The notes below the pieces were generated by a model. The model searched no databases and was not told the origin of the DNA. It saw only the letters and a list, made by a program, of their open reading frames with translations. Source: a virus. From it: a stretch of 40,334 nt of DNA. The position numbers and the translations under genes were made by a program. The DNA is taken from the IMG/VR virus record IMGVR_UViG_3300042934_000428, positions 1 through 40,334 of that record. One strand, given 5' to 3'. Numbering within the stretch: the stretch's first letter is position 1; each line of letters begins with the position of its first letter. Positions 1-40,334 of the stretch are shown here, piece after piece.

Positions 1-6
1 TGCGAG
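1..6. other. Left genome end, candidate cos junction
   Basis: The window begins TGCGAG and ends CTCGCA (40329-40334). If the ends are ligated they give CTCGCATGCGAG, a perfect 12-bp palindrome centred on the junction. The last gene (HNH nuclease) would then lie directly upstream of terS, the usual order around cos in actinophages. There is no terminal direct repeat, so unit-length cos packaging fits better than direct terminal repeats. The overhang length cannot be read from the sequence. Confidence 0.5.
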
Positions 7-50
7 AATCCCTCCCCGTCATTTTTTCCACGAACCCGGAGGTGATGAGC

Positions 51-350
51 ATGGATGCTCGGAAGTCGCCTTTGAGGGCGGTGGAGCCTGGCGAGAAGCC
101 GGCGCGGAAGATCACGTCGGTGCTCGAGGCGGCGGAGCAGGGTTCGCGGCTGGATGAGCTCGTGCAGATGCGTCGGGTGATTGCTCGGGCGCTGGATAAC
201 GAGAACACGTCGCCTCGTGATTTGGCGGCGTTGTCGCGTCGGCAGATTGAGATCTCGAAGGAGATCGAGGCGTTGAAGCGTCAGACGGCTGAGGAGGCTG
301 CGGATGCCGCCCACGTCTCCGATGAAGCGTTCGACGCGGAAGCTATCTGA
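51..350 (+). CDS. terS: Terminase small subunit
   Basis: 99 aa. The protein has a basic N-terminus, a central helix-rich block (LDELVQMRRVIARAL, then SPRDLAALSRRQIEISKEI) and an acidic tail. That block is the pattern of actinophage small terminases, which bind cos DNA and hand it to the large subunit. I chose the ATG at 51 because GGAGG at 38-42 is 8 nt upstream; the GTG at 42 and ATG at 45 lie on or too close to that site. It overlaps terL by 47 nt, a sign of translational coupling. It is first in the late operon. Confidence 0.8.
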   Translation: MDARKSPLRAVEPGEKPARKITSVLEAAEQGSRLDELVQMRRVIARALDNENTSPRDLAALSRRQIEISKEIEALKRQTAEEAADAAHVSDEAFDAEAI

Positions 351-1836
351 GGTTGCCCGGCATGTTGTGATCCCGACCGGGATTGTTTCGACGGGTTGGC
401 CTGCTGTCGAGGCTCGGATTCGTGAGTTCGGTGACGAGTTCGACGAGTGGCAGCGTGGCGCTTCGAAGGTCTTTCTCGGGAAGCGGGAGAACGGCGACTA
501 TGCCGCCACGGTCGGCGGCATCACGCTCTCCATTCCGCGCCAGGTGGCGAAGACGTACATGGTCGGTCGGATCGTGTTCGCGTTGTGCACGCTGTTCCCG
601 AACTTGACGGTGCTGTGGACTGCTCACCGGACTCGGACGTCATCGAAGACGTTCGGTTCGTTGCGGGGCTTCGCTGGACGCAAGTCGGTGGCTCCGTTCG
701 TTAAGAACATTCGTGCTGTGAATGGTGAGCAGGAGATCGAGTTCACCAACGGCTCGGTGATCATGTTCGGTGCTCGCGAGGGTGGGTTCGGGCGCGGGTT
801 CGAAGAGGTCGACATCGAGGTGTTCGACGAGGCGCAGATCCTCACTGAGAAGGCGCTCGAGGACATGGTCGCCGCCACGAACCAGTCACGTCACCCGCAC
901 GGTGCGTTGCTGTTCTTCATGGGCACACCGCCGCGGCCGGTTGATCCGGGTGAGGCGTTCAAGGCTCGCCGGCGTGACGCTCTCGAGACTGCTGCTGCGC
1001 TGGTTCGCGGCGAGGATGTCGAGTCGGACGCGGTGTACATCGAGTGTTCTGCGGATGCTGATGCTGAACCTGATGATCGTGAGCAGTGGGCGATCGCGAA
1101 CCCGTCGTACCCGCATCGAACGCCGTTGCGGTCGATGCTGCGGTTGCGGAAGAACTTGCCGTCCGACGAGTCGTGGAAGCGTGAAGCGCTTGGCATCTGG
1201 GACAGCGATCAGAGCGGGTCTCGTGCGATCAGCGAGGTGCAGTGGTCGGCGCCCGAGCTCGTCGTGGATGAGGCTCCGGAGGGTGATGCGGCCTATGCGG
1301 TGGCGTTTAGCCTCGCCGGTGACCGTCTCGCGCTCGCGGGTGCTCGGAAGCATGACGACGGCGTGCACGTCGAGATGATCGACGCGCTTGAGGATGAGCG
1401 TGGTGTCGAGTCAGGTCTTTCGGCTCTCGCGGACTGGTTCTGCGAGCGTGACGACACCGGAACACCAAGGTGGCGCCGATCATCGGGCATTGCCCTCTCG
1501 GGCCGGTCGGGCGCACCGGCGCTCGCTCAGCTGCTCCGCGACCGTGGCGTCGCGGACCGGTGGATCGTCCTCCCGACGACACCGAAGTACATCGAGGCGT
1601 GCTCGATGTGGCTCGAGGCGGTTCGGGGGAAGACGGTCACTCACAAGCGTGAGGGTCAGGACGCGCTCGATGCTTCGGTCGCGGTGACGGATACGGACAA
1701 GCGGGGCGGCCTCTCGGCTACGACTCCGGATGGGGATGACACGCCTGTGGAGGCGGTGGCGTTGGCGCATTGGGTTGCGCGTACGTCGCCGTTGAAGCCG
1801 AAGCGTGCGAGTGAGCGGAAGGCGGTCTTCTTGTGA
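304..1836 (+). CDS. terL: Terminase large subunit (packaging ATPase/nuclease)
   Basis: 510 aa. This is the motor that cuts concatemers and pumps DNA into the prohead. The N-terminal ATPase shows a degenerate Walker A (PRQVAKT, about 78-84), Walker B (VFDEAQ, about 173-178) and a coupling-type motif MGTPP (about 206-210). The C-terminal part, about 300-480, should be the RNase H-like nuclease; the Asp-containing stretch near DALDASVAVTDTD fits its last acidic motif. The ATG at 304 has GGAGG at 293-297, spacing 6. It is followed by the portal gene with a GTGA overlap. Length is normal for the family. Confidence 0.93.
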   Translation: MPPTSPMKRSTRKLSEVARHVVIPTGIVSTGWPAVEARIREFGDEFDEWQRGASKVFLGKRENGDYAATVGGITLSIPRQVAKTYMVGRIVFALCTLFPNLTVLWTAHRTRTSSKTFGSLRGFAGRKSVAPFVKNIRAVNGEQEIEFTNGSVIMFGAREGGFGRGFEEVDIEVFDEAQILTEKALEDMVAATNQSRHPHGALLFFMGTPPRPVDPGEAFKARRRDALETAAALVRGEDVESDAVYIECSADADAEPDDREQWAIANPSYPHRTPLRSMLRLRKNLPSDESWKREALGIWDSDQSGSRAISEVQWSAPELVVDEAPEGDAAYAVAFSLAGDRLALAGARKHDDGVHVEMIDALEDERGVESGLSALADWFCERDDTGTPRWRRSSGIALSGRSGAPALAQLLRDRGVADRWIVLPTTPKYIEACSMWLEAVRGKTVTHKREGQDALDASVAVTDTDKRGGLSATTPDGDDTPVEAVALAHWVARTSPLKPKRASERKAVFL

Positions 1837-3287
1837 GCACTCTTTCCGCTGGAGTTCCCAACGTGAACCTCGAGGGGCCAGATTCGGATCTGTTCGGCCG
1901 GCTGTTCAACACGTGGCAGGCGAAGCGTCCGCGGAACCTGTTGCGGACGGTGTACGACGAGGGCAAGAACGCGCTGAAGGATTTCGGGATCGCGGTTCCG
2001 CCGCAGATGCAGTCGGCGTTCACGCCGTTGCAGTGGATCTCGAAGGGTGTCAACGCGGTTACGCGGCGTTCGGTGTTCGAGGGTTTCGTGTCACCTACGG
2101 GTTCTGCGGACCCGTTCGGCATGGCGGGTGTGCTCGCGGACAACCACTTCTTCGAGGAGTTCCCCGCGGCGAAGCGGTCATCGACCGTTCACGCTTGCGC
2201 GTTCCTCACGGTGACTGAGGGTGATGTGCAGTCGGGTGAGCCGGCGCAGATGATCATGGCCCGTTCGGCTGATAGCACGGCGGCAGTGTGGGACACGCGT
2301 CGTCGGGCCTTGGGTGGCCTGCTGTCGATTATCAGCGCGGATGATGCTGGTCCAACCGAGATGGTGATGCAAACACCCGATCGGGTGTACTCGTTCGTGA
2401 AGCGTCAGTCCGGTTGGGTCACTACGTTCATCCGGAACCGGCTGGGTGAGGTCTCAGCGGCCCGCCTGGCGTACTTGCCCGACCTAACTCGCCCCTTCGG
2501 TCATTCGCGTATCACGCGGACGGCTATGGGGCTCACGGACGCTGCGGTGCGGACGTTGCTTCGTGCTGAGGTGTCGGCCGAGTTCTATTCGGCGGACAAG
2601 TACTGGTTGTTCGGCGCGGATGTGACGAAGTTCATCGGTGACGACAAGTGGTCGGCGCTGATGGGTCGCATGAACGCGATCGACGTGGATACGGTCGCGG
2701 GCGACAAAGTCGACATCCAACGGTTCAGTGGGTCGTCGCCGCAGCCGCATACAGATCAGATGCGTTTGATCCAGTCGATGTTCGCGGATGACCAGAACCT
2801 TGATGTGAAGTACGCGGACGCGTCGAATCCGTCGTCTGCGGACGCGATCTACGCGGCGAAGGAAGATCTCATCATCGACGTTCGCGATGCGAACCGGGTG
2901 TGGGGGCGCGGGGCCGTGAAGGCGTTCCAGCTCGCAGTTCGGTTGCGTGACGGGATCGCGATGACGGATGAGCTCCGGGCAATGAGTTCGCAGTTCACGG
3001 ACCCGGCGATCGTTTCGCCGTCTGCTCGGGCGGATGCGTTCTCGAAGCTGTCGACGAGTATCGACGGTTTCGGGAACAGTCCTGTCGGGATGAAGTTCGC
3101 TGGTCTGCCGTTGGAGGACATCGCTCAGTTCCAGGCGTGGAAGCAGCAGCAGGGTGCGTCCGATCGGATCGCGCAGCTGGTGGAGGCGGCGAGGGGGCTG
3201 AGGGCCGATGGCGACACTCCAACAGGTGGAGGAGTACCGGACGGCGACACAGACGCTGGTAACGCTGGCGCACTCGCAACTGCGTGA
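1833..3287 (+). CDS. Portal protein
   Basis: 484 aa. It is a gp6/SPP1-type portal by position and by sequence features such as GMAGVLADNHFFEEFP and the ARSADSTAAVWDTRRRALGG block. The portal forms the dodecameric ring at the capsid vertex through which terL drives DNA. It starts at GTG 1833, overlapping the terL stop (GTGA), with a GGAAGG-type ribosome site about 10 nt upstream. The C-terminal 80 nt overlap the next gene in another frame, where the protein ends in a low-complexity Gly/Asp/Thr tail. Confidence 0.85.
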   Translation: MSTLSAGVPNVNLEGPDSDLFGRLFNTWQAKRPRNLLRTVYDEGKNALKDFGIAVPPQMQSAFTPLQWISKGVNAVTRRSVFEGFVSPTGSADPFGMAGVLADNHFFEEFPAAKRSSTVHACAFLTVTEGDVQSGEPAQMIMARSADSTAAVWDTRRRALGGLLSIISADDAGPTEMVMQTPDRVYSFVKRQSGWVTTFIRNRLGEVSAARLAYLPDLTRPFGHSRITRTAMGLTDAAVRTLLRAEVSAEFYSADKYWLFGADVTKFIGDDKWSALMGRMNAIDVDTVAGDKVDIQRFSGSSPQPHTDQMRLIQSMFADDQNLDVKYADASNPSSADAIYAAKEDLIIDVRDANRVWGRGAVKAFQLAVRLRDGIAMTDELRAMSSQFTDPAIVSPSARADAFSKLSTSIDGFGNSPVGMKFAGLPLEDIAQFQAWKQQQGASDRIAQLVEAARGLRADGDTPTGGGVPDGDTDAGNAGALATA

Positions 3288-3984
3288 CCTTCTGTCGTCG
3301 TTCAACGCTTCGTCGAACCCGGTAGCGGTTAGGGATGCGCTTTTGCGTTACTTCCCGGATTTCATGGTCGCGTTCGGTGACACGGCTGCGGTCCTCGGGG
3401 CGGATTTCTACGACATGGTTCGTGATCTCCCCCCGAGTGCCGGGACTGTGCAGACGGTGTTCGCGCAGCCGGCGAAGACGAAGCAGTCCGAGGGTGTCGT
3501 TCGCTGGTCGGCGGGTGCTTTGTTCGCGGCTGAGCCGTCGTGGGAGTCGTTCGAGGCGGCACTTCTGGGTGCGTCGCAGCGGCTCATCTTGCAGCCGTCG
3601 CGGCAGACGATCGATCTGATGGCGCAGGCGGACGCACGGTCGGGGCGGATAGCTGCGGTCGGATGGTCGCGGAACGTGCACCCGGAGCGCGCTCGCTCGG
3701 GGAAGTCGTGTGACTTCTGCATCATGCTCGCCGGTCGCGGCCCCGTATACCGGTCGCAGGCCGCGGCAGGTTCCGTGGTCGGGCGCGGTTCCGATCGCAC
3801 CGGATACGACGCTGACGGCAACCGACTCTCGGGCGGCGTCGGTGAGGGCGTGAAGAAGCGGCGCGTGCAGGAACTCGCAGCCGAGTTTCACGACAACTGC
3901 AACTGCACGTCGGTGCCCACGTTCTACGAGGTCCAGGACCGTCCAGGTTCGCGGTACCCGAAAGTACTCGCCCCGATCTCTTAG
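3208..3984 (+). CDS. MuF-like minor capsid protein
   Basis: 258 aa. The C-terminal third carries CDFCIMLAGRGPVY and, about 60 residues on, HDNCNC. This Cys/His signature (CxxC then HxNCxC) is that of the phage Mu gpF-like fold found next to portal genes. MuF proteins are minor head components made with the portal; in related phages the gene is often labelled capsid maturation protease, but I see no clear protease catalytic set here. It overlaps the portal gene by 80 nt. A 5-bp hairpin (AGCCC/GGGCT, 3983-3997) sits at the stop codon. Confidence 0.75.
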   Translation: MATLQQVEEYRTATQTLVTLAHSQLRDLLSSFNASSNPVAVRDALLRYFPDFMVAFGDTAAVLGADFYDMVRDLPPSAGTVQTVFAQPAKTKQSEGVVRWSAGALFAAEPSWESFEAALLGASQRLILQPSRQTIDLMAQADARSGRIAAVGWSRNVHPERARSGKSCDFCIMLAGRGPVYRSQAAAGSVVGRGSDRTGYDADGNRLSGGVGEGVKKRRVQELAAEFHDNCNCTSVPTFYEVQDRPGSRYPKVLAPIS

Positions 3985-4067
3985 CCCTTCGCGGGCTCAC
4001 TGGTTTCCCTCGTTCGCGATGTTCGAGGGTTCGCGCGGCGCGACTGCCGCATTCATATGGAGGACGC

Positions 4068-4559
4068 ATGTCTACGGAGAACCCCACGAGCTCGGAAACG
4101 CCGGAAGGCGTCGACAACCCGGTATCGGCGGATGGCGCGAAGCCTGACGAGCCGCTGGGTGAGGCGGGTATCGCTGCACTGAAGTCCGAGCGCGCGGCAC
4201 GAGCCGCCGCGGAGGCGGCAGCGAAGGAAGCTCTCGCGAAGGTTAAGGCGTTCGAGGACGCCCAGAAGACCGAGGCCGAGAAGCAGGCCGAACGGCTGGC
4301 TGAGATCGAGCGTGAGAACGCCGAGCTCAAGGCCGCGAAGACACGCGCCGAAGTGGCCGCCGCCAAGGGCGTTCCTGCGTCGTTGCTTTCGGGCAGCACG
4401 CAGGAGGAGCTCGAGGCGTCGGCGGATGCGCTCATCGCATTCAGGGGGACGACGGAGCCGCAGAAGCTCTACGTCCCGAACGAGGGCAAGGCTCCTGACC
4501 TGGCCCTGAACGGCGACGGCATCGAGCAGTCACTCAAACAAGCACTCGGCATCCAGTGA
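4068..4559 (+). CDS. Capsid scaffolding protein
   Basis: 163 aa. It has an acidic, disordered N-terminus and then a long Ala/Glu/Lys coiled coil (about 35-105). The C-terminal segment (LLSGSTQEELEASADALI) is typical of scaffolds placed directly before an HK97-type capsid gene. It would direct prohead assembly and then be lost. GGAGG lies 6 nt before the ATG. The position between MuF and the major capsid gene agrees. Confidence 0.85.
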   Translation: MSTENPTSSETPEGVDNPVSADGAKPDEPLGEAGIAALKSERAARAAAEAAAKEALAKVKAFEDAQKTEAEKQAERLAEIERENAELKAAKTRAEVAAAKGVPASLLSGSTQEELEASADALIAFRGTTEPQKLYVPNEGKAPDLALNGDGIEQSLKQALGIQ

Positions 4560-4582
4560 TGCCCCAAACCAAGGAGTAAACC

Positions 4583-5515
4583 ATGGCTGTTACCGCAGCA
4601 ACCGTTACCGGAGATTTCTCCGGCTTCCTCAAGCCAGATCTTGCCCAGGCGTACTTCGAAGAGGCCCGGCGCCGCTCCGTCGTGCAGCAGCTCACCCGTC
4701 AGGTGCCGCTTGGCATCAACGGTGCGGAGATCCCGGTCGTGACCTCGAAGCCCACCGCAGGGTGGGTCGCTGAGGCCGGCCAGAAGCCCGCTACCAAGGG
4801 CGCGCTGTCGCTCAAGACCATCACGCCGAAGAAGCTCGCCGCGATCGCGGTGGTCTCGGCTGAGGTCGTCCGCGCGAACCCAGGCAACTACGTCAACCTG
4901 CTCCGTGAGGACATCGCTGAGGCATTCGCAATCGCGTTCGACGCTGCGGCGCTTCACGGCACCAACTCGCCCTTCGGCGCCGGAAACAACATCGACGCGA
5001 CCACGAAGACGGTCGAGCTCGGCACCACTACGAAGGCCAACGGTGGCGTGTATGGCGACATCGTTGCTGGTCTCGCGCTTCTTGTGAACGACAAGAAGAA
5101 GCTGACCGGGTTTGCGTTCGACCGTGTCGTCGAGCCGACGTTCCTCTCGCAGACGGACAACAACGGTCGTCCGCTGTTCGTGGAGACCCCACTCGAGGAC
5201 ACCGCGTCGATTGTGACGCCCGGCCGCCTCATCGGCCGCCCCGCTTTCATCGGCGACGGCGTGTCGACGGCGATCGTGGCCGGCACCCCGAACACAGGCG
5301 GCATCGTCGGCTACGGCGGCGACTGGTCGCAGGCTGTCTGGGGCACCGTCGGCGGCATCAGCTACGACGTGTCGACCCAGTCGACCGTCACCATCAACGG
5401 CGAGCTCGTCTCCCTGTGGGAGAACAACCTCGTCGCGGTGCGTGCTGAGGCTGAGTACGGCTGGCTGGTCAACGACCCGCAGGCGTTCGTCGAGTACACC
5501 AACCACACGGCCTGA
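4583..5515 (+). CDS. Major capsid protein (HK97 fold)
   Basis: 310 aa. It looks like an HK97-fold capsid protein without a long N-terminal delta domain. The N-terminal arm is followed by IPVVTSKPTAGWVAEAGQKP and the loop PKKLAAIAVVSAEVV, then the spine-helix region (LREDIAEAFAIAFDAAALHG), all classical for actinophage capsids. AAGGAG precedes the ATG. The stop overlaps the start of the next small gene (TGATG). A strong hairpin lies about 170 nt downstream and may limit read-through into the connector genes. Confidence 0.92.
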   Translation: MAVTAATVTGDFSGFLKPDLAQAYFEEARRRSVVQQLTRQVPLGINGAEIPVVTSKPTAGWVAEAGQKPATKGALSLKTITPKKLAAIAVVSAEVVRANPGNYVNLLREDIAEAFAIAFDAAALHGTNSPFGAGNNIDATTKTVELGTTTKANGGVYGDIVAGLALLVNDKKKLTGFAFDRVVEPTFLSQTDNNGRPLFVETPLEDTASIVTPGRLIGRPAFIGDGVSTAIVAGTPNTGGIVGYGGDWSQAVWGTVGGISYDVSTQSTVTINGELVSLWENNLVAVRAEAEYGWLVNDPQAFVEYTNHTA

Positions 5516-5679
5516 TGGCTCGGCTGACGCTTCCGGACGCCGGCACGATCATCCACGTCGAGGGCGACCTTGAGCAGACGATGCGTGCCAGCGGTTGGGT
5601 CGATGTGACCCAGGATGAGGCGACTCCGGAGAAGCCGAAGGCGACCCGCAAGCCGGGGCGGCCCAAGAAGTCCGAGTGA
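5515..5679 (+). CDS. Small head-region protein with basic AT-hook-like tail
   Basis: 54 aa. The first half (LPDAGTIIHVEGDLEQTMRASGWVDV) resembles small actinophage proteins found after the capsid gene. The C-terminus is basic and contains KPGRPKK, an AT-hook-like core that could touch packaged DNA. The ATG overlaps the capsid stop (TGATG). The role is unknown; a head decoration or DNA-contact function is only a guess. Confidence 0.7.
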   Translation: MARLTLPDAGTIIHVEGDLEQTMRASGWVDVTQDEATPEKPKATRKPGRPKKSE

Positions 5680-5684
5680 CCGGA

Positions 5685-5714
5685 GGAGGGGCGGGGCACA
5701 CGCTCCGCCCCTCC
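5685..5714 (+). terminator. Perfect 10-bp hairpin after the capsid genes
   Basis: Arms GGAGGGGCGG (5685-5694) and CCGCCCCTCC (5705-5714) with a 10-nt loop. There is no U-tract, so it is better read as an attenuator or mRNA-stabilising hairpin that lets capsid mRNA exceed connector mRNA than as a full terminator. Confidence 0.5.
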
Positions 5715-5730
5715 GAACCGAGGAGGTGCC

Positions 5731-6186
5731 ATGTCGTGGACGCAACCGAGTGACGTCACCAACTCGTGGATCGGTCCGAACAAGCCCGACGACCTGAACC
5801 TCGTTGAGATGTGGATCGGGAAGGCTGAGCGGGAGATTCGGCGCCGTGTTCCGGACATCCAAGCACGGATGGACGACGAGGCGGAGGAAACCCCGGCCCG
5901 CACGGATCTGCTGGACACGGCGGTCGATGTGACGGTCGCGATGGTCACTCGTGTGTTCCGGAACCCTGAGGGCATCCGGCAGACGAACGAGACGACCACG
6001 ACGGGGCCGTTCTCGGACACCAAGTCGTTGACGTACGGCGGGAACACGCCCGGCAGCCTGGGGCTCACTGACGAGGAGTTGGCGGCGCTTCAAGGCAAGA
6101 GCGAGACGGGCGCGTACACGATCGACCTGATCCCGCGCACATCGCCGTTCCATCCCGACTATGTGCCGGTGGTGACGGTCCTGTGA
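5731..6186 (+). CDS. Head-tail connector (adaptor, Gp15/Gp19-like)
   Basis: 151 aa. A helical N-terminal half (LNLVEMWIGKAEREIRRRVPDI) is followed by LLDTAVDVTVAMVTRVFRNPEG and a loop-rich C-terminus ending in GLTDEELAALQGK. This is the usual arrangement for adaptor proteins that bind below the portal. GAGGAGG lies 6 nt before the ATG. The stop overlaps the next gene's GTG (GTGA). Confidence 0.78.
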   Translation: MSWTQPSDVTNSWIGPNKPDDLNLVEMWIGKAEREIRRRVPDIQARMDDEAEETPARTDLLDTAVDVTVAMVTRVFRNPEGIRQTNETTTTGPFSDTKSLTYGGNTPGSLGLTDEELAALQGKSETGAYTIDLIPRTSPFHPDYVPVVTVL

Positions 6187-6518
6187 CGCGGCCGATCAGC
6201 GAGTACGTCGAGCATTCGGTGTACGTGGCGGGTGCTGAGGATGCGCACGGTAACGCGACTGAGTCGTGGGGCGATCCCGCGACGGTGGGTGTGTTCGCGT
6301 TCGATCCCGGTTCCACTTCCGAGCCGCGTGAGCCTGGTCACGACCGGGTGATCGTGGAGCCGACGCTGTACGTGCCTCCGGATGTTGTGTTCGGTCCACA
6401 CGACCGGGTTGCAGCACGGGGGCGGGTGTACGAGGTCGAGGGCGAGACGCGTGAGTGGCGCCACCCGGACGGATCTCGAAAGGGAAACGTCGTGACCCTG
6501 AGGAGGGTCGATGGCTAA
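6183..6518 (+). CDS. Head closure / stopper protein
   Basis: 111 aa, mostly beta by composition, ending in a conserved-looking strand (GRVYEVEGETREWRHPDG) typical of SPP1 gp16-like head-tail stoppers. The stopper closes the portal channel and forms the tail interface. It starts at GTG 6183 overlapping the adaptor stop, and overlaps the next gene by 8 nt. The assignment rests mainly on order and size. Confidence 0.65.
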   Translation: MTRPISEYVEHSVYVAGAEDAHGNATESWGDPATVGVFAFDPGSTSEPREPGHDRVIVEPTLYVPPDVVFGPHDRVAARGRVYEVEGETREWRHPDGSRKGNVVTLRRVDG

Positions 6519-6756
6519 CGTGCGAGTGAAACTGAGCATCCGTGGTGTTCGCGATGTGCTGAAGTCGAGCGCCGTTTCTTCAGAGCTAGCTCGACGCGCT
6601 GGACGCATCCGAAATGCAGCTGGCGAGGGCTTCTCGATGGTCGTCAAACCGCACCGATACACCGCGCGCGCCTTCGTTCAGTCGGACACCGCCGCTGCAG
6701 ACAAGCGTGAGGCAGAGAGCAAGGTGCTGACACGAGCATTGGACGCGGGACGATGA
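6511..6756 (+). CDS. Neck / tail completion protein
   Basis: 81 aa. It begins with a strand plus RGVRDVLKSSAVSSELARRAGRIRNAAGEGF, the pattern of short HK97 gp10-like neck proteins between the stopper and the tail terminator. It ends overlapping the next ATG (ATGA). Shorter than many relatives, but the gene appears intact. Confidence 0.6.
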   Translation: MANVRVKLSIRGVRDVLKSSAVSSELARRAGRIRNAAGEGFSMVVKPHRYTARAFVQSDTAAADKREAESKVLTRALDAGR

Positions 6757-7124
6757 ACCTTCCCGACGTCGAGGCTCTCGTGCGGGCGTTCCTGGCCTCT
6801 GTCGTCGCTCCGGTTAAGGTAGCGACTGCTGTGCCGGCGCAGCGCCCGGCAGAGTTCGTGCGTGCGTGGCGCACTGGTGGGGCTGCGGTGAACCGCATCC
6901 TTGACCAGCCGCAGATCACTGTGCAGGCGTGGGCGCAGGGCAGTGTTCGTGCGTCTGAGATAGCGCAGGTCTGCCGTACTGCGCTGTTCAACGACTACCC
7001 GACCATGCCCCTTGTTCGTGGTGTCGAAGAAGTCTCCGGACTGTACTTCGACCCGGACCCGGACACCAACGTCCCGCGGTACACGTTCACGGTCATTCTG
7101 AACGTCCGCGCGCGACGCCCCTGA
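6753..7124 (+). CDS. Tail terminator protein
   Basis: 123 aa. The N-terminal helix (LPDVEALVRAFLAS) and the alternating strands ending in RYTFTVILNVRAR match tail terminators, which cap the finished tail tube and bind the neck. The position, last of the connector genes and directly before the major tail gene, supports this. An intrinsic terminator follows 24 nt after its stop. Confidence 0.7.
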   Translation: MNLPDVEALVRAFLASVVAPVKVATAVPAQRPAEFVRAWRTGGAAVNRILDQPQITVQAWAQGSVRASEIAQVCRTALFNDYPTMPLVRGVEEVSGLYFDPDPDTNVPRYTFTVILNVRARRP

Positions 7125-7147
7125 CATCACCAACCAAACCCATCCGA

Positions 7148-7170
7148 CCCCGCCTCCGCGCGGGGTTTTC
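7148..7170 (+). terminator. Intrinsic terminator upstream of the major tail gene
   Basis: Stem CCCCGC (7148-7153) with GCGGGG (7160-7165), 6-nt loop, followed by TTTTC. It separates the connector genes from the major tail gene, so either read-through is partial or a separate start of transcription is needed in the short space before 7189. Confidence 0.65.
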
Positions 7171-7188
7171 GCATGAAAGGGGGACCAC

Positions 7189-7746
7189 ATGGTCCTGAAT
7201 GCAGACAACGCGCGGATCTATGGGTCGGATCTCGACTCGATTTACCTCGCACCCGTAGGAACCACCCTTCCGACGACGATCGGCGGTGCTCTTGATCCCG
7301 AGTTCGAGGACGTGGGCTGGCTCCACGAGGACGGCATCGTTGAGGCGGCGACCGGTTCGAAGGAGGTCATCCGCGGCCACCAGGGCGGCGGCGTCGTAAA
7401 GACGCGCATCTCTGAGTCCGGCACCACGATCGGGTTCACCGCGCTTGAGACAAAGGCGCAGACGAAGGCCCTTCGCTACAACGAGAAGACCGTCGACACG
7501 ACCGTTCCCGGCGTACGGAAGGTGCGCCGAGGCGCAGGCCAGACGGTGAAGCGTCGCGCCGCGGTCATTGATCTGTTCGACGCGGACAACGTCACCGTCA
7601 AGGAACGGCTTGTCATCCCAGTCCTCGAGATCGTGCCGGACGGCGACCGGACCTACGTCAACAGCGACATCGCAGGCTTCCCATTCATCGGTGAAGTCAT
7701 CGGCGACTACGACTCGTTCGAGACGGAAGCGGACGAAGAAGAGTAA
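7189..7746 (+). CDS. Major tail protein (tube)
   Basis: 185 aa. It reads as a tail tube protein: N-terminal NADNARIYGSDLDSIYLAP, then DVGWLHEDGIVEA and repeated beta strands. Length and place (after the tail terminator, before the chaperones) fit. It polymerises around the tape measure to form the tube. AAAGGGGG precedes the ATG. The gene is flanked by hairpins on both sides (7148-7170 and 7757-7792), so it may be regulated as its own high-abundance unit. Confidence 0.85.
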   Translation: MVLNADNARIYGSDLDSIYLAPVGTTLPTTIGGALDPEFEDVGWLHEDGIVEAATGSKEVIRGHQGGGVVKTRISESGTTIGFTALETKAQTKALRYNEKTVDTTVPGVRKVRRGAGQTVKRRAAVIDLFDADNVTVKERLVIPVLEIVPDGDRTYVNSDIAGFPFIGEVIGDYDSFETEADEEE

Positions 7747-7756
7747 CGGCGTGGTC

Positions 7757-7792
7757 GGGCGAGGAATCCCTTGGTGATGGCTCGCCTCGCCC
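7757..7792 (+). terminator. Hairpin after the major tail gene
   Basis: Arms GGGCGAGG (7757-7764) and CCTCGCCC (7785-7792) with a 20-nt loop and no U-tract. It is a candidate attenuator between the abundant tube protein and the chaperone/tape-measure genes. Confidence 0.35.
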
Positions 7793-7838
7793 GTCCACAC
7801 CTCTTGAGCCACCACCGAACACCCAAGGAGTCATCACC

Positions 7839-8171
7839 ATGACCGCACCAAAGAAGCCCCAGGACCACAAACCGAAAGATCCCACGGTCGAGACCGTTGA
7901 AGGGGGCAAGCGTGTCACGTGCCGCGGGATCACCGTCACCATCCCGGACGAAGCGCTCGACGACTTCGAACTCGTCGAGGAGCTCGGCCGGGTGCAGTTT
8001 GGCGAGCAGCAGGATCGCGGGCGGTTGCCGCTCATTCTCCGCAGGCTGGTAGGCGACAGCGGTTACAAAGCTGTTATGGACGGGCTGCGCGGGCCGAACG
8101 GGCGCGTCCCGATCCAGGCCGGGTTCGAGTTCATCAAGGAACTGTTCGGAGCTCTCAACCCAAACTCCTGA
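7839..8171 (+). CDS. Tail assembly chaperone, short form
   Basis: 110 aa. Disordered N-terminus, then CRGITVTIPDEALDDFELVEELG and RRLVGDSGYKAVMDGLRG, the usual first chaperone of siphovirus tails (lambda gpG equivalent). It binds the tape measure before tube polymerisation. Its stop (TGA 8169-8171) lies just after a slippery heptamer, so a fraction of ribosomes should make the longer fusion described in the next entry. Confidence 0.82.
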   Translation: MTAPKKPQDHKPKDPTVETVEGGKRVTCRGITVTIPDEALDDFELVEELGRVQFGEQQDRGRLPLILRRLVGDSGYKAVMDGLRGPNGRVPIQAGFEFIKELFGALNPNS

Positions 8172-8554
8172 TGCTCGCGTACGCCCTCCAGCAACACGAG
8201 GGCGCATTGCGGGCATCGCTCCAAGCCGTCTACGGCATTCGACTCTCCGGGGTGCGTTCGCAGATGCGCGCACTCGAGCTCGCGGATCTGGTCGCGTACC
8301 TCCCTGATGGGTGCCCGCTGTGGCAGTCAGTGGGTGGGCCGCGGGCGTGGTCGCCAGAGACCCATCTGCTCAATCTCGTGGAGTTCCGTCTCCGAGTCCT
8401 CGATTGGCGGAAGACGAACGACGGCAAGCACGGCCACAAGGCGCCGAAGCTGCACAAGCCGCCGCCGCTCGCGCACGAGAAACAGGCCGAACAAACGAAG
8501 CAGGCGACTCGTGCTGCGGCATGGGAGGCGCGTCAGCGTCGCCGAACTGAATAG
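7839..8554 (+). CDS. Tail assembly chaperone, -1 frameshift fusion (gpG-gpGT type)
   Basis: The second frame (8165-8554) encodes LLMLAYALQQHEGALRASLQ and a Lys/Arg-rich tail, typical of the second chaperone. It has no strong start of its own, although an ATG overlaps the first stop at 8171. The heptamer C CCA AAC (8159-8165) is in the correct zero-frame phase for X XXY YYZ slippage, and after a -1 slip the frame is open to 8554, giving about 238 aa. A 7-bp stem (CGCCCTC 8182-8188 with GAGGGCG 8198-8204) lies 16 nt downstream and could stimulate slippage. The first-frame protein and the fusion would cooperate on the tape measure. Confidence 0.82.
8159..8165 (+). promoter_or_regulatory. -1 ribosomal frameshift site CCCAAAC
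   Basis: CCCAAAC read as C CCA AAC in the zero frame, four bases before the zero-frame TGA. The tRNAs for CCA and AAC can re-pair with CCC and AAA after the slip. A short GC-rich hairpin follows. Confidence 0.75.
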
Positions 8555-8570
8555 CAACTGAGGGGGGCCC

Positions 8571-10370
8571 ATGGCAACCGAAATCGCCTCCGCCTACCTC
8601 AGTCTCTACGCCAGGATGCCCGGTGTTCAGAATGACATCGCGAAGCAGTTGGGCGACGTCGATGCGGACAAGGTCGGCGAGGAACTCGGCAAGAAGAGTG
8701 GCGTCGGCTACACGAAGGGCTTCGCAGCTGCGGGTGCTGTCGGTGGTCTCGTTGCGACGCTGGCGTCTGCTGGTGCGCAGGCTCTGGGCGACCTCGTTGG
8801 GGATGCCGTCGCGGCGTCGGACGCTACGTCGAAGTTTGCGCAGACGCTGCAGTTCGCGGGAGTGGACACGACGGCGATCGACAACCTCAAGAAGTCGACT
8901 AAGGCGTACGCGGATGACACCGTTTACGACCTCGCGACGGTGCAGAACACAACCGCGCAGCTCGCGGCGAATGGTGTCAAGGACTACGACCGGCTGACGG
9001 AGGCTGCGGGAAACCTCAACGCGGTCGCTGGCGGCAACCAGGACACGTTCTCGTCCGTCGCGATGATGCTGACTCAGACGGCTGGTGCAGGGAAGCTCAC
9101 AACCGAGAACTGGAACCAGCTGTCAGACGCGATCCCTGGCGCGGCTGGCCAGTTGCAGAGTGCGCTCATGGCTGCAGGCGCATACACGGGGAACTTCCGT
9201 GATGCGATGGCCGAGGGCCAGATCACGGCTGATGAGTTCAACGCGGCTCTACTCGAACTCGGTACGCAGCCGGTAGCGGTTGAGGCGGCGAAATCGACCG
9301 AGACGATGGAGGGCGCGCTCGGGAACCTGAACGCCACCATCGTTGGCGGCCTGGCCGGCGCGATCGACGCGATCAAACCGGTACTTACGGACTTCGTAAA
9401 CGGTATCGCTGGGGTCGTCACGTTCATTGGCGACAACATCGACTGGATCGGGCCGCTAGCTGCTGGCATCGGCATCGTGGTCGGCGCGATCGGGTTGTGG
9501 ACTGCCGCTCAGTGGCTCCTCAACGCGGCACTCACCGCGAACCCGATAGGTCTCATCGTGGTCGGTATCGGTCTCCTGATCGGTGCCATCATCCTCCTGG
9601 TTCAGAACTGGGATGTTGTCGTCGCCTGGCTCACAGACGTTTGGAACGGCTTCGTGTCCTGGTTCATGGGCATCATGGACGCGTTCCTTGGCTGGTGGAA
9701 CGGGCTTTGGACCGCGGTGTGGGAGTGGATCGTTTCGGTCTGGAACAACATCGTCAGCTTCGTCACGGCGTACTTCACCGCTCTGTACAACACGATCATG
9801 GGCATCGGGTCGGCTATCGCTGGCTGGTGGAACGGGTTGTGGAACGGAATCGTCTCGTTCTTCACGGGGGTGTGGAACAACATCCTTGGCGTCATCAGCA
9901 CCGTTCAGGGTGCCTTCGCGTCCGTCTTCGGTGCGATCGCTGACGTTGTACGGGGCGCGTTCGAGGGTGTCGTGTCGGTCGTGAAGGGCGTCATCAACGG
10001 CATCATCGGCGCCGTCAACGGTGTCATCGACGGCATCAACAGCGTGTCTGGGGTCATTGGCGGAGCGATCGGCGTGAACCTCAGCATCGGCCATATCCCG
10101 AAGCTTGCCGCGGGAGGCGTCGTCTCCCGCCGCCCGGGGGGCATCATCGCGAACATCGGTGAAGGCCGATACGACGAGGCCGTGGTGCCGTTGTCGCCGG
10201 GTGTGCTGTCCCAGCTGGGTGGGGGCGGCGGGCTCCGTCCGGGCGAGCGGATGACGTTGATCGTTGGCGATCGCGAGTTCGAAGCGTACGTGGGAACACT
10301 CGCAGACAACCGGATCGGGTCGTACGACTCGCAGCGGTCGCGCGAGGCACGCCGAGGGGAGCGCGTCTGA
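8571..10370 (+). CDS. Tape measure protein
   Basis: 599 aa, the longest protein in the tail module. The N-terminal half carries the TP901-type pattern (NLNAVAGGNQDTF, ENWNQLSDAIPG, GQITADEFNAALLELG). Two strong hydrophobic segments lie about residues 285-345. A Trp-rich repeat region follows (about 350-465), with WWNGLW twice and VWNNI twice. The Gly/Val-rich C-terminus ends in a basic tail. The length suggests a tail of roughly 90 nm by the usual 0.15 nm per residue. The stop overlaps the next ATG (TGATG). Confidence 0.92.
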   Translation: MATEIASAYLSLYARMPGVQNDIAKQLGDVDADKVGEELGKKSGVGYTKGFAAAGAVGGLVATLASAGAQALGDLVGDAVAASDATSKFAQTLQFAGVDTTAIDNLKKSTKAYADDTVYDLATVQNTTAQLAANGVKDYDRLTEAAGNLNAVAGGNQDTFSSVAMMLTQTAGAGKLTTENWNQLSDAIPGAAGQLQSALMAAGAYTGNFRDAMAEGQITADEFNAALLELGTQPVAVEAAKSTETMEGALGNLNATIVGGLAGAIDAIKPVLTDFVNGIAGVVTFIGDNIDWIGPLAAGIGIVVGAIGLWTAAQWLLNAALTANPIGLIVVGIGLLIGAIILLVQNWDVVVAWLTDVWNGFVSWFMGIMDAFLGWWNGLWTAVWEWIVSVWNNIVSFVTAYFTALYNTIMGIGSAIAGWWNGLWNGIVSFFTGVWNNILGVISTVQGAFASVFGAIADVVRGAFEGVVSVVKGVINGIIGAVNGVIDGINSVSGVIGGAIGVNLSIGHIPKLAAGGVVSRRPGGIIANIGEGRYDEAVVPLSPGVLSQLGGGGGLRPGERMTLIVGDREFEAYVGTLADNRIGSYDSQRSREARRGERV

Positions 10371-11173
10371 TGGCTTCCTCCGCGGTCGCTTTTGACGACA
10401 TGTCCCCGCAGCCTCGAGTGGAGCTCGTGATCGACCCCGCGGACCTTGATGCCGCGACGGCCACGGTGACGGTGTTGCAACTGTCGAAGTGGGGTCAGGT
10501 TCCGGTTCGCAGTGCACGGGGCCGTGCCGTCGCTGGCGGTCTCGCGGTGACGGACTTCGAGGCACCTCCCGGGGTGGTGACGACGTACCGTGTTGAGCAG
10601 TTCGACGCGGGCGGCGCGTCCCTGGGGTTCGCATTGAACCTCACTGCTCAGGTGACGATCCCGGAAGGGCATGCCGTCATCGCGGACCCGCTGGTTCCGG
10701 CGAACGCGCTCCTGGTGGAAGCCGAGCGGGCGTTCGCAGCCGAGCTCAAGCACTCACGGTCCACGTCGTTCTACCGCGCGGGGAACGAGACGATCGCACT
10801 GTCCGGCCCTCGGTCGCTGCTGCAGGACGTGAATCTGCGGTGCTACACGGAGACCGAAGAGGACCGGGAGATGTTCGAGGCGATCACTGCCGAATCGGTG
10901 ATCGTGGTCCGGACGATGCCGAGCATGCGCCTCCCGGGCTCCTTTTACGCGAGCACCCCGGATGTGGTGATGTTGCCGTGGGATGCGCACGAGGACGGCG
11001 AGACCGACGAATGGCAACTCACGGGTCAGGAGATCACCCGCCCGGTGATCGACATTGTTGTGCCGACGTACACGTGGCAGGACGTCATCGATTACTACCC
11101 GACGTGGGCGGATCTGATTGCGGATCGGGCGACGTGGCTGGATCTGATTCGTAACCCGCCCCCTAGCGCGTAA
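10370..11173 (+). CDS. Distal tail (Dit-like) minor tail protein
   Basis: 267 aa, first gene after the tape measure, where Dit proteins sit. Beta-rich, with paired galectin-like segments. The C-terminus holds a short internal repeat, TWADLIADRATWLDLIRN, also visible in the DNA around 11103-11150. Dit forms the hexameric hub that joins the tube to the receptor-binding parts. The ATG overlaps the tape-measure stop. Confidence 0.72.
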   Translation: MASSAVAFDDMSPQPRVELVIDPADLDAATATVTVLQLSKWGQVPVRSARGRAVAGGLAVTDFEAPPGVVTTYRVEQFDAGGASLGFALNLTAQVTIPEGHAVIADPLVPANALLVEAERAFAAELKHSRSTSFYRAGNETIALSGPRSLLQDVNLRCYTETEEDREMFEAITAESVIVVRTMPSMRLPGSFYASTPDVVMLPWDAHEDGETDEWQLTGQEITRPVIDIVVPTYTWQDVIDYYPTWADLIADRATWLDLIRNPPPSA

Positions 11174-11188
11174 GTCGGGAGGCTGACC

Positions 11189-12448
11189 ATGCTTCAGGTT
11201 CCGGAGAGCGTGTGGGAGGCGCTGGGGGACTCGGCGGTGACTCGCCGGTTCTACGGGATCGCGCAGTATCAGGGCCGTCAGGTGATGTTGAACCTGGATA
11301 CGTCGGGTGATGTGTCGTTCACGTCGTCGACCGGTGTGCAGTCCGATGCGTCGATCCGGGTTGTCGGGTTCGGTGATTCGTTGGTGCCGAAGACGGCGAC
11401 GGACATGCTCGCCCCGTACGGGCAAGAGGTCACGCTGTTCTGGGAGTTGCAGTTGCGGGGCCGTCAGACTGCGGTGATCCCGATGGGTGTGTTCCGCATC
11501 ACGGGCAACGACGGTGGTCGGGAGAATCCGTCAGTTCGGGTGATCCCGGGGAAGCCTGGTTCGGTTGAGGGGCCTGCGGGTGTGTGGACGGTGTTGGAGG
11601 GTGCGGTTGAGGACCCGCCCGGGTCTGGCCTGTACGTGCCCACGACTGCTGAGGTACCCGCTGGTTCTGGCCTGTATCTGGTGGATGAGGCGCGGGCTGA
11701 GATTGTGCGCCGGTTCGTGCAGGACTGGGATGTGGGTGTTGAGCTCGCTGACCGGTTCGACATGCTCGAGCGGGCGAAGCTTGTAGATCCGAAGTCGCCG
11801 GTGTCGTCGTCGATGTGGGCGGAGCTGCAACGGTTGTCGTTGTTCCCGCTGCTGACGTCGGTGGCGGTGCCGGATGCGTTTGTGCCGGCGGGGATGGCGT
11901 ACGACGAGCGGCTGTCGACGGTGTGGGATCTTGCCGCGTTGGCGGGTGCTGTGCCGGCGATGACCCGGCAGGGGGCGTTGACGTTGCGGCGTCAGGATCG
12001 GTGGTTGACGGAGACCGAGCCTGAGTTCGAGATTTCGGGTGCGATTGAGTTCAGCCGGAAGCAGTCGAACGACTTCTACAACTATGTGTGGGCGCACTCG
12101 GACGATAACGAGTTCTCCGGGTTCGCGGTCCTGGAGGATGATTCGGACCCGCGGTCGGTGAATCGTGCCGGCCTGGTGACGTATGAGCATTCGTCGCCGG
12201 TGTACACGTCGGATGCGGCTGCGACGGCGGGTGCGTGGACGATCTTGAATCGGCTGTTGAATCGTCGGTCTTCGACGGTGACGGCGGTGTGTAAGCCGCA
12301 GGCGATGCTCCTCGAGGTGGGCGATTTCGGTCTGATCACGGATGACGTGCAGGGCCGTTCGGCGCTGGGTGAGGTGTCGGCGGTGACGGTGCCGAATGAT
12401 CCGACGCAGCCGGTGACGGTTGAGCTGATCGTCGCGGAGGAGTACTGA
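11189..12448 (+). CDS. Minor tail protein (tail hub, Tal-like)
   Basis: 419 aa. The start (VPESVWEALGDSAVTRRFYG) and the middle (WDLAALAGAVPAMTRQGALTLRR, then EFSRKQSNDFYNYVWAHSDDN) match the central hub proteins that follow Dit in actinophages and share the gp27-like ring fold. Residues about 115-165 form a Pro/Gly-rich insertion (PGKPG, DPPGSGLYVPT, PAGSGLYLV) that may be surface exposed. The stop overlaps the next ATG. Confidence 0.75.
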   Translation: MLQVPESVWEALGDSAVTRRFYGIAQYQGRQVMLNLDTSGDVSFTSSTGVQSDASIRVVGFGDSLVPKTATDMLAPYGQEVTLFWELQLRGRQTAVIPMGVFRITGNDGGRENPSVRVIPGKPGSVEGPAGVWTVLEGAVEDPPGSGLYVPTTAEVPAGSGLYLVDEARAEIVRRFVQDWDVGVELADRFDMLERAKLVDPKSPVSSSMWAELQRLSLFPLLTSVAVPDAFVPAGMAYDERLSTVWDLAALAGAVPAMTRQGALTLRRQDRWLTETEPEFEISGAIEFSRKQSNDFYNYVWAHSDDNEFSGFAVLEDDSDPRSVNRAGLVTYEHSSPVYTSDAAATAGAWTILNRLLNRRSSTVTAVCKPQAMLLEVGDFGLITDDVQGRSALGEVSAVTVPNDPTQPVTVELIVAEEY

Positions 12449-13335
12449 TGTCGGACGCGCAGGCTCAGGCACGCCGGGAGGCATCTCTCAGGGCCGGTCG
12501 CGCGTCGACGACTGAGGGTCGCGTGACGGCGATCGATTGGGGTTCTCGTTTGGTGACGGTGAACCTTGGGGGGTTCACGCAGGTCATGCCGTGGAAGGGT
12601 GCGCCGCCGTGGGCGGGCGACCGGGTGCGTGTGGACACGCAGGGCGGTTCGCCGGTGTGTGAGCTGATCGAGGGCGCCCCGTACGGCTCGGTCATTGAGC
12701 CTGACGGGGATTATCTCCGGGTGACTGGGGATGACGCTGAGGAGTACCGGTACGTGTTCGTCGGGACGGACGTGTTCACGGGCGGTGAGCGGGTCGCGCT
12801 GGATCATGCGCGGAAGCTCGTGCTTGGGCAGTTGTCCACGGACCCGGCGTTCGACGTCCCGGATACACCGACAGCTCCGCCGCCTGGCTCTGGTGGGTCG
12901 ACGTGGTTCGCGCCGGTGTGGTCGGGGAACTGGCGTGATGGGTCGTTCGCCGGTGATGCGGTGGAGATTTCGACGTCGCGGGTGGGCATGTACGGGTTCG
13001 GGACTCAGATTCGCGACACGGTGCCTGATGGGGCGACGATCACGCGCGCTGAACTCCACCTCTCGAAGGAGTGGGAGTCGGGTAACACGACGACCGTGCC
13101 GTCGTCGATGGGCACGCACGGGTGGGATGGCCGGCCCGGGTCGACGAACAACTCCGCCTTGACGGGCACGTACCTGATCGACCCGAACGCGACGGTCGTG
13201 GATATTCGCGGTGCGGTCGCGGATCAGCTCAAGACGGGTGCCGCGTTGGGTGTCGGGTTCCGGTCCGGCAGTAACGGGTGGCGCCGGTATTCGGCCGCGC
13301 CGGTGTCCGGGCGGATCTTCATGGAATGGACGTAG
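12448..13335 (+). CDS. Minor tail protein
   Basis: 295 aa. The N-terminal part (EGRVTAIDWGSRLVTVNLGGFTQ, then PWAGDRVRVDTQ) looks like the OB-type spike/hub extension seen after Tal proteins. After a Pro/Gly linker (about 138-150) comes a beta domain with GTHGWDGRPGSTN, TYLIDP and YSAAPVSGRIFMEW, similar in style to carbohydrate-binding or DNRLRE-like modules. It probably contributes to host contact. Confidence 0.68.
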   Translation: MSDAQAQARREASLRAGRASTTEGRVTAIDWGSRLVTVNLGGFTQVMPWKGAPPWAGDRVRVDTQGGSPVCELIEGAPYGSVIEPDGDYLRVTGDDAEEYRYVFVGTDVFTGGERVALDHARKLVLGQLSTDPAFDVPDTPTAPPPGSGGSTWFAPVWSGNWRDGSFAGDAVEISTSRVGMYGFGTQIRDTVPDGATITRAELHLSKEWESGNTTTVPSSMGTHGWDGRPGSTNNSALTGTYLIDPNATVVDIRGAVADQLKTGAALGVGFRSGSNGWRRYSAAPVSGRIFMEWT

Positions 13336-13344
13336 GAGGCAGCA

Positions 13345-13860
13345 ATGGCAGGCAGGACGGGTTACACGCCCCCGGACAACGGGATGCCCCCTGAGGGTCC
13401 TGAGCAGATGACGGACATCTATGAGCATTTCGATCCGCTCGTGGGTGAGACGCGCAGCACGGTCGCCGGGCTTCCGGGGTCGGGGAACTGGATCGGGCGC
13501 ACGATCTACGTGCAGGAAACCAAGACGGTCTACGTGTGCACTGCGCTGCCGTGGACGTGGGTTCCCGCTGCGGTCGCGGGGCAACGGTTGAAGGCGGTCC
13601 CGGTGGCTGGGTCGACGAACTCGAACGGCATCGTGGTGGTCCCGAACCCGTTCGCGCCGACGCCACCGACTGCGGTGTTCGTGCAGGAGCAGCAGGGCCC
13701 GTTGGGTGAAAACCAGATCCGCACGATCCAGGCCGTGGTGTGGGATCGGCCGCTCGCGGCGAACAGTGTGCAGGTGCGTTTCCGTGCGGAGGATACGAAC
13801 CTGTGGGCGCCGAACCAGGCTGTCGTCGCGTCCGTTCTCTTCGCATTGGAGCCAGCATGA
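13345..13860 (+). CDS. Minor tail / baseplate protein
   Basis: 171 aa. It opens with TGYTPPDNGMPPEGPEQMTDIYEHFD, followed by a short region reading ETKTVYVCTALPWTWVP, a typical collar sequence of actinophage tail proteins that mounts fibres. The C-terminal half is beta-rich (FVQEQQGPLGENQIRTIQAVVW). GGAGG lies 8 nt before the ATG. The stop overlaps the next ATG (ATGA). Confidence 0.62.
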   Translation: MAGRTGYTPPDNGMPPEGPEQMTDIYEHFDPLVGETRSTVAGLPGSGNWIGRTIYVQETKTVYVCTALPWTWVPAAVAGQRLKAVPVAGSTNSNGIVVVPNPFAPTPPTAVFVQEQQGPLGENQIRTIQAVVWDRPLAANSVQVRFRAEDTNLWAPNQAVVASVLFALEPA

Positions 13861-14108
13861 GCAAGGAAATCCGGTTCACGGAGACGACGTCGGATGCGGG
13901 CATTGTGCGGGTTGAGAACCCGTATGGGGAGACCGCGGACGTCAGTCTCGCGCTCGTCAATCACGGGTCCGGGTATCCCGAGCTCGAGTCCGTCACGGAT
14001 TCGCAGATCGTGGTTCGGGTGCGTGACGGGAAGTCGGGGAACCCGCTGCCGCGTGAGGACGTGGACCTGCTGATCACGGTGTGGCCGAAACCCGCATCGA
14101 TCGACTGA
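13857..14108 (+). CDS. Small tail-region protein
   Basis: 83 aa, ATG at 13857 overlapping the preceding stop. Beta-rich with a repeating pattern (GIVRVENPYGETADVSLALVN), which suggests a small structural protein. I do not recognise a family. Co-transcribed between two minor tail genes, so a virion role is likely. Confidence 0.6.
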   Translation: MSKEIRFTETTSDAGIVRVENPYGETADVSLALVNHGSGYPELESVTDSQIVVRVRDGKSGNPLPREDVDLLITVWPKPASID

Positions 14109-14119
14109 GAGGAACCGTC

Positions 14120-14356
14120 ATGTCATGCACGGGATGGAAGCCCGAGGAAGCACGCACCGATCGCCACGGGGAGGTTGTCGTGCCGCACGAGCTTGGTCAG
14201 AAGCCGGTGTCTCTGATGGTGCGCTCGCTGGGCAAACGCAGTCGGACGAACGCAGTCATCACATCGATGACCGCGACCGAGTTCCGGATTCGGTTCCGGT
14301 CCGCCGGTTGGCTTCGGCGCCGTGCTGTGAGGTTCGCATGGTCCGCGGAGGTGTGA
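14120..14356 (+). CDS. Small tail-region protein
   Basis: 78 aa. ATG 14120 is preceded by GAGAGG about 8 nt upstream. Sequence such as GWKPEEARTDRHGEVVVPHELGQKP and FRIRFRSAGW suggests a compact beta fold. No family recognised. It sits immediately before the endolysin candidate. Confidence 0.6.
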   Translation: MSCTGWKPEEARTDRHGEVVVPHELGQKPVSLMVRSLGKRSRTNAVITSMTATEFRIRFRSAGWLRRRAVRFAWSAEV

Positions 14357-14357
14357 C

Positions 14358-15047
14358 GTGAGCTGGAAAGACGCGTACAGCGCCCCCGGGACCGCGTTCG
14401 GGGTCAAGGGCCCGTTCTACGACCCGAACGTGGGCCATCGGGGCCGTGACTACTACATCCGCCACGACGTGATCCCGTCCTACGTGCACGGCGTCGTCTC
14501 GCACGTGGGGCGCACCGGCGGACTGGGCGGCGTCATCGGCATCACCGACGACGAAGGGTTCGGGCGCGGGTGGGCGCACGTCGCCGACATCGCCGTGTCG
14601 GTCGGTGACGAGGTGTGGCCCGGTACGACGCTCGGCCGGCCCGCGACCTGGGATGACCCGATCTCTGTGCGTGGCTCGCTGTGGGCGGGGTCGCATATCC
14701 ACACGACGAAGGCACGGACGGCGTTCAACGCGGCCGTGGGGAACACGCCCCTGTACGACCCGACCGGGGATATCGCCGCGGCGGTCGCGGCATCCGCGAC
14801 GGCGAGCAGCGGACGCAAGACCATCAGCGAACCCGAGAAGGAAGAGGAAGACGACATGAAGCTCGAAGTGTTCGGCCATGACGCCGGTGACGGTACCGGG
14901 AACCTCGTGTACTGGCTGGTGAACCATTCCGCAGCGACGAAGTGGCGTATCCGGAACGGTGACCAGCTCGACTACTACAAGGCGCGCGGGTTCGAGTTCT
15001 TCGCCCCGCAGCCGCCGCAGATCCTCGAGGGTTACCGGGAGATCTGA
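14358..15047 (+). CDS. Endolysin candidate, M23-type peptidase
   Basis: 229 aa from GTG 14358 (GGAGG 7 nt upstream). The zinc peptidase pattern of the M23/LytM family is complete: GHRGRD (H27, D31), WAHVAD (H74), then VGDEVWPGTTLG, and GSHIHT (H113, H115). M23 enzymes cut peptidoglycan cross-bridges. After a Glu-rich linker (about 156-166) the C-terminal 60 residues (LVYWLVNHSAATKWRIRNGDQ) form a separate, perhaps wall-binding, domain. The downstream membrane-protein genes support a lysis role. It could instead be a tail-associated lysin used at entry. Confidence 0.75.
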   Translation: MSWKDAYSAPGTAFGVKGPFYDPNVGHRGRDYYIRHDVIPSYVHGVVSHVGRTGGLGGVIGITDDEGFGRGWAHVADIAVSVGDEVWPGTTLGRPATWDDPISVRGSLWAGSHIHTTKARTAFNAAVGNTPLYDPTGDIAAAVAASATASSGRKTISEPEKEEEDDMKLEVFGHDAGDGTGNLVYWLVNHSAATKWRIRNGDQLDYYKARGFEFFAPQPPQILEGYREI

Positions 15048-15073
15048 CCCCCTCAACCCTGGGAGGGGTACAC

Positions 15074-15391
15074 ATGGACGTTCTCGCGTTCTTCGCGGAC
15101 CCCACCGTTCGTGACATCGGGGCTGTCACGTTGCTCGTCATCGTCGTGACGATGATCCTCACTGGCCGTCTCATTCCGTCGTGGACGCACCGCCGCATCG
15201 TGGATGCGGAGCACGCGCGTGGTGATGAGCACCGGCAGGCGTCGGAGCGGAAAGACGAAGCCATTCAGGCGTTGCTACAGCAGAACGCGACCCTGCTCGC
15301 CGGTGTCCGTATCGCGGACAGGTTCTATGGCGACTTCCTCACTGAACCGCTCGGAGATACGCAACCGGGGGTGCGTCATGTGGGTCCGTAA
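15074..15391 (+). CDS. Single-pass membrane protein, lysis block
   Basis: 105 aa. One transmembrane segment at about 14-34 (IGAVTLLVIVVTMILTGRLI) is followed by a charged helical, coiled-coil-like region (RRIVDAEHARGDEHRQASERK). This shape is common for accessory holin or spanin-like proteins near actinophage lysins. GGGAGGGG precedes the ATG. It overlaps the next gene by 14 nt. Confidence 0.68.
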   Translation: MDVLAFFADPTVRDIGAVTLLVIVVTMILTGRLIPSWTHRRIVDAEHARGDEHRQASERKDEAIQALLQQNATLLAGVRIADRFYGDFLTEPLGDTQPGVRHVGP

Positions 15392-15593
15392 GTGGAAGCG
15401 CCGCCCGGATGACACGCATGTCGCGAAGCGCGGTCAGGAACGTGCTGAGGCGGTGATCCGGCTTGTTGAGGCGCAGCAGCCCGAGGTTTCTCAGAAGGTG
15501 CACCGGTTGGAGCGTCGTGAGCGGCGGAACCATTTCGCGGAGTCGATGGAGAAGTCGATGAGGGGTGACGCATGGAAGCCCTCAACCTCGTGA
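15378..15593 (+). CDS. Small basic helical protein (DUF7620-like)
   Basis: 71 aa, ATG 15378. It starts MWVRKWKRRPDD and continues with a helix of the kind AEAVIRLVEAQQPEV, then HRLERRERRNHFAESMEKSM. This layout matches a small conserved protein found beside holins in many actinophages; from memory it belongs to DUF7620. Function unknown. It overlaps neighbours on both sides. Confidence 0.6.
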   Translation: MWVRKWKRRPDDTHVAKRGQERAEAVIRLVEAQQPEVSQKVHRLERRERRNHFAESMEKSMRGDAWKPSTS

Positions 15594-15907
15594 CGATCGC
15601 GGTTCTCGCTCTTGGGGTTCTCCCGCTTCTGTTGTTCATCGTCTTCTATGCGTCGGAGGAACCGCTCCCGGGTGAACGGTGGTGGCGTCGTCGGCCTCGC
15701 TGGCCTCGCGCGTGGGTGGGCCGGATTGTGTTGGCGCAGAAAATCACGCTCGCGACCCTGCTGTCATACCTGCTCATCGTCCGCGCGCTCGATGACTTCC
15801 CCGGCCGCGAGTGGGTATCTCTCGGCCTGTTCCTGATCCTCGAGGCGCAGTTCTGGGCGATGTTCGCCCTGCTGCGCCATATCCAAACCCATCCTCCGAA
15901 GGAGTAA
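15572..15907 (+). CDS. Three-pass membrane protein, lysis block
   Basis: 111 aa. Hydrophobic segments at about 5-27, 52-70 and 82-101 are separated by a basic loop (GERWWRRRPRWPRAW). It could be a holin-like pore or a regulator of lysis. It overlaps the previous gene by 22 nt with AGGGG upstream of the ATG. No specific family recognised. Confidence 0.65.
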   Translation: MEALNLVTIAVLALGVLPLLLFIVFYASEEPLPGERWWRRRPRWPRAWVGRIVLAQKITLATLLSYLLIVRALDDFPGREWVSLGLFLILEAQFWAMFALLRHIQTHPPKE

Positions 15908-15912
15908 TCATC

Positions 15913-16131
15913 ATGCGTTCCAAGCTTGCTGAGTACGCGAAGCTCATCGCCGCTCTGATTGGTGCGGCCGTCACGTCGTTCTCGACGCTGATCCCCGCGG
16001 ACTGGTCGCCCTGGGCGACTGCCATCGCCGCGTTCCTCACGGCAGTTGCGGTGCTGCTCGTGCCGAACGCTCCGACCGAGCAGCAGCGCGCGGAGATCCT
16101 CGCGGAGTACGAGCCGAAGCACCTCGCCTGA
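15913..16131 (+). CDS. Holin-like small membrane protein
   Basis: 72 aa, ATG 15913 (GGAG about 10 nt upstream). Two transmembrane segments, about 9-26 and 33-52, separated by IPADWSPW, and a charged C-terminus (EQQRAEILAEYEPKHLA). This is the common two-pass actinophage holin candidate, which would let the endolysin reach the wall. Two other membrane proteins lie just upstream, so which one triggers lysis cannot be told from sequence. Confidence 0.68.
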   Translation: MRSKLAEYAKLIAALIGAAVTSFSTLIPADWSPWATAIAAFLTAVAVLLVPNAPTEQQRAEILAEYEPKHLA

Positions 16132-16170
16132 CCCCCCTGACCGTGTTGTCCCTCCGGAAGGGGATTGTAG

Positions 16171-17595
16171 ATGGCTGACCGTTGGGTGTCCGTGGATCAC
16201 GGCACGTTGCAGTTCCCCGATGCTGTGCGGGCCGTGCAGGCGGCGAATCTCGAGGACTCCTCCACGGTGGAGGGTGCGGCGGTGCGTGGCCTTGTCGAAG
16301 TCGCGGCGGGCGCGGCCGGGCGTGGTCTACCGGGCGCCCTGGGGTTGCTGCATGCTTCGCTCGCACGTCACTCGGTGGCACCGGTTCGGATCGTGACGGC
16401 TGGTTCTTCGACGATGACTGGCTCGACCGCGTCGATCTGGCCGTACGGCACACAGGGACTCCTTCGCGACCGTCTGCAGGCCGCGTACCCGTCGGGGAAC
16501 TACGTGGAGCCGAACCTTGTCGCACTGGACGCCGTGTACTCGGCGCCGCCCACGGAGCTGGGCGTGCACATCATCGCCCGATCCGTGGGCGGTACGACGT
16601 CGGCGAACTACCTCGACGCGACCGCGCGCACAAGGATCGCGGCCGTCGCGCCGGCGGCAGTGTTCCACATGGTGGGCTCGAACGACTGGTACGAGGGCAA
16701 AGACCCGGCGACGTACAAGGCGGAGGTGCTCGCGCAGATCACCGCGATCGATGCGCTGCTCTCCGCACCGTGCGTGCACATCCTGGTTCATGCGCACCCT
16801 CGCCGGGATGTCGTGTCGCCGATGTTCGAATGGGAGGCGTACGGGGAAGCGCTGCGTGAGATCGCGCAGGGCGACCCGGATACGCGTCTGTTCATTGATG
16901 CGTCGCAGCCGTTCACCGCGTCCGGGCTCCCCGGTGCGGACCCGCTGGGGTTGGTGCAGGCGGACAACATTCATCTCACTGACGCCGGGTTTGAGGTGTT
17001 GCTTGACGCGATGACGGCGGCGCTCGCGATCCGTGCGAACCCGCGTGAACCGTGGCGGGTCGTGGACACGGCGCGGCGCCCTGATGGGGCGATCGGCGCT
17101 GCGGACTCGGGGCAGGCTTGGGCGCCGGTGTCGGGGACGTGGACGGTCTCGGGTCAGAAGATCGTGACGTCCACTACGGGTACGACGAACCTGATCGATG
17201 CGCGTCTGCGGAACGTAGACGTCTCTGCGTGGGTCACTCTCGGTTCGGGTACGACGGCGGGTGTTGTGGCTTGCGCGATTGACGACTCGAACCGGTTCGG
17301 GCTGTTCGCGGCCGAGGGTACGGACAACGTCACTCTGTTCAAGACCGTCGCGGGCACGACAACGTCGGTCGGTGCGGTATCGCTGACGCTGGTTGCTGGT
17401 AGTCGTGTGCTGCTCCGCATCGTGGTGCGTGGTGAGAAGGTCACTGGATATGTCGACGGGGTTGTGGTTGCGCAGTACACGATGTCGGCGGGCGAGGTGA
17501 CCGCGTTCGCGACGGCGACGAAGGTCGGCGTGCGTTCGTCGGGTGCGCCGGCTGGCGTCGGGTTCGACAACTTCGCGGCGCGCGACGTTCGATGA
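16171..17595 (+). CDS. Tail protein with SGNH esterase domain
   Basis: 474 aa. A helical N-terminus (1-65) for virion attachment is followed by a full SGNH hydrolase set: GSST (Ser80), Gly141, GSND (Asn171) and DNIHLTD (Asp265, His268). Residues about 290-474 form a LamG/concanavalin-like beta domain ending in GVGFDNFAARDV. SGNH tail enzymes usually remove O-acetyl groups from surface polysaccharides. The gene directly precedes a membrane O-acyltransferase gene, which suggests that both act on the same kind of decoration. AAGGGG lies 8 nt before the ATG. Confidence 0.8.
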   Translation: MADRWVSVDHGTLQFPDAVRAVQAANLEDSSTVEGAAVRGLVEVAAGAAGRGLPGALGLLHASLARHSVAPVRIVTAGSSTMTGSTASIWPYGTQGLLRDRLQAAYPSGNYVEPNLVALDAVYSAPPTELGVHIIARSVGGTTSANYLDATARTRIAAVAPAAVFHMVGSNDWYEGKDPATYKAEVLAQITAIDALLSAPCVHILVHAHPRRDVVSPMFEWEAYGEALREIAQGDPDTRLFIDASQPFTASGLPGADPLGLVQADNIHLTDAGFEVLLDAMTAALAIRANPREPWRVVDTARRPDGAIGAADSGQAWAPVSGTWTVSGQKIVTSTTGTTNLIDARLRNVDVSAWVTLGSGTTAGVVACAIDDSNRFGLFAAEGTDNVTLFKTVAGTTTSVGAVSLTLVAGSRVLLRIVVRGEKVTGYVDGVVVAQYTMSAGEVTAFATATKVGVRSSGAPAGVGFDNFAARDVR

Positions 17596-17647
17596 CCGGA
17601 CGGTAGACTCCGGGTGCCCCCGCCCCCGTCTGAGAAGGTCGCCCTAC

Positions 17648-18715
17648 ATGCTGAATCCGGTGAACGGGCTGAATCTCGTGCGCCTTGCGATGGTCGCGCT
17701 CGTGATCCTGTCGCATTCGTTCACGGTGGGGCACTTCGGTGCTGCGCCGCGGGTGTTGGATATCACGCCTGGTGGTTGGGCGCTCGCTGGTCTGTTCACG
17801 GTGTCGGGGTTCTTGGTGTCGTCGGGCCGGTTGCGGCGCACGTATGCGGTGTACTTCTGGCATCGTCTGTTGCGTATCTGGCCGGCGTTCCTGTTGTGTC
17901 TGCTGGTCATCACGGTCGTGTTCGCGCCGATGGTGTACGTGATGCAGCACGGCAGTGTTGACGGGTACCTCACGGCCGAGGAGGGGCCGCTGCGGTTCCT
18001 GACGATGAACGCCTTGCTCGAGATTCGGCAGTTCGAGGTGTCGGGCACCCCGGCGACGAACATCACCGGGTGGATTGGGAACCTGTGGACGATCTGGTAC
18101 ACGGTCGCGTCGTACGCGGTGCTGGGCGTGATTCTGGGTATCCGTGATGCGCGGGTGCGGCTGTACGTCACGGTGGGTGCGTTCGTGGTCGTCGTGGTCG
18201 CGTACGCCAATCTTGATTTCGTGATGCCGTACTTGCAGAACGCTCGTATCGGTGACGGCTTGATGCGGTTCCTTCCGTGGTTCATTGGCGGGTCGCTGGT
18301 GTACCAGTTGAAGGATCGGCTGCGGTTGACGTTGCCGTTCGCGCTCACCGCCCTGGCGGGGACCTTCGCGCTTGCGTGGGTGAGTCCTGATTGGGGTTTG
18401 CAGGCGGCGGCTCCGTTGATCGGGTACGCGCTGCTGTACGTCGGGAATGTGCTGCCGGCTCCTGGGGCGCTCCGTGTGAATGACTTCGCGATGGGGTTTT
18501 TCATGTACAGCTTCGCTGTGCAGGTCGTTCTCGCGAAGCTCGGTATTCCCGAGCTCGTGGGTAGCCCGTGGCTGTTCTTTGTGGTGTCCATGATCGCGAC
18601 GGCGCCGTTCGCGGTGTTGTCGTGGTTCGTTGCGGAGCGGCCGGTGCGTGACCGGTTGCGTCGTGGCGAGCGTGTTGTATCTGTCGATGGTTCTGAGGTG
18701 CGTTCCCGGGTATGA
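17648..18715 (+). CDS. Membrane acyltransferase (AcylT-3 family)
   Basis: 355 aa, ATG 17648 (GAGAAGG about 9 nt upstream). It has roughly ten hydrophobic segments. Family marks are VRLAMVALVILSHSF with His23, FTVSGFLVSSG, and YFWHRLLRIWPAF. These enzymes move acyl, often acetyl, groups onto cell-wall or polysaccharide sugars. A phage copy would alter the host surface, as in O-antigen acetylases that cause seroconversion and block superinfection. Here it lies inside the tail-fibre block and not with lysogeny genes. The gap before it contains TAGACT (17601-17606 region), a weak promoter candidate. Confidence 0.88.
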   Translation: MLNPVNGLNLVRLAMVALVILSHSFTVGHFGAAPRVLDITPGGWALAGLFTVSGFLVSSGRLRRTYAVYFWHRLLRIWPAFLLCLLVITVVFAPMVYVMQHGSVDGYLTAEEGPLRFLTMNALLEIRQFEVSGTPATNITGWIGNLWTIWYTVASYAVLGVILGIRDARVRLYVTVGAFVVVVVAYANLDFVMPYLQNARIGDGLMRFLPWFIGGSLVYQLKDRLRLTLPFALTALAGTFALAWVSPDWGLQAAAPLIGYALLYVGNVLPAPGALRVNDFAMGFFMYSFAVQVVLAKLGIPELVGSPWLFFVVSMIATAPFAVLSWFVAERPVRDRLRRGERVVSVDGSEVRSRV

Positions 18716-18723
18716 CCCGTGGG

Positions 18724-18744
18724 AGCCCTCGTTTAGAGAGGGCT
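18724..18744 (+). promoter_or_regulatory. Hairpin that buries a ribosome-binding site
   Basis: Arms AGCCCTC (18724-18730) and GAGGGCT (18738-18744), 7-nt loop. The right arm contains the GAGGG ribosome site of the fibre gene starting at 18749. It may act as an attenuating hairpin after the acyltransferase or as a translation switch for the fibre. Confidence 0.45.
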
Positions 18745-18748
18745 TCCT

Positions 18749-20149
18749 ATGACGATCATCAATCTGCAGGCTGCACGCTTCGCACTGGTTGGTACGGACA
18801 GGGTTGATGGTCGTGTGCTGGTCACCCCGTGGGCTGGCTACGGGAAGGCGTACCGGCTTGAGGGTCCGGAAGTGGTGTTCCCCGCCACGATCTCCGAGGC
18901 GATCCTCGCGGATGACCCGAACCCGCAGGTGACGGTTGATCCGAACCCGGCGACGTTCTGCCTGCAGTTCATGGTCAAGTATCCGGGCGTGGAGGCGTTC
19001 GTTCGGACGGTGACGGTGCTGCACTCGGACACCCCTGTCGACTTCGGCGACACGGACTATGTCATCGACGTGGACCCGGTCACGTTCCAACCTTCTGAGA
19101 CGGGTAGGGCGGCGTGGGAGGCTGTGGCGGGGCAGGTGACGCAGGCTGCCACTCAGGCCGCGGAAGCTGCTGAAGCCGCCGCGGTGGAGCGTGCTGCGGC
19201 TGGTACTGCGGCGTTCAATGCTGGCGCGTCTGCTGCAGCAGCTCAGGGGTCTGAAGAGGTTGCGGTCGCTGCACGGTCGGATGCGGTCGCAGCGTCAACG
19301 GAAGCGATCCAGGCGCAGGGTGCAGCCGAGCTCGCGAAGGAAGCCGCTGAACACGCAGCCGCATCCGTGAGTAGCACTCGGATCATCTCGCATGGTTGGA
19401 ACGCGACGCAGAGTCGTGGCGGCTCAAACGGGAACGTGATGTGGGTCGGTTGGGTTCAGCCGGAGAACCTCATCGAGGGAGCTGACGTCTGGCTGAAGCC
19501 CACTTCGACCCCGGCGCCTGACGTTCCCGCCGATGATCTTCTGGCGCGGTTCCGCGCGGACGCGATCACGGGCGTCGCGGTGAACAGCCCGGTTGTGGCA
19601 TGGCCGAGCACCTTCGGATCGCACACTCTCACCGGTGTCGGCGGGCCGCTGCTGCGGTCGGACGCATCGCGCAAGTGGGTCGAGACCGATGGCGTCGACG
19701 ACCACCTGAGTGACGCCACCCTGGCCCGCACTCAGCCGTCATCGATGGTCGTGGTCGGTCGGTTCGTGACAATGGGCACGGGGCGCTACCTCATCAGCGG
19801 CACTAGCTCGAATTTCCACAGCATCGGCACGGACGCTAGCGGAGACCCCAACTTCACGCACTACGCCGGCACCGCGCTAAACGCACTCACCCTGGCGGAC
19901 ACCGCCTGGCATGTCTTCATCGTCAGCACAAACGGTGCCTCATCGGAGCTGATGGTGGACGGGGCGGTGGCGCGGGCTGGGGCTGCGGGCGCGCTCAACG
20001 CGGATGGTTTCCGCATCGCTGCGTCGCCGGGTCTGGGGACGTTCAGCGCCGTCGCCGTCGCTGAGGCGTTGGTCTACGATCGGCTGCTCACGACCGCGGA
20101 GAAGGCGGACATCACGGCGAAGCTCACGGCGTACCACGGGCTCAGCTGA
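18749..20149 (+). CDS. Tail fibre with coiled coil and LamG-like C-terminus
   Basis: 466 aa. The N-terminal 110 residues are beta-rich (ARFALVGTDRVDGRVLVTP, VDFGDTDYVIDVDP) and look like a virion-attachment domain similar to BppU. An Ala-rich coiled coil spans about 120-208. The C-terminal 200 residues (DDLLARFRADAITG, WVETDGVDDHLSD, DTAWHVFIV, ELMVDG, VAEALVYDRLLT) match concanavalin A/LamG-3 domains that bind glycans. It is a likely receptor-binding protein. The stop overlaps the next ATG. Confidence 0.8.
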   Translation: MTIINLQAARFALVGTDRVDGRVLVTPWAGYGKAYRLEGPEVVFPATISEAILADDPNPQVTVDPNPATFCLQFMVKYPGVEAFVRTVTVLHSDTPVDFGDTDYVIDVDPVTFQPSETGRAAWEAVAGQVTQAATQAAEAAEAAAVERAAAGTAAFNAGASAAAAQGSEEVAVAARSDAVAASTEAIQAQGAAELAKEAAEHAAASVSSTRIISHGWNATQSRGGSNGNVMWVGWVQPENLIEGADVWLKPTSTPAPDVPADDLLARFRADAITGVAVNSPVVAWPSTFGSHTLTGVGGPLLRSDASRKWVETDGVDDHLSDATLARTQPSSMVVVGRFVTMGTGRYLISGTSSNFHSIGTDASGDPNFTHYAGTALNALTLADTAWHVFIVSTNGASSELMVDGAVARAGAAGALNADGFRIAASPGLGTFSAVAVAEALVYDRLLTTAEKADITAKLTAYHGLS

Positions 20150-21027
20150 TGGCTTACCCGAACGAGGTGAACCGGTTCGTGGCCGCGACCGCGTCCGGAA
20201 CCGCGTACACCGACATCGAAGTTCTCCCGTTCGGCGTGGCCGATGACATGCGCCTGTGTATCCCCGCGGGCGTAGAGGACGGCGATCCGGTCGTGCTCGT
20301 GATTGGCGCGCACGGTTGGAATGCTACGGAGAACATGCCCCAGGGCGCGGGTATGGTCCCGATCCGTGACGGCATCCTGGACCGGGGTTGGCTGCTCGCC
20401 TCAGCGTTTGCGCACGGCGACCAGTGGTACAACCAGACCGCGCTCGACGACTACCGACGGGTGTACGACTGGGTCGATGCGACATGGAACGTGACCGACG
20501 TGCTGCTGATCGGTCTCTCGATGGGCGGCGCTACGGTCGTCAGCCTGTACTCGCGGGACTCGATCCCGAAGGTGCGGGCGGCGGTCGGGATCGATTCCGC
20601 GTTGAGCCTGGGCTACGCACACAATAAAGCGGTCTATCAGCCGTCCGTGCGAGCCGCGTATGGCATCGCAGCGAACGGGTCGGACTATGCGGCGAGAACG
20701 GCCGGATACGACCCGCTCACGTTCAATGCGTCGACGTTCGATGGCAAACGGCTGTTCCTATCTGCCTCGCCTGCCGACACGTCGATTCCGCCGGCTCAGA
20801 ACACGACACCGTTTGTTGATCGGATCACCGGCCACCCCGCCGTCCTGGAACTGTACACCGGCGCCGGTACCCACCTAGCGCCCGGGAACCATGCGCCATC
20901 GCTGGTGCTGCAGTTCTTCGATGACGCCGTTGCGGGGACGGTTCCTGATGCCGTGATCCCTGCGGGAATCGTCGAGGTGGAGGCGTACGCGCTGGTCGAT
21001 GGTGAGCTGATGCGGATAGATATCTAG
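20149..21027 (+). CDS. Tail-associated alpha/beta hydrolase
   Basis: 292 aa. The alpha/beta-hydrolase fold shows GAHGWN (oxyanion region, His55), the nucleophile elbow GLSMGG (Ser124), SPADTSIPP (Asp210) and a C-terminal His (His242 or His248 in THLAPGNH). The pattern resembles esterases and feruloyl/PHB-depolymerase-like enzymes. The last 25 residues (GIVEVEAYALVDGELMRIDI) may be a tail-attachment or trimerisation strand. Translation is coupled to the fibre gene. It probably de-esterifies a surface polymer during adsorption. Confidence 0.75.
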   Translation: MAYPNEVNRFVAATASGTAYTDIEVLPFGVADDMRLCIPAGVEDGDPVVLVIGAHGWNATENMPQGAGMVPIRDGILDRGWLLASAFAHGDQWYNQTALDDYRRVYDWVDATWNVTDVLLIGLSMGGATVVSLYSRDSIPKVRAAVGIDSALSLGYAHNKAVYQPSVRAAYGIAANGSDYAARTAGYDPLTFNASTFDGKRLFLSASPADTSIPPAQNTTPFVDRITGHPAVLELYTGAGTHLAPGNHAPSLVLQFFDDAVAGTVPDAVIPAGIVEVEAYALVDGELMRIDI

Positions 21028-21179
21028 GCGGAAGCTGACCAGGGATACAGGCGTACGACATCCCAGGCGAGGTCGGGCATGCCGAGTTCGTTGCAAGCCT
21101 CCCGTGCGTCCTCGGCGGACTCGAACGGCCCAAACGCTTTGATGTCTGGGCCTAGTTGGCCGACAAGAACGAAGCTCAC
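21024..21179 (-). CDS. Small protein, - strand accessory block
   Basis: 51 aa from GTG 21179. Sequence MSFVLVGQLGPDIKAFGPFE continues with SAEDAREACNELGMPDLAWDVVRLYPW, which looks like a real folded small protein. Its stop overlaps the end of the + strand hydrolase gene by 4 nt, so the two transcription units converge. Family not recognised. It is the last gene of the attP-adjacent block. Confidence 0.6.
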   Translation of the reverse strand: MSFVLVGQLGPDIKAFGPFESAEDAREACNELGMPDLAWDVVRLYPWSASA

Positions 21180-21200
21180 GTCCCGATGGTATCGCCCCCG

Positions 21201-21244
21201 ATACGCCCCCTCTCATCACCTCACGGTGGTGAGAGGGGGCGTAT
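21201..21244. terminator. Strong hairpin, likely bidirectional terminator
   Basis: 20-bp arms (21201-21220 and 21225-21244), one G-T mismatch, 4-nt loop TCAC; the arm core is CGCCCCCTCTCA. It lies inside the - strand block between 21179 and 21253 and could stop late + strand transcription. U-tracts are poor on both sides. Confidence 0.6.
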
Positions 21245-21252
21245 TCGTGCGC

Positions 21253-21561
21253 CTACAGCTCGATGTCGCCTACAGAAGGACGAGCGATATCAATGCCCCA
21301 ACGGATGACCGCATCCCAGCCCTGGCCGTCGATGAAGTCCGCGGCGTTGGCTGCGCTACCCAGACGTTCGGCGATCTCGGCACGTGCGGACTCAGGAATC
21401 GCTTCAACCAGCGAGGTCCGGTCATGCTCCCTCATCTCGGCGGGGATTCGTTCGAGCAGGAGCCCGCTCTCGGCATCTCGGGTCAGTCCGCGGGCGTCGC
21501 CACCGATGGCAGCGAGCACCGATGCATCTTCCATCACGTAGAGGAGGTGTTTGAGCAGCAT
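21253..21561 (-). CDS. Hypothetical protein, attP-adjacent block
   Basis: 102 aa from ATG 21561. The sequence is helical and acidic (LLYVMEDASVLAAIGGDARGL, RAEIAERLGSAANAADFIDG, ending WGIDIARPSVGDIEL). I do not recognise a family. An upstream in-frame extension exists but is Arg/Ser-rich and overlaps the next gene, so the short form is preferred. No good ribosome site is visible, so translation may be coupled to the gene upstream. Confidence 0.6.
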   Translation of the reverse strand: MLLKHLLYVMEDASVLAAIGGDARGLTRDAESGLLLERIPAEMREHDRTSLVEAIPESARAEIAERLGSAANAADFIDGQGWDAVIRWGIDIARPSVGDIEL

Positions 21562-21583
21562 GGATCGAAGCGTACTGGTCCTG

Positions 21584-21835
21584 CTACTTGCTGGGCCATG
21601 GGTTGGGTGCGAATCCTCCGGGCCCGTGGGAACCGATGTACGCCGTGTGCACCTTCTCAACCGCAACCTTGAGCGTCGGGAACACGCCCACGAGATCGTC
21701 ATGCAACCATGCCCGGTAGAACCGTTCCCCACCCTCTGACACGATCCTCACCGTCCCGTAGTCGCCCCGCTGATCGGTCATCGTCCAGACACCCGGCGTG
21801 TCCTCGCGTGCGTCGAGCAGAGGATGCCAGGTCAC
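21584..21835 (-). CDS. Hypothetical protein, attP-adjacent block
   Basis: 83 aa from GTG 21835, which overlaps the TGA of the preceding - strand gene (GTGA). Sequence features include WTMTDQRGDYGTVRIVSEGGE, RAWLHDDLVGVFPTLKVAVEKV and a Pro/Gly-rich tail. It is similar in style to small phage proteins that carry an immunity or regulatory role, but no family is recognised. It is translated with 21832-22122. Confidence 0.62.
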   Translation of the reverse strand: MTWHPLLDAREDTPGVWTMTDQRGDYGTVRIVSEGGERFYRAWLHDDLVGVFPTLKVAVEKVHTAYIGSHGPGGFAPNPWPSK

Positions 21836-22122
21836 GTCGTGATCGCGAGGTTGAGCAGCTGGCACCCGTCCGGGACCTGGGAACGCAGCGCGTCTACTGA
21901 TGCGGGGTACGTGGGGCCGTCAGCCTCGACCCGTTCCGTCCGGGAAGCCCGGAGCACACCCGTGATCTGAACACCCTCCGGCATCTTCCGGTTGTGTGCC
22001 TGAACGAGTTCATGCCCGTCCGGGATCAGCGCGTCGAGGTTCGCTCGAGCGTCAGCGAGGTCGACACCTTCCGCGACGAGTTCCTGGGTCGCGGTCGGAC
22101 GAATCATGCCGGTCAGCTTCAT
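21832..22122 (-). CDS. Hypothetical protein, first gene of attP-adjacent block
   Basis: 96 aa from ATG 22122. Two similar halves are visible: DLADARANLDALIPDGHELV near 22-41 and PASVDALRSQVPDGCQLLNL near the C-terminus, both with L-x(3)-PDG-x-(E/Q)-L. This suggests an internal duplication. It diverges from the XRE-like gene at 22171 across 48 bp, so the two probably share a control region. Function unknown. Confidence 0.65.
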   Translation of the reverse strand: MKLTGMIRPTATQELVAEGVDLADARANLDALIPDGHELVQAHNRKMPEGVQITGVLRASRTERVEADGPTYPASVDALRSQVPDGCQLLNLAITT

Positions 22123-22158
22123 GACTCGATCGTACGAACACCCGGTGTCACCCAGGGC

Positions 22159-22164
22159 TACTCT
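22159..22164 (+). promoter_or_regulatory. -10 element TACTCT of a leaderless promoter
   Basis: TACTCT ends 6 nt before the ATG at 22171, so the transcript would begin at or next to the start codon. There is no ribosome site in this gap. A weak -35 (CGAACA, 22135-22140) is possible. Confidence 0.45.
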
Positions 22165-22170
22165 GACGCT

Positions 22171-22485
22171 ATGACGACGAGACTCGACCCTGACGCGCCA
22201 CGACGAGCGCTCAGACGCCTAGTGAAAGCGTCGCCGCTCAAGCAGCGTGAAGTCGCGAGTGCGGTCGGGGAGCGGGAGGACGCGTTCTCGAACAGGCTAG
22301 CGGGCCGGCCTCATGCTGTGATCGATGCATCACTCATGGTCGCGATCCTGAACGCGATAGATGTCGACTTCAAGACGTTCGCTCGGCTGGTCGAGGCCGA
22401 GAGCGGTCTGGATACCGTTGGAGGTGGCGACGCCGGCAGCTGTACCGCTGAAGATGCTGGTGCGCCGGATGTGGCGTATGCGTGA
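22171..22485 (+). CDS. XRE/HTH-type regulator beside attP
   Basis: 104 aa. A helix-turn-helix region at about 12-65 (RRLVKASPLKQREVASAVGE, then NRLAGRPHAVIDASLMVAIL) has the spacing of XRE-type repressors with a slightly unusual recognition helix. The C-terminus is loose and acidic. It is divergent from the four-gene - strand block and probably controls it. In the integrated prophage this gene would be the last before the attachment junction. It appears leaderless. Confidence 0.65.
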   Translation: MTTRLDPDAPRRALRRLVKASPLKQREVASAVGEREDAFSNRLAGRPHAVIDASLMVAILNAIDVDFKTFARLVEAESGLDTVGGGDAGSCTAEDAGAPDVAYA

Positions 22486-22626
22486 CCAGCGTGCAGTGGG
22501 TCGGATGCGGCGTACTGGATAAGGGTTGAGCCTTAGACACGCCCGGGATAACCCTGCAACCTAAATCACTTGATGGTGTGCACTTCCGGATGCACCGCAC
22601 TAGATTGAGCCATGTGCAGAAACGAA

Positions 22627-22652
22627 GAAACCCCCGACCATGCGGGGGTTTC
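22627..22652 (-). terminator. Terminator just 3' of the tRNA-Phe-like core
   Basis: Arms GAAACCCCCG and CGGGGGTTTC on the + strand (22627-22636, 22643-22652). Read on the - strand it is a hairpin ending in a T-rich arm, typical of bacterial tRNA terminators. It was probably captured with the tRNA end, so integration restores a complete tRNA gene with its terminator. Confidence 0.7.
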
Positions 22653-22656
22653 CTTG

Positions 22657-22703
22657 TGGCTCCGACGGGCGTCGATCCCGTGACCTCACGATTTTCAGTC
22701 GTA
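22657..22703 (-). other. attP: attP core, 3' part of a tRNA-Phe gene
   Basis: Read on the - strand, it gives an anticodon arm (TACGA CTGAAAA TCGTG, anticodon GAA), a variable loop AGGTC, a T arm (ACGGG ATCGACG CCCGT), the acceptor strand CGGAGCC and a discriminator A. The matching 5' acceptor strand and D arm are absent, so this is not a working tRNA gene. It is the segment a tyrosine integrase phage carries to rebuild the host tRNA-Phe (GAA) on integration. The integrase gene lies 1.1 kb away. Confidence 0.85.
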
Positions 22704-22722
22704 AGGTTAGGGCTGTTCTGCC

Positions 22723-22750
22723 TTGCAAAGTGGCAAATATGCCCTATAGA
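22723..22750 (+). promoter_or_regulatory. Candidate integrase-operon promoter
   Basis: TTGCAA (22723-22728), 16-bp spacer, TATAGA (22745-22750) on the + strand, inside the right attP arm. Downstream are the micro-genes and integrase. Integrase binding to the arm could repress it. Confidence 0.42.
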
Positions 22751-22875
22751 GTGGCGATATCACCCGATGAGGGCCGATACCAAAGTAAACACCGACGTAT
22801 GCACCAAATGAGGGTCCGGACGCGCCAACGCCCGAACCCTCGATCCACCCCCTGATACAGGCAGGAGAAGGACAG

Positions 22876-23070
22876 ATGCAGCCTAACGGCACGCACCGCA
22901 GAAGACCCACGCACGTAGGCGTTATCACAGGAGACCTGTGGAGCGCCCACGGTAGAAGGAGATCCGCCGGCGCCCGGCGCCGAGCCCCCAGCTCTACGAA
23001 AGGCGCACATGAGCGAGACACACGGCGACAGGCCGTACCCGAAGCGGCCTGTCGCCGCCCCCGAACATAG
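22876..23070 (+). CDS. Doubtful small Arg-rich ORF
   Basis: 64 aa. It has a good ribosome site (GGAGAAGG, 5 nt before the ATG), but the product is Arg/Pro-rich and low in complexity. It overlaps the better-supported 23009 gene by 62 nt in another frame. It could be a leader peptide for the integrase operon or simply not a gene. Confidence 0.28.
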   Translation: MQPNGTHRRRPTHVGVITGDLWSAHGRRRSAGARRRAPSSTKGAHERDTRRQAVPEAACRRPRT

Positions 23071-23104
23071 ATCGGCAGTTTCAGGACGAGAGGACGAACG
23101 ATGA
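23009..23104 (+). CDS. 31-aa micro-protein in the integrase operon
   Basis: 31 aa, MSETHGDRPYPKRPVAAPEH then RSAVSGREDER. GAAAGG lies just upstream, and its stop overlaps the ATG at 23101 (ATGA), the coupling style of the genes that follow. Its coding sequence contains a perfect 13-bp inverted repeat (23023-23057), so it may matter as an mRNA structure more than as a protein. Confidence 0.5.
   Translation: MSETHGDRPYPKRPVAAPEHRSAVSGREDER
23023..23057 (+). repeat. Perfect 13-bp inverted repeat
   Basis: CGGCGACAGGCCG (23023-23035) and CGGCCTGTCGCCG (23045-23057) with a 9-nt loop. It is a stable hairpin in the leader of the integrase operon with no U-tract; attenuation or RNA processing is possible. 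Confidence 0.55.
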
Positions 23105-23385
23105 CCTGGCCGACGCAGAACGACATCGCCGAGATGGAGGCCCTCGTGCGCTCCAATCGTCACCGGCTGATGGAAGCCCGACGCGAGGTCGAGGCGGACT
23201 GCCATCTCAACCCGAATTCGCTGAGCAAGGTGCGGATGCTGACGAACGCTCTGCTCGCCGCGCACGACGAGGAGAGCATGGAGGACCGGCGCCCGATGCA
23301 GAGGGCCCGCTTCGACGCGATCACTGCCATCGCGTACGCGCGGCTGGCCTCGGAAACGCATGTGTCAGAGGAGAGCGCACGATGA
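23101..23385 (+). CDS. Hypothetical protein, integrase operon
   Basis: 94 aa, helical and charged (NDIAEMEALVRSNRHRLMEA, NPNSLSKVRMLTNALLAAHD, AITAIAYARLASETH). No family recognised. It is coupled to both neighbours by ATGA overlaps and is the largest of the small genes between attP and integrase. Confidence 0.65.
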   Translation: MTWPTQNDIAEMEALVRSNRHRLMEARREVEADCHLNPNSLSKVRMLTNALLAAHDEESMEDRRPMQRARFDAITAIAYARLASETHVSEESAR

Positions 23386-23534
23386 CCACGAACGATCCGA
23401 AGCCCTGGGTGAGCACCACCGGGTTCCGCACCGCCGAGCAGGCGTGGCATCCCGTGCACGGCCTGTCGAGGTATCGGCCGCGCCCGGAGTACGCGACCCC
23501 AGAACCCGATGTTCCCGAGGTGGACCATGGCTGA
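23382..23534 (+). CDS. Small protein, tandem series member 1
   Basis: 50 aa. Begins MTTNDPKPWVSTTGFRTAEQ and ends in PEPDVPEVDHG. The stop lies inside the start region of the next gene (ATGGCTGA, frame-shifted). The ending PEPD recurs in the two following genes, which suggests a duplicated module. Function unknown. Confidence 0.6.
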   Translation: MTTNDPKPWVSTTGFRTAEQAWHPVHGLSRYRPRPEYATPEPDVPEVDHG

Positions 23535-23676
23535 GCGGTGCCCGAACAACATCCCGGTGCGGCTCGGCCCCGGTCGGTACGTGTGGCGTCCGTGCCTGTT
23601 CGGTGACCGGCACGACGGGCTGTGCGAGGTCGACCGCAACCCGGAACCCGATGATTCGAGGTCGACCGATGGCTGA
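23527..23676 (+). CDS. Small Cys-containing protein, tandem series member 2
   Basis: 49 aa. Starts MAERCPNNIPVRLGPGRYVW, has CLFGDRHDGLC, ends NPEPDDSRSTDG. The motif C-x(4)-H-x(4)-C could bind metal. It overlaps the previous gene by 8 nt; the same MAER start and junction bases occur again at 23669. Confidence 0.6.
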   Translation: MAERCPNNIPVRLGPGRYVWRPCLFGDRHDGLCEVDRNPEPDDSRSTDG

Positions 23677-23821
23677 GCGGTGGATCTGCTCATCCTGCTT
23701 CACCGCGCGACACTTCTGCGACGTGTTCAACGTCGATCTCACGCGCGTCTGCGCGTGCTGGGAGTGCGCTGCGGTCGACGGGCGCTTCGACCCGGAACCT
23801 CACGATGTCGGGTCTGAGTAG
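23669..23821 (+). CDS. Small zinc-finger-like protein, tandem series member 3
   Basis: 50 aa. MAERWICSSCFTARHFCDVF, then RVCACWECAAVDG, ending DPEPHDVGSE. Seven Cys, with CxxC and CxCxxC spacings, look like a metal site. Its TAG supplies the G of the integrase GTG, so the proteins are produced in step with integrase. It may be a directionality or DNA-binding cofactor, but that is only inferred from position. Confidence 0.62.
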   Translation: MAERWICSSCFTARHFCDVFNVDLTRVCACWECAAVDGRFDPEPHDVGSE

Positions 23822-25098
23822 TGCGCGGTAAGGGTGAGGGTGGTCTGTCACGTGTCCCCGCGGACCCCCGGAAGCCGTTGAAGTTCTGGCAGGGCAGCAT
23901 CGAGCTGCCCGCGGACCCCGGTACGGGGGAGCGGCGGCGGAAGTACGTCCGGTCGAAAGACAAGAAGGTCGCGCTCGCGAAGCTACAGAAGCTGCATGAG
24001 GAACTCGCGAAGCGTGGTGACATGCCAACCGCGTCGGAGACGGTGGAGGTGTTCTTCACCCGCTGGTTGAACCGGATCGTCCCGAACGAGGTTCGCCCGA
24101 AGACCGCAGCCGGGTACAGGTCCATGGTCGTGAACCATGTCATCCCCGCGATTGGGAAGGTGCGGCTGGACAAGCTGCAGCCCGCGCACATTCGCCGGGT
24201 CCATGACGCGATCCTCGACAAAGGGTTCTCGTCCACTCATGCCCTGTCAGCGCACCGGATCATGTCGTCCGCGCTCACCCACGCGTTCCGGGAAGGCATC
24301 ATTGGCGACAACCCGGCGAAGCGCACGAAACCCCCAGCGAAGTCGAACCCGGACCTTGAAGCGTTCGACCTTGAGGAAGGGTTGCGGCTGCTCGAGTTCG
24401 TCTCCCGCGACCCCGTGATGGGGGCGCGGTGGGCGTCATCCCTGCTCACGGGAGGGCGGCGTGGGGAGATCATCGGGCTCGAGCTCGACCGCATCAAGGG
24501 CGACGAACTCGACCTGTCGTGGCAGCTGCAACGCCTGTCGTGGTCGCACGGGTGCGGTGAACCGGTCGGGAACCGGTGGCCGTGCGGTGTGCGGTGGGCG
24601 ACTGGCTGCCCCGACAAGTTCCTCAAAGCGCCCGCCGACTTCGAGTACCGCCGCCTCACGGGCGGCCTGTACCTGACCCGCCCGAAGTCATCCGCGGGCA
24701 CTCGTGTCATTCCGATGTTCGAACCGCTCCGGTCGATCATCGAACGTCACATGGATACCCGCACCGACAACAAGCACGGGCTGCTGTTCACCCGCGAGGA
24801 TGGGCACCCGATCGACCCTGACCAGGATTCGAAGGCGTGGCGTGAGGTGCTCGCCGCGTCCGGGATTCAGAAAGACGTGCGCCTGCACGACCTCCGACAC
24901 ACGACCGTGGACCTGCTGTTCCTCGCAGGCGTCCCCGAGGACGTCATCGTTGAGATCGTCGGCCACTCCACCCGTGCGATGACGCGGGCGTACAAGTCGT
25001 CGGGGAACATCCTCCGCCGTCGTGCTGCGATGCAGGCGTTCGAGGAGATGTGGACGACTGCGATCAACCGTCTCGAGCGGGGCGAGCTGGGGGCTTAG
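23821..25098 (+). CDS. int: Tyrosine integrase
   Basis: 425 aa from GTG 23821. It has an N-terminal arm-binding segment, a core-binding SAM-like domain (about 65-165) and a catalytic domain with Arg213 (TGGRRGE), His356-Arg359 (HDLRH), His382 (GHST) and Tyr391. A Cys-containing insertion (SHGCGEPVGN, WATGCPDKF, about 240-265) is common in actinophage enzymes. It recombines attP with the host tRNA-Phe attB. The 3' end overlaps the convergent ImmA-like gene by 4 nt. Confidence 0.96.
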   Translation: MRGKGEGGLSRVPADPRKPLKFWQGSIELPADPGTGERRRKYVRSKDKKVALAKLQKLHEELAKRGDMPTASETVEVFFTRWLNRIVPNEVRPKTAAGYRSMVVNHVIPAIGKVRLDKLQPAHIRRVHDAILDKGFSSTHALSAHRIMSSALTHAFREGIIGDNPAKRTKPPAKSNPDLEAFDLEEGLRLLEFVSRDPVMGARWASSLLTGGRRGEIIGLELDRIKGDELDLSWQLQRLSWSHGCGEPVGNRWPCGVRWATGCPDKFLKAPADFEYRRLTGGLYLTRPKSSAGTRVIPMFEPLRSIIERHMDTRTDNKHGLLFTREDGHPIDPDQDSKAWREVLAASGIQKDVRLHDLRHTTVDLLFLAGVPEDVIVEIVGHSTRAMTRAYKSSGNILRRRAAMQAFEEMWTTAINRLERGELGA

Positions 25099-25463
25099 GC
25101 CGCGAGCCGGTTCCGGTTCAGGAACACCCGCAGCAGGCGCGTCGACACGCCGAGCTCGTTCGCCAACCGTGCCGAGTCCGGCGCCCACGCCATGACCTCA
25201 AGACATTCGGTCAAGTCGATCATGTTCGACGCCGCCAACCGGTCAGCCAGGATCTCATGCTTGGGGCGGTCGTCGTGGTGACCGAGGACAGCATGCGCGA
25301 TCTCGTGCGCAAGCGTCGACCGGTCGTGGACTACGCGCATCCCCTCACGGATGACAATCAGGTTGTGCTCGGGAATCCATAGCCCGTTCGCGGTTCGGAT
25401 CTTCCGGTGGATGACGTCGATGCCGAGTTCTTCCGCGTGCTCGTACGGGTCGTATCTCCCCAA
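25095..25463 (-). CDS. ImmA/IrrE-type metallopeptidase
   Basis: 122 aa from TTG 25463 with GGGGGAG just upstream. HEIAH (His53, Glu54, His57) in TLAHEIAHAVLGH and the later HEILADRLAA give the zinc-peptidase pattern of ImmA. In ICEBs1 and similar elements ImmA cleaves the cognate XRE repressor in response to damage. The repressor lies 141 nt upstream on the same strand, so a repressor/anti-repressor protease pair is likely. The protein is compact, with a short C-terminal helical tail. Confidence 0.85.
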   Translation of the reverse strand: MGRYDPYEHAEELGIDVIHRKIRTANGLWIPEHNLIVIREGMRVVHDRSTLAHEIAHAVLGHHDDRPKHEILADRLAASNMIDLTECLEVMAWAPDSARLANELGVSTRLLRVFLNRNRLAA

Positions 25464-25604
25464 CGCTCTCCCCCTTTGGAGCCGCCCGCTCGGGTGCCGC
25501 GTTCGCTAGCCGGCCGGTTCTCACTTTCTACCGGTTGGCATCCGTCGATCGATAGTCCCCGTGTGGAGACTTCGTTTAACGGATAGTCGCTGCGCGGACG
25601 GCTC
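25464..25604. other. Gap between repressor and ImmA-like genes
   Basis: 141 bp without a gene. GATAGTC occurs twice on the + strand (25551-25557, 25582-25588, 31 bp apart), a possible operator pair. No clear promoter or terminator is seen. Confidence 0.35.
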
Positions 25605-25997
25605 CTAGTTGTCCTCTGGTTCGTCGCTCTCCGCGTCGCGGCGGTGAGCGGCTTTCTGCCCTTGGTAGCTCTCGATTTCGTCGACCGTGTCCGGTCGCTT
25701 CGGGAACGTTAGGACATTCTCAGGTGCACCCTCTGACATCGACTCCGCGCTCAGGATTTCGAGCTCGTTCACGGCCTCTTGCACGAGCGATTCGGGTGTG
25801 CGCTTGAGTGGGCCGGCGAGACGGATGATCTGTTCCATCGTGATCTTCTGCGTACCCGTTTCGAGGTTCTTCAGCGTCTCGTAGTTCACGCCGGACGCTT
25901 TCGCGAGGTCCCTCTGCGTCATGTTCGTAGCCGCTCGGCGCGCGCGGATTGTGGCCGCGAGCGCAGCATTCGCCAGGGCGGGATTCATCGGTGGCAT
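25605..25997 (-). CDS. XRE-family immunity repressor
   Basis: 130 aa from ATG 25997 (an in-frame ATG at 25988 is also possible). The helix-turn-helix lies at about 16-65 (RAATNMTQRDLAKASGVNYE, then LETGTQKITMEQIIRLAGPL). The C-terminal 55 residues are acidic and flexible (NVLTFPKRPDTVDEIESYQG), a plausible ImmA cleavage target. It is divergent from the Cro-like gene at 26091. A -10 (TAAAGT on the - strand, 26005-26010) lies 7 nt before the ATG, so the message is leaderless. Confidence 0.85.
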   Translation of the reverse strand: MPPMNPALANAALAATIRARRAATNMTQRDLAKASGVNYETLKNLETGTQKITMEQIIRLAGPLKRTPESLVQEAVNELEILSAESMSEGAPENVLTFPKRPDTVDEIESYQGQKAAHRRDAESDEPEDN

Positions 25998-26004
25998 GAG
26001 GGTC

Positions 26005-26016
26005 ACTTTACCCCTA
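26005..26016 (-). promoter_or_regulatory. Repressor promoter -10 with operator TTACCCCTA
   Basis: On the - strand TAAAGT (26005-26010) is the candidate -10. The nonamer TTACCCCTA (26008-26016, + strand) overlaps it. The same nonamer covers the opposing promoter at 26072-26080. Confidence 0.55.
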
Positions 26017-26055
26017 CGCCGTGCCGGAAAGCACACCACAAAGGGTGATATCAGC

Positions 26056-26084
26056 TTGCGTAGGTAAGAAATTACCCCTAGAGT
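26056..26084 (+). promoter_or_regulatory. Early promoter with operator TTACCCCTA
   Basis: TTGCGT (26056-26061), 17-bp spacer, TAGAGT (26079-26084). ATG 26091 lies 6 nt later, so the transcript is leaderless. TTACCCCTA (26072-26080) overlaps the -10 and forms an imperfect palindrome with TAGGTAA (26061-26067). The arrangement is that of a lambda-like switch. Confidence 0.65.
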
Positions 26085-26090
26085 GTAGGT

Positions 26091-26315
26091 ATGTACTTCC
26101 CGAGAAGATCAGTCGCCGTCGCTGCAGGCAACCTTGCAGCCGCGATCGAGCGCTCCTCTTTCACGCCCACCCAAGTAGCACAGGCCGCCGACACGACGGC
26201 TCCCGAACTGACGACCCGCATCGAAACCGGGCAGGTCACGTTCGACGAGCTGGTCGCTGTCGGCGGCCTTCTTGCTGTCCGCCCCAACGAGTTCTTCAAG
26301 GGGGTGAATGCATGA
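26091..26315 (+). CDS. Cro-like HTH protein, first early gene
   Basis: 74 aa. A compact HTH fold: SVAVAAGNLAAAIERSSFTP, then TQVAQAADTTAPELTTRIETG and FDELVAVGGLLAVRPNEFF, similar to small XRE/Cro regulators. It is transcribed away from the repressor and starts leaderless. It would shut off repressor synthesis and tune early expression. It ends in an ATGA overlap with the excisionase-like gene. Confidence 0.7.
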   Translation: MYFPRRSVAVAAGNLAAAIERSSFTPTQVAQAADTTAPELTTRIETGQVTFDELVAVGGLLAVRPNEFFKGVNA

Positions 26316-26518
26316 CCCACCCCGATGAAAGCGGAAAGCTCGCCTACTCGCTGCGCAACTTCGCAAAGGCAGTCGACCACTCCGAAGACGCCATCCGGCT
26401 GCAGATCAAAGCCGGGAACCTCGTACCGGTCTACGTGAACTCGAAGCCGCTGATTCCGAAGGCCGAGGCCGAGAGATGGCTGAACAGCCTCCCGCAGGAA
26501 CCGAAGCGCGCTTCCTGA
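26312..26518 (+). CDS. Excisionase-like HTH protein
   Basis: 68 aa. YSLRNFAKAVDHSEDAIRLQ, then GNLVPVYVNSKPLIPKAEAERWLNSLP, is the winged-helix HTH_17/MerR-type pattern of excisionases and other small DNA-binding proteins. Position, second early gene next to the immunity switch, fits a recombination directionality factor for the integrase. It could also be a plain transcription regulator. Confidence 0.72.
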   Translation: MTHPDESGKLAYSLRNFAKAVDHSEDAIRLQIKAGNLVPVYVNSKPLIPKAEAERWLNSLPQEPKRAS

Positions 26519-26528
26519 CAAATGACGA

Positions 26529-26552
26529 GGCCCGGTGCTGGAACACCGGGCC
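26529..26552 (+). terminator. 9-bp hairpin between regulators and the early operon
   Basis: Arms GGCCCGGTG (26529-26537) and CACCGGGCC (26544-26552), 6-nt loop, no U-tract. It may attenuate or process the early transcript between the control genes and the operon. Confidence 0.5.
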
Positions 26553-26573
26553 GCGAGAAGAAAGGCACCTGTA

Positions 26574-26948
26574 ATGCCCACCACAACTGATTCTACTCTC
26601 AGAGCCCCGGATCGCACGTCTCACTCGAATGACCCGCACACGTCCCGCGAAGCTGCGGCGTCCGTGTCGCTGGGGAAGAAGCAGCGGCTCTACATCGCGA
26701 TTCAGGACATCCTCAAGTTCGAAGCCCTCACCCCGTCCGAGGTCACCGCGGAGTACCAGACGTGGCGTGACATCTTCGACGGTCCCGAGGCGGACCTTCA
26801 GGAGATTCGCCGGCGGATGACTGAGTTGCAGCACGATTTCGACCGCATCGAGCCGATCCAGGTGGGGACGCAGAAGGGCGGGAATCCGCAGTACGCGACT
26901 CGCGAGGGTCAGCGTGTGATGCGCCTCGTCGGCGGGGTGACCGCATGA
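26574..26948 (+). CDS. Winged-helix-like hypothetical protein
   Basis: 124 aa, ATG 26574 with GAAAGG about 8 nt upstream. The run SHSNDPHTSREAAASVSLGK followed by QRLYIAIQDILKFEALTPSEV suggests a phage HTH fold that is often found as the first gene of early operons. It then carries a coiled segment (LQEIRRRMTELQHDFDRIEP). Function unknown. Confidence 0.6.
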   Translation: MPTTTDSTLRAPDRTSHSNDPHTSREAAASVSLGKKQRLYIAIQDILKFEALTPSEVTAEYQTWRDIFDGPEADLQEIRRRMTELQHDFDRIEPIQVGTQKGGNPQYATREGQRVMRLVGGVTA

Positions 26949-27091
26949 ACGGCCTGTTTGGTGAGGTGGACCTCCCGGACCATGAGGAGTTCGCCCCGGT
27001 TCTCGCAGCTGATGTTGCCCGCCCGGTTGGTCCGGTGTTGCCGGTGTCTGGGTGGATTCGGGTTCTCCGGAAGATCGGAGGACGGTCGTGA
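26945..27091 (+). CDS. Small hypothetical protein
   Basis: 48 aa, MNGLFGEVDLPDHEEFAPVL, then a Pro/Val-rich middle and basic end (WIRVLRKIGGRS). Coupled to both neighbours by ATGA/GTGA overlaps. No family recognised. Confidence 0.5.
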   Translation: MNGLFGEVDLPDHEEFAPVLAADVARPVGPVLPVSGWIRVLRKIGGRS

Positions 27092-27333
27092 TCGACATCG
27101 AGGCGGAGTTCGCGGCGGTGGATCGCCGCGTTCGGGCCAGCATCAATCGGAACGTACGGGATGCGCTCGCTCGGATCGATGCCGCAACAGGTGGAGAGCT
27201 GCGAGAGGGGACGCGTAAGCCCCCGATCGTCGAAGCTGGCGAAGCGTTGGGCGAGTTTGTGCGCCACTACGTCGAAACGCTGCAGACGTTCGCGGCAGCA
27301 TTCAGGCGCGGTCTCGGCGGGGGTGTCTCGTGA
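27088..27333 (+). CDS. Small helical protein
   Basis: 81 aa from GTG 27088, which overlaps the previous stop. Amphipathic helices (IEAEFAAVDRRVRASINRNV, EALGEFVRHYVETLQTFAAA) suggest a small helical bundle. Function unknown. It ends overlapping the GTG at 27330. Confidence 0.58.
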   Translation: MIDIEAEFAAVDRRVRASINRNVRDALARIDAATGGELREGTRKPPIVEAGEALGEFVRHYVETLQTFAAAFRRGLGGGVS

Positions 27334-27644
27334 CTCCCTTTGAGAAGCTGACAGCCGCAATCGACAAACTCGAATGGCTCAAGGCGTCGGCCGATGCTGG
27401 CAACTGGTTCACCTACAAGCATGACGTGCTCTATGCCACTGATGAGAAGCGCGGGACCGTCGCGATCAGCAAGCCGGAGAACGCCGAGCTGATCGTCGCG
27501 CTCCACGCAGCAATGCCCGGCCTCCTGATCTGGATGTGGTCGGAGTTCCACCGCACGCAGATCGAGGAGAACGTCGAGGGCATCCCGATCCACTACCGGA
27601 ACGTGCTGCATGTCGCTGATCTGATCCTGGCGGCCGGCTCATGA
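27330..27644 (+). CDS. Hypothetical protein
   Basis: 104 aa from GTG 27330. Sequence LTAAIDKLEWLKASADAGNW is followed by KPENAELIVALHAAMPGLLI and ends VLHVADLILAAGS. Small proteins of this kind are widespread in actinophage early regions with no known function. Helical, probably cytosolic. Confidence 0.62.
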   Translation: MTPFEKLTAAIDKLEWLKASADAGNWFTYKHDVLYATDEKRGTVAISKPENAELIVALHAAMPGLLIWMWSEFHRTQIEENVEGIPIHYRNVLHVADLILAAGS

Positions 27645-27829
27645 GTGATCCGAGAGAACTCCGCTGGTTCCAGATCGTTGTCGAGTGCGACTTCTGTGAA
27701 CACGAGAACCACATCGACTCCTGGGAGACCCGCACCGAATGGGGGTACGAGTTCATCTGCCCCAAGTGCGGTATCCGGAACGACGCGGTCGAGAACATCG
27801 ACGGCACAACCCGGGAGGTGACCTGGTGA
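27641..27829 (+). CDS. Small zinc-ribbon protein
   Basis: 62 aa. CDFCEHENHIDSW and FICPKCGIRN give two CxxC pairs, a zinc ribbon. It probably binds nucleic acid or a partner protein. ATGA overlap upstream; its stop overlaps the next start. Confidence 0.62.
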   Translation: MSDPRELRWFQIVVECDFCEHENHIDSWETRTEWGYEFICPKCGIRNDAVENIDGTTREVTW

Positions 27830-27993
27830 TGCCTCTCATGATCTTCACCCTCGGCCTACTCATCGTCATCGGCGGCCTCATCGGCTGCTTCTTCACCCCT
27901 CACGCCTGGTTCGTCGTCATCGGCGGTTTCGTGCTGATGGTCGCGGCTTGGACGGTGGCGGGCTTCCAAATCTTGAAAGGACACACCCAATGA
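27829..27993 (+). CDS. Two-pass membrane protein
   Basis: 54 aa from ATG 27829 (a GTG at 27826 is in frame). MPLMIFTLGLLIVIGGLIGC and WFVVIGGFVLMVAAWTVAGF are hydrophobic segments joined by a short loop. It is a small membrane protein in the early operon; superinfection exclusion or host-membrane modification is possible but unproven. Confidence 0.58.
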   Translation: MPLMIFTLGLLIVIGGLIGCFFTPHAWFVVIGGFVLMVAAWTVAGFQILKGHTQ

Positions 27994-28208
27994 CCAAGTA
28001 CCGCGTGTACCTCGTAGCAACGGCCAGCACCACGGTCGAGGTGGAAGCAGAAGACGGCGAAGCAGCCGTCGAACAGGCCCTCAGTGGGGACCTACCGTTG
28101 CCATTCGCTCCGGCATTCGCCGGATTCGACCTAGGCGACTGGACGACCGAAAGCGAACTATCACCGCAGTACAACAAGCCCGAAGACGACTACGAGGAGG
28201 TGGCGTGA
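27990..28208 (+). CDS. Hypothetical protein
   Basis: 72 aa. A strand-helix pattern (YRVYLVATASTTVEVEAEDG, EAAVEQALSGDLPLPFAP) followed by an acidic tail, common to small phage proteins with a single alpha/beta fold. Function unknown. ATGA overlap upstream. Confidence 0.6.
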   Translation: MTKYRVYLVATASTTVEVEAEDGEAAVEQALSGDLPLPFAPAFAGFDLGDWTTESELSPQYNKPEDDYEEVA

Positions 28209-28465
28209 TGACCTGGCTCGGTACACCCGAAATCGTCAGACGGTCCCCGTACATCGAGACCATCACCCAGCAACGCGCCTACGACATCTTCCCCGGCGGC
28301 ACCACCGAACTGTTCGACATCCGCCCGACCGTGGGCGTGAACGGTGACAACGGTGTCGTCATCCGACGCGGCGACAACCTCGTGATCATCCCCGACCACC
28401 TGCTGCCCGAGATCCTCGAAGCCGCAGCACGGGCCGGGAAACTGCAGGCGGTGATCGTCTCATGA
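28208..28465 (+). CDS. Hypothetical protein
   Basis: 85 aa from ATG 28208 (GGAGG 7 nt upstream; GTG 28205 is in frame). Sequence TWLGTPEIVRRSPYIETITQ and GVVIRRGDNLVIIPDHLLPE; mixed alpha/beta. Function unknown. Confidence 0.6.
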   Translation: MTWLGTPEIVRRSPYIETITQQRAYDIFPGGTTELFDIRPTVGVNGDNGVVIRRGDNLVIIPDHLLPEILEAAARAGKLQAVIVS

Positions 28466-28764
28466 GCGAGCGAATCGACCACGCTGCAGAATCGGCTCGA
28501 ATCCTCAGTGAGTGCGAGGACGTCTCCGGCGGCATGCCGTGGGAACTCCTCGACGAGACCGAGCACAAGGTGCTGACTGCGGCGCTCGCGGATGCTCAGG
28601 TGCACGCGACGCTCGCCCTCGTCGAACGGCAGGACACGGCGAACAGGATCGCGTATCTGCAGATCGTCATCGCTTCCATCAACGCTGGCACCGCGCTCGA
28701 GATCGATCAGGACGGAATCACCAAGCTCGCCGCAGCCGCCTACGAAGGGCTGGACCTCTCATGA
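28462..28764 (+). CDS. Hypothetical protein
   Basis: 100 aa, helical (VLTAALADAQVHATLALVER, RIAYLQIVIASINAGTALEI). No family recognised. Coupled to the resolvase gene by ATGA overlap, so it may belong to the recombination group. Confidence 0.58.
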   Translation: MSERIDHAAESARILSECEDVSGGMPWELLDETEHKVLTAALADAQVHATLALVERQDTANRIAYLQIVIASINAGTALEIDQDGITKLAAAAYEGLDLS

Positions 28765-29225
28765 ACGCGTGGACCGGGAACGGCTATACCCCGGAGCCCG
28801 AGACCGTGCAGACAGGGCCGGCACGCCTCCCTGAGCACTGGACGATCCGCCTTCTGTACCCGAAGCCGCCGTACGGGCTGTCGATGAACGACCGGCCGCA
28901 CTGGGCCGTGAAGGGCAAGGCAACGAAAGCGGTCCGCACGGACGTCATGTACAAGGTCCGGCAAGCGAAAGTCCCCGCGCTCGAACGCATCCGCGTCGAC
29001 GTCACTTGGATGGTCACGACCCGTCACCACCGCGACGCCGACAACCTCGCCCCGTTCCTGAAGGCCATCTATGACGGCATCGGATCGAACCGGGGAATCT
29101 CGGCACGCATCGTCGAGGACGACACCCCCGATCTGATGCAGAAGCCTGAGGCGACGATCGAGCACCTGCCTGGCGGGGAACCGCATTTCGTGGTCCGCAT
29201 CACCGACCTCGGGAGTGCGTCATGA
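28761..29225 (+). CDS. RusA-like Holliday junction resolvase
   Basis: 154 aa. The RusA pattern is visible: SMNDRPHWAVKGKAT near the N-terminus, then RDADNLAPFLKAIYDGI with Asp92, Asp94, Asn95 and Lys101, and IVEDDTPD. RusA enzymes cut four-way junctions at recombination or replication intermediates and can resolve branches before packaging. It is followed by a tiny gene and the exonuclease. Confidence 0.82.
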   Translation: MNAWTGNGYTPEPETVQTGPARLPEHWTIRLLYPKPPYGLSMNDRPHWAVKGKATKAVRTDVMYKVRQAKVPALERIRVDVTWMVTTRHHRDADNLAPFLKAIYDGIGSNRGISARIVEDDTPDLMQKPEATIEHLPGGEPHFVVRITDLGSAS

Positions 29226-29332
29226 ACCGCGAACCCACCGAAGACGAGTGGGCGGATATCACCGCGATCGATCCTGAGGAGTTCGCGGGCCTGATCATCG
29301 ACCACGCCGACGCAAGGAGAGACGAACGATGA
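29222..29332 (+). CDS. 36-aa micro-protein
   Basis: 36 aa, acidic, MNREPTEDEWADITAIDPEE then FAGLIIDHADARRDER. ATGA overlaps on both sides and AAGGAG for the next gene embedded at its end. Function unknown; possibly a small cofactor between resolvase and exonuclease. Confidence 0.48.
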   Translation: MNREPTEDEWADITAIDPEEFAGLIIDHADARRDER

Positions 29333-30186
29333 TCGACTACTCCATGCCGGACCACGTCTACCACGCCCGACCCGAGCTCTCTAGCACCGGTGTTCGTCTC
29401 CTGCTGCCCGAGTACAAGGGCTCCCCGAAGAAGTTCCTCTACGAGCAGACCCACAAGCGCACGTCGCGGTCGTTCGACGTCGGCCACGCAGCACACGCGA
29501 AAGTCCTCGGTGTCGGGGCCGGTGTCGTTATCTACCCGGATGAGCACCTGACCGCTTCGGGCAACGTATCCACGAAGGCCGCAACGGTCGCGTGGGAAGA
29601 CGAGCAGCAAGCCAGCGGCCTCGTACCGATCGCACCGGGTGAAGCGGCGAAGGTCGACGCGATGGCGGAGGCTGTCCTGTCTCACCCGACTGCCCGCCCG
29701 ATCTTCGAGGTTGCGGAGCACCGCGAGGTGTCCGTGTTCTCCGAGGTCGACGGTGTGCCTGTTCGAGCGCGGTTCGATGCCCTGTCTGGTGAGACCCGAC
29801 GCGGCATCATCGCGGCCGACCTGAAGACGTGTGACGACGCCACGAAGACCGGGTTTGAGAAGTCGGTCGCGAAGTGGGGCTACGACGTCCAGGAAGCGCA
29901 CTACGAGGACGTATACGAGGCGTCCGAAGGTCGCCCGGTCGACGAGTTCTACTTCGTAGCCGTCGAGAAGGCACCACCGCATGAGGTCGCCGTGCACCGC
30001 CTCCCGACCATCTGGACCGAGATGGGCCGCGCCAAAGCCGCCCACGCCCGCGAGATCTACAAGCACTGCCTCGAAACCGGCGAATGGGCCGGCTACGACA
30101 CCACGATTCAGTTCCTCGACCCGCCCACGTGGCTGGTGTTCGACCACGAGGCGCGATACGAGAACCAGGAGATACGAGTCTCATGA
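29329..30186 (+). CDS. RecE-like PD-(D/E)XK exonuclease
   Basis: 285 aa. Family signs: RSFDVGHAAHAKVLG near the N-terminus, Glu132 in HREVS, VRARFDAL (Asp150) and IIAADLKT (Asp164, Lys166), then WGYDVQEAHYEDVY. That is the RecE/Cas4-like nuclease order. It would chew duplex ends for phage recombination or replication. A conserved unknown protein two genes on may supply the annealing partner, since no RecT or Erf gene is recognised. Confidence 0.85.
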   Translation: MIDYSMPDHVYHARPELSSTGVRLLLPEYKGSPKKFLYEQTHKRTSRSFDVGHAAHAKVLGVGAGVVIYPDEHLTASGNVSTKAATVAWEDEQQASGLVPIAPGEAAKVDAMAEAVLSHPTARPIFEVAEHREVSVFSEVDGVPVRARFDALSGETRRGIIAADLKTCDDATKTGFEKSVAKWGYDVQEAHYEDVYEASEGRPVDEFYFVAVEKAPPHEVAVHRLPTIWTEMGRAKAAHAREIYKHCLETGEWAGYDTTIQFLDPPTWLVFDHEARYENQEIRVS

Positions 30187-30497
30187 CCTACCTACTTCAA
30201 ATCACCGAGGCAAACCACACCGAGAACCAGTTCTTCACGCTCGGCGGGGCGGGCTTCGACACGGAGGCGGAACGGCAGGCGAACCTCGCCACCATCCCGG
30301 CTTTCGAGCACGACTGCGACGCGGGCGACCGCTGCTACATCCTCGACATCCTCGACCCGGACGATGAGTTCTCCGTCGTGGATGACTTCGAAATCAGCGA
30401 GTCGACCGCTCACCGACTGTTGGGCGTCGAGGACTTCGAGCCTCTGCGCGCACAGGAGCGCGCCCTGTTCGAAGCGGCATCGAAGGTGGCCGGCTAA
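30183..30497 (+). CDS. Hypothetical protein
   Basis: 104 aa, acidic (FFTLGGAGFDTEAERQANLA, YILDILDPDDEFSVVDDFEI). It lies between exonuclease and the 30497 gene, coupled to both. Its high charge suggests a DNA-mimic-like or partner-binding protein, but no family is recognised. Confidence 0.58.
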   Translation: MTYLLQITEANHTENQFFTLGGAGFDTEAERQANLATIPAFEHDCDAGDRCYILDILDPDDEFSVVDDFEISESTAHRLLGVEDFEPLRAQERALFEAASKVAG

Positions 30498-31066
30498 TGG
30501 ACATCGCAGACACCATCGAAGCGAACAGCGACCAAGTCAACGCTGAAGACCTCCTCGCCGGCCCCGTGACCGTCCGGATCACGAGCGTCGAGCGCGGCAG
30601 CAAAGAGCAGCCCGTATTCATCCACACCGATGTGTTCGAGGGTCGCACCTACCGTCCCGCGAAGTCGATGAGGAGAATCCTCGTCGCCGCGTGGGGCCCG
30701 GAGGCCGCGAACTACGTCGGACGGCAGATCACGATCTACACCGACCCGACCGTGAAGTGGGCGGGGCAGGAAGTCGGCGGAATCAGGATCTCGGCCCTCA
30801 GCCACATCGACAAGCCGCTCACGGTGGCCCTCACGGTCTCGCGTGGCAAGCGCGCCCCGTTCACCGTGCAGCCGCTCTCCGCAGCTGACGACTGGATCAC
30901 GGCATTCAACGAAGCCGAGACGGTCGCACAGCTGCAGGCCGCTTGGAAAGGCGCGCTGGAAGCCCGAGTGACAAGCGATGCACGTGTGGTCGACGCGAAG
31001 GACAAGCGGAAGCGGGAACTCACCGAGGCTTCGGGGGAACGCACCGAACGGGGTGAGCAGCAATGA
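30497..31066 (+). CDS. Conserved phage protein in the recombination module
   Basis: 189 aa. The N-terminal domain reads AGPVTVRITSVERGSKEQPV, then RPAKSMRRILVAAWGPEAAN, GRQITIYTDPTVKWAGQEVG and GIRISALSHI. It resembles a widespread actinophage protein of unknown function placed after a RecE-like exonuclease. A basic linker and disordered C-terminus follow. The beta-rich core (about 20-130) resembles an OB-like nucleic-acid-binding fold, so it may replace a RecT/Erf annealing protein. That is inference from position. Confidence 0.65.
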   Translation: MDIADTIEANSDQVNAEDLLAGPVTVRITSVERGSKEQPVFIHTDVFEGRTYRPAKSMRRILVAAWGPEAANYVGRQITIYTDPTVKWAGQEVGGIRISALSHIDKPLTVALTVSRGKRAPFTVQPLSAADDWITAFNEAETVAQLQAAWKGALEARVTSDARVVDAKDKRKRELTEASGERTERGEQQ

Positions 31067-31359
31067 GCTACGACGTGACCGCGGGTGGCGAGTGGTTCAA
31101 CATCACCTCGAACATGCACCGATTCTTTAAACGGTTCGACGTGTACCCGCCCGACTGGCATGGGAAGCCACGCGCCGAGGTCGCCGCCGCGATCGAGAAG
31201 GCGCTTGCGGACATCCGGTCCCACGACCTCGAGGCGCTGCGGGCCGAGTTCGACGCGCCGAACGGATGGGGCAACGTTCCAGTTGCCATCAACTGGCTCA
31301 TCGACATCCACCAGGCGTGCGTGCGCGTCTACCCCGACACGGTGGAGGTGTCCTGGTGA
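31063..31359 (+). CDS. Hypothetical protein
   Basis: 98 aa. Sequence YDVTAGGEWFNITSNMHRFF and WHGKPRAEVAAAIEKALADI, with GWGNVPVAINWLIDIHQACV near the end, is mixed alpha/beta. No family recognised. It ends overlapping the WhiB gene. Confidence 0.58.
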   Translation: MSYDVTAGGEWFNITSNMHRFFKRFDVYPPDWHGKPRAEVAAAIEKALADIRSHDLEALRAEFDAPNGWGNVPVAINWLIDIHQACVRVYPDTVEVSW

Positions 31360-31619
31360 TCCCTCTTCCTCGTATCACCCCTACCAGCACCGTGACCGAC
31401 ATTGCTGAGGAGTGGATGGATCGCGCGGCGTGCGCCACAACCGACCCCGACCTGTTCTCACCGGAACCGGGTGGGCGCACGACGGCCGCTAAGCGTATCT
31501 GCGGCACGTGCGAGGTCAAGGATGAGTGCCTCGCGTACGCCCTCCATCACAACCTCCGGTACGCGATCTACGGCGGCCTGTCCGACCGGGAACGCGCCGC
31601 ACTCAGGAGAACAACATGA
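31356..31619 (+). CDS. WhiB-family transcription factor
   Basis: 87 aa from GTG 31356 overlapping the previous stop. Four conserved Cys (Cys26, Cys49, Cys52, Cys58; DRAACATTDPDLF, then ICGTCEVKDEC) would bind a 4Fe-4S cluster. The turn IYGGL (about 71-75) replaces the usual GVWGG. WhiB proteins occur only in Actinobacteria and their phages. Phage versions such as WhiB of TM4 interfere with host WhiB2 and septation and promote superinfection exclusion. Its stop overlaps the methyltransferase ATG. Confidence 0.93.
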   Translation: MIPLPRITPTSTVTDIAEEWMDRAACATTDPDLFSPEPGGRTTAAKRICGTCEVKDECLAYALHHNLRYAIYGGLSDRERAALRRTT

Positions 31620-32722
31620 GCGCGCTCACGATTGGTTCGTTGTGCTCTGGCTACGGCGGGCTGGATCTCGCTGTGGAGTCGTTCTTCGGCGCGGAGACGG
31701 CATGGTTCTCGGAGTTCGAAGCGGCACCGTCGAAGGTGCTCGAGGCTCACTGGCCGGGCGTCCCGAACCTGGGCGACATGACCAAGATCGACTGGGCATC
31801 CGTCGAACCTGTGGACATCGTCACCGGGGGCACACCCTGCCAGGACCTCAGCGCCGCCGGCCGACGCCGCGGCATGACCGAAGGCACCCGCTCCAACCTG
31901 TGGGTGCAGATGCGCGAATGCATCGCGGCCGTGAAGCCGCAGATCGTCGTGTGGGAGAACGTGAGAGGTGCGTACAGTGCACGAGCCGATAGCGACGTGG
32001 AATCCGAACCGGGACTGCTGGGAATCGGACCGGATCGACCTGCTCTCCGGGCGCTCGGACGTGTACTCGGAGACCTTTCCGATCTCGGGTTCGATGCGGA
32101 GTGGGTCGGTGTTCGCGCGTCCGACGCAGGTGCACCGCACGGACGGTTCCGTGTCTTCGTCGTTGCCTACTCCTCGAGCAACGCGCGGCGGGTCCGGAAC
32201 GGAGACGATGTACATGCTTGGCGGGGAACGCTCGGACGAGTCAAGGCCGCAGGGCGAAGTGCTGCTCCCGTCCCCACGGACATCGGACACGAACGGACCC
32301 GGGATGCACGGAACTGGGGGCTTGGATCTGCGGACGGCGGTCACGCTGCTGCCGACACCGACCGCGATGGACTCGAAGTCGTCGGGAGGATCGACACCAT
32401 CCGACGTGACGCTCACGGATCTCGCGGTGCGCACAGTTCTTGGGGCGCGTACGAACCCGCGATTCGACGCTGGGAACATGTCCTCGGACGAGTAGCCCCG
32501 GCGCCGACGAACCCGGATGGGAAGGGCGGTGCTCACCGTCTAGCGCCCGAGTTCGTCGAGTGGATGATGGGCCTCCTCGCCGGCCACGTGACCGACGTCG
32601 GGATCTCGCGTGCAGAGCAGTTGAAGGCGCTCGGCAACGGTGTTATCCCTCAGCAGGCCGAGCTCGCGCTGTCGATTGCGTGGCCGCGTCTTGCTGACGT
32701 GCGAGAGGCGGTGGCAGCATGA
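31616..32722 (+). CDS. DNA cytosine-5 methyltransferase
   Basis: 368 aa, ATG 31616. Motif I SLCSGYGGLD, motif IV GGTPCQDLSAAG with catalytic Cys75, motif VI VVWENVRG (Glu114), motif VIII APHGRFRVF (Arg177, Arg179) and motif X KALGNGVIP (340-345) are all present in order. Such enzymes protect phage DNA from host restriction. Residues about 121-293, between motifs VI and X and including the target-recognition region, are also coding in another frame (31977-32495). An HNH gene follows with a 4-nt overlap. Confidence 0.93.
   Translation: MSALTIGSLCSGYGGLDLAVESFFGAETAWFSEFEAAPSKVLEAHWPGVPNLGDMTKIDWASVEPVDIVTGGTPCQDLSAAGRRRGMTEGTRSNLWVQMRECIAAVKPQIVVWENVRGAYSARADSDVESEPGLLGIGPDRPALRALGRVLGDLSDLGFDAEWVGVRASDAGAPHGRFRVFVVAYSSSNARRVRNGDDVHAWRGTLGRVKAAGRSAAPVPTDIGHERTRDARNWGLGSADGGHAAADTDRDGLEVVGRIDTIRRDAHGSRGAHSSWGAYEPAIRRWEHVLGRVAPAPTNPDGKGGAHRLAPEFVEWMMGLLAGHVTDVGISRAEQLKALGNGVIPQQAELALSIAWPRLADVREAVAA
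31977..32495 (+). CDS. Overlapping ORF inside the methyltransferase gene
   Basis: 172 aa from GTG 31977 (GAGAGG 8 nt upstream), in the +1 frame relative to the methyltransferase. It contains EPIATWNPNRDCWESDRIDL, SETFPISGSMRSGSVFARPT, SSSLPTPRATRGGSGTETMY, EVLLPSPRTSD and TLLPTPTAMDS. Repeated LLPTP/LPTP motifs and a non-random composition are unlike a shadow frame. From memory, similar LPTP-repeat proteins occur in alternative frames of other phage methyltransferase genes. Function unknown; it could modify or regulate the enzyme. Confidence 0.55.
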   Translation: MHEPIATWNPNRDCWESDRIDLLSGRSDVYSETFPISGSMRSGSVFARPTQVHRTDGSVSSSLPTPRATRGGSGTETMYMLGGERSDESRPQGEVLLPSPRTSDTNGPGMHGTGGLDLRTAVTLLPTPTAMDSKSSGGSTPSDVTLTDLAVRTVLGARTNPRFDAGNMSSDE

Positions 32723-33063
32723 CGTGGCCGCACAAGATCCGAGTCCAGGTGGTCAACCGCTCCGGTGGTGTCTGCGAGGGCTGCGGGAAGCGTGAAGCGT
32801 CCGACATTCACCACCGCCAGTTCAAGTCGCGTGGCGGGAAGGACATCGTCCAGAACGCGATTCTGCTGTGCGGTTGGGGGAATAACGCGAACGAGGGCTG
32901 GTGCCACGGACGCGCCCACAACGACCCGGGAGCGGTGATCGACGGGTGGACTGTCGCGTCTTGGGATGACCCGAAGTCGAAACCGGTCATGTACCGCGGC
33001 CAGTGGGCGTATCTCCTCGACCGGGCGCCGTGGATCGAACCCCTCGGGCTGGTGGTCTTCTGA
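32719..33063 (+). CDS. HNH-type endonuclease-like protein
   Basis: 114 aa. Zinc/HNH pattern: VCEGCGKREASDIHHRQFKS with Cys19, Cys22, His31, His32, then NAILLCG, and CHGRAHNDPG. A tryptophan-rich C-terminus follows (GQWAYLLDRAPWIEPLGLVV). It may cut DNA near the methylated site or serve in packaging or recombination. Placement next to the methyltransferase suggests a possible linked function, but no recognition data are available. Confidence 0.78.
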   Translation: MTWPHKIRVQVVNRSGGVCEGCGKREASDIHHRQFKSRGGKDIVQNAILLCGWGNNANEGWCHGRAHNDPGAVIDGWTVASWDDPKSKPVMYRGQWAYLLDRAPWIEPLGLVVF

Positions 33064-33431
33064 TGGGCCTCCCATGGTTCAGAGCGGACACGAATCTGCC
33101 GACTCACGACAAGATCCTCGAGCTTCTCGGTAAGGGGCCGAAGGGCAAGGGTGCGGCGTTTGTGTACGTCTGCTCGATCGCTCATTCGGTCGGTCACGGC
33201 ACCGACGGGTTCATTGCCCGGGCCGCGCTGCCGTTCATCCACGCATCCACCCTTGAGGCGCGACTCCTGGCTGAGGTTCGGCTGTGGGAGGTCGTTGAGG
33301 GCGGGTGGCAGATCAAGAACTTCGGCACTCGTCAGCTCATCGGCGCGATGCAGCAGGCGGCGCAGGAGGAGCGCAGCGAGTCGGCCCGGAAGTCGGCAAA
33401 TGCGCGGTGGCATCCGAAGGAGGAGCGATGA
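33063..33431 (+). CDS. Replication-type HTH protein
   Basis: 122 aa, ATG 33063 overlapping the previous stop. GLPWFRADTNLPTHDKILEL, then YVCSIAHSVGHGTDGFIARA and TRQLIGAMQQAAQEERSESA. It resembles small actinophage DNA-binding proteins related to replication initiators/organisers (winged-helix N-terminus, basic C-terminus). An iteron-like repeat lies just downstream (33446-33496). It may be the origin-binding protein. Confidence 0.66.
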   Translation: MGLPWFRADTNLPTHDKILELLGKGPKGKGAAFVYVCSIAHSVGHGTDGFIARAALPFIHASTLEARLLAEVRLWEVVEGGWQIKNFGTRQLIGAMQQAAQEERSESARKSANARWHPKEER

Positions 33432-33607
33432 ACACCGACCGGCAGATGCGAACGCACATGCGATCCGGTATGCGACCGCATGAGAACGCAATGCTACGGA
33501 CGTACGGACGGACTAACGAACGAGTTAGTCACCTCATACAGACATCTTCTGTTTCGTATCGCACGGGAGAAAACCAGAGGAATGGTCTCGAGGCGGTGGT
33601 GTCGTGA
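33428..33607 (+). CDS. Small ORF covering a repeat-rich region
   Basis: 59 aa from ATG 33428 (ATGA). It starts MNTDRQMRTHMRSGMRPHEN, a repetitive Met-Arg run produced by the underlying ATGCGA repeats, and ends REN-like and low in complexity. It may be a gene or just an open frame over an origin. Both neighbours overlap it, which favours translation coupling. Confidence 0.4.
   Translation: MNTDRQMRTHMRSGMRPHENAMLRTYGRTNERVSHLIQTSSVSYRTGENQRNGLEAVVS
33446..33530 (+). repeat. Iteron-like ATGCGA repeats and inverted repeat, candidate origin
   Basis: ATGCGA occurs at 33446, 33458 and 33470 (12-bp period), followed by ATGAGA at 33480 and ATGCTA at 33491, near one helical turn apart. Then come ACTAAC/GTTAGT arms (33512-33529) and, next, ACAGA/TCTGT (around 33537-33551) in a lower-GC stretch. 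The set lies directly after the HTH gene and before SSB, an expected place for a replication origin. Confidence 0.45.
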
Positions 33608-33888
33608 GGGTCCAGTTCGAGCTTCCGGATGACGTGTGGTGGCGGTTCACGCAACGAGCGGAGGAAGCCGGGTACCAGGCGCGTGAGTACTTCGCGCACC
33701 TCATCTCCACCGAGGTCGTCACCCCGAGGTCGGAGCAGATCACTGAATCTGTTCTCCGACTCCACCACGCCGGGTTGACGGTCCCGATGATCGCCCGCCG
33801 CCTCAACATGACGAACTCGGCGGTCCAGACACGGCTCTACAGCAACGGGCTGAGGGCCAACAAACGAAACGAAAGGCAGGCCAGCTAA
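33604..33888 (+). CDS. DNA-binding protein with RHH-like and HTH parts
   Basis: 94 aa from GTG 33604. The N-terminal FELPDDVWWRFTQRAEEAGY followed by QAREYFAHLIS looks like a ribbon-helix-helix unit. The C-terminal half (ESVLRLHHAGLTVPMIARRL, then NMTNSAVQTRLYSNGL) looks like a HTH. A two-domain repressor or replication accessory is plausible. It overlaps the HNH gene by one base (TAATG). Confidence 0.62.
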   Translation: MRVQFELPDDVWWRFTQRAEEAGYQAREYFAHLISTEVVTPRSEQITESVLRLHHAGLTVPMIARRLNMTNSAVQTRLYSNGLRANKRNERQAS

Positions 33889-34331
33889 TGGCGAACAGCA
33901 TTCGCGATGTGTCAGCCGGCTTGATCGAGGCAGCCAAGCGGCGATTCACAGAGCGCATCACTAACGATGCCTCCGGATGCCACGAATGGCTCGGCTCTCG
34001 GACCACAGACGGCTATGGAGTCTTAGTCGTGGGTGGTCGCAAGATTCGAGCCCACCGCTTCGCTTTCGAGGTTGAGAACGGAGCCATCCCTGACGGGTTG
34101 GTGATCGACCACCTCTGCTGCAACACCCTGTGCGTCAACGCGGCACATCTGGAAGCGGTGACCCACGAGGAGAACACAAGGCGTGCTGGGGCGCGTCAGA
34201 CGTCGTGTCGTCGTCAAGGGCACGACTGGACACAACCAATGAACGTGCGCACTCGAAGGAATGGCCTTCGCTACTGCGCTGAATGCGATCGAGAAGCAAG
34301 CCGCTCATGGCGGGAAAGGAAGGCATCATGA
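33888..34331 (+). CDS. HNH homing endonuclease (HNH_3-like)
   Basis: 147 aa. TTDGYGVLVVGGRKIRAHRF, then GAIPDGLVIDHLCCNTLCVN and AAHLEAVTHEENTRR is the classical HNH_3 pattern, with a C-terminal Cys pair (CRRQGHDW, RYCAECDRE). Freestanding genes of this type are mobile and sit in operons by chance, so it may have inserted before ssb. It is neatly coupled at both ends (TAATG, ATGA), which shows it has been accommodated. Confidence 0.85.
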   Translation: MANSIRDVSAGLIEAAKRRFTERITNDASGCHEWLGSRTTDGYGVLVVGGRKIRAHRFAFEVENGAIPDGLVIDHLCCNTLCVNAAHLEAVTHEENTRRAGARQTSCRRQGHDWTQPMNVRTRRNGLRYCAECDREASRSWRERKAS

Positions 34332-34759
34332 CCGAGCTGATCACTATTCACGGCGGGCTGACGTCCGCGCCAGAACTTCGCTACTCCGGCAACGGTGTCG
34401 CCATCGCTTCCGGAACCGTCGCGTCTACCGAGCGTTACCAGCGTGACGGTGAATGGCGGGACGGGAAGAAGCTTTACCTGCGTTGGTCGGCGTTCAAAGA
34501 CCTGGCGGAGAACATCGCCGCGTCCGCGCTCGACAAGGGCGCACACGTCGTCATCTCGGGGAAGCTGCACACCCGCGAGTGGGAAGACCGGGACGGCGGG
34601 AAGCGGTCATCGGTCGAGCTCGAGGTGACGGACTTCGCGATGTCGCTCAAGCGGGCGACGGTGACGGTGCAGAAGATCGACCGCCGTGAGGCGCCGGTTG
34701 CGTCTCAGGACGTGTGGAACACCACGGAGGGGGTGAGCGGCGATGACACGCCCTTCTGA
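34328..34759 (+). CDS. ssb: Single-stranded DNA-binding protein
   Basis: 143 aa from ATG 34328. OB-fold signs: ITIHGGLTSAPELRYSGNGV, SGTVASTERYQRDGEWRDGK, LRWSAFKDLAENIAAS and GAHVVISGKLHTREWEDRDG, followed by VTDFAMSLKRAT. The tail is acidic and ends DDTPF, the usual SSB partner-binding tip. It protects single-stranded DNA in phage replication and recombination. Translation is coupled to the homing endonuclease upstream. Confidence 0.92.
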   Translation: MTELITIHGGLTSAPELRYSGNGVAIASGTVASTERYQRDGEWRDGKKLYLRWSAFKDLAENIAASALDKGAHVVISGKLHTREWEDRDGGKRSSVELEVTDFAMSLKRATVTVQKIDRREAPVASQDVWNTTEGVSGDDTPF

Positions 34760-34877
34760 CCTCGCAGTCGAGGTGCGGTTGCTACGCATCCAGCTTGGCG
34801 AGCTGGCTCGAATCCTCGCGCCTCTCGGCTATCCGCAAGACCCAGCTGTTCCGGACGAGGAGGACCACCGTGGCTGA
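34743..34877 (+). CDS. 44-aa small protein
   Basis: 44 aa from ATG 34743 with GGAGGGGG upstream; it overlaps the ssb end by 17 nt. MTRPSDLAVEVRLLRIQLGE then LARILAPLGYPQDPAVPDEE, one amphipathic helix plus an acidic end. Function unknown. The next gene starts inside it (GTG 34870). Confidence 0.5.
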   Translation: MTRPSDLAVEVRLLRIQLGELARILAPLGYPQDPAVPDEEDHRG

Positions 34878-35106
34878 GAAGACATGGCTGAACGCCGACG
34901 AGCACACCATCTGGGAAATCACAGGCCAGAAGGAACTCGGCTGGGCGTTCCACGAGTGCCTGGCGATCGTCCTGCCTCAGGCGGTGACGGGCGCGGAGGA
35001 ACCTATCTTCGCGATGCTCCCGCCGCTGGATTACTTCGTGACGGCTGACCAGATCGCGCACGCGGTGGAGTTCGAACTTGTTCGGAAGGAGGACGGCAAT
35101 GTCTGA
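34870..35106 (+). CDS. Hypothetical protein
   Basis: 78 aa from GTG 34870 (in-frame ORF upstream is open but lacks a better start). NADEHTIWEITGQKELGWAF, ECLAIVLPQAVTGAEEPIFA, DYFVTADQIAHAVEFELVRK; mixed alpha/beta. Family not recognised. Confidence 0.58.
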   Translation: MAEKTWLNADEHTIWEITGQKELGWAFHECLAIVLPQAVTGAEEPIFAMLPPLDYFVTADQIAHAVEFELVRKEDGNV

Positions 35107-35836
35107 GCAGATCCCGGTGAAGGTGACCGACGCATCCGTGCGCGAGTGCGTGATGTACGGGAATCTTCGTCTCCGCGGCGAGGCCACGAATCAGATCGGA
35201 ACCACGCTGACGGTGGAGATCTCGGAGGCGTATGACGCGTGGCTCGAGGCGCACGATGCGGGGCTGAGGGCTGAGGTCGCACGACTGGAAGCCGAGATCG
35301 CGCGCCTTGAGCGTGAGCTGTCGGGCCTGGAGTCGGACTGCACGGACCATGAGGCGTCCCATGTCCGGATGGTGGAGGAGGCCGAAGCTGAGCGTGACCG
35401 TCTCGCCGCGGCGGTGGCGAAGGCGCTCGCGATCCTCCGGGAGCCGATGAACTACGACGGCCTGCGCATGGTGCGTTACTACTCGGACTGGGTTATCGAT
35501 CTCCTCGCGTCTGTTCCCACGGATACCGCACTCAACGAGGTGCGGGCAGCCGCGTGGGACGAAGGGTGCCATGCGACCGAGCAGTACTACAAGCGCACCG
35601 TTGTTTCGCCTGAGTTCTACGACCCGATTCCCGCACCTGTGAACCCGTACCGGACCCGGAAGGAGAACCAACCGATGAGCAGGTTTGCCGACGATTACGA
35701 CGAGGCCGCGGAACGCCGCGAGCTTGAGGCCGACGAGGCGTACGACCGGTACGTCGCGACCCATGGAGAACCGGACGAGGACGCGGACGAACCGTGGGGC
35801 GAGAGTGCACTCACTGATGGGGAGAGGAACCGATGA
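35099..35836 (+). CDS. Coiled-coil protein, possible internal start
   Basis: 245 aa from ATG 35099. The N-terminus is beta-rich (KVTDASVRECVMYGNLRLRG). A coiled coil follows at about 45-110 (LRAEVARLEAEIARLERELS). An acidic C-terminal 53 residues begin at MSRFADDYDEAAERRELEAD. That last part has its own ribosome site (GGAAGGAG about 9 nt before ATG 35675), so a short product could also be made. Function unknown. Confidence 0.62.
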   Translation: MSEQIPVKVTDASVRECVMYGNLRLRGEATNQIGTTLTVEISEAYDAWLEAHDAGLRAEVARLEAEIARLERELSGLESDCTDHEASHVRMVEEAEAERDRLAAAVAKALAILREPMNYDGLRMVRYYSDWVIDLLASVPTDTALNEVRAAAWDEGCHATEQYYKRTVVSPEFYDPIPAPVNPYRTRKENQPMSRFADDYDEAAERRELEADEAYDRYVATHGEPDEDADEPWGESALTDGERNR

Positions 35837-36114
35837 GCGCCGAGCAAGCACGAGCCGAGGCAGAACGGCGGTTCACCGGACGCGGCGGCACGATGTGGGA
35901 CCTTCCCGAGTATCAGCGCGTAGCCTTCGAGGCTGGTGCCGAGTGGCAGGCGTCCCGTGAGGTGACCGAAGCCGAGGTGGAAGCCGCGGCTCTGGCGCTC
36001 TACCAGTCCGACTGGCCGCACCCGAAGCCCGAGCTGTACGACGACTGGGAGGGCGAACTCTTCCGACGTCGTGCCCGTGCCGCTCTGGTTGCTGCTCGGG
36101 AGGTGCGGTCATGA
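35833..36114 (+). CDS. Hypothetical protein
   Basis: 93 aa, charged and helical. EQARAEAERRFTGRGGTMWD, then YQRVAFEAGAEWQASREVTE, and WEGELFRRRARAALVAAREV. The sentence-like order (aromatic, acidic, basic) recurs in 36537-36818, which may be a distant paralogue. No function seen. Confidence 0.55.
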   Translation: MSAEQARAEAERRFTGRGGTMWDLPEYQRVAFEAGAEWQASREVTEAEVEAAALALYQSDWPHPKPELYDDWEGELFRRRARAALVAAREVRS

Positions 36115-36281
36115 GTGTCGCGCCGCGGTGGTGCGGCCAGCTGGGATGGCCACAGGAGGACCAGGAGGCTGACAACCCGTGTGTCTGCGGCCTCGCCGAC
36201 GGGCACGAAGGGCTGCACGAGTGCTACGAGGGGTGCGGCTCCTTGTGGGCTGGCGGTCGACGTCCGGAGGTGCGGTCATGA
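36111..36281 (+). CDS. Small Cys-rich protein
   Basis: 56 aa from ATG 36111. Cys at CGQLGWPQ, NPCVCGLADGHEGLHECYEG and CGSLWAGG resemble a small zinc-binding unit. It overlaps its neighbours at both ends. One of a series of tiny Cys proteins in 36.1-37.1 kb. Confidence 0.55.
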   Translation: MSVAPRWCGQLGWPQEDQEADNPCVCGLADGHEGLHECYEGCGSLWAGGRRPEVRS

Positions 36282-36544
36282 CCGGGACCGAGGAAGCGTC
36301 GCCACTCTGGTGCGCGTTCGACGGGCCACACGAGGTTCACGAAGCCCGCAACGAGTTCGGAGGCACGAACTACTGTTCCGGACGACCTTTGCCACGTGTG
36401 ACCGGGACTGAGGAAACACGAGAAGCGTTCGCGCAGGCACTTCACGGGCCGTATTGCGATTGCTGGGCATGCCTGCCGGACGGCGAGTTCCCGGATGCTC
36501 CGGGCGGCGCTATCGACGCATTGGAGGCGAACCCGAATGACTGA
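36278..36544 (+). CDS. Small Cys/His protein
   Basis: 88 aa from ATG 36278. WCAFDGPHEVHEARNEFGGT with NYCSGR and PYCDCWACLPDGEFP. Two C/H-rich patches resemble metal sites. Coupled by ATGA with 36111-36281 and overlapping the next gene by 8 nt. Function unknown. Confidence 0.55.
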   Translation: MTGTEEASPLWCAFDGPHEVHEARNEFGGTNYCSGRPLPRVTGTEETREAFAQALHGPYCDCWACLPDGEFPDAPGGAIDALEANPND

Positions 36545-36818
36545 GCAAACACCCGGACGGGAACTCATCGAACGAATCCGCCGCGCCCAAGAGCGGGTAG
36601 ACGCGTACTCATATCGGCCGACGACGGATGACATCCGGGATGCCGCAGCGCGGAACCTCGGACCGGGAGCGTTTGATGCGTGGCTGGCCGCTCACGACCG
36701 TGAGGTAGCAGCAGCCGCCTGGTGGGAAGGCGCCGAAGCCCAGTGGAAGCACCGCCCGGTCGGGAACCGTGTCCTCGAGTCCGAGAACCCGCACCGGGAG
36801 GGCCGCACCGATGCCTGA
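36537..36818 (+). CDS. Hypothetical protein
   Basis: 93 aa from ATG 36537. RELIERIRRAQERVDAYSYR, LGPGAFDAWLAAHDREVAAA and AWWEGAEAQWKHRPVGNRV. The second half recalls 35833-36114. Helical. Function unknown. Confidence 0.55.
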   Translation: MTEQTPGRELIERIRRAQERVDAYSYRPTTDDIRDAAARNLGPGAFDAWLAAHDREVAAAAWWEGAEAQWKHRPVGNRVLESENPHREGRTDA

Positions 36819-36942
36819 GGTGTGGTGCGACGGATGCCGCGAATGGTGGCCGCTCGATTCCGTCCATGGGTGGAACCCACCCCGGAAGGGAACGACGCGA
36901 TACCCGCGCCGCGTCCGATGGACCGAGGAGGCCCGCTCGTGA
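36811..36942 (+). CDS. 43-aa Trp/Arg-rich protein
   Basis: 43 aa from ATG 36811. MPEVWCDGCREWWPLDSVHG then WNPPRKGTTRYPRRVRWTEE. One CxxC and many Trp; a nucleic-acid contact role is conceivable. It overlaps both neighbours. Confidence 0.5.
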   Translation: MPEVWCDGCREWWPLDSVHGWNPPRKGTTRYPRRVRWTEEARS

Positions 36943-37052
36943 TCTTCTACCTGACCGAACCCGCCCCCACACGATGCTGCGCCCGATGCAAGACGCCATA
37001 CAACTGCGGCAACAGTGAATGCCGCTGCCACCCGAAAGGAGGCACCCGATGA
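36939..37052 (+). CDS. 37-aa Cys-rich micro-protein
   Basis: 37 aa from GTG 36939. TRCCARCKTPYNCGNSECRC with CHPKG nearby makes a knuckle-like Cys pattern. It overlaps the previous gene and the SLOG gene (ATGA). Probably metal bound; function unknown. Confidence 0.5.
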   Translation: MIFYLTEPAPTRCCARCKTPYNCGNSECRCHPKGGTR

Positions 37053-37432
37053 CCGAACCACGCCGAGTGCTCATCACCGGCTCACAAACCTGGCCGGACG
37101 AGGCAGAGGTCAAGCGCGTTTTGGATGAAGCGTGGGCCTTCACCGGGCCGTTCGTCCTCGTCCACGGCGCCGCGCGCGGAGTGGACCAGATGGCCGAGAT
37201 CCACCAGGCCGCCCGCTTCCGCCCAACTGAGGCGCACCCCGCCGAGTGGGACCGGTACGGGAAGCGAGCTGGGTACGTCCGCAACGCGAAGATGGTCGCC
37301 CTCGGAGCTGACATCTGCCTCGCGTTCATCCACAACGAGTCACGCGGCGCGACCATGTGCGCGAACCTCGCCGAGGAAGCGGGCATCCCGGCACGCCGGT
37401 ACGTGCTCACCACGAACGGAGACCCCCGATGA
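37049..37432 (+). CDS. SLOG-fold (YspA/cpYpsA-like) nucleotide-binding protein
   Basis: 127 aa. RVLITGSQTWPDEAEVKRVL, then LVHGAARGVDQMAEIH, AEWDRYGKRAGYVRNAKMVA and LGADICLAFIHNESRGATMC, ending in GIPARRYVL. This is the Rossmann-like SLOG pattern of DprA/YspA relatives. SLOG domains bind nucleotides and ADP-ribose-type molecules in antiphage signalling and elsewhere. A phage copy could bind or destroy a signal, but the sequence cannot show the ligand. Confidence 0.82.
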   Translation: MTEPRRVLITGSQTWPDEAEVKRVLDEAWAFTGPFVLVHGAARGVDQMAEIHQAARFRPTEAHPAEWDRYGKRAGYVRNAKMVALGADICLAFIHNESRGATMCANLAEEAGIPARRYVLTTNGDPR

Positions 37433-38130
37433 CCCCCGACCTTCATGACGTGGTGAGAGCCCTCACCGAACCCACCTACGAACACCACTTCCAGAAACGA
37501 GATGACGGTGAGGGAACGACGGTCACGATCGAGTTCCCCGGGCTGCTCGAGCAGATGCGACAGGCAGTCCTGCCGTCAGGGCAGAACGACGGCGCCGGCT
37601 CGTCCAGCGCGAAGCACACCCGTTCGCCGGGAGACCTCGAAGCGATGTACGAGTACCACAAGATGGCTGCTCAGATCGGGTCGTGGTGCCAGATGATCCG
37701 GCTCAGACCGTCACGCGACAGGGTCGCGGACCTGAAAGCTTGGTACGACAAAGCCCGCAGTGTGTTCGCCCCGGAACAGCTCGACTGGTACCGCCGCACT
37801 CTCGCCGGGTGGACGGCCACCATCCGGAACCACCTCGACGGACCCGAGAAGTACGTCCCTCACACCGCCTGCCCCATCTGCAACACCACAGCCTGGGGCG
37901 ACGCGATCAACGGCGGCGACCTCTGGCCCATCGAAGTCCGCTACCGCATCGAAGAGAACGCTCGAGGCGAGGAGATCACGACGGGGCACGTCGCCCGCTG
38001 CCGGGCACCCCAGTGTGGCGCTGTCTGGCACGGGTGGGAAGCAATCGAGGAGCTCGGTAACGAAGTACGTGAAAAGCAACTCACCGCGGTAGGCGCACAC
38101 CCGGAACCTAGTGCGTCTCGCCTCGGATGA
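37429..38130 (+). CDS. Conserved phage protein with zinc ribbon (DUF7341-like)
   Basis: 233 aa from ATG 37429. The first part reads DLHDVVRALTEPTYEHHFQK, a middle helical part contains IGSWCQMIRLRPSRDRVADL, and the C-terminus has CPICNTTAWGDAI and later ARCRAPQCGAVW, a split zinc ribbon. It resembles a widespread actinophage protein (from memory DUF7341). It is the last gene of the early operon and converges on the - strand HTH gene with a 23-nt overlap. Confidence 0.68.
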   Translation: MTPDLHDVVRALTEPTYEHHFQKRDDGEGTTVTIEFPGLLEQMRQAVLPSGQNDGAGSSSAKHTRSPGDLEAMYEYHKMAAQIGSWCQMIRLRPSRDRVADLKAWYDKARSVFAPEQLDWYRRTLAGWTATIRNHLDGPEKYVPHTACPICNTTAWGDAINGGDLWPIEVRYRIEENARGEEITTGHVARCRAPQCGAVWHGWEAIEELGNEVREKQLTAVGAHPEPSASRLG

Positions 38131-38302
38131 TCCGGTGCACCTGAACTGGTGAGAGCGCCGCCGCCTCCGAGATGTGCGTCTTCTTCATCCCAGCGGCGGC
38201 GGCCTCACGGATCAGTTCGTCACGCTCGACGGCGAGACGAGCACGGGCTTCCGCGTTCGCACGTAGCTTCTCCGTCAGCTCGGGGAACTGGTTAGCGGCC
38301 AT
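38108..38302 (-). CDS. Small HTH DNA-binding protein
   Basis: 64 aa from ATG 38302. Helical N-terminus (FPELTEKLRANAEARARLAV), then REAAAAGMKKTHISEAAALSPVQVHRI, a typical helix-turn-helix with recognition helix SPVQVHRIIRG. It is the last gene of a three-gene - strand operon with the two micro-membrane proteins and may regulate it. It overlaps the + strand zinc-ribbon gene by 23 nt. Confidence 0.72.
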   Translation of the reverse strand: MAANQFPELTEKLRANAEARARLAVERDELIREAAAAGMKKTHISEAAALSPVQVHRIIRGETH

Positions 38303-38387
38303 CGCGACGGATCTTCAGGGCGACGACGAGCGCACCGATCGCGACGACGAGGCCGGCGACCGCGAGGATCAGGGTGAGCACTTCCAT
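38292..38387 (-). CDS. 31-aa single-pass micro-protein
   Basis: 31 aa from ATG 38387 (AAGGGAA upstream). EVLTLILAVAGLVVAIGALV is one transmembrane stretch, then a basic tail KIRRDGR. It overlaps the HTH gene by 11 nt. Similar in design to 38456-38548, so the two may form a pair in the membrane. Confidence 0.6.
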   Translation of the reverse strand: MEVLTLILAVAGLVVAIGALVVALKIRRDGR

Positions 38388-38414
38388 GGTGTTCCCTTCT
38401 ACACTGGGAGGAGC

Positions 38415-38445
38415 GGCCCCGGGGTAATTCTTCTACCCCGGGGCC
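38415..38445. terminator. Perfect 12-bp hairpin between the micro-protein genes
   Basis: Arms GGCCCCGGGGTA (38415-38426) and TACCCCGGGGCC (38434-38445), 7-nt loop. It lies between the - strand gene 38456-38548 and the next - strand gene. There is a weak pyrimidine tail on the + side and none on the - side. It would reduce expression of the downstream genes relative to the first micro-protein. Confidence 0.6.
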
Positions 38446-38455
38446 TCTCTGGTTT

Positions 38456-38548
38456 CTAGTCCCGACGCCGTTGGCGCTTCGCTGTCTGCCAGAGGATCAC
38501 CGCGGTCACCAGGTTGATGATCGCGGTGAGGATTCCGATGATCTCCAT
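38456..38548 (-). CDS. 30-aa single-pass micro-protein
   Basis: 30 aa from ATG 38548 with GGAGG upstream. EIIGILTAIINLVTAVILWQ is one hydrophobic segment, then a very basic tail TAKRQRRRD. First gene behind the strong - strand promoter and therefore the most expressed of the cassette. Topology N-out/C-in with a positive tail is likely. Function unknown. Confidence 0.6.
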   Translation of the reverse strand: MEIIGILTAIINLVTAVILWQTAKRQRRRD

Positions 38549-38587
38549 CGGTTCTCCTCCCCGTTGAGGTACCTCCCCAACAAGAAA

Positions 38588-38616
38588 AGTCTATCGCGGC
38601 GACACACTAAAGTCAA
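38588..38616 (-). promoter_or_regulatory. Strong sigma70-type promoter (- strand)
   Basis: On the - strand: TTGACT (38616-38611), 17-bp spacer, TAGACT (38593-38588). The best promoter seen in the window. GACACAC repeats (38601-38607, 38624-38630, 23 bp apart) overlap its spacer and upstream side, and inverted arms ACCTCCCC (38571-38578) and GGGGAGGT (38635-38642) flank it. These are operator candidates for the HTH protein of the same operon. Confidence 0.75.
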
Positions 38617-38661
38617 CCGTGATGACACACAATCGGGGAGGTGCCACGACACGCCAAATAG

Positions 38662-38692
38662 TTACACCGATGTAGTTCCCATCCGATATGAT
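38662..38692 (+). promoter_or_regulatory. Promoter upstream of a structured RNA
   Basis: TTACAC (38662-38667), 19-bp spacer, TATGAT (38687-38692; one mismatch from TATAAT) on the + strand. The spacer is long, so the -35 is weak. Transcription would start near 38699, at the first hairpin of the candidate ncRNA. Confidence 0.5.
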
Positions 38693-38696
38693 GGAA

Positions 38697-38764
38697 GGGC
38701 TTAGGTGAAGTGTCCCTAAGCCCAAGAGTTCGAGGCCCCGACTGCCAACGCGGTACGGGGCCTC
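38697..38764 (+). ncRNA. Candidate structured RNA, two hairpins
   Basis: Hairpin 1: GGGCTTAGG (38697-38705) with CCTAAGCCC (38715-38723). Hairpin 2: GAGGCCCCG (38732-38740) with CGGGGCCTC (38756-38764), with an inner TGCC/GGTA pairing. No open reading frame occupies this stretch, and a near-consensus -10 sits just upstream. It could be a free ncRNA, as reported near the right ends of some actinophages, or a structured leader of the genes that follow. Confidence 0.5.
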
Positions 38765-38784
38765 ACTCATGCGCGGAGGTGACC

Positions 38785-38889
38785 ATGCGCTGCATCCTCA
38801 CCCTGACCCTTGGCGCCGCGCTCGCGTTGATCGCCGCCTACCTCTGGCGACCCGCGATCGTGTGGGCTCTAAGCCGGGGAGATACCTGA
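38785..38889 (+). CDS. 34-aa membrane micro-protein
   Basis: 34 aa from ATG 38785 (GGAGG 5 nt upstream). MRCILTLTLGAALALIAAYL is one transmembrane stretch, followed by WRPAIVWALSRGDT. It is the first gene after the structured RNA and is coupled to the next gene by TGATG. Confidence 0.55.
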   Translation: MRCILTLTLGAALALIAAYLWRPAIVWALSRGDT

Positions 38890-38981
38890 TGCATCCCTGT
38901 GACGCTTGCGGCGGCGAGTACACCAGCGCGTTGGCCGCTGCTGAGTGCTGCGACCCGATGTGGGAACGCGGCACCGACTGA
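38889..38981 (+). CDS. 30-aa Cys-rich micro-protein
   Basis: 30 aa, MHPCDACGGEYTSALAAAEC then CDPMWERGTD. CxxC and CC resemble a short zinc knuckle. It overlaps both neighbours (TGATG). Confidence 0.5.
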   Translation: MHPCDACGGEYTSALAAAECCDPMWERGTD

Positions 38982-39145
38982 TGCGCATCCGATTCAGCGT
39001 CGAGCTACGCATCGAACGCCGCCAAGCCGAGACGGTCGAAGAGCCACAGTTCGAACACCGTGACACGGACACCCTCGTCGAGCAGATCGGGCAACCACCG
39101 TACATCGGGTTCGCACCCGCAATGCCCGAAGAACGCACCACATAA
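38981..39145 (+). CDS. Small hypothetical protein
   Basis: 54 aa from ATG 38981. MRIRFSVELRIERRQAETVE then EPQFEHRDTDTLVEQIGQPP; a beta strand followed by acidic loops. Function unknown. Confidence 0.5.
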   Translation: MRIRFSVELRIERRQAETVEEPQFEHRDTDTLVEQIGQPPYIGFAPAMPEERTT

Positions 39146-39187
39146 CCGTCCCCGCGCCTCGTATCAGGGGCCACGCGGGTAGACCGG
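39146..39187 (+). repeat. 40-bp direct repeat, copy A
   Basis: Begins CCGTCCCCGC, contains TCGTATCAGGGG and GCGGGTAGACCGG. It resembles copy B (39379-39420) at about 80% over 40 bp. It sits immediately before the gene at 39204 and contains its own small inverted elements (CCCCGC/GCGGG). Confidence 0.5.
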
Positions 39188-39203
39188 ATGGGAGGATCAA
39201 ATC

Positions 39204-39398
39204 ATGCCCGACTACCCGACCGTAACCCTCGCCGGCTCCGAGTTCATGCGGGTCGGCGAAACCTTGCTCGTCCGCGCAGGCAGCATCCAGGTATGGGCCG
39301 GAATGCTCATCCACAACGCCGAAGACGGACACGTCTACATCGTCGTCGACCCCGCACAGAAGCGGCTCGAACACTACACCGTCCCCGCAACTTCGTAA
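39204..39398 (+). CDS. Small hypothetical protein
   Basis: 64 aa from ATG 39204 (GGAGG about 8 nt upstream). YPTVTLAGSEFMRVGETLLV then RAGSIQVWAGMLIHNAEDGH, and VYIVVDPAQKRLEHYTVPA. A small beta barrel is likely. Repeats A and B flank it, so it may be a mobile or regulated cassette. Confidence 0.58.
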   Translation: MPDYPTVTLAGSEFMRVGETLLVRAGSIQVWAGMLIHNAEDGHVYIVVDPAQKRLEHYTVPATS

Positions 39399-39420
39399 CA
39401 GGGGCTAAGCGGGAGACCGG
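39379..39420 (+). repeat. 40-bp direct repeat, copy B
   Basis: Begins CCGTCCCCGC, contains TTCGTAACAGGGG and AGCGGGAGACCGG. It overlaps the end of the 39204 gene and lies 233 bp after copy A. Confidence 0.5.
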
Positions 39421-39473
39421 CGCATCGCCAACCCGGTGCTTGTGTCCACGGCGGACCGCCACCAGCCGACAAC

Positions 39474-39932
39474 CTACATTCGCTCGAGCAGCTGCGCCTT
39501 CTTCGCCGTGAACTCCTCATCGGTCAGGATGCCCTGATCCCGGAGAGCGGCAAGCTTCGCGAGTTGGTCAGCAGCATCTGGTGCGGGTGCAATCCCACCA
39601 TGCGCCTGAGCCTCACGCACAGCATCCCGGATCGCTTCGAAGTCAGGCGCCTGCTTCTTCGTGAAGATCACAGCGTTCTCGTCCTTCGCCGCATCCTGCG
39701 ACTTCCCGAACCCAACCGAGTGCTTCGAAGACTCACCAGATACCGAGAACTGGATGTGCCCATTGACGAGCGCGTTCGCCGGCTTGAACTGAACAGCACC
39801 AATCGACTTCACCGACAGCGCCTTATCCGATCGCCCATGAGTAGCACGACCAAAGAAACCCTCACGGCGAATCACAACAGTCGAACCATCGAACGACAGC
39901 TGACCGTTCACACCCTTGGCCTCAAGCACCAC
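39474..39932 (-). CDS. DUF4429/SHOCT protein
   Basis: 152 aa from GTG 39932 (ATG 39983 gives an extra N-terminal leader, less likely). VVLEAKGVNGQLSFDGSTVV and SIGAVQFKPANALVNGHIQF match the DUF4429 fold. The C-terminus (DQLAKLAALRDQGILTDEEF, then KKAQLLERM) is a SHOCT domain, a short module that is usually oligomerising or DNA-linked. It is transcribed away from the packaging end and against all late genes, so expression in the lysogen is plausible. Confidence 0.82.
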   Translation of the reverse strand: MVLEAKGVNGQLSFDGSTVVIRREGFFGRATHGRSDKALSVKSIGAVQFKPANALVNGHIQFSVSGESSKHSVGFGKSQDAAKDENAVIFTKKQAPDFEAIRDAVREAQAHGGIAPAPDAADQLAKLAALRDQGILTDEEFTAKKAQLLERM

Positions 39933-39994
39933 GAGCCACCCCAATCTGTAGAACCCCGAGGGTACCCGACAACACATCCCCACGGGGAGGGGTC

Positions 39995-40300
39995 ATGGTT
40001 TCATCCCGCACCGGGCTCACCCCCCACCTGAGATTCCGGAAAGCGGTCCTCACGAGGGATCGACGCAACGGGATAACCCACTGCCCCATCGAAGGCTGCG
40101 GAGTCCTGCTCGACTACGACGTCAGCAGACAACCCAACAGCGCCGAACCAGACCACATCATCCCCAAAGCCAACGGCGGCACAGACAACCCCAACAATGG
40201 ACGCGCCATCTGCCGACAATGCAACCAACGACGAGGAAACAGGGGAGACCCGAGGCCCAAAGCGCCGAAAGCACCCCTCCAACCCTCAGCAGGATGGTAG
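39995..40300 (+). CDS. HNH endonuclease at the packaging end
   Basis: 101 aa from ATG 39995 (GGGGAGGGG upstream). CPIEGC (Cys30, Cys35), AEPDHIIPKANGGTDNPNNG (His54) and ICRQCNQRRGN (Cys73, Cys76) form a complete HNH with a zinc finger. HNH proteins encoded just before terS are needed for cos cleavage with the large terminase in several phages. Across the joined ends it lies about 84 nt before terS. The C-terminus is Pro-rich (KAPKAPLQPSAGW). Confidence 0.92.
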   Translation: MVSSRTGLTPHLRFRKAVLTRDRRNGITHCPIEGCGVLLDYDVSRQPNSAEPDHIIPKANGGTDNPNNGRAICRQCNQRRGNRGDPRPKAPKAPLQPSAGW

Positions 40301-40334
40301 GGCCACCCACCCCCCACCCCGCCCCCAGCTCGCA

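Follow-up and report, generated by a model that had tools for sequence, protein, structure and literature searches.

The window analysed here, meaning the whole stretch of DNA under study, is a virus record of 40,334 bases that carries a C5-cytosine DNA methyltransferase (MTase) gene, here termed alpha, and, nested within it in the +1 frame, a second open reading frame, termed beta. The features on which the analysis depends are these:

31616..32722, + strand: alpha, C5-cytosine DNA methyltransferase, 368 aa (PF00145, E 1.3e-28; phrog_363, E 3.5e-71; translation)
31963..31968, + strand: Shine-Dalgarno (SD)-like GAGAGG of beta, 8 nt before GTG 31977 (sequence; Arg codon bias in homologs)
31977..32495, + strand: beta, nested +1 ORF with GTG start, 172 aa (phrog_1008, E 7e-19; conservation in homologs)
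31977..32162, + strand: beta head, ~62 aa, W-N-P...WE...ETxPxSGxxRxG (+1 conservation in 59 genes)
32163..32264, + strand: LPTP cassette 1, LPTPRATRGGSGTETMYMLGGERSDESRPQGEVL (same sequence type in loci L151, L152, L155 and L248)
32265..32348, + strand: LPTP cassette 2, LPSPRTSDTNGPGMHGTGGLDLRTAVTL (same type in the +1 frame of L014 and L103 and in frame 0 of L089 and L093)
32349..32432, + strand: LPTP cassette 3, LPTPTAMDSKSSGGSTPSDVTLTDLAVRT (cassette family F5, 12 genes)
32438..32683, + strand: alpha C-terminal block in frame 0, WGAYEPAIRRWE..PAPT..EFVEWMMGL..ALGNGV (tblastn; phrog_1008 positions 227-315)

The alpha frame is uninterrupted from 31616 to 32722, and its translation has the motifs I-VIII and X, with PCQ and ENV, of a C5-cytosine DNA methyltransferase (PF00145): motif I (SLCSGYGG), PCQ, ENV, motif VIII, the motif IX-like EFVEWMMGL and motif X (ALGNGV) are all in place. 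A first-pass annotation had described this frame as intact from motif I to motif X, and had reported within it a +1 frame open for 172 codons at 31977-32495 with a GAGAGG ribosome site and LPTP blocks; translation and the motif set bear out the former, and the latter elements are all present in the sequence. The beta frame is additionally open from GTG 31968. Its head, in which W8, W15 and S37 are invariant, overlaps the code for alpha motifs VI-VIII and is conserved in all architectures described below; LPTP-type blocks then start at 32163 (LPTP), 32265 (LPSP) and 32349 (LPTP), and the stop codon falls within the first part of the alpha C-terminal block. Read in the MTase frame, the DNA of cassette 3 encodes AADTDRDGL. 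Beta matches phrog_1008, a profile annotated as DNA methyltransferase, over residues 2-147 (E 7.3e-19), spanning head and cassettes, and 39 of 39 betas match the same profile. Searches with beta gave no match to HNH or any other Pfam family, or to NCBIfam, and no convincing match among solved structures.

Upstream lies a gene for a WhiB-family regulator (31266-31619; PF02467, E 7.5e-22), whose stop codon overlaps the MTase start in the ATGA at 31616, an arrangement that suggests translational coupling. Two HNH endonuclease-like genes follow just downstream of the MTase, at 32719-33063 (PF01844, E 2.9e-5) and 33888-34331 (PF13392, E 1.4e-15), and after them an SSB gene (34283-34759; PF00436).

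Conservation of the nested frame and its start site

When the synonymous codons of alpha were permuted, a +1 run as long as that of beta arose in 20% of shuffles, and the interval 31977-32492 was stop-free in +1 in 16%; the length of the ORF was accordingly rejected as evidence (P ~0.16-0.2). Three LPTP-like motifs in +1 appeared in none of 5000 such permutations. The LPTP motifs are thus beyond what such permutation yields, as the first-pass annotation had argued for its LPTP blocks; length by itself is not significant. On the minus strand, a 322-aa open frame (31568-32536) runs antisense to the MTase and is probably a shadow of the GC-rich sequence; so long a frame over the same gene makes ORF length poor evidence here.

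We gathered MTase homologs from viral contigs, reduced them to 59 with <92% nucleotide identity, and compared their similarity in +1 with a null in which frame-0 synonymous codons were resampled according to the usage of each gene. From the beta start codon onward, +1 similarity exceeded the resampled level by z 20-35 per 10-codon window, against z of about -1 to 11 in windows upstream, values that we attribute to shared ancestry; the z values are descriptive, since windows overlap and sequences are related, and the evidence lies in the contrast between regions. The step in conservation falls directly after ENVRGxxSA, the site of the beta start. The head was found in +1 in all 59 aligned homologs, with z values of 35, 21 and 16 in the architectural classes A, B and C defined below. 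The first-pass annotation had suggested that dual coding may be selected, and had proposed that stops in the +1 frame of homologs, or equal synonymous variation inside and outside the overlap, would speak against it. The head, the part shared by the 59 genes, contains 0 stops in +1 where ~40 are expected (minimum 25 in 200 resamplings), and differences at alpha fourfold sites amount to 0.287 inside the overlap versus 0.541 outside. The suggestion thus gains support: conservation of the second frame goes beyond the level forced by the first and synonymous variation is lowered, the pattern of an overlapping gene under selection. These comparisons demonstrate selection on the predicted +1 protein.

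The start site bears a further signature. The Ser codon of ENVRGxxSA is AGT in 42 of 59 genes, as opposed to 18 of 522 other Ser codons (p 7e-36), and AGT-GC at this position yields the +1 GTG. The Arg codon preceding that Ser is AGA or AGG in 37 of 55 homologs versus 63 of 704 other Arg codons (p 9e-23), a preference that builds the SD of beta. In genes without AGT the Asn codon of ENV is mostly AAT, which places an ATG 18 nt upstream, preceded by a GGTGATC-like sequence. The two solutions, AGT giving GTG and AAT giving ATG, are nearly mutually exclusive (AAC/AGT 41, AAC/other 4, AAT/other 13, AAT/AGT 1; p 8e-9). Codon choice in the homologs thereby shows the putative start site of beta to be maintained by selection in two alternative forms. 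One class C locus (L029) has an open +1 ORF with no ATG, GTG or TTG at the usual place, and may use another start or a frameshift.

Architectures and exchangeable cassettes

Three architectures account for most of the homologs, 6 of the 59 being unclassified. In class A (32 of 59, including the window), alpha is continuous to motif X and beta is nested, consisting of head and cassettes. Class B (13 of 59) has the cassettes in alpha's own frame, between motifs VIII and IX, and the beta head as a +1 ORF of 73-115 codons; in class C (8 of 59, e.g. L014, L029 and L077), alpha ends after motif VIII, and beta comprises head, cassettes and motifs IX-X. Conservation of the head in class B loci (including L231, L232, L233 and L093), where the cassettes are already in alpha's frame, suggests that the head has a role of its own, one that cannot be delivery of a target-recognition domain (TRD) alone. 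Among distant loci outside the Actinobacteria, read by eye and numbering one to a few for each group, phages of Microcystis, Bacteroides, Porphyromonas, Lacticaseibacillus and Stenotrophomonas and a Leptolyngbya plasmid carry an ORF, nested in +1, that has a PTP motif together with motif IX; the corresponding alpha has motif X without IX. Across these layouts the coding boundary between alpha and beta moves while the head stays in +1. Class B has its LPTP units in frame 0, classes A and C have theirs in +1, so that frames have been switched in evolution; the comparison of sequences shows cassettes and motifs IX-X to have moved between the two frames.

Past the head, beta is built of units starting with LPTP, or with LKTP, LRTP and similar sequences. 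Of 199 such units in 57 genes, 175 belong to 13 families (F0-F12), each of which recurs in 4 or more genes, at varying positions and in all classes. This distribution shows a limited set of predicted cassettes shuffled among phages. The very long beta ORFs of L077 and L251 (501 and 422 codons, with 7-8 cassettes) are extremes of accumulation.

Nested cassette pairs from class A genes, compared by frame-neutral blastn, differ by 0.136, 0.122 and 0.386 at LPTP codon positions 1, 2 and 3, closely resembling the class B values (0.136, 0.103 and 0.408), where LPTP is alpha's own frame. At the amino acid level the class A cassettes are 0.82 identical when read in the LPTP frame, as against 0.52 for the MTase reading and 0.51 for the third frame; even in pairs picked by MTase-frame similarity, identity is higher in the LPTP frame (0.50 versus 0.47). 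With its identity level with that of the third frame, the MTase reading over the cassettes shows no detectable constraint on its own sequence. Even so, the frame stays open: class A MTase frames have 0 stops in 5577 codons over the cassettes versus 146 expected from LPTP constraint alone, and, class A being defined by an open alpha frame, this means that genes of this kind are much more numerous than chance would allow. The predicted alpha frame is thereby shown to be kept open by simultaneous selection. The first-pass suggestion of a second product inside an MTase gene is refined by this: over the cassettes, a picture of the MTase as primary and the second ORF as an addition is reversed, since conservation there lies with LPTP in +1 and the MTase reading is a stop-free passenger. 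A +1 sequence LPTPTAxD becomes ADTDRxG when read in frame 0, and the ADTD-like spacers of these MTases are explained in this way.

A probable second polypeptide and the rival explanations

We consider it probable, from sequence comparison, that beta is a real nested gene, internally initiated, whose product is most likely the second polypeptide of a split C5-methyltransferase concerned with target recognition. Ribosomes would initiate internally at GTG 31977, using the SD GAGAGG, and so translate beta independently; alpha would supply the cofactor site, catalysis and motifs IX-X; and beta, with its head and three interchangeable LPTP cassettes, would supply or modulate target recognition in the variable region. 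We infer that both products are made and associate with each other, and that the cassettes read DNA; class A alpha, having all motifs, might act alone. The partner-subunit role appears likeliest because the class B cassettes lie in alpha's recognition region and those of class C are joined to motifs IX-X; the presence of cassettes in the MTase's own frame elsewhere likewise favours a role as subunit or in specificity over an unrelated second protein. AlphaFold modelled just the MTase core, with M.HhaI as best match, and, weakly, the head. The window beta was predicted at low confidence (pLDDT 58; head ~63-80, cassettes ~50), and the cassettes of class B alpha appeared unfolded (pLDDT ~25-30), so that a cassette fold and its contact with DNA find no support in these models.

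In M.EcoHK31I, the gene of the large subunit also encodes the small subunit, in a different reading frame. In this natural two-polypeptide C5-MTase (YGGCCR), the large subunit has motifs I-VIII and X and the small subunit IX, and it is the large subunit, not the small, that contains the predicted TRD (PMC3404938), a point against recognition by beta. The distant +1-nested pairs (L292, L301-L305) divide their motifs between alpha and beta as M.EcoHK31I does. In the window, unlike M.EcoHK31I, motif IX is in alpha, and beta lacks IX and bears an LPTP cassette array; we therefore do not claim membership of the M.EcoHK31I type for the window. M.AquI also comprises two polypeptides, the large with motifs I-VIII and the small with the distal variable region and IX-X (PMC3404938), a layout matching the class C loci L014, L029 and L077, whereas the window alpha retains IX-X and its beta is fully nested. 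The LPTP motif (PTPT/PTPR/PTPV) partially fits the TL motif of C5-MTase recognition domains, P(STCA)PT(ILV)(TASV) (PMC2413257). As in the multispecific C5-MTases of Bacillus phages (SPR and H2, with tandem TRDs), which the cassette shuffling also recalls, a phage C5-MTase has several modules in its variable region; unlike in those enzymes, most modules here are in another reading frame. An out-of-frame ORF within an actinophage DNA methylase gene is also known in the ShiLan-type hidden HNH; that is a mobile insertion coding for an HNH endonuclease, whereas beta is a conserved sequence and neither an insertion nor HNH.

Other explanations fare less well. It is hardly tenable that beta is a chance shadow ORF of a GC-rich gene, open through base composition and codon bias. 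The window gene taken alone makes a +1 run of this length no rarity (P ~0.2), and other long shadow ORFs exist at the locus, but +1-specific conservation, the choice of start codon, the absence of stops and protein-like substitutions in +1 refute chance in the homologs; with these included, the pattern lies far beyond chance. A relic of frame switching, in which indels placed an in-frame LPTP region into +1 and translation has since been lost, would agree with the frame 0 position of LPTP in class B as opposed to +1 in A and C; we regard it as very improbable, since the class A +1 cassettes are under the same protein constraint as those of class B and the beta start site is maintained.

Programmed frameshifting in place of internal initiation would have ribosomes change from alpha to the LPTP frame by slippage, with a return in class A, making one class B-like chain. 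A continuous chain of just this sort is what class B has, and one +1 shift in class C would produce its like. We nonetheless judge this improbable: class A would need two opposite shifts, the head, upstream of the cassettes, would go unused, and the features under selection are an SD and start codon at the upstream edge of the head, kept in two alternative forms, which favours internal initiation. A live if unlikely alternative is that beta is a separate protein that does not read DNA and rides on the MTase gene, e.g. to regulate or inhibit either the MTase or host restriction. Conservation of the head in class B (z 21), where alpha holds the cassettes, the disordered look of the cassettes in AlphaFold and the presence of all motifs in class A alpha would suit such a protein; the location of the class B cassettes in alpha's variable region, the fusion of class C cassettes to motifs IX-X and the presence of motif IX in distant nested ORFs argue against it.

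A wider reading, which we hold tentatively, is that actinophages, along with phages of several other phyla in which the arrangement is simpler, may possess split C5-methyltransferases whose target recognition resides in cassettes shuffled from a small library and encoded in +1 inside the catalytic gene, the catalytic frame being merely stop-free there; indels would swap cassettes and motifs IX-X between frames, and the benefit could be multispecific self-protection against host restriction. If so, a large group of orphan phage C5-MTases would be two-component enzymes, and their ADTD-like spacer repeats would be explained as shadow readings of LPTP cassettes. The system would also allow cassette content to be matched to methylation motifs; the loci themselves show a protein segment moving between overlapping frames during evolution.

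Distribution and annotation

The beta head is carried by 496 of 50,697 phage records. A survey of 396 actinobacterial genomes gave 7 matches, pointing to a gene mainly of phages and prophages. Members of the family are already annotated (Babsiella gp55, which is nested, Arturo gp75 and Samy_50); the literature searched, outside which most subscription papers fell, yielded no paper on a nested beta of actinophages. Beta appears to be a real, selected and overlooked overlapping gene; long, on the same strand as alpha and strongly selected, it is absent from the annotation or cut short in several hundred phage records. In inspected records with one continuous MTase (e.g. L313 and L314), the second gene is unannotated. 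In six checked phages (L311, L310, L315, L309, L312 and L293), the annotated beta starts lie 54-123 open codons late and omit the conserved head.

Follow-up and report, generated by a model that had tools for sequence, protein, structure and literature searches.

In a 40,334-bp virus record of siphophage type (hereafter the window, i.e. the whole stretch of DNA analysed), a 237-bp divergent region close to the right end lies between a leftward micro-cassette on its left and a set of rightward micro-genes on its right. An initial annotation had pointed out in this region a near-consensus TATGAT followed by two stable hairpins with 9-bp stems, and had proposed either a structured non-coding RNA with its own promoter, perhaps of a distinct family like that of phage Giles, or a leader controlling the downstream micro-genes. 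The question raised by the locus is what such a combination of promoter and hairpins does, and which genes it serves.

A predicted promoter and two stable hairpins near the right end

The TATGAT and both hairpins are present as described (Table 1). The region 38662-38784 folds with -62.5 kcal/mol, compared to -38.3 +/- 3.4 in 200 dinucleotide shuffles (z = -7.2), none of which was as good, and the most stable of 16,104 75-nt segments on both strands of the genome starts at 38696 (+) and covers the two hairpins. When only the leader was considered, from the -10 element to hairpin 2, the fold z was -4.1 to -4.2. The predicted transcription start, 7-8 nt past the -10 (38699-38700), falls inside stem 1, in agreement with the initial annotation. 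In total score, the promoter of the module ranks only second on the + strand of the genome because its -35 is poor (GTTACA, with a 20-nt spacer); all promoter scores were obtained with a generic SigA-like matrix. On the + strand, nothing with a similar promoter score was found downstream of the module, read through the joined ends as far as ~22 kb, where the virion operon ends. Two elements had been omitted from the initial annotation: a predicted palindromic operator at 38659-38678 and a minus-strand promoter at 38616-38588, which diverges from that of the module.

Table 1. Coordinates of the module and neighbouring features in the window, and of tRNA-like elements in related loci.
Feature	Position	Strand	Remarks
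Terminase large subunit	304..1836	+	Resembles the ArV2 terminase region
DUF7341 (PF24030) protein, last rightward early gene	37429..38130	+	Pfam E = 2.9e-11
Leftward micro-cassette, between DUF7341 gene and module	38108..38548	-	ORFs
HTH protein of the leftward cassette	38302-38108	-	phrog_686, E = 3.2e-5
Two membrane peptides of the leftward cassette	38387-38292, 38548-38456	-	ORFs
Divergent promoter of the leftward cassette, TTGACT-17-TAGACT	38588..38616	-	Top minus-strand promoter of the genome
Predicted palindromic operator, 20 bp, TAGTTACACCGATGTAGTTC	38659..38678	+	8 nt 5' of the -10
-10 element TATGAT	38687..38692	+	Best + strand -10 score of the genome
Hairpin 1, 9-bp stem GGGCTTAGG/CCTAAGCCC	38697..38723	+	At the predicted 5' end
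AAGTGTC within hairpin 1	38708-38714	+	Sequence
Hairpin 2, GAGGCCCCG/CGGGGCCTC plus inner ACTGC/GCGGT extension	38732..38764	+	Candidate leader terminator or attenuator without T-tract
Micro-gene 1, membrane peptide	38785..38889	+	RBS GGAGGTG; start 20 nt past hairpin 2
Micro-gene 2, short Cys-rich peptide	38889..38981	+	ORF
Micro-gene 3	38981..39145	+	ORF listed from GTG 38945; ATG chosen by eye
Micro-gene 4	39204..39398	+	ORF
HNH endonuclease	39995..40300	+	Pfam HNH E = 8.4e-11; last gene before the cos-like right end
tRNA-like element, L097 (ArV2)	4598-4658
tRNA-like element, L114	5550-5613
tRNA-like element, L121	5589-5640
tRNA-like element, L131	5192-5238
tRNA-like element, L181 (Kukla)	2091-2143
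tRNA-like element, L193	~1269-1324	-

Hairpin 2 is placed as T-tailed terminators are in relatives of this phage (see below). In the window it is followed by ACTCATG and has no T-tract, as is also the case in Brujita and in locus L055, so that intrinsic termination at this point is doubtful, and termination in the window phage is the weakest step of the model proposed here.

The gene order in the window would fit a transcript running across cos into the virion genes. The HNH gene is expected to be in the same transcript as the module, and the late operon would have the terminase gene as its first main gene once the joined cos ends are crossed. The cos-like right end (...GCTCGCA) has similar counterparts in the right ends of L003 and L004. 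Within the presumed late operon, a DUF4429-SHOCT gene (39474-39983, minus strand), with a homologue in Microbacterium phage vB_MoxS-R1, is reversed, which counts against such a transcript. No tRNA genes were found in the window.

The possibility that the hairpins are a bidirectional terminator between the leftward and rightward units, with the nearby -10 being coincidental, has to be considered in this setting, since the stems are nearly symmetric and could also act on the leftward transcript of the SHOCT gene, and a leftward cassette is present on the left side. We regard it as very unlikely, however, given that the -10 tops the + strand and has a conserved operator in front, and that a promoter-then-hairpin polarity holds across relatives.

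Recurrence of the module in actinophages and prophages

At the nucleotide level, the only relative of the right end was a 129-bp stretch of phage Floof, corresponding to part of the leftward cassette (Floof gp61 region, 77% identity with 38404-38532 of the window). When 400 genomes from the family to which a Curtobacterium genome belongs were searched at the DNA level, the matches were just 25-66 bases long and were taken as chance, and scans of viral contigs with the SHOCT protein and the DUF7341 protein alone returned no relative. As a separate observation, the window has a hairpin at 38415-38445 (GGCCCCGGGGTA/TACCCCGGGGCC), between the two genes for leftward membrane peptides, that is matched in place by a Floof hairpin (GGCCCCTGGATA/TATCCAGGGGCC) in which a few pairs are made of other bases; the Floof copy is near gp61-62 and a serine integrase.

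Because nucleotide similarity is nearly nil, relatives were gathered by means of the terminase, alignment of the right-end HNH protein and annotated phage genomes. In many of them, a -10-like site with a strong hairpin at most tens of bases behind it was found between the last early gene and the terminase gene, 0.7-2.9 kb before the latter. A common order is seen across diverse actinophages and prophages, i.e. a gene for a DUF7341, phrog_1467 or phrog_908 protein (usually the last early gene), a promoter, a small hairpin at the start site, a terminator-like hairpin, right-end micro-genes, HNH, cos and terminase, and in many cases the terminator-like hairpin has an evident T-tail. These modules recur in phages of Microbacterium, Arthrobacter, Brevibacterium, Gordonia and Mycobacterium, as well as in Microbacteriaceae-type genomes, and the isolated phages with related modules include Footloose, Brujita, AGM, ArV2 and Pitbull. 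In Brevibacterium phage AGM16, the HNH gene is the only one between the module and the annotated cos.

The polarity of this arrangement was evaluated in 60 right ends, taking the strongest hairpin located at most 3.2 kb upstream of the anchor and a promoter score of at least 5. A promoter-like site preceded the hairpin on its 5' side in 25/60, versus 10/60 on the mirrored 3' side (Wilcoxon p = 0.001 on scores); the test is noisy because some of the hairpins picked are not those of interest. Starting from DUF7341 in 40 records, a -10, a small hairpin and a terminator were repeatedly observed after the stop codon. With a hairpin score of at least 24 and a -10 score of at least 4, both within 200 nt of the stop, the combination followed 12 of 30 DUF7341/phrog_1467/908 genes but only 12 of 251 other ORFs of the same loci (p = 3e-7), and, in a second set of 18 loci collected with the window DUF7341 protein alone from family- and order-level genome samples, 9/18 versus 5/103 (p = 6e-6). 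In both sets, part of the enrichment simply reflects that an intergenic gap is there. The sets overlap slightly, as the module of L231 is the same as that of L154. The polarity test and the operator match presented below are free of the intergenic-gap weakness.

The leaders of relatives are also structured: the mean fold z was -1.24 in 31 leaders and -0.17 in 93 controls of equal length (p = 4e-5), reaching a mean of -2.9 in the eight leaders of the operator type, with L041 (10-bp stem) at -5.2. Their stems could not be aligned base by base with those of the window, and what is conserved is the architecture, not the sequence; since the leader stem sequences differ among relatives, structure appears to be kept while the letters change. 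With respect to short motifs, counted in a list of 36-45 modules compiled partly by eye, 6-8-mers in 36 leaders were not above shuffles, while among 5-mers AAGTG was present in 17/45 leaders and GTGTC in 14/45, the best value of all 300 shuffles being 13. GTGTC was rarer in controls (10/135; p = 2e-4).

These results bear on the interpretation as a free-standing small RNA of ~65-70 nt that would be made from the TATGAT promoter, terminate at hairpin 2 and target host or phage mRNAs in trans. A strong promoter of its own, a very stable fold and a predicted 3' end at hairpin 2 would agree with this idea, and abundant right-end non-coding RNAs are known in cluster A phages (PMC5712189); but relatives keep the order of the parts and not their sequence, the position is tied to a regulator gene and a downstream operon, and Rfam gave no match at the gathering threshold in the window or in 16 relatives, all of which makes it unlikely. 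Thus, of the structured RNA with its own promoter put forward initially, the promoter-hairpin-hairpin architecture is retained in relatives, while a free-standing RNA family is not borne out, and neither is a distinct family like that of Giles. When the stem-1 pattern was tried as a sequence family, its sole match in viral contigs was an unrelated tRNA-adjacent terminator.

Some further features were noticed in the leaders of relatives. L048 (~1800-1820) and L079 (~1820-1845) have a common loop, CTGATCC, on unlike 6-bp stems (CCGCGA/TCGCGG and CTGCGG/CCGCAG, respectively). An identical leader terminator stem-loop, CCCCACCGTCCTCCGGGCCTGGTGGGG, is present in Footloose (L180, ~1345-1371) and in L041 (~3899-3926), whose leaders differ, which suggests an exchange of parts. 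Several relatives have, shortly 3' of the leader terminator, a small tRNA-like element (Table 1) that is absent from the window; it is built of an acceptor-like stem GGGCTG/CAGCCC, one variable arm and a T-arm with a TTCGA loop, with no D-arm. Neither ARAGORN nor Rfam gave a match in the loci searched, and these elements may represent either degenerate tRNAs or a novel RNA family.

A predicted palindromic operator next to the -10 element

Two prophage loci, L213 and L228, both with a DUF7341 gene, share a 20-bp palindrome just 5' of the -10. The consensus GARTTACACNNGTGTARTTC, built from these two prophages and not from the window, had at up to 3 mismatches a single match in the window, at 38659-38678, with 2 mismatches (0.01 expected); that L213 resembles the window had been noticed before this test, while L228 was found later and independently of that resemblance. 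The predicted operator spans ~ -41 to -21 and thus overlaps the region between -35 and -10. The distance between palindrome and -10 is 5-9 nt in L213, L228, L235-L237, L239, L055 and L056, and 8 in the window.

When 2.9 million viral contigs were scanned blindly for the operator together with a -10, with no protein used, eight stretches were obtained. In three of them (L236, L237 and L239) a gene for a DUF7341 homologue ends at the operator and hairpins follow the -10; L235 also has the hairpins, but its protein match is negligible, in L232 a DUF7341 homologue is encoded close by in another orientation, and the remaining three look unrelated. Three loci fetched by their terminase (L041, L055 and L056) have the palindrome with at most 2 mismatches, DUF7341 upstream and two hairpins downstream, although in L041 the palindrome is found without a clear -10. 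Over all loci, some of which had been fetched by the operator pattern, there were 18 matches (redundant), compared with 0 in eight block-shuffled versions.

Other repeats were observed near this position. Past the DUF7341 stop codon, L220, L222 and L225 have different palindromes near a promoter (ACAGAgcacaatTCTGT, ACCACAACATCTTGTGGT and CTGCTACCttGGTAGCAG), a variation that would be expected if regulator and site co-evolve. In L132 (~5520-5570), tandem TGGCAGAAG repeats are located just 5' of a late-promoter candidate and are possibly a different type of operator.

The DUF7341 protein as a candidate regulator

The neighbourhood and co-occurrence described above point to the DUF7341 protein as a candidate late regulator, which would bind the operator. 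Its gene may start at ATG 37429 or GTG 37357, and its relatives belong to phrog_1467 and, more distantly, to phrog_908, the latter with a weak MerR-like C-terminus. No recognised HTH or MerR domain was found in the window protein, and its structural model (pLDDT 76) matched no solved fold at E <= 0.001. The model is also weakened by the ~550-bp leftward cassette, which in the window keeps the gene and the module apart, and by six loci (L214, L216, L218, L219, L221 and L224) whose DUF7341 genes have no module behind them.

Comparison with known systems

The arrangement resembles that of the Q-qut-pR'-tR' system of lambda, with its 6S leader RNA, in that the gene of the (in our case candidate) regulator is the last early gene, the (here predicted) binding site lies over the -35 and spacer, and one promoter with a terminator, or in the window a candidate terminator, in its leader would serve the genes up to and across cos. 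The position of the qut site of lambda Q is that of the operator in the window, ~ -41 to -21 (PMC6266700). There are also differences: the window has a palindromic operator and a hairpin 1 at the start site, and a leader terminator of the lambda type is represented by clear T-tailed terminators in relatives, while hairpin 2 of the window lacks the T-tract. The predicted leader, of ~65 nt, is also shorter than the late leader of lambda, which has ~190 nt. No match to Q was obtained in Pfam, PHROGs, PDB sequences or the fold search; since no Q homologue was found, and the upstream neighbour is DUF7341, the module is not a member of the lambda-type Q system.

Two hairpins right after a promoter are likewise found in the put elements of HK022, which follow early promoters and are not terminators. 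A similar cis-acting antitermination, in which the two hairpins would make RNA polymerase ignore later terminators with no phage protein involved, would be in line with their location directly 3' of the promoter and with a hairpin 2 that, having no T-tract, is unlike a classical terminator. Nevertheless, in many relatives a T-tail clearly marks the second hairpin as a terminator, and the predicted operator points to a protein regulator, and we find this explanation quite unlikely.

The ~20-bp palindrome in the -35/-10 region and the long spacer recall the operator-promoters of the MerR type, although in our case a MerR-like segment, and a weak one, was recognised only at the C-terminus of the phrog_908 cousins. 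Finally, the right-end non-coding RNAs of mycobacteriophages (Giles, and the cluster A Pleft RNA of L5, D29 and StarStuff) have in common with the module the right genome end, a short non-coding transcript (predicted in our case) and an adjoining strong promoter. The L5/D29 RNA is ~500 nt long, comes from a leftward early promoter and has no evident stem-loop terminator (PMC5712189). In Giles, the comparison covered a 687-bp unannotated gap near the right end (51564-52251), which by inspection had no comparable module.

A possible switch for late gene expression

The module itself is well supported, i.e. the structures, the recurring order of regulator gene, promoter, hairpin 1 and hairpin 2, and the operator in one subgroup. 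From it we infer the start site, termination at hairpin 2, the identity and sign of the regulator, and the late timing. We interpret the element as a promoter under regulation, with an attenuated leader, that drives the late operon (right end, cos and virion genes), with a probability of roughly 0.6, on the basis of the lambda-like order, the AGM16 module with HNH as the only gene in the gap before cos, and the lack of a comparable promoter up to ~22 kb. The initial proposal of a leader for the downstream micro-genes was nearer the mark than a separate RNA, but the operon probably extends past these genes, through HNH and cos, to the terminase and virion genes.

A narrower role, with the hairpins being a 5' UTR that stabilises the micro-gene mRNA or regulates its translation and the virion genes under another promoter, could account for the RBS and micro-gene 1 beginning 20 nt past hairpin 2, and a stable 5'-terminal stem would shield the mRNA. 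This seems quite improbable in view of the T-tailed terminators that relatives have in place of hairpin 2, the module of AGM16, which has only HNH before cos, and the same lack of a comparable + strand promoter from the module to ~22 kb.

According to the late-operon model, the operator would take the place of a good -35 beside the strong -10 (38687-38692), RNA polymerase would start around 38699, at the base of hairpin 1, and would reach hairpin 2 within ~65 nt. In the prophage, or during early infection, transcription would be weak or halted at hairpin 2, yielding at most an RNA of ~65-70 nt. Binding of the operator by the product of the last early gene (the DUF7341 protein), or by another dimeric regulator, would then allow efficient initiation and/or passage through hairpin 2, and transcription would reach the micro-genes, HNH, cos, terminase and virion genes; the regulator might activate initiation, relieve termination, or do both. 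It is conceivable, though doubtful, that actinophages have in common a separate late switch of independent evolutionary origin, in which a DUF7341/phrog_1467/908 protein would bind the palindrome of the late promoter and, together with hairpin 1 and its AAGTGTC-type loop, load onto RNA polymerase and carry it through the leader terminator, in a way similar to lambda Q but unrelated to it in sequence.

Little is known about how actinophages turn on their virion genes, and a review published in 2022 indicated that the late promoters characterised so far are few and called for work on them (PMC9262239). The analysis presented here predicts the exact position of a late promoter, provides a consensus for the operator, describes a leader with a candidate attenuator, and points to DUF7341 and phrog_1467/908, of unknown function, as a candidate regulator family. 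Since isolated phages carry related modules, the model is directly testable.
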